A stretch of DNA of 64,000 nt from the NCBI RefSeq assembly GCF_018613935.1, contig NZ_JAGGPF010000001.1, forward strand, positions 496,001-560,000, written 5' to 3'. Every line of letters starts with the position of its first letter. The stretch's first letter is position 1. Origin of the DNA: Agromyces sp. ISL-38 (GTDB lineage: Bacteria; Actinomycetota; Actinomycetes; Actinomycetales; Microbacteriaceae). Shown piece by piece: positions 1 to 64,000 of the stretch. The notes under the pieces were generated by a model that had not been told where the DNA came from, ran no database searches, and saw only the letters and a program-made list of their open reading frames with translations. The translations under genes and the position numbers were made by a program.

Positions 1-1
1 C

Positions 2-418
2 GACGCGGGCGCCTGGGTCTTCGAGGAGGTCTTCGGCCCGCTCGGCGTCGCTGTCCGCTACGACGGATCGGAGCTCGATTCGCTGCTGCAGCAGATGCCC
101 GGCTCGCTCACCGCGAGCGTGCACCTCGGCGAGGGTGAGCCGGTGCCCGACGGACTCGGCGAGCTGCTGGCGCTGCGCGCCGGCCGCGTCATCGTCGACG
201 GCTTTCCGACCGGCGTCGCCGTCAACTGGTCGCAGCAACACGGCGGCCCGTTCCCCGCGGCCACGACGTCGCAGACGAGTGTCGGTGCGGCCGCGATCGG
301 CCGCTTCGTGCGGGCCGTGAGTTGGCAGAACGCGCCAGAGCAGCTGCTGCCCGTCGAGCTCCGCGACGGCGCCGCCGGGGTACCACGCCGCGTCGACGGC
401 GTGCTGGTCCTGCCGTGA
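2..418 (+). CDS. Aldehyde dehydrogenase, C-terminal part (alpha-ketoglutarate semialdehyde dehydrogenase type)
   Basis: This is the last 138 codons of a gene that begins before the window. The end matches the C-terminus of the NADP-dependent alpha-ketoglutarate semialdehyde dehydrogenase group of aldehyde dehydrogenases: an LRAGR-VDGFPTG-V segment, then HGGPFPA, TSVGAAAIGRF and QNAPEQLLP. Such enzymes make 2-oxoglutarate in the last step of oxidative glucarate, galactarate and pentose routes, which fits the glucarate-dehydratase remnant just downstream. The catalytic Cys and Glu lie outside the window, so activity cannot be judged. The frame is open from base 2 to TGA at 416-418. Confidence 0.8.
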   Translation, partial: DAGAWVFEEVFGPLGVAVRYDGSELDSLLQQMPGSLTASVHLGEGEPVPDGLGELLALRAGRVIVDGFPTGVAVNWSQQHGGPFPAATTSQTSVGAAAIGRFVRAVSWQNAPEQLLPVELRDGAAGVPRRVDGVLVLP

Positions 419-428
419 CGCTCCGCGC

Positions 429-806
429 ATGAGCGTCGCGCTCGTGCTCCCGGGGGTTGGCCGCTACGCCGACCCCTGGCATCCCTTCGACGAGACGACC
501 GACCGCCTCGCGGCGCTGCTGAGGGATGCAGGCTTCACGACGCGTGTCGCCGGCAACGTGGATGCCGCGCACGGCTCGCTCGCAGGCGTCGAGCTGCTCG
601 TCGTCACGCGGGCGACCCGTGGCGCGGTCCGGACCCCGACGCTGGCCCGATCCCGCTGCGGTCGCGGCCCTCGACCGCGCCCTCATAGGCATCGGCGTGC
701 TCGCGATGCACACGAGCGTCGCGAGCCTCCGCGACTATCCCGCCTGGGCCGCGGCGATCGGCGGCTGGCTGCCGGGCGTCTCGTTCCACCCGCCGGGCGG
801 CCTGCA
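429..806 (+). pseudogene. ThuA-like domain protein, frameshifted and truncated
   Basis: An ATG at 429 opens a reading frame typical of ThuA-like (trehalose-utilisation, glutamine-amidotransferase-like) proteins, starting ALVLPGVGRYADPWHPF. The similarity then jumps frame twice. An AGDPWRGPDPDAG segment around 610-650 lies in a second frame, and DPAAVAALDRAL followed by GVLAMHTSVASLRDYPAW and SFHPPGG (about 645-800) lies in a third. At about 806 the homology stops and the sequence continues as the truncated end of a glucarate dehydratase on the other strand. At least two indels plus a truncation make this a pseudogene. Confidence 0.7.
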
Positions 807-808
807 GG

Positions 809-1258
809 CTGGGCGAACAGGTAGCCGGCCAGCGGGACGGACGCGCGGACCCGTCCGCCGAGCAGGGCGTGCACGGGCAGTCTGTCTCGCCGTGCTCGCG
901 CGTCCCACAGGGCGACCTCGAAGGCGGAGACGAGGCGGGCCGCCGTCTCGGCCACGCCGCGAGCGTCGAAGTGCGCCCGGCCCGTCACCGACGACCGTGC
1001 GACGTCTTCAGCGATCCGGCGTAGCCCGTTGATGTCGTGCACGGGTGTCCCGTGGAGTCGGCGGGCCGTATCATCGAGCAGGGCGAGATGCGATGCCTGT
1101 CCGTAGCTCTCATCGAGACCCGTGATCCCCTCGTCCGTGCGTACGACGATGACGGATCGCAGCGCCCAAGGTTCGTGGACGCCGACAGCGTTCAGGAGCG
1201 GCGGATCCGGGAAGGCGAGGGGGACCGCGCGGGCTCCGACGATAATCGGCACGCTCAT
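809..1258 (-). pseudogene. Glucarate dehydratase-like (enolase superfamily), 3' truncated
   Basis: ATG at 1258 overlaps the stop of the GH35 gene by 4 nt. The first 150 residues match the N-terminal capping domain of glucarate dehydratase: AFPDPPLLNAVGVHEP near residues 15-30, RTDEGITGLDESYG near 40-52, SAFEVALWDARAR near 111-122 and LLGGRVRASVPLAGYLF near 132-148. The family needs about 420-440 residues. Homology ends at 809-811, where the reading continues antisense to the ThuA remnant until a stop at 683. The catalytic barrel is absent, so the product cannot be active. Confidence 0.75.
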
Positions 1259-3012
1259 CGGGCGGCCTCGAATAGCATCCCCATGGTTTCCGTGAAGGAC
1301 AGCTCGTCGAGGATCACGCCGTTCACGTCGACGACGGTGACGTCGTTCCGGCCCCGCCGCAACACGGGCGCCGGGACATACAGCCCTCTCGTCGGCCCGA
1401 TGTCCCAGTAGCGTCCGAGCAGTTCCCCGTTGATCCAGACGTATCCCTTCGACAACCCGCCGACGTCCAGCACGGCGTCGCCGACTATCGAGACGTCGAC
1501 GATGCCCTCGGATCGCACCGGTAACCCCTCGGTCACCGGTGTCGACCCGGTTCCGACGCCCAGCCCCTGGATCGACGGGAGGGCGGCGAGCTCAATGGCG
1601 TCGACGTCCCAGCCGTGCACGATCTGACGCTCGTGACGCACGCCGCCCACGAGTCCCTTGTGTTCACCCAGGCGCGGTCCGTAATTGACGCGGCCCATGG
1701 ACTCCACGATCACCTCGATATCCACGCCCGATCCCATGACCTCGAGCGGCACGATGTGGTCGCCCGATTCGAGCACCGCGACCAGTCGGCCGTCGACAAC
1801 GAGGTGCGCGCGATCCCGTACGTCGTCGATGCGCAGTGCCGCTTCCGCCCGGGGGCCGGGCACGCGTGCGCGGTAGCGGACGAGGCCATGGTCCACGCCG
1901 AGTTGTTCGAAGGTCGGCGGCACGGGCCAGCGTCCGAGGGGGCGATACGCCGAGTCGAGCGAGCTGTGCGCGTGCATTCGCACGGGCCCGGCGACCGCCG
2001 GGTTGTTCGGCGGCGGGGGATCCGGCAGGATGATCCCTCGTCGTTCGGCGAATACGTCGCGAAGCGCCCAGTAGGTGGCCGTGGCAGCGCCGCATTCGTC
2101 GATGGGGGCTGCATAGTCGTAGCTCGTCGTGGTTGGCTGATACTCGCCGTCGTGCAGTGGGCCGGAACGGTTGGCGCCTGCGCCGGTGCCGAAGTTCGTG
2201 CCTCCGTGCGCCATGTAGAGGTTGAGGGAGGCGCCTGCATCGAGCGTCCGGCGCGCAAGATCCGCGACGTCGGCTGCGTCCCGCACGGTGTGAGTGCTTC
2301 CCCAGTGGTCGAACCAACCAATCCAGAGTTCCATGCAGAAGAGCGGATCCTCCGGTCGGAATGCGCGCTGGGCGGTGAAGGCGCGATCGGGGTCGCTGCC
2401 GAAGTTCACGGTCACGGGCACCCCGGGCACGGAGCCGCCCGTCAGCATCACCTGTGTCGGTCCGTCGGACGTGAAAAGGGGGACGTCGATTCCGCGGCGG
2501 AGGAGACCGTCCCGGAGGTGCGCGAGGTAGCCGGCGTCAGAGCCGTACGACCCGTACTCGTTTTCGACTTGCACCATGTGCACCGGCCCGCCGCGGGATC
2601 CCTGGCGCTCGGCGATCAACGGCACGAGCACGTCAAACCATTCGTCGACGTGCTGCAGCCAGCGGGTATCCCGCGAACGCAGCGTGATCTGCGGGATCGC
2701 GCTCACCCAGCTCGGGATGCCTCCGTTGTCCCACTCGGCGCAGATGTACGGGCCGGGCCGCACGATGACCCCGAGCCCGGCTGCGTGTGCGAGATCGAGG
2801 AACCGCGCCAGGTCCGCCCGACCGTCGAAGGTCGTGATGCCGGGCCGGGGTTGATGGAGGTTCCAGGGGACGTAGGTCTCGATGGTGTCGAGTCCGAGCG
2901 CGACGCTCATCGCGATGCGGTGCTCCCACTGGTCGGGATGGACGCGGAAGTAATGCAGAGCACCAGAGAACACGCGTACTCCTCCGTTGGTGGCCGGCTC
3001 GAAATCCCGCAT
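1255..3012 (-). CDS. Beta-galactosidase, glycoside hydrolase family 35
   Basis: This 585-residue enzyme hydrolyses terminal beta-galactosides. GH35 hallmarks are present: SGALHYFRVHPDQWEHRIA (residues 16-34), RPGPYICAEWDNGGIPSW (85-102), the acid/base Glu152 in VQVENEYGSYG, the nucleophile Glu228 in CMELWIGWFDHWG, and NLYMAHGGTNFG. No signal peptide is seen, so it is probably cytoplasmic and acts on imported oligosaccharide. A GAAGGAGA ribosome site sits about 8 nt before the ATG. The gene is divergent from a LacI regulator, and a LacI-type operator lies between them, so galactoside-inducible control is likely. It overlaps a truncated glucarate dehydratase at its 3' end. Confidence 0.93.
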   Translation of the reverse strand: MRDFEPATNGGVRVFSGALHYFRVHPDQWEHRIAMSVALGLDTIETYVPWNLHQPRPGITTFDGRADLARFLDLAHAAGLGVIVRPGPYICAEWDNGGIPSWVSAIPQITLRSRDTRWLQHVDEWFDVLVPLIAERQGSRGGPVHMVQVENEYGSYGSDAGYLAHLRDGLLRRGIDVPLFTSDGPTQVMLTGGSVPGVPVTVNFGSDPDRAFTAQRAFRPEDPLFCMELWIGWFDHWGSTHTVRDAADVADLARRTLDAGASLNLYMAHGGTNFGTGAGANRSGPLHDGEYQPTTTSYDYAAPIDECGAATATYWALRDVFAERRGIILPDPPPPNNPAVAGPVRMHAHSSLDSAYRPLGRWPVPPTFEQLGVDHGLVRYRARVPGPRAEAALRIDDVRDRAHLVVDGRLVAVLESGDHIVPLEVMGSGVDIEVIVESMGRVNYGPRLGEHKGLVGGVRHERQIVHGWDVDAIELAALPSIQGLGVGTGSTPVTEGLPVRSEGIVDVSIVGDAVLDVGGLSKGYVWINGELLGRYWDIGPTRGLYVPAPVLRRGRNDVTVVDVNGVILDELSFTETMGMLFEAAR

Positions 3013-3033
3013 CCGTGTCTCCTTCAGAGAAGC

Positions 3034-3047
3034 AGTAATCGGTTACT
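3034..3047. promoter_or_regulatory. LacI-type operator between GH35 and lacI genes
   Basis: AGTAATCGGTTACT is a dyad of the form AGTAAnCGnTTACT with the central CG typical of LacI-family operators. It lies 22 bp before the GH35 start and 18 bp before the regulator start, placed to control both divergent genes. Confidence 0.75.
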
Positions 3048-3064
3048 ACGTTGATACTAGGCAG

Positions 3065-4129
3065 ATGAGCAGGCAAAGGAAACAGGCGGGTTCGCGAACC
3101 ACCATCCGGGACGTGGCAGCGAAGTCCGGAGTTTCTGTCGCCACCGTGTCGCGCGTGCTGGCCGGCAACTACCCGACATCGGAGGATGCGAAGAAGAAAG
3201 TTCTTGCGGCGATCGACGAGCTGAACTACGTGATGAACGCGCACGCACGCGGGCTCGCAGGACAGGGAACCCGGACGATCGCGATACTCGTGGAGCAGGT
3301 CACCTCTCCGTTCTACGCGGCGGTCGCCCAGGGCGTGGAGGAGCAGGCCGCCGCCGGGGGGCGCCTGTGCCTCATCTGTACGACGCACGGGGATCCTGCC
3401 CAGGAGCTCGCGCTTGTGAACATGCTGCGCGATCAGGGTACCGACGCGGTGATCATCGTCGGGGGAATTACCCCCTCACGTGAGTACGAGATTCGCATGG
3501 CCCGCTACGCGGAGTCCCTCAACGCGGTCGGCTCCGTACTCGTCCTGTGCGGGAGGCCGCGACTGGACGCCGACGTGCCTCATCTGGTCGTCGCGTACGA
3601 GAACGAAGAGGGCGCATACGCCGCCACGAACTACATTCTGTCGAAAGGACACGAGGACGTGATCTTTGTCGGAGGCGTCGAGGGAATCTCCACGACGGAC
3701 GATCGTGTGCGTGGCTTTCGACGGGCTATGCAGGAGCGCGGCCTGCCGACGGAGGGACGTGTGCTCCTCGGCTCGCACCGGGAAGCCTTCGGGCGGACGG
3801 CGGTGCAGGAGCGTCTCGCGAGGGGGCGCGATTTCACGGCCATCGTTGCCTACAACGACCACATTGCTGCGGGTGCGCTTCTGGCGGTGCGTCAGGCGGG
3901 CCTGCGCGTGCCGGAGGATGTCTCGGTCATCGGCTACGACGACAGTCTCCTGGCCTCGAATCTCACCCCCGCGCTGACTTCCGTCGCGGTCCCTGCTCAG
4001 GAGCTCGGACGAACCGCCGTCAGGCGCGCCCTCGAGCACCAGGACGGTGACGTGCGGGATCCCAGCCAGGTGGTCACGCTCGCGACGCACGTCGTTGTCC
4101 GTGACTCCGTAGCGAGACCGCGTGCGTAG
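3065..4129 (+). CDS. LacI family transcriptional regulator
   Basis: A 354-residue repressor. The LacI helix-turn-helix is at residues about 13-40 (TIRDVAAKSGVSVATVSRVL), followed by the hinge and a periplasmic-binding-protein-like sugar-binding domain (TIAILVEQVTSPFYAAVAQG, VIGYDDSLLASNLTPALTSV). The start at 3065 was chosen because the open frame upstream runs through the operator and lacks homology. It is divergent from the GH35 beta-galactosidase and very probably represses it and itself through the 3034-3047 dyad. The inducer is presumably a beta-galactoside or its product; that is inference. Confidence 0.9.
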   Translation: MSRQRKQAGSRTTIRDVAAKSGVSVATVSRVLAGNYPTSEDAKKKVLAAIDELNYVMNAHARGLAGQGTRTIAILVEQVTSPFYAAVAQGVEEQAAAGGRLCLICTTHGDPAQELALVNMLRDQGTDAVIIVGGITPSREYEIRMARYAESLNAVGSVLVLCGRPRLDADVPHLVVAYENEEGAYAATNYILSKGHEDVIFVGGVEGISTTDDRVRGFRRAMQERGLPTEGRVLLGSHREAFGRTAVQERLARGRDFTAIVAYNDHIAAGALLAVRQAGLRVPEDVSVIGYDDSLLASNLTPALTSVAVPAQELGRTAVRRALEHQDGDVRDPSQVVTLATHVVVRDSVARPRA

Positions 4130-4165
4130 GGGCAGCTGTGTCAATCGTCCCGCTGGGGAAGCGTC

Positions 4166-4390
4166 TTATACGGCTGACGAGAAGCTTCGTCTGGCCAACG
4201 GTGGTCCTCGTCGGAGCTTCTCCACGGCCCGGCGAGTCTTGTCCCAGGCGAGGCCACCGTCGTTTTCGCGGGCGAGGATCCGCTCTGCAAAGAAATCCGA
4301 GTCATCGCGTGGCTCGTACCCGATCGCGCGGCCTTCTCGCAGGGACTCCCATCGGCGAGTGTTCGCTGAGTCAGCATCCGCATGATGTGG
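4166..4390 (-). pseudogene. C-terminal scrap of a uronate-dehydrogenase-like NAD-dependent epimerase
   Basis: On the minus strand one frame reads ADSANTRRWESLREGRAIGY, then EPRDDSDFFAERIL, and ends at TAA (4166-4168). This resembles the last 50-70 residues of uronate-dehydrogenase-like members of the NAD-dependent epimerase family (SANTR-W, GRALGY-P-DD-E). The frame closes just upstream and nothing of the Rossmann domain is present. A minus-strand AGGAGG with a short open segment near 4420 may be the 5' end of another lost gene joined here by deletion. The identification rests on a short match. Confidence 0.45.
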
Positions 4391-4657
4391 CGGGCAATCT
4401 GGGAATCAGAAGTTGTGATGGGGCATTCCTCCTGGCGGTAGTGATCACTTCGTTCGACGTATCAGGGTCGGTAGTCGGTTCGTTTGACAACTGGTACATC
4501 GTTCTCTCAGGCCTGGAGCACTCGCACCAGTGATCGTGGTCGTGGTCCTTTTGCGACAGCGACGGAGGTGAGCCACGACGCACTCTGAACGGAACTGGGC
4601 TTCGCCTAGAGGACACTAGAGCGCCTCCAGCCACAGCTTCGTAAGTTCAGACGCAGG
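4391..4657. other. Intergenic region with no recognisable gene
   Basis: The composition is less GC-rich than the surroundings. Short open frames on both strands have no recognisable domain. A TTGACA-like hexamer occurs near 4482 but has no convincing partner or downstream gene. It is probably debris from the same rearrangements that broke the flanking sugar-acid genes. Confidence 0.4.
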
Positions 4658-5095
4658 TCACGCCAGTTCGGATTGGCGGCTCCGTGCAACCTCTTCGAGC
4701 CGGGTGATGACCACGGCCGACGGGGTCACCGCGCCCGAGAGGTAGCTGCTCAGCCGCGATCGCGAGGTGCCGATCCGCTCGGCGAGGCGCTGCTGCGGCA
4801 GGTCGGCGGCGCGGGCGAGCTCGCGCAGTCGGCGAACGGTGCGCTCCTCGGCGCTCGCTCGTGCGTCGTCGAGCACGCGGCGCAGCAGCGCTGCCGCTCC
4901 TCCGGACTCCGCGATCGCGAGCGCTTCTTCGAGGTCGGCTGCGACAGGACCGTATGGGGCGACTTCGACGGCGACGCCGACCTTGGACCAGTCATCGAGG
5001 CCACCACGGTCAATCGCGGCGAGGATGCCCTCAACCCCCCACTCGGTAACTGGGTCATCGGGCGAGACGTTGAGGTTGCGGAACCTGAGCGCCAT
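4658..5095 (-). CDS. XRE-type HTH protein, probable antitoxin partner
   Basis: This 145-residue protein carries a C-terminal Cro/C1-type helix-turn-helix at about residues 96-122 (LPQQRLAERIGTSRSRLSSYLSG). The N-terminal 80 residues have no clear match. It starts 2 nt after the end of the nucleotidyltransferase gene, so the two are co-transcribed. In AbiEii-like systems a small DNA-binding protein neutralises a nucleotidyltransferase and represses the operon, usually with the antitoxin gene first. Here the order is reversed. The antitoxin role is inferred from the pairing and the upstream operator. Confidence 0.7.
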   Translation of the reverse strand: MALRFRNLNVSPDDPVTEWGVEGILAAIDRGGLDDWSKVGVAVEVAPYGPVAADLEEALAIAESGGAAALLRRVLDDARASAEERTVRRLRELARAADLPQQRLAERIGTSRSRLSSYLSGAVTPSAVVITRLEEVARSRQSELA

Positions 5096-5097
5096 GC

Positions 5098-5844
5098 CTA
5101 CCGCTCCTTCTCGACGTCGTAGATCGCGCGCGCAAGCGACTGCGCCGTGTCGACGACCGTCGACCAGTCGTGCCATCGCGGCTGCAACCCCTTGTAGTCG
5201 GCGAGCCGACGGGTGGTGCGCAGGTCGCGCGGCTGAGGGTCGGCGAGCTGACGCACCAATTGGTCGCGCACGGGGCGCTCGTCGGCCGGCCCGGTGTCGT
5301 CGCGGTACGCGTCGTCGATTCGCGCAAGCACCTCGGCCGCGCGATCGAGGCCGTAGCGGGAGGCGAGTGCCACGACATCGATGACGTCGCGCGTCTGATT
5401 GCGCCTCACGATGAGGAATCCCTTTACGCGCAGCGTCTCTGCCATCGTCGGAACGGTGAGTGAGCGCCCCGACGGCAGCGTGACCCGTTGGGTCTCGAGT
5501 GGGCGCGTTCGGATCAGCTGTCGGATGCCGGTCTCGATGCCGCCGAGCTCGCCGAGGATGATCTTGCCCGGCGTGAGCCGGTTCGTGACGAACCCTCCCT
5601 CGCTCTCGAGCGCCTCGAGCACGACGTCGAATCGATCGCGCAGGTCGACGAGCACATGATCGTGGTCGTACGAGGCGCGGTGCTGTGCGTAGATCGCCGC
5701 AGCCGAGCCGCCGACGAGCACTGCGTCGGGTACGAGTTCTTGAAGTCGCGCCGCCGATTCGAGCACGTCGCGGACGTCTGGATGCAGCGCAGCGATGTCG
5801 GCAGAAATCAGCTCGGAAGCTTTTGCCGGTTCCAATTCCGCCAT
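5098..5844 (-). CDS. Nucleotidyltransferase-fold protein, AbiEii-toxin-like
   Basis: A 248-residue protein with a minimal nucleotidyltransferase motif: Gly45-Gly46-Ser47 in LVGGSAAAIYAQHR, followed by the Asp60-x-Asp62 metal pair in ASYDHDHV. This is the GS...DxD pattern of AbiEii/AbiGii-type toxins and related NTases. The later part (MAETLRVKGFLIVRRNQTRD, VIDVVALASRYG) matches the helical half of these proteins. It is followed after 2 nt by an HTH gene and preceded by a 16-bp dyad. A toxin that transfers NMP to tRNA or another target is plausible, but a housekeeping NTase is not excluded. Confidence 0.75.
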   Translation of the reverse strand: MAELEPAKASELISADIAALHPDVRDVLESAARLQELVPDAVLVGGSAAAIYAQHRASYDHDHVLVDLRDRFDVVLEALESEGGFVTNRLTPGKIILGELGGIETGIRQLIRTRPLETQRVTLPSGRSLTVPTMAETLRVKGFLIVRRNQTRDVIDVVALASRYGLDRAAEVLARIDDAYRDDTGPADERPVRDQLVRQLADPQPRDLRTTRRLADYKGLQPRWHDWSTVVDTAQSLARAIYDVEKER

Positions 5845-5853
5845 GCAAGAAGC

Positions 5854-5869
5854 GTATCAGATCCGATAC
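5854..5869. promoter_or_regulatory. Palindromic operator upstream of the NTase/HTH pair
   Basis: GTATCAGATCCGATAC is a 16-bp dyad with one mismatched pair, 9 nt before the nucleotidyltransferase ATG. It overlaps the likely -10 region on the minus strand. It is a good candidate for autorepression by the HTH protein, and could also affect the divergent hemE, whose ATG is 44 bp away. Confidence 0.6.
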
Positions 5870-5913
5870 AATTGCTCGAACGGCAAGCTTCCCACCCAGC
5901 CCGATACGAGACA

Positions 5914-7113
5914 ATGTCACGCGTGATCCTCTCCCCGCAGCATCCGCTCTCCGCCGGCCTCACGTCTGACTCGCGCCTCGTGCGCGCATATCGGGGAGAG
6001 CGTTCCGACACGACGCCCGTGTGGTTCATGCGGCAAGCCGGGCGGTCTCTGCCCGAGTATCGCGACCTGCGCGTCGGCACGCGCATGCTCGACGCATGCC
6101 TCGACCCCGAGATGGCGAGCGAGATCACGCTGCAGCCGGTGCGGCGGCACAAGGTCGACGCGGGCATCTTCTTCAGCGACATCGTCGTGCCATTGAAGCT
6201 CGTGGGCGTCGACGTCGAGATCCAGCCGGGCCGCGGGCCCGTCTTCGGCAGGGCGTATGCGGATGCCGCGGGCGTCGCTGAGTTGACGAAGGTTGATCCT
6301 GCTCGGCTTGATGAGGCATCGGGGCCGATTTCGGAGGCGGTTGCACGCACGATCGCTGAGCTCAATGAGACGGCGCCGCGGGGGCGGGTTTCGACAAGCT
6401 CAACCAGCAGTGGGGTTTCGACAGGCTCGACCACCGGAGGGGCGACCCCGCTCATCGGGTTCGCGGGGGCGCCGTTCACGCTCGCGGCGTACCTCGCCGA
6501 GGGCGGGCCGTCGAAAGACCACCTCGCCGCCCGCACGCTCATGCACGCCGACGCCGGCGCATGGCGCGCGCTCATGGACTGGACGGCCGAACTCAGCGGA
6601 CGCTTCCTGCGCGCACAGGTGCTCGCCGGGGCATCCGCAGCCCAGCTCTTCGACTCGTGGGCCGGCGCCCTCTCGCTCGAGGATTACGAGCGGCACGTCG
6701 CGCCCGCCTCGGCGAAGGCACTCAGCTTCGTGCACGACCTCGAGTACGAGGCGACGGATGCCGCGGGCACGGCCGTGACCCGCCACGTACCGGTCGTGCA
6801 CTTCGGCGTCGGCACCGGCGAACTCCTCGGCGCGATGGAGGGCGTGGGCGTCGACACCGTGGGTGTGGACTACCGCGTGCCGCTCGACGTCGCCGCCCAG
6901 CGTGTCGGCGCCGGCGTGCCGCTGCAGGGCAATCTCGACCCCGCGCTGCTCGCCGCGCCGTGGCACGTGCTCGAGGCAGCCGTGCGCGAGGTGCTGCGCC
7001 GCGGGGAGGTCGCTCCCGCCCACGTGTTCAACCTCGGCCACGGCGTGCCGCCCGAGACCGATCCCACCGTGCTCACCCGGGTCGTCGAGCTCGTGCACGA
7101 GGCGGGCGCATGA
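5914..7113 (+). CDS. hemE: Uroporphyrinogen decarboxylase with an in-frame repeat insertion
   Basis: HemE converts uroporphyrinogen III to coproporphyrinogen III in the cytoplasm. The hallmarks PVWFMRQAGRSLPEY (about residues 34-48) and FFSDIVVPLK (about 88-97) are present, as are GFAGAPFTLAAYL, the FDSWAGALS segment and LQGNLDP. At 399 residues it is about 45 longer than usual. Part of the excess is a low-complexity stretch around residues 158-176, VSTSSTSS then GVSTGSTTGG, encoded by two copies of a palindromic repeat (6387-6435). ATG 5914 begins just before the conserved N-terminus. It overlaps cgoX by 4 nt, so the two are translationally coupled. Confidence 0.95.
   Translation: MSRVILSPQHPLSAGLTSDSRLVRAYRGERSDTTPVWFMRQAGRSLPEYRDLRVGTRMLDACLDPEMASEITLQPVRRHKVDAGIFFSDIVVPLKLVGVDVEIQPGRGPVFGRAYADAAGVAELTKVDPARLDEASGPISEAVARTIAELNETAPRGRVSTSSTSSGVSTGSTTGGATPLIGFAGAPFTLAAYLAEGGPSKDHLAARTLMHADAGAWRALMDWTAELSGRFLRAQVLAGASAAQLFDSWAGALSLEDYERHVAPASAKALSFVHDLEYEATDAAGTAVTRHVPVVHFGVGTGELLGAMEGVGVDTVGVDYRVPLDVAAQRVGAGVPLQGNLDPALLAAPWHVLEAAVREVLRRGEVAPAHVFNLGHGVPPETDPTVLTRVVELVHEAGA
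6387..6435 (+). repeat. Two REP-like units inside hemE
   Basis: GGTTTCGACAAGCTCAACCA at 6387-6406 and a near copy at 6414-6435 (GGTTTCGACAGG then CTCGACCACC) are spaced exactly 27 bp, so the hemE frame is kept. The sequence belongs to the same family as the intergenic elements at 30873, 36912 and 43660, which share the GGTTTCGA start and CAACCACC end. Confidence 0.75.
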
Positions 7114-8609
7114 CCGACGACCCGACTGTGTCGCTCGGGTCGGACGACGACCTCGAGACCGTCAGCCTCAGCGCCGACGTCGTCGTGGTCGGCGGCGGAG
7201 TCGCGGGTCTCGTGGCCGCGCTCGAGTGCGCCAAGGTCGGGCTGCACGTCACGCTGCTCGAACGGCGCGAGGAGGTCGGCGGATGCGTCGGGCGCGTCGA
7301 GCTCGACGGCCTCACGCTCGACAGCGGCGCCGAGTCCTTCGCGACCCGCGGCGGCTCGGTCGAAGAGCTCCTCGGCTCGCTCGGCCTCACGGGCGACATC
7401 GAGCGTCCGAACCCGGCAGGCGCGTGGCTCGCCATGCCCGGCTCGAACGGCGACCTGACGGCAGCGCCCCTGCCACGCACGGGCGTGCTCGGCATCCCCG
7501 CGAACCCCCTCGGCGACGACGTGCGGCGCATCATCGGGTGGGGCGGTGCGATCCGCGCGTATGCCGACCGGCTCATGCCCATCGTTCGCATCGGCCGCGC
7601 CCACAGCCTCGGACAGCTCGTGCGCACGCGCATGGGGCAAGCCGTGCTCGACCGGCTCGTCACCCCGATCTCGGCCGGCGTGTACTCGGCCGACCCCGAC
7701 GATCTCGATCTCGATGTCGTGGCACCCGGACTCAACGAGGCGATGACCCGCGCCGGTTCGCTCTCGGGCGGCGTCGGCGAGCTCGTCGAGGCGCGCAAGG
7801 CCGGGAGCGCGGTGCTGGGACTTCGCGGAGGCATGCACCGCCTCGTCGACGCGCTGCGGCGCGAGCTCGACCGGTTCGGCGTGACGGTGGTCGTCTTCGC
7901 CGAGGTGAACGGTCTCTCCCGATCGCACACCGCTGCACCCGAGTGGCGCGTCACCGCGACCACCCCCGCGGCCGAGCTCCTCGTCGATGCCCGCTACGTC
8001 GTGCTCGCCGCCCCGGCGCAGACGTCGCGCCGCCTGCTCGGCGACGCCGTCGAAGGATGGGCGGATGCCGCGAGCTGGCCTGCCGCGGCATCCGTCGAAC
8101 TCGTGACCCTCGTGCTCGACGCACCCGCGCTCGACGCCGCACCGCGCGGAACCGGCGTGCTCGTGGCATCCGGATCCCCCGGCGTGACCGCGAAGGCGCT
8201 CACCCACGCGACCGCGAAATGGTCGTGGCTCGCCGAGGCAGCGGGCGGGCGGCACGTCGTGCGCCTCTCGTACGGCCGGGCAGGCGAGCCCAACCCGCTC
8301 GACGGCTTGGGCGACGACGAGGTGGCGCGGCTCGCGCTCGCCGACGCGGCAGCGCTGCTCGGCGTTCCCCTCGACGAGACCATGCTGAGGGCCTCGGCGC
8401 GCACCGCGTGGCGCGACGCGCTCTCACACGCGGCGATCGGCCAGCGAGATCGGGTGCGCGCACTCGACGAGGCACTCGCCGCAGAACCCGGCATCGAGGC
8501 GACCGGCTCATGGGTCTCTGGCACCGGCCTGGCGTCGGTGATCCCGCACGCGCTCGCGGCTGCGCGCCGCATCCGGCACGACGCCGTGCACCCCGGCGAC
8601 ATCGCATAG
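7110..8609 (+). CDS. cgoX: Coproporphyrinogen III oxidase (HemY-type flavoprotein)
   Basis: A 499-residue FAD enzyme of the protoporphyrinogen oxidase (HemY) family. In Gram-positive bacteria that also have HemQ it oxidises coproporphyrinogen III to coproporphyrin III. The dinucleotide motif VVVGGGVAGLVAALECAK is at about residues 25-42 with LLERREEVGGCVGRVELDG after it. The substrate-domain signatures LTLDSGAESFATRG, RLVTPISAGVYSADPDDL and the C-terminal WVSGTGLASVIPHALAAAR are present. ATG at 7110 overlaps the hemE stop (ATGA). HemQ and HemH in the same region support the coproporphyrin-dependent branch. Confidence 0.93.
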   Translation: MTDDPTVSLGSDDDLETVSLSADVVVVGGGVAGLVAALECAKVGLHVTLLERREEVGGCVGRVELDGLTLDSGAESFATRGGSVEELLGSLGLTGDIERPNPAGAWLAMPGSNGDLTAAPLPRTGVLGIPANPLGDDVRRIIGWGGAIRAYADRLMPIVRIGRAHSLGQLVRTRMGQAVLDRLVTPISAGVYSADPDDLDLDVVAPGLNEAMTRAGSLSGGVGELVEARKAGSAVLGLRGGMHRLVDALRRELDRFGVTVVVFAEVNGLSRSHTAAPEWRVTATTPAAELLVDARYVVLAAPAQTSRRLLGDAVEGWADAASWPAAASVELVTLVLDAPALDAAPRGTGVLVASGSPGVTAKALTHATAKWSWLAEAAGGRHVVRLSYGRAGEPNPLDGLGDDEVARLALADAAALLGVPLDETMLRASARTAWRDALSHAAIGQRDRVRALDEALAAEPGIEATGSWVSGTGLASVIPHALAAARRIRHDAVHPGDIA

Positions 8610-8638
8610 CCCGAGGGGAATATTGCGGCGCAACCCCC

Positions 8639-8666
8639 TTGCGCGCCGCGGCTCGGGGTCTACTCT
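8639..8666 (+). promoter_or_regulatory. Probable promoter for the envelope gene trio
   Basis: TTGCGC (8639-8644) and TACTCT (8661-8666) are spaced 16 bp and would start transcription near 8673, about 25 nt before the ATG at 8698. It gives the 8698-9836 genes their own promoter inside the heme region. Confidence 0.5.
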
Positions 8667-8697
8667 GGTTAGACGCCTACATGGAATGGGGTTCCAC

Positions 8698-9129
8698 ATG
8701 AAGGGCAAGATCCTCTTCGTCGTCGGGCTTGGGGTCGGCTACGTGCTCGGCACGCGAGCGGGCCGAGAACGCTACGAGCAGATCCGCAAGGGCGCGGAGA
8801 AGATCTGGAACACGCCGGCGGTGCAAGAGACCGTGGGCACGGCCAAAGAGTTCGCCATGTCGCGGGTGGGCGACCTCAGCGACACCGTGCTCGACAATGT
8901 GAAGTCGTTCGTCAGCACCGTCACGAAGGGCGAGAGCGGGGCGAAGGGGTCGGCCACGAAGCCCAAGGCATCGGGCACCGGCAAGAAGGAGTCCTCGGGG
9001 TCATCTGGGCCCACGAGGGTCGGCGACGAGCCGACGGGCGGTCCGGGCGCCACCGGCGAGAAAGCCAAGCCCAAGACGGTGAAACCCGCGACCACGCCGC
9101 GCGGCTCCACCGCGGCATCCGACTCCTGA
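8698..9129 (+). CDS. YtxH-like small membrane-associated protein
   Basis: A 143-residue protein with one N-terminal hydrophobic glycine-rich segment (KILFVVGLGVGYVLGTRAGR, residues 3-22) followed by YEQIRKGAEKIW. This start is typical of YtxH-like and actinobacterial general-stress membrane proteins. The rest is an amphipathic helix and then a disordered Lys/Gly/Ser/Pro-rich tail. ATG 8698 was chosen because it lies directly before the membrane segment; 8686 in the same frame is possible. It heads a run with a holin-superfamily protein and a DUF3618 protein, a trio that recurs in actinobacteria and is thought to act at the envelope. Confidence 0.7.
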   Translation: MKGKILFVVGLGVGYVLGTRAGRERYEQIRKGAEKIWNTPAVQETVGTAKEFAMSRVGDLSDTVLDNVKSFVSTVTKGESGAKGSATKPKASGTGKKESSGSSGPTRVGDEPTGGPGATGEKAKPKTVKPATTPRGSTAASDS

Positions 9130-9151
9130 TCGCGCGGAAGGTGACCACGCG

Positions 9152-9556
9152 ATGGCTGCACCCGTGAACGACGAGCGCTCCCTGCTCACCCTCATCGGTG
9201 AGCTCCCCGAGCGGTTCTCGAACCTCGTTCGCGCCGAGATCGACCAGATCAAGGCCGAACTCGGCTACAAGGCGAAGCACTTCGGCATCGGCGCCGGGCT
9301 CGTCGTGATCGCCGGCTTCGTCGGCATCTTCCTGCTCGGCACGCTCATCGCCACCGGCATCCTCGCCCTCTCGCTCGTGATGCCCGGCTGGGCGGCCGCC
9401 CTCATCGTCTCGGGCGTGCTGCTGCTCATCGTGCTGATCCTGCTCGGCATCGCCTGGCGGAGCTTCAAGCGCGGCAGCGAACCCCTCGAGACCATCGAGA
9501 GCGTGCGCCAAGACCTCGATGCGGTGAAGGGAGTCGGCGACTATGACCGCTACTGA
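9152..9556 (+). CDS. Phage holin superfamily III (actinobacterial) membrane protein
   Basis: A 134-residue protein with an N-terminal amphipathic region (SLLTLIGELPERFSNLVRAE) and two membrane segments at about residues 48-75 and 80-105. The last part is soluble. This matches the actinobacterial holin-superfamily-III / phage-holin family proteins, which are chromosomal envelope proteins and not evidence of a prophage. Its last 14 nt overlap the start of the DUF3618 gene, so the two are coupled. Confidence 0.8.
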   Translation: MAAPVNDERSLLTLIGELPERFSNLVRAEIDQIKAELGYKAKHFGIGAGLVVIAGFVGIFLLGTLIATGILALSLVMPGWAAALIVSGVLLLIVLILLGIAWRSFKRGSEPLETIESVRQDLDAVKGVGDYDRY

Positions 9557-9836
9557 CCGGCAACGGCTGAACAAGAAGACCGAACGCAACCTCACCCGCA
9601 TCCAGGCGCACGACAACGCCGCGGCCGCGAGAGCCGACCTCGTCTCGACGCTCAACGCGCTCGAAGAGAAACTCAACGTGCCGAAGCAGTTCAGGGCCAA
9701 GTCGGCTGCGGCCAAGGTGCGCTTGCGCAGGTTCGCCGACGAGCAGCCGGTGGCCGCGATCGGCGTGGCAGTGGCGGCGGTCGCCGCTGTCGGGGTGACG
9801 GTCTGGCTCGTCGTGCGTGCGAACCTCGACCGGTAG
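9543..9836 (+). CDS. DUF3618 family protein
   Basis: A 97-residue protein: an N-terminal charged helix (NAAAARADLVSTLNALEEKLN, typical of DUF3618, where the first residues read as R-DL-TL-LE-KL) and one C-terminal membrane helix at about residues 71-92 (AAIGVAVAAVAAVGVTVWLV). It overlaps the holin-like gene by 14 nt. Function is unknown; the constant company of the two preceding genes suggests a shared envelope or stress role. Confidence 0.8.
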   Translation: MTATDRQRLNKKTERNLTRIQAHDNAAAARADLVSTLNALEEKLNVPKQFRAKSAAAKVRLRRFADEQPVAAIGVAVAAVAAVGVTVWLVVRANLDR

Positions 9837-9858
9837 CAGCGGGCGGGCGGATGCTGCG

Positions 9859-10539
9859 ATGCCCACGACTGCCGCAGCCCCCGCGCAGCCCGCGGTCGCC
9901 CAGACCGCGGTCGCCCGGGTCGCCGCGGCCGTTCGCGCCGACATCCTGAGCGGCGCGCTCGCGCCCGGCTCGCCCTTGCGCGAGGAATCCGCCGCCGAGC
10001 ACTACGCGGTGTCGCGACACACCGTGCGAGCCGCCTTCCAGCGCCTCGTGGCCGAGCGGCTCGCGGTCGCCGAGCCGTACCGCGGGGTGCGCGTGACGAG
10101 CTTCGACCGCGACCAGGTGATCGCGCTGCAGCAGTTGCGCGCAGCGCTCGAGGTGGAGGCGGTGCGCATCGCCGGGGAGCGTTTCGGAGCGGAGTGGCCC
10201 GAGTCGGCGCTCGCGCCCGCCCGCGACGCGCTCGGCCGCCTCGACGCGATCAGCGCACGCGAGGCGCGCGGCGAGCCCGTCGACTGGCTCGAGGTGGAGC
10301 GCATCCACGCCGACTTCCACCGGGCGCTCGTCGCGGCATCCGCGAGCCCCCGCATCATCGAGACGCACACCGCACTCGGCAGCGAACTGCTGCTGTTCCT
10401 GCTGCACGTGCGCCCGCACTACACGCTCGGGAGCCTCATCGCCGAGCATCGCGCCCTGCTCGACGAGCTGCCCGCCCGCGGCCCGTCGGCCCTGCGCGAA
10501 CACCTCGAGCACTCGACGCGATTGCTCGTCGACGGCTGA
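9859..10539 (+). CDS. GntR family transcriptional regulator (FCD type)
   Basis: A 226-residue regulator with an N-terminal winged helix (VRADILSGALAPGSPLREESAAEHYAVSRHTVRAAFQRLVAERL) and a helical C-terminal ligand domain of the FadR/FCD class (RIHADFHRALVAASASPRIIETH). The ATG at 9859 is preferred; another in frame at 9817 overlaps the previous gene. It lies 38 nt before a methyltransferase gene on the same strand and could regulate it. The effector is not deducible. Confidence 0.85.
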   Translation: MPTTAAAPAQPAVAQTAVARVAAAVRADILSGALAPGSPLREESAAEHYAVSRHTVRAAFQRLVAERLAVAEPYRGVRVTSFDRDQVIALQQLRAALEVEAVRIAGERFGAEWPESALAPARDALGRLDAISAREARGEPVDWLEVERIHADFHRALVAASASPRIIETHTALGSELLLFLLHVRPHYTLGSLIAEHRALLDELPARGPSALREHLEHSTRLLVDG

Positions 10540-10577
10540 TCGCGGCACCCGCCCGCGTGCACGGAAGGGAGCGACTC

Positions 10578-11696
10578 ATGTCCGATGATTCGAATGAGGA
10601 GGGCCAGGGCGACGCCGTCAGCGACTTCGTCGGCCGGGTGTTCGCCTCGGCGCTCGGCGCGCTCGAGATTCTCAGCATCTATCTCGGCGTTCGACTCGGC
10701 TGGTACCGGGCGCTCGCCGAGGCCGGGCAGCTCAGCTCGACCGAGCTCGCCCGGCGCACCGCGACCCAGGAGCGCTACGCACGGGAGTGGCTCGAACAGC
10801 AGGCGGTGAGCGGCATCCTCACGGTCGAGGAGACGGATGCCGCGGATGCCGCACCCGTCGCCGCATCCGACCGCCGCTTCTCACTGCCGGCAGCCCACGC
10901 GGAGGTGCTGACCGACGGCACCTCGCTCGACTACTTCGCCCCGTTCGTGCGCATGTTCGCCGCCTCAGCGGTCCAACTACCGCAGCTCCTCGACGCGTAT
11001 CGCGCCGGGGGCGGCGTCTCGTGGCAGCAACTCGGCGCCGACGCCCACGAGTCACAGGGCGATCAGAACCGGCCGTGGTTCGAGAAACGACTCGCACCGG
11101 CACTTGCGTCGGTGGACTCCCTGCACCAGGTGCTGTCCCGTCCTGGCGCACACATCGCCGATGTCGGCTGCGGCCACGGCTGGTCGACGCTCGCCCTCGC
11201 CCGCGCCTATCCCGACGCGCGCGTCGAGGGCTTCGACGTCGATCAGCCGTCGATCGAGGCGGCTCGCCGACACGCCACCGAGGCGGGGCTCGGGGATCAT
11301 GTCAGGTTCCACCTCGTCGGCGGTGAGGAGCTCGCCGCGGAGGGCCGTTTCGACGCCGCGTTCGTGTTCGAGGCCGTGCACGACATGCCGTATCCCGTCG
11401 AGGTGCTCGCAGCGATTCGCCGGGCGGTGCGCGACGACGGCGAGGTCGTGATCATGGACGAGGCCGTCGCCGAGCGATTCGCCCCGGACGGCGACGAGAT
11501 CGAGCGCCTCATGTATGGTTTCAGCCTCTTCGTCTGCCTACCCGACAGTCTCTCGAGCCCGGGCTCCGTGGGCACCGGCACGGTGATGCGCCAGTCGACG
11601 CTCGAGGGCTACGCGCTGGAGGCGGGCTTCTCCGGCATCGAGGAGCTGCCGATCGAGGGGTTCGCGTTCTTCCGCTTCACGCGGCTCGTGCGCTGA
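10578..11696 (+). CDS. SAM-dependent methyltransferase with N-terminal winged helix
   Basis: A 372-residue protein. Residues about 20-110 form a winged-helix dimerisation region (LGWYRALAEAGQLSSTELARRT), as in small-molecule O-methyltransferases. Residues about 190-300 form a class I methyltransferase core: motif I HIADVGCGHGWSTLALA, acidic motif VEGFDVD, and motif II/III FDAAFVFEAVHDM and VLAAIRRAVRDDGEVVIMDE. GGAAGGGAG precedes the ATG. The substrate is unknown. Position between GntR and the hemQ operon does not prove a porphyrin substrate. Confidence 0.88.
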   Translation: MSDDSNEEGQGDAVSDFVGRVFASALGALEILSIYLGVRLGWYRALAEAGQLSSTELARRTATQERYAREWLEQQAVSGILTVEETDAADAAPVAASDRRFSLPAAHAEVLTDGTSLDYFAPFVRMFAASAVQLPQLLDAYRAGGGVSWQQLGADAHESQGDQNRPWFEKRLAPALASVDSLHQVLSRPGAHIADVGCGHGWSTLALARAYPDARVEGFDVDQPSIEAARRHATEAGLGDHVRFHLVGGEELAAEGRFDAAFVFEAVHDMPYPVEVLAAIRRAVRDDGEVVIMDEAVAERFAPDGDEIERLMYGFSLFVCLPDSLSSPGSVGTGTVMRQSTLEGYALEAGFSGIEELPIEGFAFFRFTRLVR

Positions 11697-11821
11697 CGCC
11701 GGCGCGCGGCATCCGGAATCCGGCTTCGGGCTCGCGGCACCCGTCTCGCTGGGGCGCATCTGCATCGATGCGTCTGCGTCCCGCTTTTGGCGGTACAGCG
11801 GGGAAGGGGGAGGATAGGAGC

Positions 11822-12559
11822 ATGTCTTCCCCCGCTGCCGAAGCGGCAGCCGACGCGCTTCAGACCGATTCCGACGCCGAGCAGATTCTCGAGGGCTACA
11901 CGGTTTTCGCCGTGCTCCGTCGAGACCCCGTGCGACCCGACGACCTCGACGGACACGACGTGCCGCGGTTCGTCGACGAGCTCGACGGCGTGATCACGCT
12001 CGTCGAGAACGAGGGAATCGTCCTGCGGGGCATCTACGACGTGTCGGGCCTCCGTTCCGACGCCGACGTGATGCTCTGGCTGCACGGTCCGACGGCTGAA
12101 GGGCTGCAGTGGGCGCTCCGCGAACTGCGCCGCGCCCGGCTCCTGCGCGCGCTGCTCCCGACGTGGAACGCCATGGGCGTGCACCGCGACGCCGAGTTCA
12201 ACAAGTCGCACGTGCCCGGGTTCCTGCGCGGCGTCGAGCCGAAGGGCTGGCTCACCGTCTACCCGTTCGTGCGCAGCTACGACTGGTACCTCCTCCCGCC
12301 TGAGGAGCGCAGCCGCATGCTCGCCGAGCACGGCCGCAAGGGCGCCGCCTTCCGCGGGGTCATCGCGAACACCGTCGCGTCGTTCGCGCTCGGCGATTAC
12401 GAGTGGCTGCTGCCGCTCGAGGCTGACGAGCTCACCGACCTCGTCGACCTCATGCGCGACCTGCGCGCCACCGACGCACGAATGCACGTTCGCGAAGAGG
12501 TGCCGTTCTTCACCGGCCGCCGCATCTCCACGGCCGAGCTCGTGGAGGTGCTGCAGTAG
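11822..12559 (+). CDS. hemQ: Coproheme decarboxylase (HemQ/ChdC)
   Basis: A 245-residue chlorite-dismutase-fold enzyme that decarboxylates iron-coproporphyrin III to heme b using peroxide, the last step of the coproporphyrin-dependent pathway. The radical tyrosine is probably Tyr147 in WLTVYPFVRSYDWYLL, and the proximal heme ligand His170 in RMLAEHGRKG. ATG 11822 follows GGGAGGATAGGAG. It begins a run of six heme genes and its TAG stop shares one base with the GTG start of hemH. Confidence 0.93.
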   Translation: MSSPAAEAAADALQTDSDAEQILEGYTVFAVLRRDPVRPDDLDGHDVPRFVDELDGVITLVENEGIVLRGIYDVSGLRSDADVMLWLHGPTAEGLQWALRELRRARLLRALLPTWNAMGVHRDAEFNKSHVPGFLRGVEPKGWLTVYPFVRSYDWYLLPPEERSRMLAEHGRKGAAFRGVIANTVASFALGDYEWLLPLEADELTDLVDLMRDLRATDARMHVREEVPFFTGRRISTAELVEVLQ

Positions 12560-13635
12560 TGACGCACTACGACGCGATCCTCCTGTCGAGCTTCGGCGGG
12601 CCTGAGGGCCAAGACGACGTGATCCCGTTCCTCCGCAACGTCACGGCCGGTCGCGGCATCCCCGACGAGCGTCTCGAAGAGGTCGCGCACCACTACCGCC
12701 ACTTCGGCGGCGTCAGCCCGATCAACGAGCAGAACCGGCAGCTGAAGGCCGCGCTCGAAGCCGAGCTCGCCGCGCGCGGCATCGACCTGCCCGTGTACTG
12801 GGGCAACCGCAACTGGGCGCCGTACTTCCGCGACGTCGTCGCCGAGGCCGAGGCGAACGGCCACACCGAGCTGCTCGGTCTCGTCACGAGCGCCTACACC
12901 TCGTATTCGGGCGTCGGGCAGTACCGCGAAGACTTCGGGAAGGCCACCGCCGGAACGCGCGTCTCGATCGATCGCATCCGCGAGTTCTTCGATCACCCCG
13001 GGTTCGTGCAGCCCTTCGTCGAGGGCGTGACGGATGCCGCCGCCTCCCTCGTCGCGGCGGGCGTCGCGCCCGACCGCATCCACGTGCTCTACGTGACGCA
13101 TTCCATCCCGACCGCCGCGGCCCTCGCCTCGGGGCCCGAGTTCGGCGATGGCGGCGCGTACGTGGCGCAGCATCTCGCCGTGGCATCCGTCATCAGTGAG
13201 GCCGCCGCGCCCGACGTGCCGTGGTCGCTGGCCTACCAGTCGCGATCGGGCGACCCGCGCACCCCCTGGCTCGAGCCCGACATCAACGACGCGATCGGCG
13301 AACTCGCCGCGGGTGGGCGCACCGACGCCGTCGTGATCGTGCCGTTCGGGTTCGTGAGCGACCACATGGAGGTCATGTGGGACCTCGACAACGAAGCCGT
13401 CGCGACGGCCGGCGAGCACGGCCTCGAGGTGCGCCGCGTGCCCACGCCCGGTGTGCACCCGGCGTTCGTGCGCGGCCTCGTCGACCTCGTGCTCGAACGC
13501 GTGAACGACGTGCCGGCCGGCGAGCGGCCGCACCTCACGACCCTCGGCCCCTGGCCCGACCACGCGCGCATCGCGAGCGGGGCGGTCGTCTCGCCCGACG
13601 CCGCGGTGCCGGCAGTGGAGGCGACCACGCGATGA
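12559..13635 (+). CDS. hemH: Coproporphyrin III ferrochelatase
   Basis: A 358-residue enzyme that inserts Fe2+ into coproporphyrin III. Ferrochelatase marks: AILLSSFGGPEGQDDVIPFLRN at the start, YRHFGGVSPINEQNR, TSAYTSYSGVGQYRED, the metal-site His in LYVTHSIPTA, the AYQSRSGDPRTPWLEPDI segment and PFGFVSDHMEVMWDLDNEA. GTG start at 12559 overlaps the hemQ stop by 1 nt (TAGTG). Actinobacterial enzymes often have a Cys-ligated 2Fe-2S cluster at the C-terminus; no Cys cluster is visible in this one. Confidence 0.95.
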   Translation: MTHYDAILLSSFGGPEGQDDVIPFLRNVTAGRGIPDERLEEVAHHYRHFGGVSPINEQNRQLKAALEAELAARGIDLPVYWGNRNWAPYFRDVVAEAEANGHTELLGLVTSAYTSYSGVGQYREDFGKATAGTRVSIDRIREFFDHPGFVQPFVEGVTDAAASLVAAGVAPDRIHVLYVTHSIPTAAALASGPEFGDGGAYVAQHLAVASVISEAAAPDVPWSLAYQSRSGDPRTPWLEPDINDAIGELAAGGRTDAVVIVPFGFVSDHMEVMWDLDNEAVATAGEHGLEVRRVPTPGVHPAFVRGLVDLVLERVNDVPAGERPHLTTLGPWPDHARIASGAVVSPDAAVPAVEATTR

Positions 13636-14585
13636 CCGCGGTCATCCGGGTGGGCACCAGGGCGAGCGCCCTGGCGATGGCCCAGACGCGCCAGATCGCC
13701 GAGCGGCTTGCGAAGGCCACGGGCGCCGAGATCGAGCTCGTGCCGGTCACGACCGAGGGCGACACCTCACGGGCGTCACTCGCGTCGCTCGGCGGCACCG
13801 GTGTATTCGCCGTCGCCCTCCGCGAGGCGCTCATCGCCGGCGAGTGCGACGTCGTCGTGCACTCCCTGAAAGACCTCCCGACCGCCGACCACCCGAAGCT
13901 CCGCCTCGGTGCGGTGCCGAAGCGCGCCGACGCGCGCGACGCGCTCTGCGCGCGCGACGGGCTGACGCTCGCGACCCTCCCGGCCGGTGCTCGCATCGGA
14001 ACGGGATCGCCGCGGCGCATCGCCCAGCTCGCCGCCGCCCGGCCCGACGTGGTAGCGGTCGACATCCGTGGCAACATCGACACGCGCCTCGGCAAGGTCG
14101 AGAAGGGCGAGCTCGACGCGGTCGTGCTCGCCGCCGCAGGCCTGGGCCGGCTCGGGCGCATGGATGCCGTGACCGAGCTCTTCGAGCTCAGCGACTGGCC
14201 CACCGCGCCGGGCCAGGGCGCCCTCGCGATCGAGGTGCGCCGTGAGCGCGGTGACCGCCAGCTCGAACTCGCACTCGAATCAATCGACCACGGCACGACC
14301 CGTGCCACGGTGCTCGCCGAACGGCTCGTGCTCGCCGGCCTCGAGGCGGGTTGCTCCGCCCCGGTGGGCGCGACCGCCTTTGTGGATGGGGAACTTCTGT
14401 TCCTGACGGCGACCGTGTACAGTGCCGACGGGACGCGGCAGCTCACGAGCTCGCACGCGGCCACCCCCGACAGCCGCTCGGCCGCCGATTTGGCGGATGC
14501 GGCACGCGACGTCGCCGAACGGGCCGTCGCAGAACTCCTCGGCAACGGCGCCGCCGAACTCGCACCACCTGAGGAGTCGCAGTGA
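13632..14585 (+). CDS. hemC: Hydroxymethylbilane synthase
   Basis: HemC joins four porphobilinogen molecules into hydroxymethylbilane. The 317-residue protein shows RVGTRASALAMAQT (6-19), the catalytic Asp81 in VVVHSLKDLPT, GTGSPRRIAQL, VDIRGNIDTRL, TAPGQGALAIEVR and the dipyrromethane-cofactor Cys241 in LEAGCSAPVGA. ATG 13632 overlaps the hemH TGA (ATGA), and its own stop overlaps the hemD start. Confidence 0.96.
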   Translation: MTAVIRVGTRASALAMAQTRQIAERLAKATGAEIELVPVTTEGDTSRASLASLGGTGVFAVALREALIAGECDVVVHSLKDLPTADHPKLRLGAVPKRADARDALCARDGLTLATLPAGARIGTGSPRRIAQLAAARPDVVAVDIRGNIDTRLGKVEKGELDAVVLAAAGLGRLGRMDAVTELFELSDWPTAPGQGALAIEVRRERGDRQLELALESIDHGTTRATVLAERLVLAGLEAGCSAPVGATAFVDGELLFLTATVYSADGTRQLTSSHAATPDSRSAADLADAARDVAERAVAELLGNGAAELAPPEESQ

Positions 14586-15394
14586 GCGAATTCGAGCCGA
14601 TGACCGGCGCGATCAGCCTGCCTTCGGGCGGGGGCAAGCCCCTGGCCGGATGGCGTGTGCTCGTCCCGCGTGGCGGGCCCTGGGGCGACGGGGTCGCGGC
14701 GGCGCTTCGCGCGCGCGGCGCCTCACCGATCGTGGCCCCGCTCATCAACTTCGCGCCGACCGACGACCAGCCCGCCCTCGAGGCGGCGCTCGCGAAGCTC
14801 GCCGCGGGCGGCTTCGACTGGCTCACGGTCACGAGCGCGACGACGGTCGACGTGCTCTCGTCGTACGGCGCCGTGATCCCCGAGCAGACCAAGGTCGCCG
14901 CCGTGGGTGAGACCACGGCCGCCGCCCTCCTCGCCGCCGGCTACCACGTCGACATCGTGCCGGCCGAAGACAACTCGGCCCAGGGCCTGCTCGAGGAGTG
15001 GGAGGCCGCGACCGGCGGCGTCACCCCGCTTCGGGTACTGGCGCTCCGTTCGGCCATCGCGAAGCAGGTGCTTTCGCTCGGCCTGGCTCGCGCCGGGCAT
15101 CACGTCGAGGCGGTCGTCGCCTACCGCACCGTGGGTGTGCCGGTGGCGCCGAAGGTCGCGGCCGACGTGCGCGCCGGCCGCGTGAACGCCGTGCTCGTGA
15201 CCTCCGGCAGTGTGGCGGAGCAGGTGCAGCAGCAACTCGGCCCGATTCCCGAGACGATCCTCGTCGCGGCGATCGGCCCCCAGACGCAGCGCGATGCAGC
15301 CGAACTCGGCCTTCGCGTCGACGTCGTGGCGCGCGAGCGCACCGCCGAATCCCTCATCGACGCCGTCGTGACGGCGGCGACGGCCAACGCCTGA
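14582..15394 (+). CDS. hemD: Uroporphyrinogen-III synthase
   Basis: A 270-residue HemD that cyclises hydroxymethylbilane with inversion of ring D. The family is poorly conserved. Marks here are [23 protein letters not shown], the [13 protein letters not shown] segment, [16 protein letters not shown] and [12 protein letters not shown] near the C-terminus, placed as in other two-lobed HemD proteins. GTG start at 14582 overlaps the hemC stop (GTGA). The SAM-methyltransferase (CobA) fusion seen in some actinobacteria is absent. Confidence 0.9.
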
Positions 15395-15431
15395 CCCGTC
15401 GCTCGACGCTCGGGTCGCCGGCGCCGCAACG

Positions 15432-15437
15432 TAGGCT
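15432..15437 (+). promoter_or_regulatory. Leaderless promoter -10 box for hemB
   Basis: TAGGCT lies 7 nt before the GTG at 15445, an arrangement that puts the transcription start at the start codon. It would give hemB-hemL a promoter inside the heme operon, in a 50-nt gap after hemD. Confidence 0.5.
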
Positions 15438-15444
15438 TGGTCGG

Positions 15445-16439
<995 letters not shown>

Positions 16440-16443
<4 letters not shown>

Positions 16444-17843
16444 GCGCCGATGGTTTCGAGACGCCTGCTTCGCGGGCTCCTCAACCAGCGGAGTCGACCC
16501 CTGCTTCCTCGGCTCCTGAACCCAAGGACATGACGAACGCCGGGCTCTTCGCCCGCGCCCAGGCCGCGATCCCCGGCGGCGTCAACTCGCCCGTGCGGGC
16601 GTTCCGCTCGGTCGGCGGCACGCCGCGCTTCCTCGTCTCGGCGCGCGGCCCGTACGTCACCGACGCCGAAGGTCGTGAGTACGTCGACCTCGTCGCCGGC
16701 TGGGGCCCCGCGATCCTCGGGCACGCCGACCCCCGGGTCGTCGAGGCGGTGACGGATGCCGCGGCACGCGGTCTCTCGTTCGGCTCCTCCACGCCCGCCG
16801 AGACCGAGCTCGCCGAGCTCGTCGAGGAGCGCATCGCCCCCGTCGAGAAGCTCCGCCTCGTCTCGACGGGCACCGAGGCGACGATGAGCGCCATCCGACT
16901 CGCGCGCGGATTCACCGGCCGCGACCTGCTCGTGAAGTTCTCCGGTCACTACCACGGCCACTCCGATGGCCTCCTCGCTGAGGCAGGCTCGGGCCTCGCG
17001 ACCTTCGCCCTTCCCGGTTCGGCCGGCGTGCCCCGCGAGATCGCCGCGCTCACCCTCGTGGTGCCCTACAACGACCTCGACGCCCTGCGCGCCGTCTTCG
17101 CCGAGCACGGCGACCGCATCGCCGCCGTCATCACCGAGGCCGCCGCCGCGAACATGGGCGTCGTGCCGCCGCTGCCGGGCTTCAACCGGGCGCTCGTCGA
17201 GCTCGCCCACGCGCATGGCGCGCTCGTCATCTCCGACGAGGTGCTCACGGGCTTCCGCGTCTCGGCCGCCGGCTGGTGGGGCCTCGAGCACGGCACCGAT
17301 TCCGCCTACACGCCCGACCTCCTGACCTTCGGCAAGGTCATCGGCGGTGGCATGCCGGTCGCCGCACTCGGCGGCCGCGCCGAGATCATGGATCAGCTCG
17401 CCCCGCTCGGGCCCGTCTACCAAGCGGGCACCCTCTCGGGCAACCCGGTCGCGGTCGCGGCCGGCATCGCCACACTCAGGGCAGCGGATGCCGCGGTGTA
17501 CCAGCAGCTCGACGCCACTGCCGCGACGATCAGCGACGCCGTCTCCGCAGCGCTCACCGCCGAAGGCGTCGCGCACCACGCCCAGCACGCCGGCAACCTC
17601 TTCAGCTTCGTGTTCGGCGAGGCGGTCGCCGGGGGAGTGCACGACTACGCCGGTGTGCTGCGCCAGGAGTCGTGGCGATACTCCCCGTTCTTCCACACGA
17701 TGCTCGAAGCGGGGGTCTCGCTGCCGCCGAGCGTGTTCGAGGCGTGGTTCGTCACCGCGGCGCACGACGAGGCCGCGATCGGCCGCGTGCTCGACGCGCT
17801 GCCGGGGGCGGCTCGCGCCGCGGCAGCCGCTCGCCCCGCCTGA
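16440..17843 (+). CDS. hemL: Glutamate-1-semialdehyde 2,1-aminomutase with repeat-derived N-terminus
   Basis: A PLP enzyme that makes 5-aminolevulinate from glutamate-1-semialdehyde. Marks: [14 protein letters not shown] (42-55), [13 protein letters not shown] (167-179), [12 protein letters not shown], and Lys299 in [19 protein letters not shown] for the PLP Schiff base. ATG 16440 overlaps the hemB stop. The first 30 residues ([20 protein letters not shown] and so on) have no counterpart in HemL and are mostly a translated palindromic repeat (16452-16489). The conserved protein begins at Met31 (16530), a possible alternative start. HemA, the preceding enzyme, is not in the window. Confidence 0.95.
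16452..16489 (+). repeat. REP-like palindrome in the 5' end of hemL
   Basis: It starts GGTTTCGAGACGCCTGCTTC and ends GGCTCCTCAACCAGC, almost the same as the intergenic copies at 30873 (reverse) and 36912. It is translated as the extra N-terminal residues of HemL. Confidence 0.75.
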
Positions 17844-17974
17844 CCTGGCCCGCGGCATCCGCTCGCCGGAGGTAACCAGTTGAGGTGGCGTCGCGAGAAA
17901 TCGTGCATGAATCAGTTGCGGGTTTGTCGGGCGTCGACACCACGGCAGGCCGCCGACTCGGGCAGGATGGAAGC

Positions 17975-18349
17975 ATGGCCCACCTTCGCGTGCACCCCGA
18001 CCGGATCGAGGTTCATCTCACTCCGGCCGAGAAGTCGCTCGCGCTGCGCGCCGACGACATCGTGGTGCAGCGCGACGACATCAAGTCGGCCACGATCACC
18101 GACGACCCGTGGATCTGGATCCGCGGCATCCGCGTGCGGGGCACCGCGATCCCGCTCGTCGTCGCGGTGGGCGTCTGGAAGTACCACGGCGGCAGCGACT
18201 TCGTGATCGCCAAGGGCAAGCGGCCCGCAGTCGTGATCGAGCTCGCCGCGGGCGAGTTCACGCGGCTCATCGTGAGCACCAATCACGCCGGCGCGCTCAT
18301 CGACCGGCTGAAGCCCAACTCGCCGCCGACGGCCACCGAGCCTGACTGA
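17975..18349 (+). CDS. Conserved actinobacterial protein, PH-like fold suspected
   Basis: A 124-residue soluble protein. The pattern RIEVHLTPAEKSLALRADDI, DPWIWIRGIRVRGTAIP, then VVIELAAGEFTRLIVST recurs in short actinobacterial proteins of unknown function whose strand pattern suggests a bacterial PH-like domain. ATG 17975 was chosen because the upstream part of the frame has no similarity. It stands alone, 131 nt after hemL. No pathway can be assigned. Confidence 0.65.
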   Translation: MAHLRVHPDRIEVHLTPAEKSLALRADDIVVQRDDIKSATITDDPWIWIRGIRVRGTAIPLVVAVGVWKYHGGSDFVIAKGKRPAVVIELAAGEFTRLIVSTNHAGALIDRLKPNSPPTATEPD

Positions 18350-18523
18350 GCACCTCGCGACAACGAGTCTGATCGCGCCGGGCGCGGCCGAGAACCCGAT
18401 GCGCGCTCGACCGCCCGCGTAACCCCCGAATGGGGGGCGGCGGTTGACCGCCCCGCGGAGCAGAATTGAGGGCACTCGGGAAGCGAGGAATCCTCACGAC
18501 AACCTCCCGAGCCCGGAGTCGAG
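18350..18523. other. Intergenic region with a dyad
   Basis: The region holds the 14-bp palindrome GGCGGTTGACCGCC (18439-18452), just after CCCCCGAATGGGGGG, and may be a terminator or operator. An SD-like CCGGAG lies before the next gene's ATG. Nothing else is recognisable. Confidence 0.35.
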
Positions 18524-19516
18524 ATGAGCGGGCTGGCCGGAGCGAACGTGCTCGTCACCGGGGGAGCCGGAATGATCGGGTCGACGGTCGTCGACCTCCT
18601 CCTGCGTGGCGGCGCGGCATCCGTCGTCGTGCTCGACAACCTCGTGCGCGGCCGTCTCGCGAACCTCGACGATGCGCTCACCTCGGGGCGAGTGACGTTC
18701 GTGGAGGGCGACCTGCGGGATGCCGACCTGGTGGAGCGCCTCACCCGCGGTACCGACCTCGTGTTCCACGAGGCCGCCGTGCGCATGGCCCAGTGCGCGG
18801 AGAATCCGCGGTTCGCGCTCCAAGTGCTTGTCGACGGCACGTTCAACGTGCTGGAGGCCGCCGTGCGCCAGCGCGTCGACCGCGTCGTGTTCGCCTCGAG
18901 CGACTCGGTGTACGGCATTGCAGACGAGTTCCCGACGCCCGAGCTGCACCATCATCAGCACGCCGACACCTTCTACGGCACGGCGAAGTCCTTCGACGAG
19001 GGGATGCTGCGGTCGTTCCATGCGATGTACGGACTGCCCTACGTGGCACTGCGCTACTTCAACGTCTACGGGCCCCGCATGGACGTGCACGGGCTCTACA
19101 CCGAGGTGCTGGTGCAGTGGATGGAGCGCATCGCCGATGGTCGCGGCCCGCTCGTCTTCGGCGACGGCACCCAGACGATGGACTTCGTGCACGTGCGCGA
19201 CGTCGCCCGGGCGAACCTCCTCGCGGCGACGAGCCCCGTGCGTGCCGGCGTGTACAACGTCGCGAGCGGCCGGGAGACGAGCCTGCTGCAACTCGCCGAG
19301 CGGCTGCTGGCCGCCATGGACTCCGACCTCGAGATCGAGCACGGGCCCGAGCGGGAGGTGATCGAGGTCATGCGGCGGCTCGGCGACACGCAGGCCGCCC
19401 GCCGTGACCTCGGGTTCGAGGCGGAGGTGGGCCTCGACGAGGGGCTTCGCGAACTCATCGAGTGGTGGCATCCGCTGCGGGTCGAAATCGCCGCATCGAG
19501 GACGGTGTCATGGTGA
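18524..19516 (+). CDS. NAD-dependent epimerase/dehydratase (extended SDR)
   Basis: A 330-residue extended short-chain dehydrogenase acting on a nucleotide sugar. NAD motif GGAGMIG at residues 13-19; Asp in VVLDNLVRGR; catalytic Ser126 region FASSDSVYG; catalytic Tyr151 and Lys155 in FYGTAKSFDEG; and RYFNVYGPRMD and GDGTQTMDFVHVRDVA typical of UDP-glucose 4-epimerase-like proteins. The substrate is not certain. The stop overlaps a tiny ORF, after which a NeuD-like acyltransferase follows, suggesting sugar modification of a glycan. No glycosyltransferase is nearby. Confidence 0.88.
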   Translation: MSGLAGANVLVTGGAGMIGSTVVDLLLRGGAASVVVLDNLVRGRLANLDDALTSGRVTFVEGDLRDADLVERLTRGTDLVFHEAAVRMAQCAENPRFALQVLVDGTFNVLEAAVRQRVDRVVFASSDSVYGIADEFPTPELHHHQHADTFYGTAKSFDEGMLRSFHAMYGLPYVALRYFNVYGPRMDVHGLYTEVLVQWMERIADGRGPLVFGDGTQTMDFVHVRDVARANLLAATSPVRAGVYNVASGRETSLLQLAERLLAAMDSDLEIEHGPEREVIEVMRRLGDTQAARRDLGFEAEVGLDEGLRELIEWWHPLRVEIAASRTVSW

Positions 19517-19563
19517 ACCCCGCAGTGATCGACGCGGTACGGCGGGGCCTCGAGGAGGCGTGA
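19510..19563 (+). other. 17-codon ORF linking epimerase and NeuD-like genes
   Basis: ATG 19510 lies within the last codons of the epimerase gene and the frame ends with TGA at 19561-19563, 3 nt before the next ATG. The peptide reads MVNPAVIDAVRRGLEEA. It could be a coupling peptide or the joined ends of a deleted gene; an aminotransferase often sits at this place in such sugar loci. Confidence 0.35.
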
Positions 19564-19566
19564 CAC

Positions 19567-20280
19567 ATGGCGTCGCTCGTGCTCATCGGTGCGAGCGGGC
19601 TCGCGCGTGAGGCGCTCGCGATCGCTCGCGAGTCCGGCCTCCGCCCCATCGGCGTGCTCGACGACGCAGCCGACAGGCTGCCGCGAACACTCGACGGAGT
19701 GCTCGTGCTCGGCCCGATCCAGGAGGTCGTGCGGTTCCCCGAGTCGCGGCTGCTCGTCTGCATCCGCTCGGGGGCGACCCGCGCGCGCATCGTCGAGCGG
19801 CTCGCGACGCTCGGAGTGGGAGCCGATCGCTACGCGGTGCTCCTCGATCGGAGCGTGCGCAACCCGGGGCATTGCCCCGTCGGTCCCGGATCGGTGCTGT
19901 TCGCGGGCGTCGCGATCACCGTCGACGCCGTGGTCGGGCGCCACGTGGTGGCGATGCCGGGCGCGACGATCGCCCATGACTGCGTCATCGGCGACTTCGC
20001 GACCCTCGGCTCGGGCGTCTCGCTCGGCGGCGGCGCGCACATCGGCCGCGCCGCCAACCTGGGCTTGAACGTCTCCGTGCGGTTCGGCGCCGTCGTCGGG
20101 GCGGGCGCGACGATCGGCATGGGATCAGCCGTGCTCGACGACGTGCCACCGGACGAGACCTGGGCGGGTGTGCCGGCCGCACCCGTCGGAGACTTCGGCG
20201 GCCGCTCGGCTCAGGCGAAGAGGAACAGCACGAAGCCGATGAGCGGCAGCGTGCCCTGGATGAGCGCGGGCTTCAGGTAG
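19567..20280 (+). CDS. NeuD/PglD-family sugar O/N-acyltransferase
   Basis: A 237-residue protein. N-terminal Rossmann-like part (LVLIGASGLAREALAIARESG, then IGVLDD) and C-terminal left-handed beta-helix with hexapeptide repeats (VVGRHVVAMPGATIAHDCVIG, FATLGSGVSLGGGAHIG). The likely catalytic His is in ATIAHDCVIGD. NeuD/PglD enzymes acetylate UDP-amino sugars or sialic acids. The C-terminal 23 residues (from about 20211) overlap the 3' end of the convergent DUF1304 gene by 70 bp and look unlike the family, so the protein has probably been extended by read-through. Confidence 0.85.
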   Translation: MASLVLIGASGLAREALAIARESGLRPIGVLDDAADRLPRTLDGVLVLGPIQEVVRFPESRLLVCIRSGATRARIVERLATLGVGADRYAVLLDRSVRNPGHCPVGPGSVLFAGVAITVDAVVGRHVVAMPGATIAHDCVIGDFATLGSGVSLGGGAHIGRAANLGLNVSVRFGAVVGAGATIGMGSAVLDDVPPDETWAGVPAAPVGDFGGRSAQAKRNSTKPMSGSVPWMSAGFR

Positions 20281-20591
20281 CCGCGCCCAGTCGTGACGAG
20301 CACCGCAGCGGCGAGCACCATGCAGCCCGTCGTGAAGAGTACGAGCGCCTTCCCGACGGAGTCGGCTCCCGTCCAGAACAGGATGAGGCCGAGGGCCGCG
20401 CCGAGCCCGAGGAACAGGTTGTAGAAGCCCTGGTTGTAGGCCATCGGCTTCGTCACGTCGGCGTTCGCCTGGTCGGCGACGCCGAACCGCTTCCACGTCG
20501 CGGGCTTCGCCCACAGCACGCTCTCGAGCAGGAAGATGTAGCCGTGCAGGAGCGCGGCGAGGGCGACGATGATGCTCGCGATGACGGCCAT
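20211..20591 (-). CDS. DUF1304 family membrane protein
   Basis: A 126-residue protein with four membrane helices and the DUF1304 signature LESVLWAKPATWKRFG, then MAYNQGFYNLFLGLGAALGL. Function unknown. A TACGAT box 6 nt before the ATG suggests a leaderless transcript. The 3' end overlaps the convergent NeuD-like gene. Confidence 0.88.
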   Translation of the reverse strand: MAVIASIIVALAALLHGYIFLLESVLWAKPATWKRFGVADQANADVTKPMAYNQGFYNLFLGLGAALGLILFWTGADSVGKALVLFTTGCMVLAAAVLVTTGRGYLKPALIQGTLPLIGFVLFLFA

Positions 20592-20597
20592 GCAGTG

Positions 20598-20603
20598 ATC
20601 GTA
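20598..20603 (-). promoter_or_regulatory. Leaderless promoter -10 box for the DUF1304 gene
   Basis: TACGAT on the minus strand ends 6 nt before the ATG at 20591, the spacing expected when transcription starts at the start codon. Confidence 0.45.
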
Positions 20604-20651
20604 TGGGGTCGCTCTCGTCGTCGCGCGCAGGCGGGCCGTCGGCGGTCGCGC

Positions 20652-21770
20652 TCAGCGCTCGAGCAGCTCGGTCTCGACGGTGACGGGCATGCCGAGGAAT
20701 CGTTCGAGCTCGGCGACGGATGCCGCGAGCGACCGTTGCTCGGCAGGCGAGAACGCGCGCCACGGCACGACCCGCACCCTCGCGCGCTTCGCCTCGACGA
20801 CCGGCGCCCACCGGCCGCACATGACCCCGCCGATCATCAGCGCGTGCATGGGGAACTCCGCGGTCTGCGGCGTCGACCGTTCGGGCGATTGCAGGTAGGC
20901 CCGGGGCGCCGCGTACCCCATGATGTACTCGTCGTACGCCTGCAGCAGGTCGACGAGGTCGGTGCCGTCGTCGGTGGGCGCAGCATCCGACAGCGTCGAG
21001 ACATCGAGCCAGTGCGCCGTGCCCTCGACGTCGACCGTCGCGATGCGCCCGTCGCTCCGGTCGACGGCGTCGGCGAACGCCTGCCGCGTGTCGCCGAGGG
21101 TGAAGCCCGACCAGGCCGCGAAGTCGCGTTCGTTCGCCGGCCCACGTGAGCCGATGAAGCGATCGGCGAGCTCGGCGAGCGCCTCGTCGCGCGGCTTCGG
21201 CGCCGATGCCGGCACGCGCTCGTCGAACGCCGCGTAGGTGCGCTGCTTGGCGGCGTTGGCACCGCTGATCGCCACGCGTTCGAGCTCGGCGAGCATGAGC
21301 AGATAGCCGAAGGCGAGGCCGGCCATCGGCGATCCGGCCTCGTCGAGCGCGGCCGTCAGTTGCGCCCGGGTGCGATGACCGCCCTCGAGTGCGCGGGCCA
21401 CGACATCCAGGCCGCGAGCGGCGACTTCACCTTCGAGACCGACACGGCGGTAGTACGTCGCGTTCACCCGGTGCACCCGTTCGGCCGAGAGCTCGAGCAG
21501 CCACCGGGCATCCGCGGGGCTCACGAAATGCCACGTGGGGCGCAGCACGTGCGTGCGCAGGATCTCGGCGCGGTCGATCGAGGCGGCGACGGATGCCGCG
21601 TCGGGGCGGCGCTCGGAAGGCACCCGCACCGCGAGGCCCCACTGGGCCGGCACGAACTCCTGCGACTGCACGGCGACGAAGCGCTCGACGACCTCGGGCG
21701 CCGAGGCGGAGGCCGGCTCGCGCAAGCCCTGCACGCGGAGCCGCAGCTGGCGTATCGTCGCGAGGTCCAC
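20652..21770 (-). CDS. Winged-helix DNA-binding domain protein, AlkZ-like
   Basis: A 372-residue protein of the winged-helix DNA-binding family that includes the crosslink DNA glycosylase AlkZ. Marks: RLRVQGL, FVAVQSQEFVPAQWGLAVRV with the QSQ-type segment, ILRTHVLRPTWHFVSPADARWLL near residues 68-90, AFDERVP, and LLQAYDEYIMGY near 265. In AlkZ the QxQ motif is catalytic; here the Gln-Ser-Gln fits, but glycosylase activity is an inference. GTG start at 21770 lies 2 nt after the ABC permease stop, so it is the last gene of that operon. Related genes occur in antibiotic self-protection loci, often beside exporters. Confidence 0.8.
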   Translation of the reverse strand: MDLATIRQLRLRVQGLREPASASAPEVVERFVAVQSQEFVPAQWGLAVRVPSERRPDAASVAASIDRAEILRTHVLRPTWHFVSPADARWLLELSAERVHRVNATYYRRVGLEGEVAARGLDVVARALEGGHRTRAQLTAALDEAGSPMAGLAFGYLLMLAELERVAISGANAAKQRTYAAFDERVPASAPKPRDEALAELADRFIGSRGPANERDFAAWSGFTLGDTRQAFADAVDRSDGRIATVDVEGTAHWLDVSTLSDAAPTDDGTDLVDLLQAYDEYIMGYAAPRAYLQSPERSTPQTAEFPMHALMIGGVMCGRWAPVVEAKRARVRVVPWRAFSPAEQRSLAASVAELERFLGMPVTVETELLER

Positions 21771-21772
21771 GC

Positions 21773-22606
21773 CTACGACACGTCCCCACGCCAGGTGGTC
21801 GCACCGCCGATGAATGTCGCGACCAGGGCGATGCCGAGCAGCACGAGCCCGCCCTGCCACCACTCGAGCGTCGCCGCGGTGCCGAGCGAGGCGATGTTGT
21901 AGAACGACGCACCGACCAGGGCGTCGCTCGCGGCTCCCGGCAGGAACTTGCCGATGTTCGCGGTGACCTCGTTGAGCGATGCGGTGAACCGCAGGATCGG
22001 CTCGACGAACTGGGTGAACGCGATGACGATCACGATCGCCGCGACCTGGTTGGGCACGAGCGCGCCGAGCCCGACGCCGATTGCTCCCCAGAGAGCCATC
22101 GCGAGCACGCCGCGTCCGATGAGCGCCCAGGTGTCGGGGTCGTCGAGGCCGGTGTCGAGGCCGAAGCCGGCGAGGGCCGCGGCCCCGGTGCCGACCGAGA
22201 CGGCGAAGGCGATCACCCCGAGCCCCGCACCCATCGCGAACTGCGAGAGGAACTTCGCGGTGAGCACGGTCGTGCGGTGCGGCTCGGCGAGGAAGGTGGG
22301 TGTGAGGGTCTTGTGCCGGAACTCGCCCGTGACGGCGAGTGCGCCGAGGAGCACCGGGAAGACGTAGCCGATCGATGTCGCGAAGCTGTAGACGAGCGGG
22401 GCGAGGTCGAGCCCCGGCGCAATGGGCGTGCCGCCGCCGCCGGCCGCAGCCGCGGCATCCGGATTCGCACTCGCCCAGCCGAGGAAGGCGCCGAAGCCCC
22501 CCGACATCAGGGCGACATAGCCCGCGAGCAGGAGGGCGAGCAGCCACCACATGCGCGTGGTGAAGACCTTCTGGAACTCCGAGCCGATCGCGCGGATGAA
22601 CGACAT
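21773..22606 (-). CDS. ABC-2 type transporter permease
   Basis: A 277-residue membrane protein with about six helices, starting FIRAIGSEFQKVFTTRMWWLLALLLAGY, a typical start for ABC-2 permeases related to bacitracin/lantibiotic exporters. It also has VTGEFRHKTLTPTFLAEP in the cytoplasmic loop. Its ATG directly follows the stop of the ATPase gene with no gap. With the ATPase it should form an exporter; the substrate is unknown. Confidence 0.88.
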   Translation of the reverse strand: MSFIRAIGSEFQKVFTTRMWWLLALLLAGYVALMSGGFGAFLGWASANPDAAAAAGGGGTPIAPGLDLAPLVYSFATSIGYVFPVLLGALAVTGEFRHKTLTPTFLAEPHRTTVLTAKFLSQFAMGAGLGVIAFAVSVGTGAAALAGFGLDTGLDDPDTWALIGRGVLAMALWGAIGVGLGALVPNQVAAIVIVIAFTQFVEPILRFTASLNEVTANIGKFLPGAASDALVGASFYNIASLGTAATLEWWQGGLVLLGIALVATFIGGATTWRGDVS

Positions 22607-23503
22607 CTACTCCTCACCCCCGCCGACGAGCGAGAGGAACGACTCTTCGAGCCCCGATTTCAGTCGGTGCAGGGTGTTCAGCTCGACGCCGCCGAGGAAC
22701 GCCGCGTGGCCCACTCGGCCCGGGTCGGGCTCGTTGACGATGAAGCCGTTGCGGCCCTCGGTGTACTCGAGGCCGGCTTCGTCGAGCGCGGCGGAGAGTG
22801 CCTCCCGGTCGGGGGAGTCGGCGATCGTGCGCGGCGCGGAGTCGAGTTCGAGGCTCACGAGCGTGCCGCTCTTCACGAGCCGGCCCTTCGAGATGATGAC
22901 GACCTCGTCGACGCTCTGCTGCACCTCGCTCAGGAGGTGCGAGCTCACGAGCACCGTGCGGCCCTCATGGGCGAGGCTCTGCAGGAATCCGCGGATCCAC
23001 TTGATGCCCTCGGGGTCGAGGCCGTTGATCGGCTCGTCGAGTACGAACACGCCCGGATCGCCGAGCAGCGTGTACGCGAGAGCGAGTCGCTGGCGCATGC
23101 CGAGCGAGTAGCCGCCGACCCGCCGGTCGGCGAACTCCGTCATGCCCACTTGCTCGAGCACCACGGGCACTCGTGCTTTCGAGAGGCCGGTCGCGGTCGC
23201 GTAGACCTTGAGGTGGTCGCGAGCCGTTCGCCCCGGGTGGAAGTTCGCGTCGAGCGCGGCGCCCACCGTCTCGAGTGGCCGTGGCAGTGAGGCATAGGGC
23301 GTGCCGCCGAACGTCGCGGTACCGGCGTTCGGATGCACGAGCCCGAGCAGCACGCGCAGCGTCGTGGTCTTGCCGGCGCCGTTCGGGCCGAGGAATCCGG
23401 TGACCCTGCCGGGCTGCACCGTGAACGTCAGGTCGTCGACCGCGACCACGTGGCCGAAGTGCTTGCTGAGGCCGGTGATCTCGATGGGGATGCCGCTCTC
23501 CAT
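22607..23503 (-). CDS. ABC transporter ATP-binding protein
   Basis: A 298-residue ATPase. Walker A GPNGAGKTT with Lys45, signature YSLGMRQRLALAY, Walker B VFVLDEPINGLDPEG and switch His in VLVSSHLLSEV. The C-terminal 80 residues are the regulatory extension seen in multidrug/lantibiotic-type exporters. ATG 23503 is preceded by AGGAGGAGA. It is the first gene of a three-gene operon with the permease and the AlkZ-like gene. DNA-repair plus export suggests resistance to a DNA-damaging compound, which is inference. Confidence 0.92.
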   Translation of the reverse strand: MESGIPIEITGLSKHFGHVVAVDDLTFTVQPGRVTGFLGPNGAGKTTTLRVLLGLVHPNAGTATFGGTPYASLPRPLETVGAALDANFHPGRTARDHLKVYATATGLSKARVPVVLEQVGMTEFADRRVGGYSLGMRQRLALAYTLLGDPGVFVLDEPINGLDPEGIKWIRGFLQSLAHEGRTVLVSSHLLSEVQQSVDEVVIISKGRLVKSGTLVSLELDSAPRTIADSPDREALSAALDEAGLEYTEGRNGFIVNEPDPGRVGHAAFLGGVELNTLHRLKSGLEESFLSLVGGGEE

Positions 23504-23675
23504 GCGCTCTCCTCCTGTCGGGGGCGAGCATGGCCGCGCTGGGTCGCACCCCCGCACGACCCGACGGCCGGAACCGCCATACGGCTCACACTAGCGACCG
23601 CGGCCCGCTCGGGGCATCCCTCGCGTGGGGGATTCGCGCATGAGCTCAGTTGAGCGGACCGCGGAATGCGCGGCT

Positions 23676-23759
23676 CAATTGAGCAGGCGGATGCCGCGGG
23701 GCAGCACGCCCCGGGCGTAGAGCTCGGTTGCGAGGTCCTGGGGGGCTCCGAGCGTTTCG
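23676..23759 (-). pseudogene. C-terminal scrap of an unidentified gene
   Basis: The minus strand reads ETLGAPQDLATELYARGVLP then RGIRLLN and a stop at 23676. It looks like a real protein C-terminus in this organism's codon usage, but upstream the sequence turns AT-rich and similarity is lost. I cannot name the family. A nearby dyad pairs GCTCAGTTGAGC with GGCTCAATTGAGC (about 23642-23680). Confidence 0.3.
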
Positions 23760-23877
23760 CGCGGAGGGGATTTTGAAACTACCGCTGAACCTGCGACAAG
23801 GTTTTATCAAGTAAACCGACAACAACGCCAGCGGTTGCTGAGCGCCCGTTGTTCAGACCTTCAAGGGGAGTTGCTAC
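23760..23877. other. AT-richer leader of the DUF1761 gene
   Basis: This stretch is much less GC-rich than its neighbours. It contains a hairpin with arms AACAACG and CGTTGTT (23821-23853) and an inner CAGC/GCTG stem, followed by AAGGGGAG as ribosome site. The hairpin might be regulatory or a terminator for an incoming transcript. Confidence 0.35.
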
Positions 23878-24288
23878 ATGATCGAGATCAACTGGTTCGG
23901 CGTCGTACTCGCAATCGTGGCAGGCATGGCCGTGGCGGGCGTTTGGTACAGCAAGATCGGCTTCGGGCTCGTTTGGTGGAAGCTGACGGGCATAACTTCC
24001 GAACAGTCCAAGAGGGCCACTGTGAGGAACATGGTCCAGCTATTCATCGCGAACAGCGTGACGGCGGTTGGGTTGGCAGTCGGTATCGCGATCACGTCAA
24101 TGGCTACCGATCAAGATTCCGTGTGGTTGGCAGTGCTGGTCGGTCTCGTAGCGTGGGCCACGCTTTCGGCAACCACACTTCTTCAGCACAATGCCTTCGA
24201 GCTGAAGCCTCCGATGCTGACTGTGGTCAACAGCAGCTACCAGCTAGTCCTGTTTCTCGCTATGTCACTGGTGATCGGACTGCTGTAA
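23878..24288 (+). CDS. DUF1761 domain membrane protein
   Basis: A 136-residue protein with four membrane helices. The start INWFGVVLAIVAGMAVAGVWYSKIGFGLVWWK is the DUF1761 pattern (N-W-V..A-..-G-WYS...W). No function is known. Codon usage is less GC-biased than that of the neighbours (several AT-ending codons), and the leader is AT-rich, which suggests recent acquisition. No operon partner. Confidence 0.82.
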   Translation: MIEINWFGVVLAIVAGMAVAGVWYSKIGFGLVWWKLTGITSEQSKRATVRNMVQLFIANSVTAVGLAVGIAITSMATDQDSVWLAVLVGLVAWATLSATTLLQHNAFELKPPMLTVVNSSYQLVLFLAMSLVIGLL

Positions 24289-24467
24289 TGCTCTGCTCTG
24301 TCGTGGCGCCGAAAAGACCAGGTCGTCGGTTGACAGCCGCGGACGGGTCGGCCGGATCCGACTCGATGACCACTGGCGCTCTGGACGCCGGACCGGCACG
24401 GGTCTAGCATCGGCCTCGTCCGCGGCCACCGCCCGGTGACGGGGACGTCGGGGAAAGGGCATCGACC

Positions 24468-25382
24468 ATGAGCACTGAGGAACGCGATGCGGTGGAAGCC
24501 TTCATCGAGGAGACGGTCGGGCGCGCCGCCCCAAGCAGGGCCGAGGAAGCTGATGCAGCCCGCGAACGCGCCGAAGCGGCCCGGGAGGACGCAGAGTTCG
24601 CTCGCCAGGAACTGTTCGCTGCCATCGATCTCGAACGGCTCGACGCGCTTGCCGCCGACCGGGCGGATGCTCGACGAGTGCGGGCGCAGAATCGGCGTCG
24701 CAGGGCAGTCGACGCCTCCGAAGAGGTCGCGCGCCGGCTCGCCGAGCTGACCCCCGTACTGCCGATTCCGCCGGAGTCGATGAACGTGATCCTCGACCGG
24801 GTGACGTTCATCCGCTCGTTCGCCGACGCGGGCGTGGTCATCGACTCCAACATCGGATCCCTCGACAGTTGGGCACGCTATCGGCTGAGCGCCTCCGCCG
24901 ACGCGATCACCGAGACCGGACTGGGCCGGTTGAGCTTCTTCGTGCTCTGGCACAACCCGCGAACCGAGGCGGTCGTCGTGAACGTCGGTCCGCGTGTGGT
25001 GGTCAATGCCCACCTCTCGGTCGATGCGGACTGGAACGGCGTCGCGTCCTGGTTCATCGCCGGCTCCGAAGCCCGGGCGACGGTGCGGGCTCGCACGACG
25101 GTCTGGGCGATGTGGGACGCGACGGTCCACGCGATCGTGCATGACCGCATCCTCGCGAGCGCCGGTGCGACCGGAGGGTTCTTCGGCGGCGACGACAGCG
25201 CGTCGATCGCGTTCAACGAGTTCCTCCCGGGCGCGGGATTCACCGTCCCGGCGCAGGCATCGATCCTGATCGAAGTGGAGATCCTGACCGAGCACGTCAC
25301 GACGAGCGGATCCATCGAGCTCGACGCCGAGAGCGGCGCATTCCGCGTCGAGGTACCGCACCTCATCCTCACACTGACGTGA
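24468..25382 (+). CDS. Uncharacterised protein with coiled-coil N-terminus
   Basis: I do not recognise this 304-residue protein. Residues 1-95 are highly charged and alpha-helical (AARERAEAAREDAEFARQEL), a probable coiled coil. After the proline-rich LTPVLPIPPES the C-terminal 200 residues look like beta structure: FFVLWHNPRTEAVVVNVGPR, WFIAGSEARATVRARTTVWAMWD, GAGFTVPAQASILIEVEI. There is no signal peptide or membrane segment. The GGGAAAGGG ribosome site and consistent codon usage support a real gene. A TAGCAT box at 24405-24410 may be its promoter. It has no co-directional partner. Confidence 0.65.
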   Translation: MSTEERDAVEAFIEETVGRAAPSRAEEADAARERAEAAREDAEFARQELFAAIDLERLDALAADRADARRVRAQNRRRRAVDASEEVARRLAELTPVLPIPPESMNVILDRVTFIRSFADAGVVIDSNIGSLDSWARYRLSASADAITETGLGRLSFFVLWHNPRTEAVVVNVGPRVVVNAHLSVDADWNGVASWFIAGSEARATVRARTTVWAMWDATVHAIVHDRILASAGATGGFFGGDDSASIAFNEFLPGAGFTVPAQASILIEVEILTEHVTTSGSIELDAESGAFRVEVPHLILTLT

Positions 25383-25529
25383 GCCGCCCCGCTCGCCTGC
25401 GGCATCCGTTGCCCCGTGTTACGGCCATCGGAGCACCACGACGGATACCCCGAGGGCCAAAATCTTCCCGTGACCCGCCAGTATCCTTCTAAACCCTCGT
25501 GAATCAGCGGTCAGATCCCGTCGCTGACG

Positions 25530-25775
25530 CCCGGTGTTCAAAACCCGGCACAAGTGATGTTTCGACAACGTGCCGCACTGGACCACCTCAACGCCGGCGA
25601 CACACTCCTGGTGTGGCGGCCGATCGGTTAGGCCGATCTTTGCCGCATTTGGTTGACGTCGTGCGCGAGCTCGGGGATCGGCACGTGGCGTTCCGGTCGC
25701 TCATCGAAGCGATCGACACCACGACGCCGGGCGGGCGGCTTTTGTTCCACGTCGCGGCCGCGTTCGCGGAGTTCG
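25530..25775 (+). pseudogene. Serine recombinase (Pin/resolvase type) remnant
   Basis: Two frames together read FRQRAALDHLNAGDTLLVW, then RLGRSLPHLVDVVRELG, then AFRSLIEAIDTTTPGGRLLF and HVAAAFAEF. These are the conserved middle of DNA-invertase/resolvase serine recombinases from Tn3-like and IS607-like elements. A frameshift lies near 25612-25620. The N-terminal part with the catalytic Ser and the C-terminal DNA-binding part are missing. Homology ends at about 25775, close to the 3' end of the next gene. It is a relic of a mobile element. Confidence 0.8.
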
Positions 25776-25822
25776 CGCCGGCGATGCACTCGCCGATCGC
25801 GCGACGAACGGTCTCGGCGGGA

Positions 25823-27034
25823 TCAGCCGAGCGCGTCGGCGAGGCCCTCCAGCAGCCGATCGACGTCGTCGGCATCGGTGTAGGGCGCGAGCCCCATGCG
25901 CAAGCCACCCGCGTCGCCGAGCCCGAGATGCCGCGAAGCCTCGAGCGCGTAGAAGTTGCTGCTCGGTGCGAGCACCTGCCGCGAGGCGAGCGCCGTCGTG
26001 AGCTCGGATGCCGCGTGGCCGTCGAACGTCGCGAGGAGCGTCGGCGTGCGGCGTGCCGCCCGCGACCAGGTCGTGGCGCCCGGCAGCGTCGCGATGCCCG
26101 CCTCGAGCCGTTCGAGGAGCGCGGACTCGTGCTCGCGCAGCGCCCCGTACGACGCGGCGAGCCGGTCGCGGCGGGAGCTCGCGGCATCCGTCGTCTCTGG
26201 GTCGAGGGAGGCGAGCACGTCGACGGCCGCCGTGACGCCCGCGAGCAGTTCGTAGGGGAGGGTGCCGAACTCGAATCGCTCGGGCACGACGTTGGTGGCC
26301 GGCAGCAGCTTGTCGGGCGAGATCGTGTCGAGCAGCTCGGGCCGGGCGACGAGCACTCCGCAGTGCGGGCCGAGGAACTTGTAGGGCGAGCACGTGAAGA
26401 AGTCGGCGCCGAGCGCGGCGACGTCGGGAAGCTCATGTGCCGAGTAGTGCACGCCGTCGACGAAGAGCAGTGCCTCTGCGTCGTGCACCGCGGCCGCGAT
26501 CGCAGGGATGTCGGGCATCGTGCCGATGAGGTTCGAGGCCGCCGTCACCGCGACCAGGCGAGTGCGATCGGAGAGCGCCGCCGTCACGGCATCCGTCGAC
26601 AGCTCGCCCGTCGCGGGGTCGAAGTCGACCCAGCGCACCCTCGCCCCGGCGCGCTCGGCCGCGTGCACCCACGGCCGGATGTTCGCGTCGTGGTCGAGCC
26701 GCGTGACCACGACCTCGTCGCCGGGCCCCCACTCGCGCGAGAGGTGCCGGGAGAAGTCGTAGGTGAGCTGGGTGGCGCTGCGTCCGTGCACGATGCCGCG
26801 CGGGTGGCCGTTCACGAGGTCGGCCATCGCGAGCCGGAACCCGTGCACCGCCGCCTCGGCGCGCTCCTCGGACTCGCCGATCGTGCCGCGGTTCGAGAGC
26901 GGACCGGTGAGCACGGATGCCACGGCGTCGCCCACCGCTCGCGGCGTCTGCGTGCCGCCCGGCCCGTCGAAGTGCGCCCAGCCGCTCTCGAGTGAGGGGA
27001 ACTCCGAACGGATGCGCGACACGTCGTAGGCCAT
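25823..27034 (-). CDS. Cysteine-desulfurase-like aminotransferase class V protein
   Basis: A 403-residue PLP enzyme. HFDGPGGTQTPRAV (21-34), GRSATQLTYDFSRHL, RLDHDANIRPWVHAAERAG, VDGVHYSAHELPDV and the PLP lysine Lys219 in TCSPYKFLGPHCGVLV match the cysteine-desulfurase-like subfamily of SufS relatives. No SufE, SufU or Fe-S assembly genes are near, so a role in cluster assembly is not supported. A TAGGCT box 7 nt before the ATG suggests leaderless translation. Confidence 0.88.
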   Translation of the reverse strand: MAYDVSRIRSEFPSLESGWAHFDGPGGTQTPRAVGDAVASVLTGPLSNRGTIGESEERAEAAVHGFRLAMADLVNGHPRGIVHGRSATQLTYDFSRHLSREWGPGDEVVVTRLDHDANIRPWVHAAERAGARVRWVDFDPATGELSTDAVTAALSDRTRLVAVTAASNLIGTMPDIPAIAAAVHDAEALLFVDGVHYSAHELPDVAALGADFFTCSPYKFLGPHCGVLVARPELLDTISPDKLLPATNVVPERFEFGTLPYELLAGVTAAVDVLASLDPETTDAASSRRDRLAASYGALREHESALLERLEAGIATLPGATTWSRAARRTPTLLATFDGHAASELTTALASRQVLAPSSNFYALEASRHLGLGDAGGLRMGLAPYTDADDVDRLLEGLADALG

Positions 27035-27041
27035 GCGGACG

Positions 27042-27047
27042 AGCCTA
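27042..27047 (-). promoter_or_regulatory. Leaderless promoter -10 box for the class V aminotransferase
   Basis: TAGGCT on the minus strand ends 7 nt before the ATG at 27034. Confidence 0.5.
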
Positions 27048-27107
27048 GAACAGGCGCGGGTTGCGTCGGAGGTTTCGGCGTCGGCGGCGGGCGCACGTCG
27101 GGCGGGT

Positions 27108-27503
27108 TCACAGGCGCGGGAGCCGTTCGAAGCCCGCGAACGCCTGCCTCACGGTGAGGGCGTCACCGTCGGTGCGCCCCATCTCGCGTACCATCTCGAG
27201 CACCGGGCCTCGAGCGACCCCGTACACCTGGAACCGGCTCTGCGGCTCGAGGAGATCGCTGTACGCCCGCGCGACATGCTCGGTGATGACCGACATGTGG
27301 TGGGCCATGGACTCGGCGTCGGGGTGGATCTGCACCACGATGACCTCGTTGGCCGGAACGTCGGCATAGCCGTGGAACGAGAGCAGCCTGGGCTCGTTGG
27401 GCTCGACGACGGTCGCGCAGAAGTCGCTGAAGTACTCCTGGAACTCCTCGAGCTTTCCCTCACGAACACGGTGCGTTCCGATGAAGATGAACGGCTCGGA
27501 CAT
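27108..27503 (-). CDS. Small dimeric alpha-beta barrel (ABM-like) protein
   Basis: A 131-residue protein: FIFIGTHRVREGKLEEFQEYF, then EPRLLSFHGYADVPANEVIV and VQIHPDAESMAHHM. This looks like an antibiotic-biosynthesis-monooxygenase / dimeric alpha-beta barrel fold. No catalytic role can be assigned. AAGGAGG precedes ATG 27503. It is divergent from a LuxR-type regulator with a 228-bp gap, so it may be that regulator's target. Confidence 0.65.
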   Translation of the reverse strand: MSEPFIFIGTHRVREGKLEEFQEYFSDFCATVVEPNEPRLLSFHGYADVPANEVIVVQIHPDAESMAHHMSVITEHVARAYSDLLEPQSRFQVYGVARGPVLEMVREMGRTDGDALTVRQAFAGFERLPRL

Positions 27504-27731
27504 GATGGCCTCCTTTTCGGGATGTGCCCCGCGTGTTCGGGGCGATGCGCTCATCGTGCGCCGCGGCGCGTGCATGCGACATCCGCAGAACGCGCCATTC
27601 AAGACAAGGGGGATGGGTACTCCGCGCCGGGTGAGTGGAGTTGGTCGGGCGGGCACAAGGGGCGCAAGGGCGGGCCCTCTACGAGCGCCGGTGCGGCCCT
27701 GGTGGGATGATCGAATTCGGGAGGGAACTCC

Positions 27732-29381
27732 ATGGAGGACGTCGCTGCCCTCGTGATCCATGCCCGAGACCTGCATCGGCAGTCTCGGTGGGCGGAGGCC
27801 TGCGACGAATTCCTGCGTGCCGATCACCTCGAGCCGTTGGGTGTCGACGACCTCGAGCTGCTCGCCGAGAGCGCCCAGATCCTCGGACGCGGCGATGACG
27901 CGGTTCGCGCCCTCGAGCGGGTATATCAAGCGCGCGTCGGGGCCGGCGAGCTCGACGCCGCGGTGACCGCTGGGTTCTGGCTGTGGCAGGCCTCGGTGCT
28001 CGACGGCGAGTTCGCGCGTGCCGGCGGCTGGGCGGCCAGGGTGCGACAGATGGTGGCGGAGCATCCGGATGCTGAAGACCAGGGATGGTTGCTCATCACA
28101 CAGGCCTACGGCCAGGTGGCGGCAGGCGAGTACGAGGATGCAGTCGGGCTCGCGCGGCGCGCCGCGGAGCTCGGAGCACGGCAGGGAGTCGTCGACCTCT
28201 TCGCATTCGCCACGACGATCTGCGGCCGAGCCCTGCTCAAGGCGGGCCGGCTCGAAGAGGGATTGGGCCGGATGGACGAGGGCATGCTGTCGGTCACCGA
28301 GGGGGCCACCTCACCGCGCGTGACGAGCATGCTGTACTGCTCCGCGATCGCGACGTGCCACGAGGCACTCGAGCTGGGCCGGGTCAGGGAATGGGGCCGG
28401 TCCCTCGACGGATGGCTCAACACCCTGCCCCCGCTTCACGGCGCGTACTTCGGCAACTGCCGTATCTACCGCTCCCTGCTCCTGCGGCTGCAGGGCTCGT
28501 GGCAAGCGGCCGTCGAGGAGCTCGCCGACGTGTGCATCGACCTCGCGGAGGGCTACGGCCGCCGCGTGGTCGGCCACGCGTACTACCACCTCGGCGAGAT
28601 GCATCGGCTGCTCGGAGACGCTGCCGAGGCCGAGGACGCCTACCGCCGCGCGAGCGAGTACGGGGAGCCGATCCAGCCAGGCCTGGCGCTGCTGCGGCTC
28701 GCCCAGGGTGAGGTCGGCACCGCCGTCACGGGGATGCGGCGTGCGCTCGCCGAGGCCCAGAGCGATCTCGACCGATGCCGGCTCCTCCCTGACCTCGTGA
28801 CAGCATTGCTGGCGGCCGGAGAGGTCGACGAGGCCAAGCGCGCACTCGATGAACTCGTCATGGTCGCCGACCGCTTTCCCACCGCGGCGATGCGTGCAGA
28901 GCTGGCGTCCGCCAGGGCAGCCGTCGCCTTGGCCGAAGGACACGCCGCCGACGCGCTGCCCCTGCTGCGAGCCGCGGCCACGACCTGGCGCGAGATCGAT
29001 GCGCCCTACGAGACCGCGACGGTGTCGGTGCTCATCGCGGCCGCCTGCCGCGACCTCGCGGACGAGGAGGCCGCGGTGTTCGAACTGCGCTCGGCTGCCG
29101 AGGTATTCGCCCGTCTCGGGGCGCTCCCCGACCTGCGCCGCGTCGAACACCTGCTTGCGCCGGGCGACGGGGCGCACGGGCTGAGCGCACGCGAGATGGA
29201 AGTGCTCCGCCTCGTGGCGAACGGGAAGACGAACCACGCGATCGCGGCCGAGCTGTTCCTGAGCGAACGCACCGTGGACCGCCATGTCAGCAACATCTTC
29301 GACAAGCTCGGCGTCCGCTCGCGCACCGCAGCGGCGACCTACGCCATCGAGCATCACCTCTTCGTCACGGGCATCCTCTGA
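27732..29381 (+). CDS. LuxR-family regulator with TPR-like sensor region
   Basis: A 549-residue protein. Residues about 15-470 are helical repeats of TPR type (WAEACDEFLRADHLEPLG, YYHLGEMHRLLGDAAEAEDAYRRA). The C-terminus is a LuxR helix-turn-helix at about 485-545 (LSAREMEVLRLVANGKTNHA, then FLSERTVDRHVSNIFDKLGV). No N-terminal AAA ATPase is present, unlike MalT/LAL proteins, so it resembles the short TPR-LuxR regulators. GGGAGGGAACTCC precedes the ATG. It is divergent from the ABM-like gene. Confidence 0.85.
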   Translation: MEDVAALVIHARDLHRQSRWAEACDEFLRADHLEPLGVDDLELLAESAQILGRGDDAVRALERVYQARVGAGELDAAVTAGFWLWQASVLDGEFARAGGWAARVRQMVAEHPDAEDQGWLLITQAYGQVAAGEYEDAVGLARRAAELGARQGVVDLFAFATTICGRALLKAGRLEEGLGRMDEGMLSVTEGATSPRVTSMLYCSAIATCHEALELGRVREWGRSLDGWLNTLPPLHGAYFGNCRIYRSLLLRLQGSWQAAVEELADVCIDLAEGYGRRVVGHAYYHLGEMHRLLGDAAEAEDAYRRASEYGEPIQPGLALLRLAQGEVGTAVTGMRRALAEAQSDLDRCRLLPDLVTALLAAGEVDEAKRALDELVMVADRFPTAAMRAELASARAAVALAEGHAADALPLLRAAATTWREIDAPYETATVSVLIAAACRDLADEEAAVFELRSAAEVFARLGALPDLRRVEHLLAPGDGAHGLSAREMEVLRLVANGKTNHAIAAELFLSERTVDRHVSNIFDKLGVRSRTAAATYAIEHHLFVTGIL

Positions 29382-29410
29382 CATCGCGGCCGTGTGAGGC
29401 ACCCTGGCGA

Positions 29411-29416
29411 TAGCAT
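29411..29416 (+). promoter_or_regulatory. Leaderless promoter -10 box for the LssY_C-like gene
   Basis: TAGCAT ends 6 nt before the ATG at 29423, consistent with a leaderless transcript for the two-gene unit 29423-30885. Confidence 0.5.
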
Positions 29417-29422
29417 GCACAC

Positions 29423-30364
29423 ATGGGCGAGCCGGGCGCCGACGCATCCGAGCCGCCGCAACCGCGGCGATTCTCGATCAACGCCGCCCTCGACGGATTC
29501 TTCTTCGTCTACGCCGGCATCGCGGCCGTCTGGCTCGCATGGCTCGTGCTCAGCGAGACTCTCTCATTCGGCTGGTTCGGCATCGCGTTCTTCGTCGTGT
29601 TCTGGCTCGTGCTCGCCTACCTTGTGCTGCCGCGCCTGCACCGCATCCTCACGGCGATCTACGTGCCCGACTACTTCATCGGCCGGGCTCGCACGAGCGA
29701 CGGCCTGCTCGGCGACCCGGTGAACCTCGCGCTCGACGGCGACGAGGCATCCGTGCACGCCGCGATGCTCACCGCCGCCTGGACCCGCGCCGACGATGTG
29801 ACCGCCGCGTCGAGCTGGCGCATCATCACGTCCACGATCACGCGCCGCAGCTACGACGAGGCGCCGGTGAGCCCGCTCTTCCTCTTCGGCCGCCAGCAGG
29901 ACTTCGCCTACCAGCAGGAGGTGGAGGGCAACCCGGCGAGGCGCCACCACGTGCGCTTCTGGCGCACGCCCGACGGCTGGCTCCTGCCGGGTGGCCGCCG
30001 GGTGGACTGGCTCGCGGCCGGCACGTTCGACCGTGCCGTCGGGTTCTCGCTCTTCACGCTGCAGGTCACGCACAAGATCGACGCCGACATCGACGTGGAG
30101 CGCGACCACATCGTGAGCACCGTGCTGGGCGCGAACCCCGACGCGCGCGTCGTGATCCTGCGCGACTTCTCCACCGGCTACCACTCGCGCAACGGCGGCG
30201 GCGACTCCGTGCGCACCGACGGCGACCTGCCGGTGCTCGACCTGAGCGACGTGCGCGAGGTGGGCGAGGTGCGCGACGCTGCGATCGAGGAGTCGGATGA
30301 GTCGTATGAGTCGGATGCCGCTCCTGAACGCGTTCGGGTGATCCCGGGGGTGAAGACGGCATGA
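29423..30364 (+). CDS. LssY C-terminal domain-like membrane protein
   Basis: A 313-residue protein with two N-terminal membrane helices (about 24-45 and 50-70) and a soluble domain. That domain reads IGRARTSDGLLGDPVNLALD, MLTAAWTRADDVTAASSWRI, PLFLFGRQQDFAYQQE, VRFWRTP-GWLLPGG and AGTFDRAVGFS-FT-QVTHKIDADID-ERD, the LssY_C pattern found in PAP2-linked and stand-alone proteins. Function unknown. It overlaps the next gene by 4 nt (ATGA). Confidence 0.78.
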   Translation: MGEPGADASEPPQPRRFSINAALDGFFFVYAGIAAVWLAWLVLSETLSFGWFGIAFFVVFWLVLAYLVLPRLHRILTAIYVPDYFIGRARTSDGLLGDPVNLALDGDEASVHAAMLTAAWTRADDVTAASSWRIITSTITRRSYDEAPVSPLFLFGRQQDFAYQQEVEGNPARRHHVRFWRTPDGWLLPGGRRVDWLAAGTFDRAVGFSLFTLQVTHKIDADIDVERDHIVSTVLGANPDARVVILRDFSTGYHSRNGGGDSVRTDGDLPVLDLSDVREVGEVRDAAIEESDESYESDAAPERVRVIPGVKTA

Positions 30365-30885
30365 ACGTCGAGAAGCGCTCCGCCTTCGAGCCGCCCGCCG
30401 TGCTCGTGGAGCGCGAGACGCCGCCGCCCCAGATGCGACGGCCGATCGCCACGTCGTTCGGCGCGGTGCTCGTGGTGCTTCGCGTGCTCGCGGGCGTGGT
30501 GTGGCTCGTCGCGCTTGCCGTGCAATGGGACCACGTGCTCACCGAAGACCTCGACATCGAACTCGAGCCGGGCACCGATCTGGCCGCGGCATCCGACGTC
30601 ATCCTCGCCGTGGTGCTCGTCGTCGGCGCGATCATCCTCCTGGCGGAGCTCGCCCTGGCCCTGCTCGTGTATCGCGGCAGCAACTGGGCCCGCATCACCG
30701 TGATGGTGTTCGCGACGCTCAGCATCTCCGGCGCGGCGATCGACTACTTCAGCGGAGACGCCGAGATCACGCTGCGCACGACGCTGATCACCCTCTCGCT
30801 CGACATCCTCGTGCTGCTCGCGCTGTCGAGCCACAACGCGCGCGCCTACGCCCGCCGGCCCCGCTCCCGGCCGGTGGTTGAGTAG
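30361..30885 (+). CDS. Small membrane protein whose end is encoded by a repeat
   Basis: A 174-residue protein with a cytoplasmic N-terminus and four predicted membrane helices between residues about 35 and 160 (GAVLVVLRVLAGVVWLVALA; VILAVVLVVGAIILLAELAL; ARITVMVFATLSISGAA; LITLSLDILVLLAL). It starts inside the previous gene's stop and is probably co-translated with the LssY_C-like protein. The last residues Val-Val-Glu and the TAG stop come from a palindromic repeat (30873-30910), so the natural C-terminus may have been replaced. Confidence 0.7.
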   Translation: MNVEKRSAFEPPAVLVERETPPPQMRRPIATSFGAVLVVLRVLAGVVWLVALAVQWDHVLTEDLDIELEPGTDLAAASDVILAVVLVVGAIILLAELALALLVYRGSNWARITVMVFATLSISGAAIDYFSGDAEITLRTTLITLSLDILVLLALSSHNARAYARRPRSRPVVE

Positions 30886-30910
30886 CCAGCGAAGCAGGCG
30901 TATCGAAACC
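30873..30910 (-). repeat. REP-like palindrome, supplies the stop of the preceding gene
   Basis: Minus orientation: it starts GGTTTCGATACGCCTGCTTC and ends CTACTCAACCACC. Read on the plus strand it gives GTG GTT GAG TAG, the final codons of the 30361 gene. It matches the 36912 copy nearly base for base. Confidence 0.8.
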
Positions 30911-30916
30911 AGTCAC

Positions 30917-31019
30917 CCGGTGCTGCTTGAACAGGTTGATGCCGCACTCGACCGCGTGGCGCTGCTTGCCGAAGCGGGTGGGGTGGTCGTCCGCCGTTTG
31001 ACCATCAATGGGCATTCTG
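30917..31019 (-). pseudogene. IS transposase C-terminal scrap (IS5-like)
   Basis: The minus strand reads PIDGQTADDHPTRFGKQRHA then VECGINLFKQHR. The VE-x-x-IN-x-x-KQxR pattern is typical of the DDE-domain end of IS5-group transposases (normally R-VVERCINRLKQ-R). Nothing of the catalytic DDE triad besides this Glu region remains, and no terminal inverted repeats are seen. It directly abuts the REP-like element. Confidence 0.5.
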
Positions 31020-31076
31020 TTCGAATGAGCACGGCAGTTGTGCAGCTGGGTGGGATCGACACGGAGGAGAAGATCG

Positions 31077-31952
31077 ATGAGGGCGGGGATCACGATCCTT
31101 CCGGAGTACCGCTGGGCCGAGGCGAAGCCGCGGTGGCAGGCGGCGGAGGCGTACGGCTTCGCGCACGCGTGGACGTTCGACCACCTGGGCTGGGGGCCGC
31201 TGGTCGGCGGCCCGTGGCTCGGCTCGGTGCCGACGTTGAGCGCGGCGGCGCTGGCGACGTCGCGGATCGGGCTGGGCTTCATGGTGGCGTCGCCGAACTT
31301 CCGGCATCCGGTGTCGTTCGCGAGGGACGTCACGGCATTGGACGACCTGTCGGACGGCAGGTTGACGGTGGGCGTGGGTGCCGGCGGAGTGGATGGCTAC
31401 GACGTGGACGTCTTCGGCGGCACCACGAAGGCCGCGAGCCCGTCGAGGCGTTACAAGGAGTTCGTGGAGTTGCTGGATGCGCTGCTGACCACAGACGGGG
31501 TCGACTACTCCGGCGAGTACTACACGGCCGTGGACGCCCGCAACGCCCCCGGCTGCGTCCAGCGTCCCCGCACCCCGTTCGTGCTGGCAGCGAACGGTCC
31601 GAAAGCGTTGGCGCTGACCGCCCGGCACGGCCAGGGCTGGATCACCATCGGCACCGTCCACGACAGCCTGGACGGCTGGTGGAAGTCGCTGGCCGAGCTG
31701 TCGGCCCGGTTCGACGAGGCCCTGGCTGCCGAGTCCCGCGACCCGGCCACGGTCCGCCGCTTCCTCCAGACCGACGCCGCGCCGGTCTTCAGCCTGTCGA
31801 GCGTCGAGGTCTACCGCGACTTCCTGGGCCGTGCCGCGGAACTGGGTTTCACCGACGTCCTGGCGCCGTGGCCGCGGCGCGAGGGTCCGTTCGCGGGTGA
31901 CGAGGCGATCCTCGACACCGTGGCCACGGATGTCCTGCCGACCCTGTCCTGA
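31077..31952 (+). CDS. LLM class flavin-dependent oxidoreductase
   Basis: A 291-residue luciferase-like barrel protein. Marks: AEAYGFAHAWTFDHLGWGPL near the N-terminus, TSRIGLGFMVASPNFRHPV and FARDVTALDDLSDGRLTVGVGAGG, then TPFVLAANGPKALALTARHGQGWI. It uses FMN or F420; the residues do not decide between them. ATG 31077 follows GGAGGAG. The substrate is unknown. A 64-bp palindromic element follows directly downstream. Confidence 0.88.
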   Translation: MRAGITILPEYRWAEAKPRWQAAEAYGFAHAWTFDHLGWGPLVGGPWLGSVPTLSAAALATSRIGLGFMVASPNFRHPVSFARDVTALDDLSDGRLTVGVGAGGVDGYDVDVFGGTTKAASPSRRYKEFVELLDALLTTDGVDYSGEYYTAVDARNAPGCVQRPRTPFVLAANGPKALALTARHGQGWITIGTVHDSLDGWWKSLAELSARFDEALAAESRDPATVRRFLQTDAAPVFSLSSVEVYRDFLGRAAELGFTDVLAPWPRREGPFAGDEAILDTVATDVLPTLS

Positions 31953-31960
31953 CCCCAGGA

Positions 31961-32024
31961 AGGACATTCGGGCTTTTGTAGGACGCTCGAGTCCGCAACT
32001 GTCCTACGAAACGCCGGATGTCCT
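31961..32024 (-). repeat. 64-bp palindromic element, copy 1
   Basis: It is bounded by AGGACAT...ATGTCCT and contains an inner GTAGGAC/GTCCTAC dyad. Its reverse complement equals the element at 43761-43824 at 60 of 64 positions. It lies 8 bp after the LLM gene and before the 3' end of a convergent gene, so it may also act as a bidirectional terminator. Confidence 0.75.
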
Positions 32025-32048
32025 CCGCCCAGGGAGGTGGTTCGCTGG

Positions 32049-32933
32049 CTACGAAACCACCGGTGTGCCGTAGGCGGCGATGACGCGCTCGATCTCGCCG
32101 ACCGCGGCGGGCGTCGGCGCGGGGATCGACATGCGGCAGGTGCCGTCCGCGATGCCCATGAGGCGGTACGCCGTCTTCATCCGCGCCATGTCTCCGCCGA
32201 TCACCGCGACGACGTCATCGACCGCGGCTTGAGCCGTGGCGAGAGCCTCGGCGTCGCCGGAGTCGGCGGCGGCGGCGAGTTCGCGGAACGGTCGAGGCAG
32301 CACCGAGGAGACACCCGAGATGACACCCTGCGCTCCGACCTCCCCGGCACGGGCGAGATCGCGGTCGGCGCCCGTGTAGAGGATGAAGTCGTCGGGTACG
32401 ACGGCGCGATACGCGGCCAGGTCGTCGAGGCTCAGCTCGCTCACCTTGGCACCGACGACTGCGGGCAGCTCGGCAAGGCGGGCGAGCAGGGCCGGGCTGA
32501 CGGCGTTGCCGCTGCGCGCCGGGTAGATGTAGACGTACAGCTGCGCATCGCCGACGGCATCCGAGACCCTGTGGAAGTAGTCGAAGATGGCGTCGTCGGA
32601 GGCGGGCAGGTAGTACGGCGTGAGCGCCGCGAACTCGGTGGCGCCGAGGCGCCGCGCGATCTCGACGCGCCGCACCGCTCCGTATGCGCTGGTGTGGCCC
32701 ACGTGGATCACCGTGCGCATCGTGGGGGCGAGCTCCTCGATCGCCGCGGCGACCAGCGCCTCGAACTCGGCGTCGTCGATGGCGGGGAACTCGCCGGTCG
32801 TGCCGAGCACGAAGGCACCCTCGTTCCCCGAGCGGGCGACGTATCGGAAGATCGCTCTGCTGCCCTCCTCGTCGAGCGTGCCGTCCTCCCTGAACGACGT
32901 CGGGATGGCGGTCAGGATGTCACGTCGGGTCAC
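32049..32933 (-). CDS. Dihydrodipicolinate synthase (DapA) family aldolase/lyase
   Basis: A 294-residue class I aldolase-fold enzyme. GTTGEFPAIDDAEF (44-57), Tyr135 in YIYPARSG and the Schiff-base Lys163 in VVGAKVSELSLDDL match the DapA/NAL superfamily. It is the last gene of the TctCBA operon (4-nt overlap with tctA), so it is more likely catabolic than lysine-biosynthetic, for example a keto-sugar-acid lyase or dehydratase acting on the imported compound. The exact reaction cannot be read from the sequence. Confidence 0.85.
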   Translation of the reverse strand: MTRRDILTAIPTSFREDGTLDEEGSRAIFRYVARSGNEGAFVLGTTGEFPAIDDAEFEALVAAAIEELAPTMRTVIHVGHTSAYGAVRRVEIARRLGATEFAALTPYYLPASDDAIFDYFHRVSDAVGDAQLYVYIYPARSGNAVSPALLARLAELPAVVGAKVSELSLDDLAAYRAVVPDDFILYTGADRDLARAGEVGAQGVISGVSSVLPRPFRELAAAADSGDAEALATAQAAVDDVVAVIGGDMARMKTAYRLMGIADGTCRMSIPAPTPAAVGEIERVIAAYGTPVVS

Positions 32934-34531
32934 TTCTCGGTCTCCTTGACGGGGTGGGGGTCGGCGTCGGGTTCGGCGTCGAGCTCCTCACGCGCATGCG
33001 CCACCTCGGCGATCTCGTCGTCGAGGATCGAGTCGGCGAGCGCGCCGCGCTTGCCGCGGGGCTTGCGCGCGTTGCGGATCGCGGGCATCACGATGGACAG
33101 CACTGCGAGCAGCAGGAGGATGATCGCGATGGGGCTGACGACCTCCAAGAACGGGCGAGTGGGCAGGATGGCCAGGGTGCGGGAGAGGTTCTCCTCGGCG
33201 AGCGGGCCGAGAAGCAGGCCCAGCACGATGGGACCCGGGGGCACCGACATCCGTTTGAGCAGAACTCCGATGACCCCGAACACGAGCATCGTGAGCACCG
33301 TCGAAAGGCTGTTCGAGGTCGCATACGTGCCGATGATGCAGAAGACCAGGATGCCGCTCCAGAGGTACGGCTGCGGCACGTCGAGCAGCTTGACCATCCC
33401 GCGCATGCGCACGAGGCTGAGCGCGAGCGAGAGCAGGGTCGCGATCACCATGATCCCGGTGATCGAGACGACCAGGTCGGGGCGGTTGACGAAGAGGTTC
33501 GGTCCGGGAGTGATGCCCCAGATGATCATCGATCCGATCATCACCGCCATCACGGAGTCACCGGGGATGCCGAGCGCCATCGTGGTCGTCAGGGAGCCGC
33601 CGAGCGTCGCGCTCGATGCGGTGTCGGACGCGGTGAGCCCCTCGATCGACCCCTTGCCGAACTCCTCCGGGTGCTTGGAGACCTTCCGGGCCCGCTCCCA
33701 CCCGATCAGGCCGGCGATGTCGCCGCCGGCGGCTGGGATGAGTCCCACACCGATGCCGACACCTGTCCCAACGGCGAGAGCACGCCGGGTCTGCTTGAGC
33801 TCGGCCCGGTTCGGCCACCAACGACCGAGGCTCGAGATGGGTCGCACCTTCGACTGGTGATGCGTGAGGAGCTGGTCGAACAGCTCGGCGATGCCGAAGA
33901 GCCCGATGATGACGGCGATGAAGTTGAAGCCCTCGAGGAGTTCGAGGATCCCGAAGGTGAACCGCTGGTCGGCGGTCGCAGCGTAAGTGCCGACCGTTCC
34001 GAGCATCAGGCCGATCACACCCGCGAGGATCCCCTTGAGCATCGACTTCGATGAGATGCCGATCATCACTGCGATGCCGAAGACGACGAGCGCGAACAGC
34101 TCTGGCGACTTGAAGTAGTCGCGAGCGAAGCTGGCGACGGGCACGGCGGCCGCGGCGAACAGGACGATGGATGCGAGGATGCCGACCGCCGAGACGAGTG
34201 CGGAGATCGTGAGGGCGAGCCCTGCACGCCCCTGCTTGGCCATCGGATAGCCGTCGAGCGTGGTCGCGATGGAAGCGGGCGTGCCTGGGGTGTTCACCAG
34301 GATCGACGGCACACGGTCGCCGAAGTTCGCGGCGACGTAGATCGTGAGCAGCACCGCGAGACCCTGCACGGGCTCGAGTGTCATCGTGAAGCCGGCCGCC
34401 AGGGCGATCGCCATGGTCGCGGTGATGCCGGGAAAGGCCCCGACGAGGAAGCCGAGCAGGAGCCCGACGAGCATGTAGAGCAGGACTGACACATCGAGCA
34501 GTGCGCCGAGTCCATCGGCGAAGGCGTTCAC
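32930..34531 (-). CDS. tctA: Tripartite tricarboxylate transporter, large permease TctA
   Basis: A 533-residue membrane protein with about 11-12 helices. The TctA signature GLLLGFLVGAFPGITATMAI is at about residues 21-40, followed by LTIYVAANFGDRVPSILVNTPGTPAS, and a second GxxP-type segment PAAGGDIAGLIGWERA at about 268. The long helix set ends in a charged tail. It imports a carboxylate driven by an ion gradient together with TctB and the binding protein. It overlaps tctB and the DapA-like gene by 4 nt each. Confidence 0.93.
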   Translation of the reverse strand: MNAFADGLGALLDVSVLLYMLVGLLLGFLVGAFPGITATMAIALAAGFTMTLEPVQGLAVLLTIYVAANFGDRVPSILVNTPGTPASIATTLDGYPMAKQGRAGLALTISALVSAVGILASIVLFAAAAVPVASFARDYFKSPELFALVVFGIAVMIGISSKSMLKGILAGVIGLMLGTVGTYAATADQRFTFGILELLEGFNFIAVIIGLFGIAELFDQLLTHHQSKVRPISSLGRWWPNRAELKQTRRALAVGTGVGIGVGLIPAAGGDIAGLIGWERARKVSKHPEEFGKGSIEGLTASDTASSATLGGSLTTTMALGIPGDSVMAVMIGSMIIWGITPGPNLFVNRPDLVVSITGIMVIATLLSLALSLVRMRGMVKLLDVPQPYLWSGILVFCIIGTYATSNSLSTVLTMLVFGVIGVLLKRMSVPPGPIVLGLLLGPLAEENLSRTLAILPTRPFLEVVSPIAIILLLLAVLSIVMPAIRNARKPRGKRGALADSILDDEIAEVAHAREELDAEPDADPHPVKETEK

Positions 34532-35055
34532 AGGGGGATCCTCAGGAGCATGCCGAACAGGACGTAGATGAACCCGGTCACGGCGACGGGATACGCGATC
34601 AGGCCGATCCAGTTGCGCAGTCCGTAGACGAGCAGCAGGAGGAACATGTAGATCGCAGTGGCGAAGGGGAACAGCTCGATGCGATAGCCGAGGGCGACGA
34701 TCGAGGAGACGGACCAGATGGCCACGTAGCCCAGGGTGACCGCGCAGGTCACGGCGACACGCAGGGAGCCCCCTCGCTGGATGCGTTCGAGGTCATCGCG
34801 GTTGGCCGGTGGCCGGACGAGCGCGATCACGAGCAGGGCGACCGACGCGCCGACGCCGATCGTGCCGAGCACGAGCGGCCAGAAGCGCGCGTCGAGCTGC
34901 CCGGGAGGGGCTTCGCGGCGCAGCTCGATCTGAGTGCTGAGCGTGAAGTAGGCCACGCACATCGCGAGCGCGATGACCGCGAACGTCACCTCGAGGGCGC
35001 GGGACGGCCTTGGCGGAGCGTCGGTATCGATGGGCGCGGGAACGACGGTGGTCAT
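34528..35055 (-). CDS. tctB: Tripartite tricarboxylate transporter, small permease TctB
   Basis: A 175-residue protein with four membrane helices and the TctB-like LDARFWPLVLGTIGVGASVALL segment. ATG 35055 follows GGAGGAGAG, and the upstream part of the frame is not conserved. It pairs with TctA, whose start overlaps its stop. Confidence 0.85.
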   Translation of the reverse strand: MTTVVPAPIDTDAPPRPSRALEVTFAVIALAMCVAYFTLSTQIELRREAPPGQLDARFWPLVLGTIGVGASVALLVIALVRPPANRDDLERIQRGGSLRVAVTCAVTLGYVAIWSVSSIVALGYRIELFPFATAIYMFLLLLVYGLRNWIGLIAYPVAVTGFIYVLFGMLLRIPL

Positions 35056-35110
35056 GTCTCTCCTCCTCCGGGCGTCCGGCCGGGCGTGTGGCCCGGCCGG
35101 ATGCATCCGA

Positions 35111-36082
35111 TCAGCCGAGCAGGTCCTTGAAGAGGTCGAACTGCTCCTCGACGAAGGTGGTGAACTCGGCGGAGTCCCGGTAGACCACGAGGTTGCCCGC
35201 GCTCTTCTGGAACTTCTGGTAACCGTCGCTCTCCACGGCCTCCGCGATCGCCGACTCGAGGATGTCGTGGACGTCGTCGGGAAGGCCGGCGGGGGCGTAG
35301 ATGCCGCCCCAGCCTCCGAACACGACCTCTTCGCCGATCGCCTCGTCGGCAGTGGGCACGTCTTCGAGGTTCGGGTGGCGCTCGTCGTTCAGGACGGCGA
35401 GGATGCGCACGGCGCCCTCCTGCGCGAGTGCTTCGCCGAGGCCGGACACGGCCGCGACGGTCTCGCCGGATGCAGCTGCGGCCACCGCAGTGGCGCCGCC
35501 GTCATACGGTACGGGCGTGAACTCGACGCCCGCCTGCTCGCCGAGGCCGAGCGTGGCCGCCTCCCAGATCGACCCGGCGCCGGAGTTCGCGACCGTCACG
35601 GCACCGGACCCGGCCTGGTCGACGAGGTCTTCGAGCGACTGGATGTCGCTGTTCGCGCTGACCGAGACGACGCCCGGGGCGAGCATGATCTGGCCGAGCA
35701 GATCGAAGTTCTCGGGCAGGACATTGGCGCCCTGCGTCGTGTTGAGCATCGCGATCTCGGCGGGGCCGAATCCGATGGTGTACCCGTCGGCGGGCTGCTC
35801 GGCGACGTACTCCATCGCGAGGGCGCCCGCTGCGCCGGGCATGTTCTCGGGGATCACGCTGACGCCGAGGATGGATTCCAGCTCGGTGGCGAGCGCACGG
35901 GACGAGAGGTCGGATCCGCCACCGGGGTTGGCCTGGATGATGAGCCGGATGTCCTTCTCGGGGAAGGTCGACTCCGGCGACTCGGATTCCTCAGCCACCG
36001 GGGTGCAGGCGGCGAGGGAGACAGCGGTGAAGGCCAGGGCAGCGAGGCCCACAGCGGCTCGTGTGATGCGCGGACGGGGCAT
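35111..36082 (-). CDS. tctC: Tripartite tricarboxylate transporter substrate-binding lipoprotein
   Basis: A 323-residue binding protein of the TctC/Bug family. The signal peptide ends in the lipobox LAAC with the lipidated Cys26. Then come DIRLIIQANPGGGSDLSSRA, PGAAGALAMEYVAEQPADGYTIG and a C-terminal AEFTTFVEEQFDLFKDLLG. It is attached to the outer face of the membrane and delivers a carboxylate to TctAB. ATG 36082 follows AGAGGAGCAACG. Operators at 36141-36157 lie upstream. Confidence 0.93.
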   Translation of the reverse strand: MPRPRITRAAVGLAALAFTAVSLAACTPVAEESESPESTFPEKDIRLIIQANPGGGSDLSSRALATELESILGVSVIPENMPGAAGALAMEYVAEQPADGYTIGFGPAEIAMLNTTQGANVLPENFDLLGQIMLAPGVVSVSANSDIQSLEDLVDQAGSGAVTVANSGAGSIWEAATLGLGEQAGVEFTPVPYDGGATAVAAAASGETVAAVSGLGEALAQEGAVRILAVLNDERHPNLEDVPTADEAIGEEVVFGGWGGIYAPAGLPDDVHDILESAIAEAVESDGYQKFQKSAGNLVVYRDSAEFTTFVEEQFDLFKDLLG

Positions 36083-36140
36083 CGTTGCTCCTCTGGTGCA
36101 TGGCCGACCCTGTTGTCGACCTCGACACCGTAGCACCGTC

Positions 36141-36157
36141 GACTGTTAACAGTCAAC
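36141..36157. promoter_or_regulatory. GntR-type operator in front of tctC
   Basis: GACTGTTAACAGTC (36141-36154) is a perfect palindrome, and it overlaps GTTAACAGTCAAC (36145-36157). The latter nearly equals GTTGACTGTCAAC in front of the GntR gene. It lies about 60-75 bp before the tctC start and 38-54 bp after the gntR stop. Confidence 0.7.
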
Positions 36158-36191
36158 GGTTCCGGTTTTCACGCGAGTCGCCGCGGGTCAC

Positions 36192-36854
36192 TCAACCGCG
36201 CGCTGCGAGCTCCAGGCTCATTCGCTCCTCAGCGCCGGCCAAGTGCTCCTCGAGCATTCGCGCCGCGGCGGCGATGTCTCCCGAGCGGATGACCTCGTAG
36301 AGCTTGCGATGGTCGTCGGCCGACTCGTGCAGGTCCTCGTCGTGGTTGATCGTCACCTCGAGCAGCGCCGCGAACGTCGGCATGTACTGCTGCCAGGCCG
36401 CTTGGAGGCGGGGGTGGTCGGCGAGGTCGTAGAGGTGCGCGTGGAACTCGAGGTCGGCCCGGGCGAACTCTGCCGGATCGCGGTCGTCTGCGGCACGACG
36501 CATCCGTTCGACGCAATCCTGCGACGGATGCCACGGGGCGTCCTCCTTCACACGGATGGCCCGGCGCAGTGCGAGCTGCTCGAGGGCCGAGCGCAGGCTG
36601 TAGAGCTGCTCGACGTCGTCGTCGGTGAGTCCCACGATGTACACGCCCCGGGGGCGCTGCACCCTGACGAGCTTCTCGAAGTTCAGTTGCGTGATCGCAT
36701 CGCGCACGGGGCCGCGGCTCACGTTGAACTCCTCGGCAAGGGCTTCCTCTGTCAGGCGCTCGCCGGGCTTCAGCTCGCCACGCACGATGCGCTGGCGCAG
36801 GATGTCGGCCACCTGCGTGCCGAGCGACACCGGACGCTGCACCATTCCAGCCAT
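36192..36854 (-). CDS. GntR family regulator (FCD) of the tct operon
   Basis: A 220-residue regulator: winged helix at about 15-65 (LGTQVADILRQRIVRGELKP, then EEFNVSRGPVRDAITQL) and an FCD ligand domain (ARADLEFHAHLYDLADHPRL with the metal-type Asp/His pattern). ATG 36854 was chosen over the TTG at 36878 because GGGGAGG lies before it and the longer form would overlap the operator. Operators before both this gene and tctC suggest it controls itself and the transporter. Confidence 0.9.
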   Translation of the reverse strand: MAGMVQRPVSLGTQVADILRQRIVRGELKPGERLTEEALAEEFNVSRGPVRDAITQLNFEKLVRVQRPRGVYIVGLTDDDVEQLYSLRSALEQLALRRAIRVKEDAPWHPSQDCVERMRRAADDRDPAEFARADLEFHAHLYDLADHPRLQAAWQQYMPTFAALLEVTINHDEDLHESADDHRKLYEVIRSGDIAAAARMLEEHLAGAEERMSLELAARG

Positions 36855-36866
36855 GTTGGCCTCCCC

Positions 36867-36879
36867 GTTGACTGTCAAC
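36867..36879. promoter_or_regulatory. GntR-type autoregulatory operator
   Basis: GTTGACTGTCAAC is a 13-bp dyad with central T, 12 bp before the gntR start. It matches the 36145-36157 site at 11 of 13 positions. Confidence 0.7.
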
Positions 36880-36911
36880 AGAGTACATTGCGGGGGTGGG
36901 GTGTGTGGGGG

Positions 36912-36952
36912 TAGGTGGTTTCGATACGCCTGCTTCGCGGGCTACGCAACCA
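36912..36952 (+). repeat. REP-like palindrome, supplies the stop of trhO
   Basis: It begins GGTGGTTTCGATACGCCTGC and ends CTACGCAACCACC. On the minus strand it gives GTG GTT GCG TAG, the last codons of trhO. Confidence 0.8.
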
Positions 36953-37841
36953 CCGCTGGGTGCTCGGAGCACGGGGCGGGGGCGCACGTCTCGCAGGCGA
37001 CGAGCTGCGTGCGGCACGCGGCATCCGTGCAATCGAAGGTTCGACTCGCCGGTGACCCGCAGATCTCGCAGCGACCGATGATCGCCGCCTGATCGCTGAA
37101 GTCGACCGCGCCGCGCGCGTCGAAGACATAGAGCGAGCCGTCCCAGAGGCCGTCGTCGCCGTACGTCTCGCCGTAACGCGCGATGCCGCCGTCGAGTTGG
37201 TACACCTCGCCGAAGCCGCGATTCGTCATGAGGCTCGAGAGCACCTCGCACCGCACCCCGCCGGTGCAGTAGGTGACGACGGGCTTGCCCTTCAGCTCGT
37301 CGTACTTGCCCGAGTCGAGCTGGGCCACGAAGTCGCGCGTCGTGGCCACGTCGGGCACGACCGCACCGCGGAATCGCCCGATCGCCGCCTCGAGCGCATT
37401 GCGCCCGTCGAAGAAGACCACCTCGTCGCCGCGTTCGGCCACGAGCTCGTGCAGCGCCTCGGGCGTGAGCTTCCTGCCGCCGCCCACGACCCCGCTCTCG
37501 TCGACCTCGAGCTCGCCGGGTGCCCCGAAGCTCACGATCTCGTCGCGAACCTTCACGCTGAGCTTCGGGAAGTCCAGGCTGCCGCCAGCGTCATCGAGTC
37601 CGCTGCCGCTGCTCCACTTGAAGTCGATGTCCTTGAACGCGGGGTAGTCGCGGGTCTTGCGCACGTACCGCTTGAGCGCATCGAGCTCGCCGCCGAGCGT
37701 GCCGTTCAGGCCGTCCCTCGAGATGAGGATGCGGCCGCGCAGGCCGAGCGCGTCGGCGAGGTCACGCTGCCACAGCCGGATCGCGTCGGGATCGGCGAGC
37801 GGCGTGAAGACGTAGTAGAGGAGGATCTTGGCGACGGCCAC
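36942..37841 (-). CDS. trhO: tRNA uridine(34) hydroxylase, rhodanese type
   Basis: A 299-residue YceA/TrhO protein that hydroxylates U34 of tRNA. It has the N-terminal acylphosphatase-like domain ([14 protein letters not shown], about 38-51) and a rhodanese domain with the catalytic Cys192 in [14 protein letters not shown]-terminal cysteine cluster, CEICGSPA...DCTDAACR...CETCAPAPC, probably binds a metal. GTG 37841 with TAAAAT 6 nt upstream suggests leaderless translation. The last residues and stop come from the repeat at 36912-36952. Confidence 0.9.
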
Positions 37842-37847
37842 CCGCAG

Positions 37848-37853
37848 ATTTTA
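37848..37853 (-). promoter_or_regulatory. Leaderless promoter -10 box for trhO
   Basis: TAAAAT on the minus strand ends 6 nt before the GTG at 37841. Confidence 0.5.
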
Positions 37854-37899
37854 CGGGCGCTCGCTGGGTGGCACCTGTCGCCCGGGGTGCCGGCGTCGC

Positions 37900-37976
37900 C
37901 GGATGAGGCAGATTCGCGCGGCACGCCGGCGCACAGCCGCCGACGCGCCGTCGAGTGGCCGGTTCTGCCTCATCCG
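37900..37976 (+). repeat. 77-bp palindrome-ended element, copy 1
   Basis: It starts CGGATGAGGCAGA and ends TCTGCCTCATCCG, perfect 13-bp inverted ends. Another 77-bp element with the same outer bases lies at 59719-59795. The 14-bp sequence GGGCGCTCGCTGGG occurs on both sides (37855-37868 and 37996-38009). Confidence 0.7.
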
Positions 37977-37994
37977 CGGCCCAAACGAACTGCG

Positions 37995-38387
37995 CGGGCG
38001 CTCGCTGGGGGCTTCCCGGCAGCGACCCGAAGCTTCGCCGTCACGTGCTTCGATCCCGACGCCCCGAGCGTCTCGGGCTGGTGGCACTGGGCGGTCATGA
38101 ACCTCTCGGCGACCCAGACGAGCCTGCCTGCAGATGCCGGCGCCGCGGGCGGCGAGAATCTTCCCGAGGGCGCCCTCATGCTGGCGAACGACGATCGCGA
38201 GCGCGGCTATTCGGGGCCGACGCCGACGCCGGGAACGGGCGTGCACCGCTACTTCTTCGTCGTGCACGCGTTGGACGTGCCGCAAGTGGACGTGTCGACG
38301 GATGCCGCGCTCGCCGCCCTCGGCTTGCAGCTGTTCTTCCACGGGCTCGGTCGAGGCATCCTCGTGGGCACGGCCTCTGCCGACTGA
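37995..38387 (+). pseudogene. YbhB/YbcL-type PEBP protein, 5' part lost
   Basis: The frame reads SFAVTCFDPDAPSVSGWWHW, AVMNLSATQTSLPADAGA, GALMLANDDRERGYSGPTPTPG, HRYFFVVHALDVPQVDV and ends FFHGLGRGILVGTASAD. These are the Raf-kinase-inhibitor-like (PEBP) YbhB hallmarks, including the DPDAP ligand loop. About 40 N-terminal residues are missing and no start codon in a sensible position precedes it. The loss lies exactly at the 14-bp repeat beside the 77-bp element. Confidence 0.75.
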
Positions 38388-38431
38388 GCCTCGCCCCCGT
38401 CGGTGCCATCCGTCGGCGCTTCGCAGACGCC

Positions 38432-38470
38432 AACCGCCGGCGCCGACCGTCGGCGCCAATCGCCGGCGCC
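38432..38470. repeat. Three 13-bp GC-rich tandem repeats
   Basis: AACCGCCGGCGCC, GACCGTCGGCGCC and AATCGCCGGCGCC follow each other directly. They lie between the convergent ends of the PEBP remnant and lysE and could form a terminator-like structure. Confidence 0.55.
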
Positions 38471-38474
38471 CCCG

Positions 38475-39113
38475 TCAGTGCTTGCTGCCGCTGAGCGCGA
38501 GCACGCCGCCGAGCCCGATCATCATGACGCCGCCGGTCGCGGCGAGGTGCGAGGCGCGCTTCGGCGAGCGGGCGAACCAGGTGCGGGCCCCGCTCGCGGC
38601 GAGTGCCCAGACGGAGTCGCAGAGGAGCGCGAGCACGACGAACACCACGCCGAGTTCGAACATCTGCAGGGGGATCGATCCGCCGCTGAAGTCGACGAAC
38701 TGCGGCAGCACGGCGACGAAGAACGCGATGGTCTTGGGGTTCGTGACGCCGACGATGAAGCCCTCGCCGAGCTGGCGCCAGTGCGAGCGCGACGGAAGCT
38801 CGCCGTTCACGCCGGCTGCGGCATCCGCTCGATGACGGATCGCCTGGATGCCGAGGTAGACGAGGTAGAGGGCGCCGACGAACTTGATGATCGTGAAGAT
38901 CACGACGGACTGGGCGACGACCACGCCGACACCGAGCGCCACCGCGGCGATGAGCGGCAGCATGCCGATCGCATTGCCGAGCACGCTGAGCAGGCCGCCC
39001 AGCCGCCCGAGGGCGAGGGAGCGGCCGATCACGAACAGCACGCTCGGGCCGGGGATGAGAATGAGCACGACCGACGCGAGGGCGAATGCCCAGAGGTTCT
39101 CGACGGGGACCAT
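38475..39113 (-). CDS. LysE/RhtB family amino-acid exporter
   Basis: A 212-residue membrane protein with six helices. The family start AFALASVVLILIPGPSVLFVIGRSLALG is at residues 9-36, and GFIVGVTNPKTIAFFVAVLPQFVD is in the middle. It exports amino acids or similar compounds. It is divergent from a MarR regulator, with a dyad between. TAGCAT 6 nt before the ATG suggests a leaderless transcript. Confidence 0.9.
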   Translation of the reverse strand: MVPVENLWAFALASVVLILIPGPSVLFVIGRSLALGRLGGLLSVLGNAIGMLPLIAAVALGVGVVVAQSVVIFTIIKFVGALYLVYLGIQAIRHRADAAAGVNGELPSRSHWRQLGEGFIVGVTNPKTIAFFVAVLPQFVDFSGGSIPLQMFELGVVFVVLALLCDSVWALAASGARTWFARSPKRASHLAATGGVMMIGLGGVLALSGSKH

Positions 39114-39119
39114 GCAGCG

Positions 39120-39125
39120 ATGCTA
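39120..39125 (-). promoter_or_regulatory. Leaderless promoter -10 box for lysE
   Basis: TAGCAT on the minus strand ends 6 nt before the ATG at 39113, next to the MarR-type dyad. Confidence 0.45.
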
Positions 39126-39140
39126 CCCCTGCGGCGCTTG

Positions 39141-39179
39141 CCAGTTCATAACGTGCTATATATCCTGTTATGGAACTGG
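39141..39179. promoter_or_regulatory. MarR-type operator between lysE and marR
   Basis: CCAGTTCATAAC (39141-39152) and GTTATGGAACTGG (39167-39179) form a dyad with one extra base in one arm and an AT-rich centre containing TATATAT. It would let the MarR protein repress both divergent genes. Confidence 0.65.
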
Positions 39180-39192
39180 AACGGAGGGAATC

Positions 39193-39768
39193 ATGGTCGA
39201 AGACGTTGTCGAGGGCCTCGGTCATCTCGCGCTCGGTTCCCGGCTGAAGCGGCTCGGTGAACGGATGCAGGCCGAGACCACGCGCTTCATCGAAGCGAGC
39301 GGGCTCTCGCTGCCGGCGAGCCAGTTCCCGCTGCTCGCGGCGCTCGACCGCCCCGGCGGGCTCACGATCGGCGAACTCGCCGAAGCCGTTGGCGTGAGCC
39401 AGCCAGGCGTCACCCGCAGCGTCACACGCCTCGCCGAGCTCGGGCTCATCACCGTGCAGCACGGGTCGAGCGACCGGCGCCGCCGCTCGGTGCTGCTCAC
39501 CCCAGGGGGCGAACGCGTGGTCGAGCTGGCGCGCCGATCGGTGTGGCCGCACGTCGACCGTGCCGTGGCCGAGCTCTGCGCCGATCTCGGCGGGCCGCTC
39601 CTCGGGCAGTTGGGCGAGATCGAGGCGCGACTCGACCTCGTGCCGCTCGACCGGCGGGCCGCCGAGGGGCGGGATGCGGGCGAGGAGGGCACGGATGCCG
39701 CGGTGCGCACGGACGCCGCAGGGCGCACGGATGCCGCGGTGCGCGACGCGGCGGGGGTGGCACGATGA
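39193..39768 (+). CDS. MarR family transcriptional regulator
   Basis: A 191-residue regulator. The winged helix spans about residues 35-105 (QFPLLAALDRPGGLTIGELA, EAVGVSQPGVTRSVTRLAEL, SDRRRRSVLLTPGGERV). The C-terminal 30 residues repeat TDAAxR and come from an 18-bp tandem DNA repeat (39690-39750). GGAGGGAA precedes the ATG. It probably represses the divergent lysE and itself. It overlaps the next gene by 4 nt. Confidence 0.88.
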   Translation: MVEDVVEGLGHLALGSRLKRLGERMQAETTRFIEASGLSLPASQFPLLAALDRPGGLTIGELAEAVGVSQPGVTRSVTRLAELGLITVQHGSSDRRRRSVLLTPGGERVVELARRSVWPHVDRAVAELCADLGGPLLGQLGEIEARLDLVPLDRRAAEGRDAGEEGTDAAVRTDAAGRTDAAVRDAAGVAR

Positions 39769-40448
39769 CGCGGCATCCGCTCGACCGCCCGGTGTGGAGC
39801 GCCCTCACGACGCGCCAGCGCGCCCTCGCCGTCGGCGACGACCTCGCACGGCGCTTCGATCCCGAGATCGGGCCGTTCGCGGCCGTCGCCGCCGACGAAC
39901 CCGAGCACCTCGCTCGCCTCGGGGAGCTCGTCACCGCTCACGGTCCGGTCGTGCTGCTGCAACGTGACGCGATTCCGGTGCCGCCCGGCACCACCACACG
40001 GCACGCGGCCCGCGGCCTGCAGCTCGTGCTCGACCGGTTGCGCGCCGTGCCCGCGACATCCGACCTCGTGCCGCTCACCGCGGCGGACTCCGCCGAGATG
40101 GTCGCGCTGGCCAGGCTCACCGAGCCCGGCCCGTTCGAGGTGCGCACGCCCGAGCTCGGCGGCTTCCTCGGCATCCGTATCGACGGACGCCTCGTGGCGA
40201 TGGCGGGCGAGCGGATGAAGCCCGAGGGCTTCACCGAGGTGAGTGCCGTGTGCACGCATCCCGACCACCGGGGCCGCGGCTACGCCGGTATGCTGTCCGC
40301 CGCCGTGGCCGACCGCATCGTGGCGCGAGGCGAGACGCCGTTCCTGCACGTCTTCGCGACCAATCGGGCCGCCATCGGGCTCTATGAGCGGCTCGGCTTC
40401 GAACTGCGCACGCCCGTCGAGGTGCTCGCCCTCGACCCGGAAATCTGA
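39765..40448 (+). CDS. GNAT family N-acetyltransferase
   Basis: A 227-residue protein. The acetyl-CoA-binding motif is VCTHPDHRGRGYAGMLSAAVAD at about residues 164-185, followed by HVFATNRAAIGLYERLGFELR, the usual motif B. The N-terminal half is the FR47/unknown region. Co-translated with marR (ATGA overlap), so it may act on the same compound as the LysE exporter. Substrate unknown. Confidence 0.88.
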   Translation: MTRHPLDRPVWSALTTRQRALAVGDDLARRFDPEIGPFAAVAADEPEHLARLGELVTAHGPVVLLQRDAIPVPPGTTTRHAARGLQLVLDRLRAVPATSDLVPLTAADSAEMVALARLTEPGPFEVRTPELGGFLGIRIDGRLVAMAGERMKPEGFTEVSAVCTHPDHRGRGYAGMLSAAVADRIVARGETPFLHVFATNRAAIGLYERLGFELRTPVEVLALDPEI

Positions 40449-40461
40449 AGAGACAGCCGGG

Positions 40462-40839
40462 TCACTCCTCGTCGGGCGGCGGCGAGATCGCTGCGCCGAG
40501 CCGCACGCGCGTGCCGAACGGATCGGTTACGAGCGACGTGCGCTCGCCCCACTCCTGGTCGACGGGCTCCTCGATCACCTCGGCGCCGCGGGCGGCGAGC
40601 TCGGCCGTGACGGCATCGACGTCGTCGACGTAGAACCACAGCAGGATGTTCGAGGGCGGCGTCACCGTCTCGGCGAACCCGATGCCGATCGAGGAGGAGC
40701 CGGCCTGCAGCGAGATGTAGGTCGGGGGACCCTCGGGCGGGAACCGGTAGACCACCATGGCGCCGAGCCCGTCGCGGTAGAAGCCGAGGGCGGCCTCCAC
40801 GTCGGGCACTTCGAGAATCGGGAACGCGGATTCGATCAT
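40462..40839 (-). CDS. VOC (glyoxalase-like) family protein
   Basis: A 125-residue vicinal-oxygen-chelate fold: FPILEVPDVEAALGFYRDGL, GSSSIGIGFAE, LWFYVDDVDAVTAELAARGA and SLVTDPFGTRVRLG. Metal-ligand positions are not all conserved, so it may bind rather than transform a ligand. GAGGAGGGG precedes ATG 40839. Its 3' end is 13 bp from the GNAT gene end. Confidence 0.85.
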   Translation of the reverse strand: MIESAFPILEVPDVEAALGFYRDGLGAMVVYRFPPEGPPTYISLQAGSSSIGIGFAETVTPPSNILLWFYVDDVDAVTAELAARGAEVIEEPVDQEWGERTSLVTDPFGTRVRLGAAISPPPDEE

Positions 40840-40883
40840 GACCCCTCCTCGAAGGGAGGCTACGCCGCGCGGCGGGATGCCGC

Positions 40884-40889
40884 TACGGT
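40884..40889 (+). promoter_or_regulatory. Leaderless promoter -10 box for the enoyl-CoA hydratase-like gene
   Basis: TACGGT ends 7 nt before the GTG at 40897. Confidence 0.5.
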
Positions 40890-40896
40890 GTGACTC

Positions 40897-42027
40897 GTGA
40901 GCGACCATATCTCCGTGAGCGTCGCCGACGGTGTCGGCCACGTCACGCTCGACCGGCCCCAGGCGCTCAACGCCCTGAGCTACGAGATGATCCGCCGGCT
41001 CACCGACGTGTTCGACGAATGGCGCGACGACTCCCAGGTGGAGCTCGTCATGCTCGACGGCGCGGGCGAGCGCGGCTTCTCGGCCGGCGGCGACATCCGC
41101 GAGCTCTACGGCTTCGCGATCGATGGCCGGCAGGAAGACGCGCGCGCCTTCTTCCGCGCGGAGTACCGCCTCGATGCGATGATCGCCCGCTACCCGAAGC
41201 CGGTCGTCGCGATCATGGACGGCATCACGATGGGCGGCGGCATCGGCCTCGCCGGGCACGCCTCCATCCGCATCGTCACCGAGCGGTCGCGCGTGGCGAT
41301 GCCCGAGACCCGCATCGGATTCACGCCCGACGTCGGCGGCTCGTGGCTGCTCGCCAGGGCGCCCGGCGAGCTCGGCGTGCACGTCGGCCTCAACTCCCGC
41401 ACCATGGACGCTGCCGATGCCCTGCATGCGGGCTTCGCCGACGCGTTCGTGCCCTCCGAGCTGATCCCGCACCTGCTCCAGGCCCTCGTCGAGCGCGCCG
41501 ACCCGGGCAGCCCATACGAGATCGTGATGCTCTTCGACGAGACTCCCGGTCCCTCCACGCTCGCCCTCTCGCGCGACTGGGTCGACGCCTGCTACTCCGC
41601 ACCCACCGTCGCCGAGATCATCGAGCGGTTGCGCGCATTCTCCGAGGGGCGAGCGGATGCCGCGGGCCGCATCGGCGGCGTGCCCGCAGACGCCCTGCTG
41701 CGGCATCCGCTCGACCCCGCCGCCTCCGCGTACGCCGCCGCCGCCGCCGACGAGCTCGAGACGCTCTCGCCGACCGCGCTCACGCTGACGCTCGCGTCGG
41801 TGCGCCGCGCCCGAACCCTGCCGCGTCTCGAAGACGCGCTCGAGCAGGAGTTCCGGCTCGTGTCGTGGCTCATGGAGCAGCACGACCTGCGCGAGGGCAT
41901 CCGAGCGCAGGTGATCGACAAGGATCGCTCGCCGAAGTGGCGTCCGGCGACCCTCGGCGAGGTCGACCAGGGGCTCGCGGCGCGCGTGCTCGAGGAGCAG
42001 GTGCACGAGCCGGTCTGGCCGAGCTGA
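40897..42027 (+). CDS. Enoyl-CoA hydratase/isomerase family protein, 3-hydroxyisobutyryl-CoA hydrolase-like
   Basis: A 376-residue crotonase-fold protein. VTLDRPQALNALSYEMIRRL at the start, FSAGGDIRELY (oxyanion loop), MDGITMGGGIGLAGHASIRI, and PETRIGFTPDVGGSWLLARA. At this length with the C-terminal extension (VSWLMEQHDLREGIRAQVID KDRSPKW style end) it resembles 3-hydroxyisobutyryl-CoA hydrolase of valine degradation more than plain enoyl-CoA hydratase. It lies just before the methylcitrate genes, consistent with valine being a source of propionyl-CoA. GTG start is leaderless. Confidence 0.88.
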   Translation: MSDHISVSVADGVGHVTLDRPQALNALSYEMIRRLTDVFDEWRDDSQVELVMLDGAGERGFSAGGDIRELYGFAIDGRQEDARAFFRAEYRLDAMIARYPKPVVAIMDGITMGGGIGLAGHASIRIVTERSRVAMPETRIGFTPDVGGSWLLARAPGELGVHVGLNSRTMDAADALHAGFADAFVPSELIPHLLQALVERADPGSPYEIVMLFDETPGPSTLALSRDWVDACYSAPTVAEIIERLRAFSEGRADAAGRIGGVPADALLRHPLDPAASAYAAAAADELETLSPTALTLTLASVRRARTLPRLEDALEQEFRLVSWLMEQHDLREGIRAQVIDKDRSPKWRPATLGEVDQGLAARVLEEQVHEPVWPS

Positions 42028-42083
42028 GCCGCGCAAGCGCTGGGAGAAGGGCGTGCGCCGCGGCATCCGCCACCCCCACCCGC

Positions 42084-42089
42084 TAGCGT
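42084..42089 (+). promoter_or_regulatory. Leaderless promoter -10 box for prpD
   Basis: TAGCGT ends 7 nt before the GTG at 42097. Confidence 0.5.
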
Positions 42090-42096
42090 TGGACGG

Positions 42097-43635
42097 GTGA
42101 AGACCCACCATTTGCGCACACACCGGAGTGACGAGAACCTCGCTCGCGAGGGCCAGCTCGCCTGGCAGTTGGCCGGCGTCGCGATCGATCCAGTCGAGCT
42201 CGACGATGAGGTCGTCGACATGGTCGTCAACCGGGTCATCGACAATGCCGCAGTCGCCGCGGCCTCGCTCGGGCGCGGGCCGGTGGTCTCCGCTCGCAGC
42301 CAGGCGCTCGCCCATCCCGTCTCGATCGGCGGCGACGGGGCCACCGTCTTCGGCGCGGATGCCGCGCGCCGCACGTCACCCGAGTGGGCGGCGTGGGCCA
42401 ACGGGGTCGCCGTCCGCGAGCTCGACTTCCACGACACGTTCCTCGCCGCCGAGTACTCGCACCCCGGCGACAACATCCCGCCGATCGTCGCCGTCGCCCA
42501 GCACCTCGCCGCGAGTCGCGGGCTCAGTGGCCGTGACATCGTGCGCGGCATCGCCACGGGCTACGAAGTGCAGATCGACCTCGCGAAGGCGATCTCGCTG
42601 CACCAGCACAAGATCGACCACGTCGCGCACCTCGGCCCGTCGGCGGCCGCGGGCATCGGCACGCTCCTCGGCCTCGACCAGGAGACGATCTTCCAGGCGA
42701 TCGGCCAGGCGCTGCACACCACCACGGCGACCCGCCAGTCCCGCAAGGGCGAGATCTCCACGTGGAAGGCGCACGCCCCCGCGTTCGCCGGAAAGATGGC
42801 CGTCGAGGCCGTCGATCGCGCGATGCGCGGGCAGACGAGCCCCGTGCCGATCTACGAGGGCGAAGACGGCGTGATCGCCTGGCTCCTCGACGGGCCCGAT
42901 TCCTCCTACGAGGTGTCGATGCCCGAGGAGGGCGAGGCCAAGCACGCGATCCTCGACTCGTACACGAAGGAGCACTCGGCCGAGTACCAGGCGCAAGCGT
43001 GGATCGACCTCGCCCGCAAGCTCCACGACGAGTACCCGCTCATCCTCGACGACCCCGACCGCATCGAGTCGATCGTTCTGCACACCTCGCACCACACGCA
43101 CTTCGTGATCGGCTCCGGGGCGAACGACCCGCAGAAGTACGACCCCGACGCCTCGCGTGAGACGCTCGACCACTCGATTCCCTACATCTTCACGGTCGCC
43201 CTGCAAGACGGCGCGTGGAACCACGCCGACTCCTACTCGCCCGAGCGGGCCCATCGCGCCGACACGGTCGAGTTGTGGAAGAAGGTCACGACCGTCGAAG
43301 ATCCCGAGTGGACCCGCCGCTACCACTCGCTCGACATGGCCGAGAAGGCGTTCGGCGGCCGCGTGGTCATCAAGCTCGCCGACGGCGGCGAGATCGTCGA
43401 CGAGATCGCCGTTGCCGACGCCCACCCGTTGGGTGCCCGGCCGTTCGGCCGTGAGCAGTACCTGCAGAAGTTCCGCTCGCTCGCCGAGTGGGTGCTCGAG
43501 GAGGCCGAGATCGAGCGGTTCCTGGATGTCGCGCAGCGCCTGCCCGACCTCGGCCCCGACGAGCTCGGCGGCCTCACGATCACGGCGGCGCCGGGCGCGC
43601 TCGTCGGCATCGAGATTCCGCAGGGGCTGTTCTAG
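42097..43635 (+). CDS. prpD: 2-methylcitrate dehydratase
   Basis: A 512-residue MmgE/PrpD-family enzyme that dehydrates 2-methylcitrate. Marks: [111 protein letters not shown] and the C-terminal [22 protein letters not shown] start with TAGCGT 7 nt upstream indicates leaderless translation. First gene of prpDBC; no PrpR-type regulator is nearby. It is followed by three palindromic elements before prpB. Confidence 0.93.
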
Positions 43636-43659
43636 GCGCGGCGGCGGGCTCGCCCGTCG

Positions 43660-43706
43660 GGTGGTTTCGATACGCGGCCCGCTTCGCGCGGCGCTACTCA
43701 ACCGCC
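43660..43706 (+). repeat. REP-like palindrome after prpD
   Basis: It begins GGTGGTTTCGATACGCGG and ends GCGCTACTCAACCGCC, a larger-loop member of the GGTTTCGA family, 24 bp after the prpD stop. Confidence 0.75.
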
Positions 43707-43760
43707 GGAGCGTGGGGCCGCGGCATCCGCTGCCCTGCTCGGAGGCCACCTCCGAGGCGG

Positions 43761-43824
43761 AGGACATCCGGCGCTTCGTAGGACAGTTGCGGGCTCGATC
43801 GTCCTACGAAAGCCCGAATGTCCT
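43761..43824 (+). repeat. 64-bp palindromic element, copy 2
   Basis: It is bounded by AGGACAT and ATGTCCT, and is the same element as 31961-32024 in the opposite orientation (60 of 64 identical). It lies in the prpD-prpB gap. Confidence 0.75.
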
Positions 43825-43861
43825 ACGAACGACGCATCGGGGGCGCTGCGGGCCCGCTCGG

Positions 43862-43918
43862 CGGGGCGATACGCGTCGCGCGTCGCGCTTCGCGCTTCGC
43901 GCGGCGCTCCTCAACCTC
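43862..43918 (+). repeat. Degenerate REP-like element with GCGCTTC repeats
   Basis: GATACGCG, then repeated GCGCTTC/GCGCGTC units, then GGCGCTCCTCAACCTCC. It is a worn member of the family seen at 43660. Confidence 0.5.
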
Positions 43919-44057
43919 CGGTGCGGCGGGAGTGACGGTGTTGCGCGGGAGGGCGCGAACTCGATCACTCTGACGCGTCGCGGCGCTCTTGGGCGAGTCG
44001 CGGGTGGGCGGCGGCCCTTGCGCCGGCGCGGCTAGGGTGGATCGGAGGAGGCCAACC

Positions 44058-44957
44058 ATGCTCTACGCCCAGACCCCGCCTGCCGAGAAGCGCCGGCTCT
44101 TCCGCGAACGGCTTGCGAGCGGCGAGGTCCTCCGCTTCCCCGGCGCATTCAATCCGCTCTCGGCGCGGCTCATCGAGCAGAAGGGCTTCGAGGGCGTCTA
44201 CATCTCGGGGGCCGTGCTCTCGGCCGACCTCGGCCTGCCCGACATCGGCCTCACGACGCTCACCGAGGTCGCGGGGCGGGGCAAGCAGATCGCCCGGATG
44301 ACCGAGCTGCCGGCGATCATCGACGCAGACACCGGGTTCGGCGAGCCGATGAACGTCGCCCGAACCGTGCAGGAGATGGAAGACGCCGGCCTCGCCGGCC
44401 TCCACATCGAAGACCAGGTCAATCCGAAGCGCTGCGGGCACCTCGACGGCAAGCAGGTCGTCGACGAGTCGACCGCGCTGCAACGCATCCGTGCCGCCGT
44501 CGATGCCCGCCGCGACCCGAACTTCCTCATCATGGCGCGCACCGACATCCGTGCCGTCGATGGACTGCCGGCCGCGGTCGACCGCGCGAAGAAGCTCGTC
44601 GACGCGGGCGCCGACGCGATCTTCCCCGAGGCGATGGCCTCGCTCGACGAGTTCGCCGCGATCCGCGCCGCCGTCGACGTGCCGCTGCTCGCGAACATGA
44701 CCGAGTTCGGCAAGAGCGACCTCTTCACCGTGCAGCAGCTGGCGGATGTCGGCATGAACCTCGTGATCTGGCCCGTGTCCCTGCTGCGTCTCGCGATGGG
44801 TGCCGCCGTGCGCGGGCTCGACGAGCTCGAGGCCGCCGGCTCGCTCAGCGGCATGCTCAGCGGGATGCAGCACCGCGCCGAACTCTACGAGCTCATCGAC
44901 TACGAGGGGTACAACCGCTTCGACACGTCGATCTTCAACTTCCGCGTCGCTCGCTGA
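44058..44957 (+). CDS. prpB: Methylisocitrate lyase
   Basis: A 299-residue enzyme of the isocitrate-lyase/PEP-mutase fold that splits 2-methylisocitrate into pyruvate and succinate. Asp89 and Asp91 in IIDADTGFGEPMNV bind Mg2+, and catalytic Cys126 lies in NPKRCGHLDGK, the methylisocitrate-lyase signature. ATG 44058 follows GGAGGAGG. It is separated from prpD by 422 bp of repeats and probably has its own promoter (TAGGGT at 44033). Confidence 0.95.
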   Translation: MLYAQTPPAEKRRLFRERLASGEVLRFPGAFNPLSARLIEQKGFEGVYISGAVLSADLGLPDIGLTTLTEVAGRGKQIARMTELPAIIDADTGFGEPMNVARTVQEMEDAGLAGLHIEDQVNPKRCGHLDGKQVVDESTALQRIRAAVDARRDPNFLIMARTDIRAVDGLPAAVDRAKKLVDAGADAIFPEAMASLDEFAAIRAAVDVPLLANMTEFGKSDLFTVQQLADVGMNLVIWPVSLLRLAMGAAVRGLDELEAAGSLSGMLSGMQHRAELYELIDYEGYNRFDTSIFNFRVAR

Positions 44958-44963
44958 CCCGAA

Positions 44964-45032
44964 ATCAGGTCGAAGCGCCGAAATCAGGGCCGATTCGCGA
45001 GGTCCTTCCTGACTTCGCGCGGTCGGCCTGAT
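44964..45032. repeat. 69-bp imperfect palindrome between prpB and prpC
   Basis: The ends are ATCAGG and CCTGAT. The 25-base arms pair with few mismatches (left TCGAAGCGCCGAAATCAGG, right CCTGACTTCGCGCGGTCGG). It begins 7 bp after prpB and may act as a terminator or attenuator. Confidence 0.55.
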
Positions 45033-45133
45033 CCCACGTCGCCGCCGAGCGGGGCGCGCGGGCGAGTGCGCCGGGGTCGTAGGCTGGGGGAGCGGTCGCG
45101 CCGCAGCGGCCGCGTCGTCACGCGAGGAGCACG

Positions 45134-46270
45134 ATGAGCGATCAGCAGGGGGCAGCGCCCGTCATCTACAAGGGCCTGGCTGGGGTGCCGGTCGATTACA
45201 CGGCCGTCTCGAAGGTGAACTCCGACACGAACTCGTTGCTCTATCGGGGCTACCCCGTGCAGGAGCTCGCGGCATCCGTCACATTCGAAGAGGTCGCCTA
45301 CCTGCTCTGGTACGGCGAGCTTCCCGATGACGCGCAGCTCGCCGCGTTCGAAGAGCTCGAACGCTCGCACCGCGGACTCGACCACGAGGTGAAGCGCATC
45401 GTCGACGAGCTGCCGCTCACGGCGCACCCGATGGACGTCGTGCGCACCGCCGTGAGCGTCATCGGCGCGAGCGACCCGAACACGCCCGACGACTCGCGCG
45501 AGGCCAACCTCGACAAGGCGATCCGCCTGTTCGCGAAGCTGCCCTCGATCGTCACCTACGACCAGCGCCGTCGTCACGAGCTCGAGTTCGTGGAGCCGCG
45601 CGACGACCTCGGCTATTCGGCGAACTTCCTGTGGCAGGCGTTCGGCGAAGCTCCCGAGCTCGCGGTCGTGAACGCGTTCGACGTGTCGATGATCCTCTAC
45701 GCCGAGCATTCCTTCAACGCCTCCACGTTCACCGCCCGCGTCATCACGTCGACGCTCGCCGACCTGTACTCCGCGGTCACCGGCGCGATCGGCGCGCTCA
45801 AGGGCGCGCTGCACGGCGGGGCGAACGAGGCCGTCATGCATGCCTTCGAGGAGATCGGCACCGCGGATGCCGCGGGCGCGTGGCTCGACGCCGCCCTCGC
45901 CGAGAAGCGCAAGATCATGGGCTTCGGCCATCGCGTGTACAAGCACGGCGACTCGCGCGTGCCCACGATGCGCGATGCGCTCGAGCGCCTCGTCGAGCAC
46001 TACGACCGACCCGACCTGCTCGAGCTCTATACCGCGCTCGAGACCGGTATGGACGAGCGCAAGGGCATCAAGCCGAACCTCGACTATCCGACCGGCCCGG
46101 CTTACCACTTGATGGGCTTCGACACCGAGACGTTCACGCCGCTCTTCGTGGCGAGCCGCATCACCGGGTGGACGGCGCACATCATGGAGCAGGCCGCGTC
46201 GAACGCCCTCATCCGGCCGCTCTCCGTCTACAACGGCCCCGACGAACGGCACGTCCCGGCGAAGGGCTGA
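45134..46270 (+). CDS. prpC: 2-methylcitrate synthase
   Basis: A 378-residue citrate-synthase-fold enzyme that joins propionyl-CoA and oxaloacetate. Catalytic-site residues: His192 in AEHSFNASTFTARV, His227 in ALHGGANEAVM and His266 in MGFGHRVYK. At this length, with prpD and prpB next to it, methylcitrate synthase is more likely than the main citrate synthase. GAGGAG precedes the ATG. A TAGGCT box at 45080 may be its own promoter. Confidence 0.93.
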   Translation: MSDQQGAAPVIYKGLAGVPVDYTAVSKVNSDTNSLLYRGYPVQELAASVTFEEVAYLLWYGELPDDAQLAAFEELERSHRGLDHEVKRIVDELPLTAHPMDVVRTAVSVIGASDPNTPDDSREANLDKAIRLFAKLPSIVTYDQRRRHELEFVEPRDDLGYSANFLWQAFGEAPELAVVNAFDVSMILYAEHSFNASTFTARVITSTLADLYSAVTGAIGALKGALHGGANEAVMHAFEEIGTADAAGAWLDAALAEKRKIMGFGHRVYKHGDSRVPTMRDALERLVEHYDRPDLLELYTALETGMDERKGIKPNLDYPTGPAYHLMGFDTETFTPLFVASRITGWTAHIMEQAASNALIRPLSVYNGPDERHVPAKG

Positions 46271-46273
46271 GCG

Positions 46274-46918
46274 GTGTCGTACATCTTCCTCGAGATGACG
46301 ATGACGCTCGACGGCTTCACCGCCGCACCCGCAGTGAGCCTCGAGGATCCCCTCGGCGTGGACGGTGAGCGAGTGCACGAGTGGCTCGTCGGAAACGTCG
46401 CGGGCGGCTTCGGCGGCGGCGGCACCGAGGGGGCACCCGATGCCTCGCCCGACGAGATCGACCGCAGCGTCGCCGCCCGCATGTTCGAGACGACGGGCGC
46501 GTTCGTGATCGGACGTCGCACGTTCGACGTCGGCGAGGCGCCATGGGGCGACGACCCCGTGTTCGAGGGTCGACCGGTCTTCGTCGTGACGTCGCGTGAA
46601 CGCGAGCCGTTCGAGCGCGGCGGCTCGCGCTACGAGTTCGTGACCGGCGGGGTCGCCGAGGCGGTGGCTCGGGCCGACACGGCGGCCAGCGCGGCATCCG
46701 TCTGCATCATGGGCGGTGCGGATGTCGCTCGCCAGGCGCTCGCGCTCGGACTCGTCGACGAGGTGCGGCTCCATCTCGCGCCGGTGCTGCTCGGCGGCGG
46801 CACGAGGCTGTTCCCCGATGCGGCCGCGCATCGCATCGAGCTCGATCCGCTCGGGGTCGAGCAGGGCGCGCTCGCCACGCACTTGCGATATCGGGTGCGT
46901 GCCGACGTCGATCGGTAA
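46274..46918 (+). CDS. RibD C-terminal/dihydrofolate reductase-like protein
   Basis: A 214-residue member of the bacterial bifunctional deaminase-reductase C-terminal (RibD_C) family: MTMTLDGFTAAP at the start, FVIGRRTFDVGEAPWGDD, VFVVTSREREP, VCIMGGADVARQALALGLVD EVRLHLAPVLLGGG style end. These are NADPH-binding proteins of mostly unknown substrate, not true FolA. GTG 46274 begins 4 nt after prpC and may be read from the same transcript. A decayed copy of its 3' end lies at 47229-47282. Confidence 0.85.
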   Translation: MSYIFLEMTMTLDGFTAAPAVSLEDPLGVDGERVHEWLVGNVAGGFGGGGTEGAPDASPDEIDRSVAARMFETTGAFVIGRRTFDVGEAPWGDDPVFEGRPVFVVTSREREPFERGGSRYEFVTGGVAEAVARADTAASAASVCIMGGADVARQALALGLVDEVRLHLAPVLLGGGTRLFPDAAAHRIELDPLGVEQGALATHLRYRVRADVDR

Positions 46919-46924
46919 CCAGCG

Positions 46925-47176
46925 GAGCCGGTTACGACGGCTCGCGCGTGCGCGCGACGCCGGCATCGTCGAGGGACCGCGCGTGCTCGCGCACGGCATG
47001 GTGAGCATGACCGCGGGCCAGACGAGCGGACTCCCTCGGCCGGGTGCGCGACGGGTTCGCCGCGGACTTCGTGATCATGCGAGGCCGGCCGTGGCGCGAC
47101 ATCCGCGAGCTCGACACGTCCGGCATCGTCGCAGTCGTCTCCCGCGGTCGCGTGGTCGCCGGCGCGCTGCCCTGAC
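46925..47176 (+). pseudogene. Amidohydrolase remnant with internal deletion
   Basis: The frame reads ARARDAGIVEGPRVLAHGMV, a piece of the middle of imidazolonepropionase-like amidohydrolases. After about 47020 another frame gives GRVRDGFAADFVIMRGRPWR, DIRELDTSGIVAVVSRGRVV and AGALP with stop at 47174-47176, the typical C-terminus of the same family. The region between the two (metal-binding core) is missing. Confidence 0.7.
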
Positions 47177-47228
47177 GATCGACCGGCCCAGCACGCTGAC
47201 CTCTGGCAGCGGTTCACGATCGAGCGCC

Positions 47229-47282
47229 GAGCAGGGCGCGCGTGCCACCCACTTGCGCTAGGAGGTGCTGCGCAACGGCTGA
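47229..47282 (+). pseudogene. Decayed copy of a RibD_C-like 3' end
   Basis: This stretch resembles 46862-46918, the end of the intact gene: GAGCAGGGCGCGC, then GCCAC-CACTTGCG. It has an in-frame TAG after the Leu-Arg codons and a later TGA. It is a scrap of a duplicated reductase gene. Confidence 0.5.
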
Positions 47283-47292
47283 CCTGCGGCTC

Positions 47293-47298
47293 TATGCT
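47293..47298 (+). promoter_or_regulatory. Leaderless promoter -10 box for the 47305 operon
   Basis: TATGCT ends 6 nt before the GTG at 47305. Confidence 0.5.
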
Positions 47299-47304
47299 TG
47301 CCCC

Positions 47305-47991
47305 GTGGGGGAACCGCAACCGACTGAGCAGCAGGCTGTGCCGAAACGGCGATTCCGCTGGGTGCGCGTAGCGGCCGACCGAGTGCCCACGAAGTGGGTC
47401 GCAGGAATCGGCATCGGCGTGTTCCTGGCCGCGACGGCCGCATTCGGCGGGCTCGAGACGGTGGAGGCCGTGAGCCTGCCCGAGCTCAGTGCCGGCGAGG
47501 AACATCGCAACGACCAGTTGGCGGTCACCGTGAAACGCGCGGTCCTCATCGATGAGCTGCCCTTGGCCGGTGTGACGGTCGAACCCGGTGAGCGGGTTCT
47601 CGCCCTGATCGTCGACGCCGAGAACCGCTGGGACGAGCCCTTGCCCACGACACGCGGCTACAGCCTGTCGTCGACGGTCGCGCTCGCCGACCATCCTGAG
47701 GTGGAACCCCAGGGGATCTCCCGCTATGACGACACGACGGCGAACCCGTGGTTGCAGCCGGGGGTGCTCGCGACGATCGTGCTCGCCTGGGTGGTACCCG
47801 CCGATCGCCACGCTGGCGGCGACGACGTGCGCGTCGTGCTGAACGACGAGACGCTGATGACCGGAACTGCGGTGATCAGCGGGCAGTACTGGGACGATCC
47901 GGTGCCCGCCGCGATAGTGACCCTCGACATCGAGGACGTCGGAGCGGGCCGCGATGCCGCGGAGCCTGATCCTGGAGCGGTCGGCGAATGA
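47305..47991 (+). CDS. Unknown membrane-anchored extracytoplasmic protein (operon gene 1)
   Basis: A 228-residue protein. A cytoplasmic basic N-terminus, one membrane helix at about residues 33-53 (VAGIGIGVFLAATAAFGGLE) and an extracytoplasmic beta-rich domain. The domain (LAVTVKRAVLIDELPLAGVT VEPGERVLALIVDAENRW in two steps) resembles DUF4352/immunoglobulin-like cohesion domains of lipoproteins, but I cannot name it. It is the first of three genes with 4-nt overlaps whose proteins share this layout. Confidence 0.7.
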   Translation: MGEPQPTEQQAVPKRRFRWVRVAADRVPTKWVAGIGIGVFLAATAAFGGLETVEAVSLPELSAGEEHRNDQLAVTVKRAVLIDELPLAGVTVEPGERVLALIVDAENRWDEPLPTTRGYSLSSTVALADHPEVEPQGISRYDDTTANPWLQPGVLATIVLAWVVPADRHAGGDDVRVVLNDETLMTGTAVISGQYWDDPVPAAIVTLDIEDVGAGRDAAEPDPGAVGE

Positions 47992-48536
47992 GGAGATGGG
48001 CCGCCGCGCTCGGCGGCACGGCGCTCGTGGTCGCGGCATGGGGCATCGCCCTCGTGACTCCCGAGGACGCAGAGGCCGAGCGATCGTTCGTCGTGCCGGT
48101 CGAGATCGGCGACCGCGGCGAGGGGCGGAATCTGGCGGTGACCGTCACGGGAATTCGAGCTGCGGATGCGGCGACGATCGACGGCTGGGTTGCGGAGGGT
48201 CCCTGGCTCATCGTCGACCTCGAGGCTGCGGCGGTGCAGAGCGAACTCCGCGCACAGCTCTCGCACGCCACCCTCTCGGTCGACGGCCGAACGTTTCGAG
48301 CGAGCGAGCGGCCGCCCGACTCACTGTTCCGCTCGGCACTCGCGGTCGGCGTGCCGCGATCGGGAAGCATCGCGTTCGAATTGCCCGAGGAGGTGTTCGG
48401 CGATGACCTCGCCGTGCTGAGTCTGGGCCTGAGCGCAGATCCGAGGCTCGACTCCCTTATCGAACTGCACCTCGAACCGAGCAGCCTCGATCGCGTCGAG
48501 GAGGCTGAACTCATGTCGAGCGGGTGGGCGCGGTGA
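47988..48536 (+). CDS. Unknown membrane-anchored extracytoplasmic protein (operon gene 2)
   Basis: A 182-residue protein with an uncleaved-looking N-terminal helix (WAAALGGTALVVAAWGIALV, residues 4-23) and an outside domain: EGRNLAVTVTGIRAADAATI, GPWLIVDLEAAAVQSELRAQ. This mirrors gene 1, suggesting an old duplication. ATG 47988 overlaps the stop of gene 1. Function unknown. Confidence 0.65.
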   Translation: MRRWAAALGGTALVVAAWGIALVTPEDAEAERSFVVPVEIGDRGEGRNLAVTVTGIRAADAATIDGWVAEGPWLIVDLEAAAVQSELRAQLSHATLSVDGRTFRASERPPDSLFRSALAVGVPRSGSIAFELPEEVFGDDLAVLSLGLSADPRLDSLIELHLEPSSLDRVEEAELMSSGWAR

Positions 48537-49081
48537 CGGTCGATGCAGTCATGAACCGGCGCGGGTGGTGGCGGCGCAACGCGCTCCCGCTCGTGGGGGT
48601 CGCGGTGTTGCTCCCGGCGACGTTCGGCGTGATCGCCTGGAATGAATGGAACGAATACTTCTCTGGGCAGCCGACGCAGGCGGTCGTCGCACCGCCGGGG
48701 GCCTCTGTCGAGTTCGAGGGCGCCGTCTGGGGACCCGCCGAGATCGAGGTCATGGATCCAGGTGCAGTGCTCGAGGCTCCCGCCGGTTCGCGGGTCGTCA
48801 TGGTCGCCGTGCCGGTCGATCCGGGTACGGATGCCGTGACCTGCCTGCCACCAACCCTGCGGGAGACCACAGGAGCCCAACGCGAATGGCAGCATGCCAC
48901 CTTCGAGATCGGGTGGTCGCCGGAGCCCGACGAGCTCGGCTCATGCGCCCTGACCGGGACGGACCCCTTCACGATCACCGTCGCGTTCCTCGTCCCGCTC
49001 GACGCCACCGGGCCGCTCGCTGTCGAGCTCATCTCGCCAGAGGCGCTTCCCAGATTCGCCCGACTGCTCGTCGAGCCGTGA
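48533..49081 (+). CDS. Unknown membrane-anchored extracytoplasmic protein (operon gene 3)
   Basis: A 182-residue protein: N-terminal basic residues, helix ALPLVGVAVLLPATFGVIAW at about 14-33, then an outside beta domain (FEGAVWGPAEIEVMDP, GSRVVMVAVPVDPG, two cysteines in TCLPPTL and GSCALTG that could form a disulfide). GTG 48533 overlaps the stop of gene 2; 48524 is an alternative. The last 141 bp overlap the 3' end of the convergent membrane-protein gene. Function unknown. Confidence 0.65.
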   Translation: MTVDAVMNRRGWWRRNALPLVGVAVLLPATFGVIAWNEWNEYFSGQPTQAVVAPPGASVEFEGAVWGPAEIEVMDPGAVLEAPAGSRVVMVAVPVDPGTDAVTCLPPTLRETTGAQREWQHATFEIGWSPEPDELGSCALTGTDPFTITVAFLVPLDATGPLAVELISPEALPRFARLLVEP

Positions 49082-50305
49082 CGACTCGGATGCGGAGGCT
49101 GGAACGAGTCGCGCGAGGGTCGCGTCGTAAGCACTGGCAACGAGACTCACGCGCAGCGGCTCGACGATGAGCGGCACGAGGAGCAGGACCACCGCGTCGG
49201 CGACTGCCCAGAAGGTGTAGAGGTCCTGCGGGCCGACGAGGCGCGTGACCCAGATGCGCAGCATCTGCTCGAACCCGAGCACGATCGTGTACAAGAGGAC
49301 GTACCCGCCGACCAGCACCGGCCCGGCGCGCCACATCAGCACCACGGCTCGGCCGATGGGGCGGAATCGCGCGGCGAAATCCCACCACACGTCGCCGAGC
49401 CGTCGTCGCACCGCTTCGGGCAGGCTCGAGAACCGGCGGCGGGCTCGATCGACGAGCACACCGCCGAGGCGTGGCGCCTGTGGCGCGACCGCCTGCCCGT
49501 AGATGACCCCAGCGATGGTGAGCCAGGCGAGCGGCAGCAGGATGATGCCGCCGGCCTCGCCCAGCAGCCACTCGACCGCCTCCCAGAGCCATGCCACGGG
49601 TTCGACCCGGCTTGTGACCCAGGCTCGGACATCGGCGAGCCAGACCATCGCCTGCCGCGACGCCACCCACGCCGACACCCGGCCGAGCGCCTCCGAGATG
49701 AGGATCACGGTGAGGAAGACCCAGACCGCCTCGAGGTAGACCGCTCCGATCGCCGACCACTTCGGCAGCCGAGAGCGGTACCGGTTCCACGCCCATCGGC
49801 CGGCGAAGGCAACCACGATGAGCGCGATGGTGGCCGGCTCGAACATGAGCTGGTCGATGGTGCCTTCGGTGGAGACGGTCTCACCCGCGAAGATTGCAGC
49901 CGCGTTGACCCCCTGCTGCACTTCGAGCCCACGGGCGAGGTAGGCGAACCAGTCGTCGCGAAGGTAGCCCCAGGCTGCGTAGAAGGCGAAGAAGGGCAGG
50001 ATGCCGCCGAGCACGGCGTCGACGAAGGCGCGCCGTCGTGCCACCGCATCGCCGGGAAGTGGCGCGATGGTGCCGAGCCGGGTCATCCCGTCGCGCAGCA
50101 CGAGGAACATCGCCACGAAGCTGACGAGGCGGGCGAGGATGGCCAGGGGCAGGAGCAACTGGCCGCCGAGGGCCGAGAACGCGCCCACGAATCCGGCCAG
50201 CTCGATCACGAGGTACCGCACGAGGATGCCCCCGAGGAACCACGCGAGCAGCGCCGGCCAGTGCGCCAGCAGCAGTCGGCCGGTCATCGCGATCACGGTG
50301 AGCAC
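48941..50305 (-). CDS. Multi-pass membrane protein of unknown function
   Basis: A 454-residue protein with about 8-9 membrane helices (for example LAWFLGGILVRYLVIELAGF, LLLPLAILARLVSFVAMFLV, AVYLEAVWVFLTVILISEAL, VLVGGYVLLYTIVLGFEQML). The C-terminal 55 residues are charged and probably cytoplasmic; about 46 of them are encoded antisense to operon gene 3. GTG 50305 follows TACCGT by 6 nt. No transporter motif is recognised. Convergence with the three anchored proteins suggests, but does not prove, related envelope roles. Confidence 0.7.
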   Translation of the reverse strand: MLTVIAMTGRLLLAHWPALLAWFLGGILVRYLVIELAGFVGAFSALGGQLLLPLAILARLVSFVAMFLVLRDGMTRLGTIAPLPGDAVARRRAFVDAVLGGILPFFAFYAAWGYLRDDWFAYLARGLEVQQGVNAAAIFAGETVSTEGTIDQLMFEPATIALIVVAFAGRWAWNRYRSRLPKWSAIGAVYLEAVWVFLTVILISEALGRVSAWVASRQAMVWLADVRAWVTSRVEPVAWLWEAVEWLLGEAGGIILLPLAWLTIAGVIYGQAVAPQAPRLGGVLVDRARRRFSSLPEAVRRRLGDVWWDFAARFRPIGRAVVLMWRAGPVLVGGYVLLYTIVLGFEQMLRIWVTRLVGPQDLYTFWAVADAVVLLLVPLIVEPLRVSLVASAYDATLARLVPASASESSRLDEQSGESGKRLWRDELDSERPGGVERDEERDGDREGVRPGQGA

Positions 50306-50311
50306 GAGACC

Positions 50312-50317
50312 ACGGTA
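50312..50317 (-). promoter_or_regulatory. Leaderless promoter -10 box for the membrane-protein gene
   Basis: TACCGT on the minus strand ends 6 nt before the GTG at 50305. Confidence 0.45.
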
Positions 50318-50403
50318 GCGGTTGCGCACAACGCCGCGTGGCGGCATCCGCTCGCCGACTGTGGCGACCTGCCAATGATGAATCATCGACCACGAATCGG
50401 GCA

Positions 50404-50409
50404 TACAGT
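50404..50409 (+). promoter_or_regulatory. Leaderless promoter -10 box for the thioesterase gene
   Basis: TACAGT ends 8 nt before the ATG at 50418. Confidence 0.45.
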
Positions 50410-50417
50410 CGTGGACT

Positions 50418-50984
50418 ATGCACATGTTCTTCCGCACGCTGCTCCACGTGCTGTTCCTCTCGCGCCGCAAGCCCGACCTCGACCATTACGAGGTCGCGCG
50501 CACGAACTTCATCACGCTGCCGACCGACCTCGACATCAACCGCCACATGAACAACGGCGTGTACTTCTCGATCATGGATGTCGCGCGCTTCGACATGCTC
50601 GTGCGCAGCGGCGTCTTCGGCATCATGCGGGCCAAGAACTGGTATCCGGTGGTCGTGAGCGAGACGATCACGTTCCGCAAGTCGCTGAGCCTGTGGCAGC
50701 GGTTCACCATCGAGTCGCGCATCCTCGGCTTCGACGACAAGGCGGTCTACTGCGAGCAGCGGTTCGTGCGCCACGGCCACGATGGGAAGCCCGAGATCTA
50801 TGCGCAGGGGTTCATCCGCGCGCGGTTCCTGCGCAAGGAGGGCGGCACGGTCCCTGTGCCCGAACTCGTCGAAGCGTTCGGCACGCCGCCCATGAGCGAC
50901 GAACTGCCCGAGTGGATCGAACGATGGGGCACGGATGTCGCGCTGCCCGCGACGCGCGCCGAGGCGCCGTCGGTCTGGCACTGA
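50418..50984 (+). CDS. Acyl-CoA thioesterase-like hotdog protein
   Basis: A 188-residue hotdog-fold (4HBT/THEM6-like) protein. LPTDLDINRHMNNGVYFSIM at about 34-53 carries the catalytic-type Asp and the HMNN helix start, followed by SETITFRKSLSLWQRF and CEQRFVRHG. It probably hydrolyses an acyl-CoA. It stands alone on a short leaderless transcript. Confidence 0.85.
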   Translation: MHMFFRTLLHVLFLSRRKPDLDHYEVARTNFITLPTDLDINRHMNNGVYFSIMDVARFDMLVRSGVFGIMRAKNWYPVVVSETITFRKSLSLWQRFTIESRILGFDDKAVYCEQRFVRHGHDGKPEIYAQGFIRARFLRKEGGTVPVPELVEAFGTPPMSDELPEWIERWGTDVALPATRAEAPSVWH

Positions 50985-51027
50985 GCGCACTGAGAGCGCA
51001 CTGAGAACGCACTGAGAACGCACTGAG
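50980..51027 (+). repeat. Short tandem repeat after the thioesterase gene
   Basis: ACTGAGCGC, ACTGAGAGCGC, ACTGAGAACGC and ACTGAGAACGC follow directly, a 9-11 bp unit that includes the gene's TGA stop. It probably arose by slippage. Confidence 0.7.
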
Positions 51028-51071
51028 CCGAGCGGTGTACGGCCTGGGGAAGCCGACCGACTGAATCGGGA

Positions 51072-51581
51072 TCAGCGCCGCGCCGCATCGGGCACGTTGA
51101 GGCCGCGGTAGTGCTCGGAGAACGCCGGAAAGTAATGGTCCCATTCGGGCAGAGCCATGCCCGAGCGGGCCGCGCTCAGACGGTCGAGGTAGTAGTCCCA
51201 GCCAGGGCCGATGCTCGGGGCATCCGCTGCGCTGTTCAGGCGCTGGCCGAGCGTGAGCGTCGTCATACCGCCGCCCTCGACGAGGTGGCAGAAGACGCGC
51301 CACGCGTTGTCGCCGGTATCGGCGTCGGCGAGGAAGCGATACGGCGGCGCGCACTCGAGGATGCTCACGTTCTGCCACTGGGCGTCTGGCTCGGCCGACA
51401 TGATGAAGCGCACGCCACCCGTGGCGGGGCTTCCGGTGTAGGTGCCGATCCACGACTGCATCGCGGTGGGATTCGTGAGGCTGAACCAGACGTCGACGAT
51501 CGGCGCATGGAACAAGCGGTCGAACTGCAGGTACAAGCCGTCAGGCTTCAACGCATAGTGTCCGGTCGGCTTCGCGATCAT
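51072..51581 (-). CDS. SRPBCC (AHSA1/polyketide cyclase-like) family protein
   Basis: A 169-residue protein: LQFDRLFHAPIVDVWFSLTNPTAMQSWIG at residues 18-46 and GMTTLTLGQRL, then GPGWDYYLDRL near 125-135. This is the START-like fold of AHSA1/YndB-type proteins. Ligand unknown. It is convergent with the thioesterase gene. Confidence 0.85.
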   Translation of the reverse strand: MIAKPTGHYALKPDGLYLQFDRLFHAPIVDVWFSLTNPTAMQSWIGTYTGSPATGGVRFIMSAEPDAQWQNVSILECAPPYRFLADADTGDNAWRVFCHLVEGGGMTTLTLGQRLNSAADAPSIGPGWDYYLDRLSAARSGMALPEWDHYFPAFSEHYRGLNVPDAARR

Positions 51582-51732
51582 CTTCGACCCCCGCTCGTCG
51601 TGCTCTCAGGCTAATGCGGTCGGCCTCCTTTCACTAGAGCTTCACGCGAGCCGTCGGCCTCACTAGAGTGGCGCCATGGGTTCCGGGAGGGCGTGTCGCA
51701 GCTCCTGATCCGATCCGAGCGAGGCGGGGGAA

Positions 51733-52095
51733 ATGCAAATACCGAAGCCATCGGATGCCGCCAAGGCACTGTTCACGTCGTCGATGCCCGACGACCCGCG
51801 GGTCGTCGTGAAGCCCATGTTCGGCAACCTCGGTGCGTTCGTGAACGGCAACATGTTCGCGGGTCTGTTCGGCGACCGCATCGGCGTGAAGGTGCTCGAC
51901 GAGGCAGCACGCGCGGAGCTGGAGGCGACAGAGGGCGCAGGTCCCTTCGGTCCGGAGGGGCGCCCCATGGGCGGCTACGTCTCCGTGCCCGAAGCGTGGG
52001 ATCGCGAGCGCCTCGCGGAGTGGGTGGAGCGTGCGTTCGACGACGTGGCGATGCTGCCGCCGAAGGCGCAGAAGGCGGCGAAGCCCAAGCGCTGA
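51733..52095 (+). CDS. TfoX N-terminal domain-like protein
   Basis: A 120-residue protein: VVVKPMFGNLGAFVNGNMFA GLFGDRIGVKV style core, then MGGYVSVPEAW and a WVERAFDDV helix. This is the TfoX-N/YjhX-like fold common in actinobacteria as a stand-alone protein; it does not imply competence. The tail is lysine/alanine-rich. GGCGGGGGAA precedes the ATG. Confidence 0.82.
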   Translation: MQIPKPSDAAKALFTSSMPDDPRVVVKPMFGNLGAFVNGNMFAGLFGDRIGVKVLDEAARAELEATEGAGPFGPEGRPMGGYVSVPEAWDRERLAEWVERAFDDVAMLPPKAQKAAKPKR

Positions 52096-52154
52096 GGGGT
52101 GCGTGCGACGCGCTGGCAGGCGGCGGCTCGCCGGCGGTCGGTCGGCGTCGTCGA

Positions 52155-52580
52155 TCAGGCGTCGGATGCCGCGTCGTCGTACGTGTCGCGCGCGGCCGTG
52201 ATCGCCTCGTGGTTCGCGGCGGCCCAGCCGACGAGGCCGAGCACGGGTGCGGCGAGCGAGCGGCCGAGGTCGGTCGCCGCGTACTCGACGCGCGGCGGGA
52301 TCTCGGGATACGCCGTGCGGGAGACGAGCCCGTCTCGCTCGAGATTGCGGAGCGTCTGCGTGAGCATGCGGTGCGAGATGCCGTCGATCTTGCGCTGCAG
52401 CTCCGTGAACCGCAGTGCGCGGTCGTCGAGCAGGCCGACCACGAGCAGGCTCCACTTGTCTCCGACGCGCGAGAGCACGTCGCGGATCACGCCGCTCGCC
52501 GGCTCGTCGGTGCTGCACGTCGACGCCGACGCCAGGGGGTGATCGGCGAATCGTGGTGCTGCGGCATCCGTCGTGGTCAT
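52155..52580 (-). CDS. HxlR family transcriptional regulator
   Basis: A 141-residue winged-helix regulator: Cys22 in the N-terminal region, then VLSRVGDKWSLLVVGLLDDR, RFTELQRKIDGISHRMLTQT LRNLERDGLVSR in two steps, and VEYAATDLGRSL. HxlR proteins with a single N-terminal Cys often sense electrophiles or redox change. It is divergent from a DoxX gene, with repeated GTGCGTnACGCAC dyads between. Confidence 0.9.
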   Translation of the reverse strand: MTTTDAAAPRFADHPLASASTCSTDEPASGVIRDVLSRVGDKWSLLVVGLLDDRALRFTELQRKIDGISHRMLTQTLRNLERDGLVSRTAYPEIPPRVEYAATDLGRSLAAPVLGLVGWAAANHEAITAARDTYDDAASDA

Positions 52581-52598
52581 CGTCTCGCTCTCTCAATT

Positions 52599-52623
52599 AC
52601 GCACCTCAAGGTGCGTGACGCAC
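52599..52623. promoter_or_regulatory. HxlR operator region, distal
   Basis: ACGCACC-TCAA-GGTGCGT (52599-52616) overlaps GTGCGTGACGCAC (52611-52623), so two dyads share an arm. They lie 19-43 bp before the HxlR start. Confidence 0.7.
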
Positions 52624-52648
52624 GATGAAGTGCCGGGGACTCGTCGGT

Positions 52649-52654
52649 TATAGT
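52649..52654 (+). promoter_or_regulatory. Promoter -10 box for the DoxX gene
   Basis: TATAGT lies between the two operator regions, about 50 nt before the ATG at 52704. The second operator would cover the transcription start. Confidence 0.5.
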
Positions 52655-52662
52655 CACCGATC

Positions 52663-52675
52663 GTGCGTCACGCAC
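52663..52675. promoter_or_regulatory. HxlR operator, proximal to DoxX
   Basis: GTGCGTCACGCAC is the same dyad as 52611-52623 apart from the central base. The centres are 52 bp apart, about five helical turns. Confidence 0.7.
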
Positions 52676-52703
52676 TCATCGTAACCGACCCTTGGGGAAT
52701 CAC

Positions 52704-53063
52704 ATGATCATCGCACTGTGGATCGTCACCGCCCTGCTCGCCATCGCCTTCCTCGCCTCCGGCACGATGAAGACGCTGACGCCCCGCGAGAAGCTCATTC
52801 CGAACATGCCGTACATGGAGGACCTCAGCAACGGCCAGGGGCGCGTCGTCGGCATCCTCGAGTTCCTCGGAGCGCTCGGCCTCGTGCTGCCCGCCGCGAC
52901 CGGCATCCTGCCGTGGCTCACGCCCGTGGCCGCCTTCGCGCTCGTGCTCACGATGGGCGCCGCCTCGGCGCTGCACGTGAAGCGCAAGGAGTCGCCCCTC
53001 GTGAGCATCGTGCTCGGCGTCGTCGCGCTCGCCGTGGGCATCGGGTGGGTCGTGCTCGGCTGA
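52704..53063 (+). CDS. DoxX family membrane protein
   Basis: A 119-residue protein with four membrane helices. IIALWIVTALLAIAFLASGTMKTLTPREKL at the start and GILEFLGALGLVLPAATGILPWLTPVAAFALVLTM in the middle match the DoxX-like family. Its divergent HxlR partner and shared operators form a common HxlR-DoxX module thought to respond to oxidants or toxic quinones. Confidence 0.9.
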   Translation: MIIALWIVTALLAIAFLASGTMKTLTPREKLIPNMPYMEDLSNGQGRVVGILEFLGALGLVLPAATGILPWLTPVAAFALVLTMGAASALHVKRKESPLVSIVLGVVALAVGIGWVVLG

Positions 53064-53071
53064 GGCCCGGC

Positions 53072-54754
53072 TCAGCCGACGTCGCCCTCGAGCACGGCCA
53101 TCGAGGCATTGTGCCCGCCGATGCCGCTCACCGCGCCGCCGCGCACGGCGCCCGCGCCGCAGACGAGGATCCGCGGATGCCGCGTCGCCACGCCCCAGCG
53201 CTCGGCCGGCGTGTCGAGCGGCGCGCCGTCTTCTGCCCAGGGCCAGGAGAGCGGGCCGTGGAAGATATTGCCGCCCGGCATGCGCAGCGACTCCTCGAGG
53301 TCGAGGGTGGTCTTCGTCTCGATGCAGGGGCGGCCGGCGGCATCCGTCGCGATCACGTCTTCGATGGGTTCGGCGAGCACGGAGTTCAGCGAGGCGAGCA
53401 CAGCCGCCTGCAACTGCGACCGCAGCTCGTCGTTGCTGAAGCGCTCGAGCAGGCGATGCGGCACGTGCAGCCCGAACACCGTGAGGGTGTGCGCGCCCGA
53501 GGCCGCGAGCTCGGGCGAAAGGATCGACGGGTCGCTCAGCGTGTGGCAGTAGATCTCGCACGGCAGCGGCGACGGGATCGCACCGCGCGCAGCCGTCGCG
53601 TGGGCGGCGTCGAGCTGCGACTCGAGCTCGTTGATGTGAAACGTGCCCGCGAACGCGACCTCAGGAGCGACGCTCGTGTCGCGCAGGCGCGGCAGGCGGG
53701 TGAGCAGCAGGTTCACCTTGACCTGCGCGCCCTCAGGCTCGGCGGCGAGCCGAATCCGCTCGCGGACGACGGGTGGAACGTCGAGCTTCGTGTCGGGCGT
53801 GAACGGAGCCTGGTCGCGGGGCGCGATCGTGTCGGATGCCTCGCGCGCCGCGCGGGTCGCGGCATCCGCTGCCCCGGCCGCGAGCAGCCGGTCGAGCACG
53901 GCCGGTGCGAAGTTCGAGAGCACGGTGCCCGCCGTCGCCTCATGCTCGGCGCCATCGCGGCGATACCGCACCAGACCGTCGGAGTCGACGGCGAGCACGT
54001 CGGCGCCCGTCACGAGTTCGGCGCCGGCCCCCCGGGCGGCCCGGGCGAGCTCGCCGCTGACGGCGCCCATGCCGCCGACGGGCACGTCCCAATCGCCGGT
54101 GCCGCCGCCGATCACGTGGTAGAGGAAGCACCGGTTGGCGTCGAGCGCGGGGTCGTCGAGGCTCGTGAACGTGCCGATGAGGCCGTCGGTCGCGACGACG
54201 CCGCGCACGAGGTCGCTCTCGAATCGCGCGTCGATCGTCTCGCCGAGCGGACGCTCGATGAACTCGCCCCACACGCCGTCGTCGCCGACGAGCGCGCGCG
54301 CCTCGGCGCGAGTGGGCAGCGGTTCCGTGAGCGTGGGGAAGAGGCGCTCGGCGAGGCGCGCGGTGTCGTTGGAGAACTCGTTCCACGCCGTCGCGTCGGT
54401 TGCGGCGCCGATCCGGTCGAACGCGGATGCCGCGGCGTCGGCGTCGGCCTCCCGGTCGATCAGCAGCCCGCGTGCCGGGTCGGCCGGATCCGGCGTGTAC
54501 GACGAGTAGCGCCGGCGCACGAGCCGCACGTCGAGCGCGAGATCGTCGACGATGCGCTGCGGCAGCAGGCTCACGAGGTAGGAGTAGCGCGAGAGGCGCG
54601 CGTCGACGCCGTCGAACGCCTCGGCCGAGACGGCCGCGCCACCGAGATGGTCGTCGCGCTCGAGCAGGAGCACGCGCTTGCCGGCGCTGGCGAGGTAGGC
54701 GGCGGCGGTGAGACCGTTGTGGCCGCCGCCGAGGATCACGACGTCGTGGGGCAT
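53072..54754 (-). CDS. Phytoene dehydrogenase-related NAD(P)/FAD oxidoreductase
   Basis: A 560-residue flavoprotein of the CrtI/PDH-related family. FAD motif DVVILGGGHNGLTAAAYLASAG at residues 4-25, LLERDDHLGGAAVSAEAFDG, then GGTGDWDVPVGGMGAVSGEL and the C-terminal VCGAGAVRGGAVSGIGGHNA. It resembles the PYROXD2-like branch more than true carotenoid desaturases, and no carotenoid genes are near. Substrate unknown. TACGCT 6 nt before the ATG suggests leaderless translation. Confidence 0.88.
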   Translation of the reverse strand: MPHDVVILGGGHNGLTAAAYLASAGKRVLLLERDDHLGGAAVSAEAFDGVDARLSRYSYLVSLLPQRIVDDLALDVRLVRRRYSSYTPDPADPARGLLIDREADADAAASAFDRIGAATDATAWNEFSNDTARLAERLFPTLTEPLPTRAEARALVGDDGVWGEFIERPLGETIDARFESDLVRGVVATDGLIGTFTSLDDPALDANRCFLYHVIGGGTGDWDVPVGGMGAVSGELARAARGAGAELVTGADVLAVDSDGLVRYRRDGAEHEATAGTVLSNFAPAVLDRLLAAGAADAATRAAREASDTIAPRDQAPFTPDTKLDVPPVVRERIRLAAEPEGAQVKVNLLLTRLPRLRDTSVAPEVAFAGTFHINELESQLDAAHATAARGAIPSPLPCEIYCHTLSDPSILSPELAASGAHTLTVFGLHVPHRLLERFSNDELRSQLQAAVLASLNSVLAEPIEDVIATDAAGRPCIETKTTLDLEESLRMPGGNIFHGPLSWPWAEDGAPLDTPAERWGVATRHPRILVCGAGAVRGGAVSGIGGHNASMAVLEGDVG

Positions 54755-54760
54755 CCAACG

Positions 54761-54766
54761 AGCGTA
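54761..54766 (-). promoter_or_regulatory. Leaderless promoter -10 box for the flavoprotein gene
   Basis: TACGCT on the minus strand ends 6 nt before the ATG at 54754. Confidence 0.5.
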
Positions 54767-54800
54767 ACGAGCGGATGCGGCATCCGCCTGGCCCTCTGTT

Positions 54801-54884
54801 TCACAATTCAGGAGCGCCTTCGGCGTGCCACGCCGAGACCCCGGCGTGTCGCGGTCGACACGCCGGGGCCTTCCTGAATTGTGA
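54801..54884. repeat. 84-bp nested palindrome
   Basis: The outer arms TCACAATTCAGGA and TCCTGAATTGTGA pair perfectly. An inner hairpin has arms CCCCGGCGTGTCG and CGACACGCCGGGG with a 4-base loop. It lies 13 bp after the ABC permease stop and is a strong terminator-like structure, or a single copy of another palindromic element. Confidence 0.7.
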
Positions 54885-54897
54885 GAACGGTTTGCCG

Positions 54898-55689
54898 TCA
54901 GCTGGCGCGGCGCATGGACCGCACACCCACGAACACCCCGATCGCGCACGTCGCCACCGCAGCGAGGATGCCGCCGAGCACTGCGGGGTCGCCGACGTCG
55001 CCGGCGAGCAGCGCGCGCTCGGCGCCGACGAGGTAGCTGAGCGGGTTCACGGCTGCGGCGACCCGCATCCAGTCGGGACCGTCTTCGAGCGGCAGCAGCA
55101 TGCCCGAGAGGATCATCAACGGGAACAGCAGCGTCTGGTGCACCATCCAGAACATCCAGTCGCGGTTGCGGCACGCGAGGGCGAGCGAGTAACTCAGCGC
55201 GCCGAAGCCGATGCCGAACACGGCGAGCACTGCGAGGCCTGCGATGAGCCCGAGCGTGTCGACGCTGAAGCCGAACGGCACAGCGACGAGCACGACGATC
55301 GTGCCCTGGATCGTGAGCGGCACCACCTCCTTCAGCGCGCGGCCGACGAGGAGCGCGCTGCGGGAGAGCGGCGCCACGAGGGTGCGCTCGTGCGAGCCGG
55401 TCTGCATCTCGAAGAGGAGGTTCGCCCCGGTCGAGGCCGTGCCGAACAGTGCGACCATCACGAGGATGCCGGGCACGAACCACGGCAGCGTGCCCGCGAC
55501 GTCGCCCCCCGCGGCGCCGACGAGCAATGGCCCGAAGAGCCCGAGGAAGACGAGCGGCTGAACGAGGCTGAAGATGACGCTGAACGGGTCGCGCACGAGC
55601 GGACGGGACTCGCGCATGAAGACGGTCGCGGTGTCGCGCGCGAAACCGGTCGGGCGAGCGGATGTCTCGAGAGACGTGGTGGTGGACAT
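54898..55689 (-). CDS. ABC-2 type transporter permease
   Basis: A 263-residue permease with six helices: VFMRESRPLVRDPFSVIFSL near the N-terminus, LLFEMQTGSHERTLVAPLSR SALLVGRALKE in two steps and GMLLPLEDGPDWMRVAAAVN PLSYLVGAERALL, the DrrB-like daunorubicin/oleandomycin permease pattern. It follows the ATPase gene by 42 nt and ends just before the 84-bp palindrome. It probably exports a hydrophobic compound. Confidence 0.9.
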   Translation of the reverse strand: MSTTTSLETSARPTGFARDTATVFMRESRPLVRDPFSVIFSLVQPLVFLGLFGPLLVGAAGGDVAGTLPWFVPGILVMVALFGTASTGANLLFEMQTGSHERTLVAPLSRSALLVGRALKEVVPLTIQGTIVVLVAVPFGFSVDTLGLIAGLAVLAVFGIGFGALSYSLALACRNRDWMFWMVHQTLLFPLMILSGMLLPLEDGPDWMRVAAAVNPLSYLVGAERALLAGDVGDPAVLGGILAAVATCAIGVFVGVRSMRRAS

Positions 55690-55731
55690 GGGGTGCTCCT
55701 TCGTTGTGTCGGTGGTCGAGTCGCGCCGGCG

Positions 55732-56715
55732 TCAGACGGCGACGGGCTCGGGTGTCGCGTCGGCGGCGTGCGCCCCCTCGTCGCGGAGGCTGCGCCCCGT
55801 GAGCGCGAGGAAGACGTCGTCGAGCGTGGGCTGCCGGTGTGTGGCCGCCACGACCTCGAGGCCAGCGTCGCCGAGGTCGCGGATGAAACGGGGCAGCGCG
55901 CGGTCCCCGCCGCGAGCCGTGACCGTCACGACCCGGCCCGAGATCTCGCCGCCGATGCGGGATGCGGCTGCCGCGGCATCCGTCGCCCCTTCGAACTCGA
56001 GGGTGATGCGGTCGCCCGCGAGCGACTCCTTGAGCGCCCACGCCGTGTCGTCGGCGATGACCGCGCCGTGGTCCATCACCATGACCCGCTCGGCGAGCTG
56101 GTCGGCCTCGTCGAGGTAGTGCGTGGTGAGGAAGATCGTCGTGCCGGTCTCGCGGCGCAGGTCGACGATGTGCTCCCAGAGGTTGGCACGGCTGTGCGGG
56201 TCGAGGCCCGTCGAGGGCTCGTCGAGGAAGAGCAGCTCGGGCCGGTGGATGAGGCCGAGCGCGATGTCGAGCCGGCGCTTCTGGCCGCCCGAGAGCGACT
56301 GCACGGTGCGGTTCGCGGACTGCCCGAGCTCGAGCGACTCGATGAGCTCGGCTGCGCGCAGCCGGGTCTCGCGGCGGCCCATTCCATAGAAGGAGCCCTG
56401 CGCGTGCAGCTCGTCGCGCACCCGCTGGGTGTGCCCGCCGGAATTGCCCTGGCCGACATAGCCGATGCGGCGGCGAACACCGGCAGGGTCGCGGCGGATG
56501 TCGCAGCCCGCGACCGTCGCTTCACCCTCGGTGGGCGGCAGCAGGGTCGTGAGCATGCGGAGCGTCGTCGACTTGCCGGCGCCGTTCGGGCCGAGGAAGG
56601 CGACGAGCTCGCCGTCGACCACATCGAGGTCGACGGAACGGACGGCCTCGACGGTCTGCCCCTTGGAGCGGAACGTCTTCGTGAGGCCTCGAGCGGTGAT
56701 CATCTGGTTCGTCAT
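55732..56715 (-). CDS. ABC transporter ATP-binding protein, DrrA-like
   Basis: A 327-residue ATPase. Walker A GPNGAGKST with Lys48, signature SLSGGQKRRLDIALGL, Walker B LLFLDEPSTGLDP, switch IFLTTHYLDEADQLAERVMV. The C-terminal 100 residues carry the DrrA-type CREEM-like region ending TLDDVFLALTGR. With the permease it forms a drug-type exporter. ATG 56715 lies 24 bp from a dyad shared with the divergent WYL regulator, which probably controls it. Confidence 0.93.
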   Translation of the reverse strand: MTNQMITARGLTKTFRSKGQTVEAVRSVDLDVVDGELVAFLGPNGAGKSTTLRMLTTLLPPTEGEATVAGCDIRRDPAGVRRRIGYVGQGNSGGHTQRVRDELHAQGSFYGMGRRETRLRAAELIESLELGQSANRTVQSLSGGQKRRLDIALGLIHRPELLFLDEPSTGLDPHSRANLWEHIVDLRRETGTTIFLTTHYLDEADQLAERVMVMDHGAVIADDTAWALKESLAGDRITLEFEGATDAAAAASRIGGEISGRVVTVTARGGDRALPRFIRDLGDAGLEVVAATHRQPTLDDVFLALTGRSLRDEGAHAADATPEPVAV

Positions 56716-56738
56716 ATCGACAGTCTTTCGAGGCATCC

Positions 56739-56753
56739 GGACACTTTCTGTCC
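56739..56753. promoter_or_regulatory. Operator between the ABC operon and the WYL regulator
   Basis: GGACACTTTCTGTCC is a GGACA-N5-TGTCC dyad located 23 bp before the ABC gene and 22 bp before the regulator gene. YafY/WYL-type activator or repressor binding is the likely use. Confidence 0.6.
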
Positions 56754-56775
56754 TTATTGCGAAGAGAATGAGGAC

Positions 56776-57762
56776 ATGGCCGCAACCACCTCGAGAGCCC
56801 TCGAACTCCTCTCCCTGCTCCAGAGCCACCGGCACTGGTCGGCGCGCGAGCTCGTCGACCGGCTCGGCGTCTCGGATCGCACCCTGCGCCGCGACGTCGA
56901 GCGGCTGCGCGAGCTCGGTTACGGCATCGAGTCGGCGCGCGGCAGTGCCGGGGGATACCGGCTCGAAGCCGGCACGGGCATGCCGCCGCTGCTCCTCACC
57001 GACGACGAGGGCGTGGCGATCGCGGTGGGATTGCGCTCCCAGGCGACGGCCGGGCTCCGCGGCGCCGAGCACACCACGCTCAGCGCGCTCGCCAAGATCG
57101 AGCAGGTGCTGCCGCCCGCGCTGCGCCGCCGCATCGATGCGCTGCAATCGCACGCGACGGTCGGGGCCGGCGGGCGGGGAGCATCCGGCCGCCCTGTTCC
57201 CGAGATCGACGCCGAGCTGCTCGGGCTGCTCGCGCTCGGCTGCCGCGACTCCGAGCGGCTGCGCTTCAGGTACACGGATGCCGCGGGCGAGGAGTCGTCG
57301 CGCGTCGTCGAGCCGTACCGGCTCGTGCCCGTGGCGCGCCGCTGGTACCTCCTCGCGTGGGACCGAGAGCGCGACGACTGGCGCACGTTCCGGCTCGACC
57401 GGGTGCGCGAGGTGTTCCCGACGCGCGTGCACTTCGAGCCGCGCCCCCTGACCGACGACGCAGCGCGGGATCGCGTCGAGGCCGCGCTGCGCTGGCGCGA
57501 GCGGAGTGTGAAGGCCACGGTCATCGTCGACCTGCCGCACCCTGAGTTCGCCGACTACCTCGGATGGTATGGGCGCGACGTGACGGCGCACGGCGCGACC
57601 CAGAGCGTGTGGCCGCTCGAGGCCGACTCGGTCGAGAACCTCCTGATGGGGCTCATGTGGATGCCCCGCGGCGTGCGCTACCGCGTCGAGGGACCGCCCG
57701 AGGTGCTCGAGTTCCTCGCGGTGCAGGCGGAGCGGTTCGCGGCCGCTACTCGCTCCGAGTGA
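56776..57762 (+). CDS. YafY/WYL-domain transcriptional regulator
   Basis: A 328-residue protein: HTH_11 winged helix at residues 6-60 (ALELLSLLQSHRHWSARELV, DRLGVSDRTLRRDVERLREL) and a WYL domain at about 155-225 (VVEPYRLVPVARRWYLLAWD). WYL domains sense nucleic acids or other ligands. ATG 56776 follows GAGGAC; upstream frame is not conserved. It is divergent from the ABC exporter. Its last codons ACT CGC TCC GAG TGA overlap the end of the convergent lipoprotein gene, which also ends Thr-Arg-Ser-Glu. Confidence 0.92.
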   Translation: MAATTSRALELLSLLQSHRHWSARELVDRLGVSDRTLRRDVERLRELGYGIESARGSAGGYRLEAGTGMPPLLLTDDEGVAIAVGLRSQATAGLRGAEHTTLSALAKIEQVLPPALRRRIDALQSHATVGAGGRGASGRPVPEIDAELLGLLALGCRDSERLRFRYTDAAGEESSRVVEPYRLVPVARRWYLLAWDRERDDWRTFRLDRVREVFPTRVHFEPRPLTDDAARDRVEAALRWRERSVKATVIVDLPHPEFADYLGWYGRDVTAHGATQSVWPLEADSVENLLMGLMWMPRGVRYRVEGPPEVLEFLAVQAERFAAATRSE

Positions 57763-58531
57763 GCGTGCCGAGCTCGGAACCCGACCTGTCGAAGAAGGTG
57801 ATGGTGTCGCCGTCGACGGTGGCGCTGGCGTGCTGATTCAGCCAGTCGTCGATGTCGGGGAGGCATCCCCTGTCGGTCGACGAGTGGAATCCGAAGACGA
57901 GCGTGTCGCCTTCGATCCACCAGAGACCGTCGAAGAAGTTGCAGCCGTCGCTGCCGTCGTACGTGCCCTCGGCGGCGATCACGATCGAGGGCTCGCCTTC
58001 TGTGTCGGCCGTGCCCCAGGTGCCGAAGAACGCTTCGGCATCGCGCGAGGGGACCGTGGCCGGATCGATGTCGCTCGCTCGATCGAGCGTGCCGATCTCG
58101 GTGCCGCCGGCGTCGAGGATCGTCAGCACGTCGCCGTAGACGGTGCCTGACGCAAGACCGGAAAGCCAGGTGTCGAAGGACTCGGGGGACTCGGGGCTGC
58201 ACACCATCCCTGGGGATACGACGTCATCGAACCTGATCGTGCCGTCGTCGTCGCTCCACGACCCGTAGAGCCTGTTGCAGCTGTCGGATCCCGTGAGGGT
58301 GCCATCGGCCGCGAGGTTGAGCGATGGCTCGATCACCCACCCGGTGGTCATCCCGGTGGGATTGCCCCATGCTCCGACGGCGTCGGAAGCGCGGGCGGTG
58401 TCGAATGCTCCGGCCGTCGGCGTGATGGCCGATGAGCCGCCTACTGCTGCGCCCGCACAGCCTGCGAGCAAGGTCACAGTGGCGAGGACCAGCGTGCCAG
58501 CCAACGCCGAACCCACCGCGGTTCGTGCCAT
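57746..58531 (-). CDS. META-domain lipoprotein with two repeats
   Basis: A 261-residue lipoprotein. Signal peptide with lipobox LLAGC (Cys25). Two META/HslJ-like domains follow: the first has GAWGNP, LNLAADGTLTGSDSCNRLYG SW in two steps, and FDTWLSGLASGTVYGDVLTI; the second has GTWGTADTEGEPSIVIAAEG, GSDGCNFFDGLW and ATVDGDTITFFDRSG. Such proteins act at the cell surface; roles in stress or resistance are reported for HslJ. TACGCT 7 nt before the ATG gives a leaderless promoter. Degraded relatives lie upstream. Confidence 0.85.
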   Translation of the reverse strand: MARTAVGSALAGTLVLATVTLLAGCAGAAVGGSSAITPTAGAFDTARASDAVGAWGNPTGMTTGWVIEPSLNLAADGTLTGSDSCNRLYGSWSDDDGTIRFDDVVSPGMVCSPESPESFDTWLSGLASGTVYGDVLTILDAGGTEIGTLDRASDIDPATVPSRDAEAFFGTWGTADTEGEPSIVIAAEGTYDGSDGCNFFDGLWWIEGDTLVFGFHSSTDRGCLPDIDDWLNQHASATVDGDTITFFDRSGSELGTLTRSE

Positions 58532-58538
58532 GCTGCTG

Positions 58539-58544
58539 AGCGTA
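58539..58544 (-). promoter_or_regulatory. Leaderless promoter -10 box for the two-META lipoprotein
   Basis: TACGCT on the minus strand ends 7 nt before the ATG at 58531. The same box precedes the paralogue at 59332. Confidence 0.5.
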
Positions 58545-58585
58545 AGCGGTCATCTTTTTCGCGGCAATGCAACGATTTCGGCGCC

Positions 58586-58686
58586 TTACTCGTCAGAGAA
58601 GACCACCGAGTCGCCGAGGAGCGTCGCAGTAGCTCGATGGATCAGCCACCGGTCGACGTGCTCGCCGGCCAGCGAATAATCCGAGG
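58586..58686 (-). pseudogene. META-domain scrap
   Basis: The minus strand reads LAGEHVDRWLIHRATATLLG DSVVFSDE and a TAA stop at 58586-58588. It parallels the end of the second META domain of the intact gene (DWLNQHASATVDGDTITFFD). Only about 30 residues remain. Confidence 0.6.
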
Positions 58687-58687
58687 A

Positions 58688-58936
58688 TCACTCACCTGCA
58701 CCCGGGGCCGCGCTTACGCGGGCGGCGCGCGCCAGGGCATCGCGGCACGCGACCACGGCCGGCCGCGTCGCCGCCGCGAGCCGGGTGGAGCTGAACAACT
58801 CGCGTTGCGGAAGCCCCGGCAGGTCGACGAGCGCGACGCTCGGCACCTCGCCCACCCAGACCGAAGTCGCGCGCCGCGACATCGAAGAAGGCGAGCTCGG
58901 GCTCGCGCTCGGTGACCTCGACCCGCAAGCGTTTCG
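58688..58936 (-). pseudogene. Internally deleted copy of the LysR regulator
   Basis: The minus strand first reads LRVEVTEREPELAFFDVAAR DF, then in another frame VGEVPSVALVDLPGLPQREL, STRLAAATRPAVVACRDALA RAARVSAAPGAG and a stop at 58688. Both pieces match the LysR gene at 59865-60872 (LRVEVTEREPEAGLFDVSAR and GEVPSVTLLDLPGEPQREVF). About 150 residues between them are missing. It begins directly after the stop of the META lipoprotein at 58943. Confidence 0.75.
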
Positions 58937-58942
58937 CGGCGT

Positions 58943-59332
58943 CTACTCGCTCCGAATGAGCGTGCCGAGCTCGGCACCGGATGCGTCGAGCACGGTCATC
59001 GTCTCGTCGATGATCGTCGCCGTGGCGAGCCCCGAGAGCCAGGTGTCGACGCCTTCGCAGAACATGCGTGTCGTCGCGACCTGCTCGAACGTGATGGTGG
59101 TGCCGTCCATGCTCCAGCCGCCGGCGAGGCGGTTGCAGCCGTCGGTGCCGGTGAGTGTGCCGTCGGCGGCGAGCACGAGCGAAGGCTCGGTGCTTGCCGA
59201 CGTGTCGCCCCAGGTGCCGACCGGGTCGGGCGCCGCGCCGGGGCCCGCGTTCGTCGCGCAACCCGCGAGTGCGAGCGCCGCGGCGACGAGCAGTGCGCCG
59301 GTGAGAGACGAGGATCGCAGCATCCGTGCCAT
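58943..59332 (-). CDS. META-domain lipoprotein, single repeat
   Basis: A 129-residue lipoprotein: signal peptide with lipobox ALAGC (Cys22) and one META-like domain (GTWGD, LVLAADGTLTGTDGCNRLAG, FCEGVDTWLSGLATATIIDE TMTVLDASGAELGTL). It is a paralogue of the 57746-58531 protein and also ends Arg-Ser-Glu. TACGCT 6 nt before the ATG gives a leaderless promoter. Confidence 0.82.
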   Translation of the reverse strand: MARMLRSSSLTGALLVAAALALAGCATNAGPGAAPDPVGTWGDTSASTEPSLVLAADGTLTGTDGCNRLAGGWSMDGTTITFEQVATTRMFCEGVDTWLSGLATATIIDETMTVLDASGAELGTLIRSE

Positions 59333-59338
59333 GCCGTC

Positions 59339-59344
59339 AGCGTA
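59339..59344 (-). promoter_or_regulatory. Leaderless promoter -10 box for the single-META lipoprotein
   Basis: TACGCT on the minus strand ends 6 nt before the ATG at 59332. Confidence 0.5.
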
Positions 59345-59410
59345 ACGCCGCAGCGCGGTCAGCGGCCGGTGCCCGCCGTCGCGAGCCCGGAGCCACATGT
59401 CGGCGTCGTC

Positions 59411-59587
59411 CTAGGTGCCTGCCGCGCCGGCCGGAGCATCCACGACGACGGACACATCGGGGCCCAGTCCGTATCCGCCGCCGCCGGTGCCGCCGCCATT
59501 CGACGGGCAACCGGTGAGCGTCAGGACGGCGACCACTGCGACGATGATCGCGCCGACTCGTGTCGTGGAACGAGGCGTTCGTGCCAT
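59411..59587 (-). CDS. Small glycine-rich lipoprotein
   Basis: A 58-residue peptide with a basic start, a hydrophobic segment IIVAVVAVLTL and the lipobox LTGC (Cys26), followed by a Gly-rich linker and DVSVVVDAPAGAAGT. TAGACT 6 nt before the ATG supports a leaderless gene. It may be intact or the 5' end of a truncated META-type lipoprotein, since no domain follows. Confidence 0.55.
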   Translation of the reverse strand: MARTPRSTTRVGAIIVAVVAVLTLTGCPSNGGGTGGGGYGLGPDVSVVVDAPAGAAGT

Positions 59588-59593
59588 TGCCAC

Positions 59594-59599
59594 AGTCTA
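59594..59599 (-). promoter_or_regulatory. Leaderless promoter -10 box for the small lipoprotein
   Basis: TAGACT on the minus strand ends 6 nt before the ATG at 59587. Confidence 0.45.
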
Positions 59600-59635
59600 T
59601 TCCGAGGATCGCTCAGGGGCGCCGGGAGCGTGGTT

Positions 59636-59712
59636 CGCGGCGGCTACTCGCTCCGAGAACGCGCCGATCCGGGAGCCCGATCTGCCGAATATGGTGATCG
59701 AGCTGCGGCGCA
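59636..59712 (-). pseudogene. META-domain C-terminal scrap
   Basis: The minus strand reads SSITIFGRSGSRIGAFSER, parallel to DTITFFDRSGSELGTLTRS of the intact lipoprotein end. The homologous GCTACTCGCTCCGAG bases are at 59647-59661. Confidence 0.5.
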
Positions 59713-59718
59713 CTCGAG

Positions 59719-59795
59719 CGGATGAGGCAGAATCGGCCGACACGCCGCCATGAAACTGCTGCCGCGCCGACGAAGTCGCGATTGTGCCTCATCCG
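59719..59795 (+). repeat. 77-bp palindrome-ended element, copy 2
   Basis: It starts CGGATGAGGCAGAATCG and ends CGATTGTGCCTCATCCG. It has the same length and outer bases as 37900-37976. The interior has diverged but keeps GACACGCCG/GCACGCCG. Confidence 0.7.
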
Positions 59796-59864
59796 CGCCC
59801 GCGGTGAGGCGAGGCGTGGACGTGCAGGAGCGCGAAGTCCCGAGTCACCGACTGTGCGTGGCCC

Positions 59865-60872
59865 TCAGTGGCCCGCGGGGGTGGCGGTAGCCCGGGCGGC
59901 GCGAGCGAGAGCGTCGCGGCAGGCCACGACGGCCGGGCGCGCGGCGGCGGCGTGACGGGTCGACGTGAAGACCTCGCGCTGCGGCTCGCCCGGAAGGTCG
60001 AGGAGGGTCACGCTCGGCACCTCGCCCGCCCACACGAGGTCGGGCAGCAGTCCCGCCGCGTTGCCCGAGCGGATGAGGCGGATGTGCGCCATGAGGTCGG
60101 CCGTCTCGAAACGCACGTCGGGCTCGAAGCCCGCGTCGCGGCAGAGCTGCTCGGCCCATTGCCGGGAAGCCGTGCCGGCGGGCTCGAGCACCCAGGGGAG
60201 GCCGGATGCCGCTGGCAGGGCGTTGCGGGGGTCGGGGGTGGTCTCGATGCGCGTCGCCTCCGGCGGCGCTACTCGACCACCAGAAGGGGTCGCCTCCGGC
60301 GGCGCTACTCGACCACCAGAAGGGGCCGGCGCACCCGGGTCGGGCGGCAGCGCCAGCCGGATCACGTCGGCGGCGAGGTGCACGCGGTCGAGGTCGTCGC
60401 GGTGCGGACGGGTGTGCCCTGGGTATTGCTCGGCGATCACGAGGTCGAAGTCGCGCGCTGAGACGTCGAAGAGTCCCGCCTCGGGTTCGCGCTCGGTCAC
60501 CTCCACGCGGAGGGCGGGATGCTCACGGCGCAGCAGGGTGAGCGCATGCGGCACCACGGCGTGCGCCGCCGACTGGAACACGGCGATGCGCACCGTGCCG
60601 CCGACGGCGGTGAGCGAGCGCGCGACATCCGACTCCGCCTCCTCGAGCCGATCGAGCACGGCGCGCGCATGAGTGACGAGCAACTCGGCTTGCGGGGTCA
60701 GCTGCACGCGCCGGCCGACCTGCACGAGCAGCGGGACCCCCGCCTCGCGCTCGAGCTGGCTGAGTTGCTGCGACACCGAGGACGGGCTGTACGAGAGTGC
60801 CTCGGCGACCGCCGCGAGGGTGCCGCGCTGACTGAGTTCGACGAGCAGGCGCAAGCGGCGCACATCGAGCAT
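59865..60872 (-). CDS. LysR family regulator with in-frame repeat insertion
   Basis: A 335-residue LysR protein. HTH at residues about 4-60 (RRLRLLVELSQRGTLAAVAE, ALSYSPSSVSQQLSQLEREA), then the effector domain (TVRIAVFQSAAHAVVPHALT, FDLVIAEQYPG). It is about 35 residues longer than usual because of a Pro/Ala/Gly-rich insertion, PSGGRVAPPEAT twice, in the middle of the effector domain, encoded by a 36-bp direct repeat (60253-60325). GGGAGG precedes ATG 60872. Divergent from putA by 152 bp, so it probably regulates proline catabolism. Confidence 0.88.
   Translation of the reverse strand: MLDVRRLRLLVELSQRGTLAAVAEALSYSPSSVSQQLSQLEREAGVPLLVQVGRRVQLTPQAELLVTHARAVLDRLEEAESDVARSLTAVGGTVRIAVFQSAAHAVVPHALTLLRREHPALRVEVTEREPEAGLFDVSARDFDLVIAEQYPGHTRPHRDDLDRVHLAADVIRLALPPDPGAPAPSGGRVAPPEATPSGGRVAPPEATRIETTPDPRNALPAASGLPWVLEPAGTASRQWAEQLCRDAGFEPDVRFETADLMAHIRLIRSGNAAGLLPDLVWAGEVPSVTLLDLPGEPQREVFTSTRHAAAARPAVVACRDALARAARATATPAGH
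60253..60325 (-). repeat. 36-bp tandem repeat inside the LysR gene (REP-like)
   Basis: Two copies of a 36-bp unit (each containing GGCGGCGCTACTCGACCACC) start at 60253 and 60289; just before them lies GTCTCGATGCGC. Together they look like a REP-like element (GGTTTCGATGCG...GCTACTCAACCACC) with a duplicated second arm. Period 36 keeps the frame. Confidence 0.7.
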
Positions 60873-61011
60873 GATGGCCTCCCGGCATCCTCGACCAATC
60901 GGTTCTTCTGAACAGTATCCTTCAGATTCATTCGCTGTACCGAACGGATGCCGCAGCGCAGACTTATCCCAAGCGGCGCGCGGCCCCCGGCGCGCCTGAA
61001 GCAAAGGACAC

Positions 61012-61017
61012 TACTCT
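61012..61017 (+). promoter_or_regulatory. Leaderless promoter -10 box for putA
   Basis: TACTCT ends 7 nt before the ATG at 61025, which favours this ATG over the GTG at 61019. Confidence 0.5.
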
Positions 61018-61024
61018 CGTGACC

Positions 61025-64000
61025 ATGTCGAACGCCGCCACGGACGCACGACCGAGCACCGAACACGTCGTCGCCCTCGTACGCCGCTGGCTCGCCGAGA
61101 GCGCCGAGTATCCGGCCGAGCCGGCCGCCGAGCGCCTCGCCGGCGTGCTGAAGGATCCGCGCGGCCTCGACTTCACGGTCGGCTTCGTCGACGGCGTCAT
61201 GCGGCCCGAAGACCTCGGCGTCGCGGGCCGCAACCTCGAGCAGGTCGCGAAGCTCACGCCGCGGTTCCTGCCCTGGTACCTGCGTGCCGCGATCCGGCTC
61301 GGCGGCTTCGTCGCGCCCGCCTTCCCGTGGATCGTCATCCCGATCGCGCGCCGGGTGCTGCGCGGCATGGTCGGCCACCTCGTGCTCGACGCGACGCCCG
61401 AGAAGCTCGGCCCGGCGATCGCCTCCCTCCGCGAGACCGGCAACCGCTTGAACCTCAACCTCCTCGGCGAGGCCGTGCTCGGTGAAGACGAGGCCGCTCG
61501 GCGCCTGCGCGGTACCTACGAGTTCCTCGCTCGTGACGACGTGGACTACGTGTCGATCAAGGTCTCGAGCGTCGTGAGCCAGCTCTCGATGTGGTCGTTC
61601 GACGAAGCCGTCGAGAAGGTCGTCGAGAAGCTCACCCCCCTCTACGAGCTCGCCGCGAAGAGCCCGACGCCCAAGTTCATCAACCTCGACATGGAGGAGT
61701 ACCGCGACCTCGACCTCACGATCGCGGTGTTCAAGGCGCTGCTCGACAAGCCGCAGCTGCGGGGCCTCGAAGCGGGCATCGTGCTGCAGACCTACCTGCC
61801 CGACGCGCTCGGCGCGATGCAGGACCTCACCGCGTGGGCGATGGCCCGGCGCGCTGCCGGCGGCGCACCGATCAAGGTGCGTGTCGTGAAGGGTGCGAAC
61901 CTCGCGATGGAGCACGTCGACGCCGCCATCCACGGCTGGCCCGTCGCGACGTACGGCACCAAGCAGGACTCCGACGCGAACTACAAGCGGGTGCTCCGCT
62001 GGGCGATGACGCCCGAGCGCACTCACGCGGTCAAGCTCGGCGTCGCCGGCCACAACCTCTTCGACGTCGCCGACGCCTGGCTCACCGCGAAGAACCGCGG
62101 CGTCGACGACCGCGTCGAGTTCGAGATGCTCCTCGGCATGGCGACCGGCCAGGCGGAAGCGGTGCGCCGCACCGTCGGCAACCTGCTGCTCTACACGCCC
62201 GTCGTGAACCCCGCGGAGTTCGACGTGGCGATCGCCTACCTGATCCGCCGCCTCGAGGAGAACGCGAGCGACGACAACTTCATGTCGGCAGTGTTCGAGC
62301 TCGCCGGCGACCAGGGGCTCTTCGAACGTGAGCAGGCTCGCTACCTCCGCTCGGTCGAAGCGCTCGAAGCGGATGCCGCCACGACGGCCGTGCCCACGCC
62401 GAACCGCACCCAGAACCGCCGCACCGAGTGGAGCGAGGAGTCGCTCGCCACGGCGATCGCCGTTCCCGATGCTCCCGCACCGGGCACCGAACACGAAGAC
62501 GAGTCGCTCACGAGCACCGTGCTCAGGCTCGTGCGGGGCTCCGACGGCACCGATGGCATCGAACTGGCGGATGCCGCATCCGCTGCTCCGTCGGCCGCGT
62601 CCGGGCCCACCGGTCCGGGTGCGACTCCCGGCTTCCGCAACGAACCCGACACCGATCCGGCCCTCGACGCGAACCGCAACTGGGGTCGCCGCATCCTCGC
62701 CCGCGTGCCCGAGTCGCGGGTCGGCATCGACACCGTCGCCGCCGCCCGCGTCGACGACGCCGAGACCCTCGACGCCATCATCCGCGGCGTCGCCGCTCGC
62801 GGTGCCGCGTGGGGCGAGCTGCCCGGCGCCGAACGCGCGGCCGTCCTGCATCGCGCGGGCTTCGCGCTCGCTGCGAACCGCGACCGCCTCATCGAGGTGA
62901 TGGCGGCAGAGACGGGCAAGACCATCGCCGAGGCCGACCCCGAGGTGAGCGAGGCGATCGACTTCGCGCACTACTACGCCGAGCGTGCCCGAGAGCTCGA
63001 CCACGTGCAGGGGGCCGCGTTCGTGCCGCCGAAGCTCACCGTCGTGACCCCGCCGTGGAACTTCCCGGTCGCCATCCCGGCCGGCGGTGTGCTCGCCGCG
63101 CTCGCCGCGGGCTCGGGCGTCATCATCAAGCCCGCGAAGCTCGCCCAGCGCTCGGGCGCCGTCATGGTCGAGGCGCTCTGGGAGGCCGGTGTGCCGCGCG
63201 ACCTGCTCGCCCTCGTCGACCTCGCGAACCTCGACCTCGGCCGGCAGCTCGTCGCGGCGCCCGAGGTCGACCGGGTCATCCTCACGGGCGCCTACGAGAC
63301 GGCGCAGCTGTTCCGCTCGTTCCGTAAAGACCTCCCGCTTCTCGCCGAGACGAGCGGCAAGAACGCGATCATCGTCACCCCGTCGGCCGACCTCGACCTC
63401 GCCGCGGCCGACGTCGTGAAGAGCGCCTTCGGGCACGCGGGCCAGAAGTGCTCGGCCGCCTCGCTCGTGATCCTCGTGGGGTCGGTCGCGAAGTCCGAGC
63501 GGTTCCGCCGGCAGCTCGTCGACGCGACCATGTCCCTGCAGGTGGGCTGGCCTGAGCACCCGCAGAGCCAGATGGGCCCGATCATCGAGCCCGCGAACGG
63601 CAAGCTGCTGCACGCGCTCACGCAGCTCGGCATCGACGAGGAGTGGCTCGTCGAGCCGAGGCAACTCGACGAGACGGGGCAGCTCTGGTCTCCCGGCATC
63701 CGCTCTGGCGTCGCGGCCGGCTCCTACTTCCACCTCACCGAGTTCTTCGGACCGGTGCTCGGCGTCATGCACGCGAGGAACCTCGATGAGGCGATCCGCA
63801 TGCAGAACGCCGTCGACTACGGACTCACCGCGGGCCTGCACTCGCTCGATCCCGCCGAGCTCGCCACCTGGCTCGATCGTGTCGAGGCCGGCAACCTCTA
63901 CGTGAACCGAGGCACCACCGGCGCGATCGTGCAGCGCCAGCCGTTCGGGGGCTGGAAGCGCTCGTCGGTCGGCGCCGGCGCGAAAGCGGGCGGCCCGAAC
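61025..64000 (+). CDS. putA: Bifunctional proline dehydrogenase / glutamate-semialdehyde dehydrogenase, 3' end outside window
   Basis: The first 992 residues of a PutA-type enzyme that oxidises proline to glutamate. The N-terminal half is the FAD-linked proline dehydrogenase barrel: YVSIKVSSVVSQLSMW, FINLDMEEYRDLDLTI, LQTYLPDALGAM, KVRVVKGANLAMEH and the tail YLIRRLEENASDDNF. The second half is aldehyde dehydrogenase: VTPPWNFPVAIPAGG, catalytic Glu775 in LLAETSGKNAII and Cys809 in GHAGQKCSAAS, 34 residues apart as usual. The two are joined by an acidic linker near 450-560. The gene has no stop before the window ends. No N-terminal DNA-binding domain, so control probably rests with the divergent LysR. 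Confidence 0.95.
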   Translation, partial: MSNAATDARPSTEHVVALVRRWLAESAEYPAEPAAERLAGVLKDPRGLDFTVGFVDGVMRPEDLGVAGRNLEQVAKLTPRFLPWYLRAAIRLGGFVAPAFPWIVIPIARRVLRGMVGHLVLDATPEKLGPAIASLRETGNRLNLNLLGEAVLGEDEAARRLRGTYEFLARDDVDYVSIKVSSVVSQLSMWSFDEAVEKVVEKLTPLYELAAKSPTPKFINLDMEEYRDLDLTIAVFKALLDKPQLRGLEAGIVLQTYLPDALGAMQDLTAWAMARRAAGGAPIKVRVVKGANLAMEHVDAAIHGWPVATYGTKQDSDANYKRVLRWAMTPERTHAVKLGVAGHNLFDVADAWLTAKNRGVDDRVEFEMLLGMATGQAEAVRRTVGNLLLYTPVVNPAEFDVAIAYLIRRLEENASDDNFMSAVFELAGDQGLFEREQARYLRSVEALEADAATTAVPTPNRTQNRRTEWSEESLATAIAVPDAPAPGTEHEDESLTSTVLRLVRGSDGTDGIELADAASAAPSAASGPTGPGATPGFRNEPDTDPALDANRNWGRRILARVPESRVGIDTVAAARVDDAETLDAIIRGVAARGAAWGELPGAERAAVLHRAGFALAANRDRLIEVMAAETGKTIAEADPEVSEAIDFAHYYAERARELDHVQGAAFVPPKLTVVTPPWNFPVAIPAGGVLAALAAGSGVIIKPAKLAQRSGAVMVEALWEAGVPRDLLALVDLANLDLGRQLVAAPEVDRVILTGAYETAQLFRSFRKDLPLLAETSGKNAIIVTPSADLDLAAADVVKSAFGHAGQKCSAASLVILVGSVAKSERFRRQLVDATMSLQVGWPEHPQSQMGPIIEPANGKLLHALTQLGIDEEWLVEPRQLDETGQLWSPGIRSGVAAGSYFHLTEFFGPVLGVMHARNLDEAIRMQNAVDYGLTAGLHSLDPAELATWLDRVEAGNLYVNRGTTGAIVQRQPFGGWKRSSVGAGAKAGGPN

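Follow-up and report, generated by a model that had tools for sequence, protein, structure and literature searches.

A head-on set of three putative DUF4352-like proteins and an orphan membrane protein kept in two bacterial phyla

Gene organization and promoters

The window analysed here is a 64,000-nucleotide stretch of the Agromyces sp. ISL-38 genome (contig NZ_JAGGPF010000001.1, positions 496,001 to 560,000), in which three genes, A, B and C, meet a fourth gene, D, head-on (Table 1). Within A-B-C the reading frames overlap by ATGA at the A/B junction and by GTGA at the B/C junction, and the TGA stop codon of D lies opposite the TCA codon for Ser137 of C. A preliminary description of this DNA had proposed a three-gene operon with 4-nt overlaps, into the end of which the convergent gene runs; the coordinates and strands of all these features were confirmed, including the antisense position of the D tail. 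Neither the operon nor the linkage of D to it is expected by chance.

Table 1. Genes and features of the A-B-C/D region (window coordinates)
Feature	Position	Strand	Remarks
-10-like element TATGCT, putative leaderless promoter of A	47293..47298	+	TANNNT pattern
Gene A	47305..47991	+	GTG start, 228 aa; predicted N-terminal membrane segment and extracytoplasmic DUF4352-like domain
Gene B	47988..48536	+	ATG start, 182 aa; predicted N-terminal signal or anchor and DUF4352-like domain
Gene C	48533..49081	+	GTG start, 182 aa; predicted membrane helix and telokin-like beta sandwich
Gene D	48941..50305	-	GTG start, 454 aa; predicted polytopic membrane protein, orphan family
C/D antisense overlap	48941..49081		141 bp, 46 D residues and stop
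-10-like element TACCGT, putative leaderless promoter of D	50312..50317	-	TANNNT pattern

A sigma-70 consensus scan of the region gave no match. The leaderless promoter suggested earlier for A was borne out by a pattern consisting of an in-frame TANNNT, 5-9 nt and then the start codon, which was scored against shuffled sequence with L030, L039 and all later loci left out. It is kept upstream of A in 29/35 Actinomycetota loci (shuffled mean 0.7) and upstream of D in 32/35 (shuffled mean 0.8). Both arms are accordingly predicted to have conserved leaderless promoters of matching geometry in Actinomycetota. General-stress sigma promoters carry a motif of the GGAAC-GTT type, and this motif was found in Alphaproteobacteria at 0/18 loci upstream of A and at 0/17 upstream of D.

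Three related domains and a polytopic partner

A, B and C each have one N-terminal hydrophobic stretch by hydropathy (residues 32-50, 5-23 and 17-35, respectively), and C has one extra weak peak inside its beta domain. A surface location, as suggested earlier, is probable. The plan first ascribed to all three, a basic N-terminus followed by one helix and an outside beta domain, stands as a common layout but fails for the N-terminus of B, where the net charge over 30 residues is -1, as compared with +4 in A and +3 in C. B starts with MRR, and AEA|ER in its sequence could be a signal-peptidase site, so that secretion, instead of anchoring, is possible for this protein.

In Pfam searches at E up to 1, no family was obtained for A and B of the window and solely TPR_21 (E 0.06) for C; the curated DUF4352 (PF11611) cut-off was reached by none of the three, and NCBIfam gave no family for A, B, C or D. 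Among the relatives, DUF4352 was matched weakly by 8/55 members of A (best E 1.5e-4) and 17/55 members of B (best E 1.5e-3), and it was absent from the families listed for 56 C sequences. Comparison of profiles related A closely to B (hhalign probability 95.3, E 2e-8) and also to C, with a weak match between B and C (probability 41). The AlphaFold2 model of C (pLDDT 91.0) resembled five telokin-type Ig-like chains with Z of 11.6-9.2 over 115-123 residues, including B. subtilis YxkC (9a4z, an integrative model; Z 11.6, 122 aligned, 2.7 A), M. tuberculosis MPT63 (1lmi; Z 10.7, 121 aligned, 3.1 A), B. subtilis YjhA (3cfu; Z 10.5, 123 aligned, 2.8 A) and B. subtilis YcdA (4r4g; Z 10.2, 118 aligned, 3.0 A), and its best Foldseek match was MPT63 (E 6.8e-4). 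PDB sequence searches with the four family profiles, that of D included, yielded nothing of note, the best being 4les for A (E 0.12), and a literature search found no paper joining YxkC and DacA.

Collectively, A, B and C seem to have diverged from a single telokin-like (DUF4352-type) domain present in three copies, rather than being the three separate unknowns described earlier. Paralogy is seen at the profile level for A and B and more weakly for C, and an immunoglobulin-like fold appears common to the three, from the model in the case of C and from profile similarity in the case of A and B. At curated cut-offs, the earlier statement that the proteins belong to no recognised family is correct for all four in the window, but not for the relatives of A and B, which touch DUF4352, nor for C, which is predicted to have the DUF4352 fold. 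A-B-C differs from known DUF4352 and telokin-like proteins in having three copies per operon, all of them preceded by a membrane segment at the N-terminus, in being tied to a convergent polytopic partner, and in that the window proteins stay below the curated cut-offs.

This partner, D, has about 8 predicted membrane helices from its model and hydropathy, and by sequence it is assigned to an orphan polytopic family. Foldseek against PDB and viral models found nothing at E of 0.001 or less. Segment profile comparison detected no internal repeat, threefold or other, the scores lying within those of column-shuffled controls. EI24/CysZ (PF07264) was rejected as the family of D (hhalign probability 1.2 against 29 EI24 sequences), and the 12 families listed at E up to 0.1 for a set of 52 D sequences do not include Choline_transpo, which we take to be PF04515. 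In fold comparison, human CTL1 (9qu3; Z 10.9, 237 aligned, 5.3 A, 6% identity) and yeast PNS1 (9f63; Z 10.2, 233 aligned, 5.9 A, 10% identity) were the sole ones among the chains listed to cover most of D, the next having Z 7.6 over 63 residues, although helical matches under Z 13 may, according to the comparison tool, reflect a common helix arrangement. The predicted fold of D resembles eukaryotic CTL/SLC44 most, which is to be taken as a lead only; CTL/SLC44 has 10 helices as against about 8 in D. In CTL proteins, membrane helices surround amphipathic helices in a fold termed unusual (PMC13160678).

Conservation, linkage and mobility

A scan of genome contigs seeded with D gave 55 loci, in which A, B, C and D were then sought by profiles. 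A-B-C is convergent with D in 53/55 of them, 35 from Actinomycetota and 18 alphaproteobacterial; L039, at a contig end, and L061, a decayed locus with D in two pieces, partial A and B and no C, were left out of the 53-locus counts. L002-L006 were dropped as duplicates, and for the same reason L084 and L089 were left out of the D tree and L071, L084 and L089 out of the count of new cassettes. When 794 sampled genomes were searched with the D profile, 7/396 Actinomycetota and 6/398 Pseudomonadota were positive, and A-B-C was convergent with D in 13/13 of these, C being weak in L081 and L082; two of the 13 recur in the scan set (G450 is L042 and G781 is L060). D, treated earlier as a bystander to A-B-C, instead belongs with them to a set of four genes that is conserved across two phyla. 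This linkage is the main point absent from the preliminary description, and the gene set itself was not found in print within the literature searches made for it.

D identity between the two phyla is 24-27%. Six of the seven matches to the B profile in the same Actinomycetota sample lie in D genomes, and the remaining match (G384) is to a DUF4352-like protein that stands alone. Over the 53 loci, the distances for the four proteins are correlated with one another (0.91-0.97), values that common ancestry alone raises. The four-gene set is accessory: it is present in 7/60 Agromyces genomes, gained or lost as a block. That both phyla have the four genes in the same head-on order suggests that they probably work jointly in the cell envelope. 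Opposite-strand gene sets are rarely kept across phyla, and A-B-C/D, which methods based on operons would overlook, is a clean example of functional linkage.

Among frame clusters of outer neighbours from 69 loci, few reach both phyla, and those that do are, by eye, common genes such as ABC-transporter ATPase, MFS and argJ. D falls in the largest cluster, a chained mixture of 468 frames, so that a weakly conserved further partner is possible. A thioesterase homologue (47-52% identity) occurs in 12 Microbacterium loci; a common site in Agromyces and Microbacterium was considered for this reason but is not claimed, the thioesterase lying on the D strand in Microbacterium and on the opposite strand in Agromyces.

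A probable envelope unit and its alternatives

We consider it reasonably probable that A, B, C and D form one functional unit and an envelope complex. Most likely, as judged from sequence and models, D would be a core embedded in the membrane. A, B and C would be tethered by their N-terminal segments on the outer side of the cytoplasmic membrane and would assemble on D as extracytoplasmic subunits, and the two arms would be expressed together from their matching leaderless promoters. The subunits might bind or gate a ligand; a role for D in transport or in handling a ligand is a tentative and unlikely part of the proposal. A more specific form is unlikely: D would be a CTL-like core with a threefold pseudosymmetric bundle, on which A, B and C would sit as matched Ig-like subunits, one per third, forming an outer lid, in an obligate 'convergent operon' in which the head-to-head overlap of the 3' ends, together with leaderless initiation and coupled translation, would set the ratio of one core to three different lids. 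If this form were true, the set would be a genetically tractable bacterial relative of CTL-type folds with known partners; if the CTL resemblance alone is real, it would be a bacterial model for a fold whose function is described as disputed (PMC13160678). The set links an orphan membrane protein with three domains of the DUF4352 type, a type without an assigned role, and is a small, deletable unit, convenient for laboratory work, for probing what such surface domains do. Weighing against a unit are the weak B/C match, the lack of DUF4352 contact among C members, and D having neither a family nor an internal repeat nor a Foldseek match. Convergent transcription could also lower rather than aid co-expression.

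An excludon-like switch, in which each mRNA is antisense to the other and expression alternates between A-B-C and D, is quite unlikely. The genes are convergent in 53/53 loci with coding overlap in 28/35 Actinomycetota loci, and no intrinsic terminator-like site was found at 47000-50700; convergent genes lacking a recognisable terminator are the point of likeness, a layout named as that of excludons in PMC7154746. On the other hand, overlap occurs in just 5/18 alphaproteobacterial loci, and in two further loci, L086 and L087, the genes lie 208 and 217 bp apart, so that convergence is kept even where the coding regions do not overlap. Both promoters have the same geometry.

A similarly low probability is given to a mobile immunity-type cassette, for superinfection exclusion or bacteriocin immunity, carried on plasmids and islands. 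Besides its patchiness in Agromyces, the set is found on 41 plasmid records, 18 of which are predicted to be conjugative, adjoins IS66 genes on a pSymB, lies close to conjugation genes on an Agrobacterium plasmid, and has a divergent copy at another place in one genome (G018). However, PADLOC found no defence system among 8 proteins of two loci, its one match being sub-threshold, of A to RmrA (E 0.09); phage records held no match to window D and viral contigs no confirmed relative, and the tree of window D is mostly family-wise.

It is very improbable that the antisense tail of D works as an overprinted domain; overprinting, raised as a possibility in the preliminary description, is unsupported as a functional novelty. 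C and D overlap in 33/53 loci and not in the other 20, an observation of the refuting kind that the preliminary description had named, and the 24 overlaps that reach at least 30 bp are divided 10, 11 and 3 among the three phases, which differ between clades. Given the codon usage in 14 genes of the window, the probability that 46 antisense codons stay open in this phase is 0.87, and the tail is therefore no more open than by chance; most of it has pLDDT <50, including the last 25 residues. One result speaks for selection on the end of the tail: the D stop is held at the TCA serine codon of C in 6/6 Agromyces of this phase, and TCA is rare (5/172 serine codons in the 14 window genes). Fourfold-site identity of C is also slightly higher in the overlap than outside it, at 0.57 vs 0.52 in five Agromyces, 0.54 vs 0.45 in ten Microbacterium and 0.65 vs 0.59 in five Microbacterium, with smaller differences at same-size B ends (0.54/0.52, 0.51/0.48 and 0.62/0.60), although pairs within a group are non-independent, and the closest pair, the window and A. 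albus, gives 0.85 in the overlap and 0.87 outside. Among long convergent overlaps, 54/178 over 60 bp were left as possibly real, most of them kept solely in very close species, according to PMC2478687; A-B-C/D differs from these and from excludons in that convergence is retained across the two phyla whereas the overlap itself is not.

That A-B-C and D are unrelated neighbours, together by chance or hitch-hiking, is scarcely credible: their opposite strands are unpredicted by operon logic, but the same order is found in both phyla despite such low D identity, and no other common neighbour was noticed within the frame clusters resolved. In the C protein, Cys138 is kept in 56/56 sequences.

Layout, promoters and conservation of the set

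The four genes lie on contig 11 of a genome of 3.7 Mb, and their coordinates in the preliminary description, including the 4-nt overlaps of A with B and of B with C and the 141 bp shared by C and D, were confirmed on the window sequence. Among the fetched loci, the closest named relative is Agromyces albus DSM 15934 (L007), the D of which is 93% identical to that of the window. Its C starts with ATG at the same 4-nt overlap, which supports the start of C at 48533. TANNNT followed after 5–9 nt by an in-frame start codon was found before A in 29 and before D in 32 of the 35 Actinomycetota loci, against 0.7 and 0.8, respectively, in shuffled versions of these stretches. Data and controls were treated alike in that any in-frame start up to 60 nt away was accepted; at four loci, this gave an A start other than the automatically chosen one. 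Since the pattern is far above the shuffles, both arms, A-B-C and D, are probably leaderless with the same promoter geometry, and the starts of A and D in the window are supported by this pattern.

Features of the set and its surroundings
Feature	Sequence	Position	Strand	Description
A	window	47305-47991	+	predicted small envelope protein
B	window	47988-48536	+	predicted small envelope protein
C	window	48533-49081	+	predicted small envelope protein
D	window	48941-50305	-	polytopic membrane protein
Thioesterase gene	window	50418-50984		adjoins D
Putative remnant	window	47020-47175	+	between ribD and A
A	L028	8405-9133
ribD	L028	10477-11100
Piece of D	NZ_CP120375.1	406994-407182		Sinorhizobium garamanticum plasmid

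A contig scan seeded with the D of the window gave 55 loci in Agromyces, Microbacterium, Cryobacterium, Subtercola, Herbiconiux and Glaciihabitans, and also in Devosia, Labrys, Rhizobium and other Alphaproteobacteria. By search with profiles grown from the four proteins of the window, all four genes were detected in 53 of these loci, invariably with D on the strand opposite to A-B-C and convergent with it. The exceptions are L039, truncated by a contig end, and L061 on a Rhizobium plasmid, a decayed copy that lacks C, has its D split in two and keeps A and B only in part. As the scan had an Agromyces sequence as its seed, a D-profile search of sampled genomes was added, giving matches in 7/396 Actinomycetota and 6/398 Pseudomonadota genomes. 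A-B-C is convergent with D in all 13, with a weak C match in L081 (25.5 bits) and L082 (18.0 bits); two of the 13 (G450 and G781) duplicate scan loci. The B profile matched seven genomes of the same Actinomycetota sample. Six of them have D; in the remaining one (G384), the match is a lone DUF4352-like protein with neither C nor D nearby. G053, which has D, fell below the B threshold in this search, yet its B scores 34.5 bits. D is present on 41 plasmid records, and the gene order is the same on both of those opened. The evidence favours A-B-C-D being one unit.

Some variants were also observed. The S. garamanticum plasmid matched just in a 62-residue piece of D, a decaying copy. The C-D gaps of the alphaproteobacterial L086 and L087 are 208 and 217 bp, with the convergent order still kept. 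Five loci of the Microbacterium oxydans group (L034, L035, L036, L037 and L051) have a second type of the set, divergent in all four genes, in which C and D overlap by 114–117 bp in the phase of the window.

Predicted structures and function

Profile comparison related A to B (probability 95.3, E 2e-8) and to C (78.8, 1.6e-5), and B to C weakly (40.6, 2.9e-4). DUF4352 was touched by 8/55 A and 17/55 B family members; no match to it was found among C family members. The AlphaFold2 model of C (pLDDT 91.0, pTM 0.79) consists of a helix (residues 9–44) and a beta sandwich. Its closest folds are YxkC, of which the reference structure is an integrative model, MPT63, also the top Foldseek match (E 6.8e-4), YjhA and YcdA (Z 11.6 to 10.2), so that C is predicted to have a telokin-like fold; from the profile similarity, we infer the same for A and B. 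Cys138 of C is invariant in all 56 family members.

The model of D has a good core (pLDDT 85.0, pTM 0.81) and an unstructured tail (pLDDT < 50 at residues 430–454). Together with hydropathy and loop charges, it suggests roughly eight membrane helices and a cytoplasmic C-terminus. D matched no known family, and its model gave nothing significant in Foldseek. A second-look structure comparison ranked human CTL1 first (Z 10.9 over 237 residues), with yeast PNS1 at Z 10.2 over 233 residues and the next entry at Z 7.6 over 63 residues, values of a size that, as the tool warns, may come from a common helix arrangement. The resemblance to CTL is thus a lead, to which neither a search for a sequence repeat within D, which found none, nor a test of an EI24/CysZ relationship, which gave no link, added support. 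In one report, the CTL fold is called unusual and perhaps not that of a transporter (PMC13160678).

The nature of the parts favours a complex on the external side of the membrane, in which, as a guess, D might be a ligand- or lipid-handling core and A, B and C its three lids. An excludon, with switch-like expression of A-B-C versus D, and an immunity-type cassette are less likely readings.

Overlap of C and D

The overlap ranges from -63 to 141 bp across 35 Actinomycetota loci (above zero in 28) and from -22 to 26 across 18 alphaproteobacterial loci (above zero in five), and is 153 in the sampled genome G004. The 24 overlaps of at least 30 bp are distributed among the phases as 10, 11 and 3. 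In the phase of the window, a stop of D requires TTA, CTA or TCA in C, which together account for 11 of the 3775 codons in 14 window genes. With the codon usage of these genes, 46 antisense codons are open with a chance of 0.87, and therefore the existence of the tail is no signal. Conservation of the tail was not borne out, with mixed phases and no overlap in 20 of the 53 loci. According to a study of long overlaps, just the convergent ones tend to be real, mostly in close species only (PMC2478687).

Fourfold sites of C are slightly more similar inside the overlap than in the rest of the gene in four of five comparisons; in the closest pair, the difference is small and reversed (0.85 vs 0.87 outside). 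As a control, the ends of B differ by at most 0.03 and those of A in the opposite direction. D stops at the same TCA serine codon, adjoining the invariant cysteine of C, in all six Agromyces genomes of the window's phase (the window, L007, L011, L028, L077 and L136, two being close relatives). Since TCA is rare (5 of 172 serine codons in window genes), selection seems to keep the end of D in place, but not to conserve the tail.

Gain and loss in Agromyces

D is present in 7/60 Agromyces genomes. The adjoining thioesterase gene, found in 41/41 sampled Agromyces, lies beside D in six of the seven carriers. In five of these six, the A-side flank holds prpC or ribD (within about 400 bp in four, at 1.3 kb in G032); in G031, the thioesterase is beside D, but the other flank differs. 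Among 15 fetched genomes without D, prpC or ribD lies at most 180 bp from the thioesterase in ten; in the others, the distance is 366 bp, 901 bp, 2.2 kb or 3.2 kb, and one has no prpC nearby. The four genes are therefore gained or lost as one block. The remaining carrier, G018 (L088, L138), has a divergent set 34 kb from the usual site, and the 34% identity of its A to that of the window, against 87% for prpC and 73% for the thioesterase, suggests replacement or transfer. A D tree by a quick method is mostly family-wise; its deep branches are long and its joins weak.

Between ribD and A of the window, the apparent last 51 codons of an amidohydrolase were observed, matching Amidohydro_3 (E 0.019) and Amidohydro_1 (E 0.033). 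Both matches are below the cut-off and extend to the final positions of the profile; the stretch looks like a remnant of a gene bordering the set. In the Agromyces locus L028, about 1.3 kb of extra sequence lies between A and ribD.
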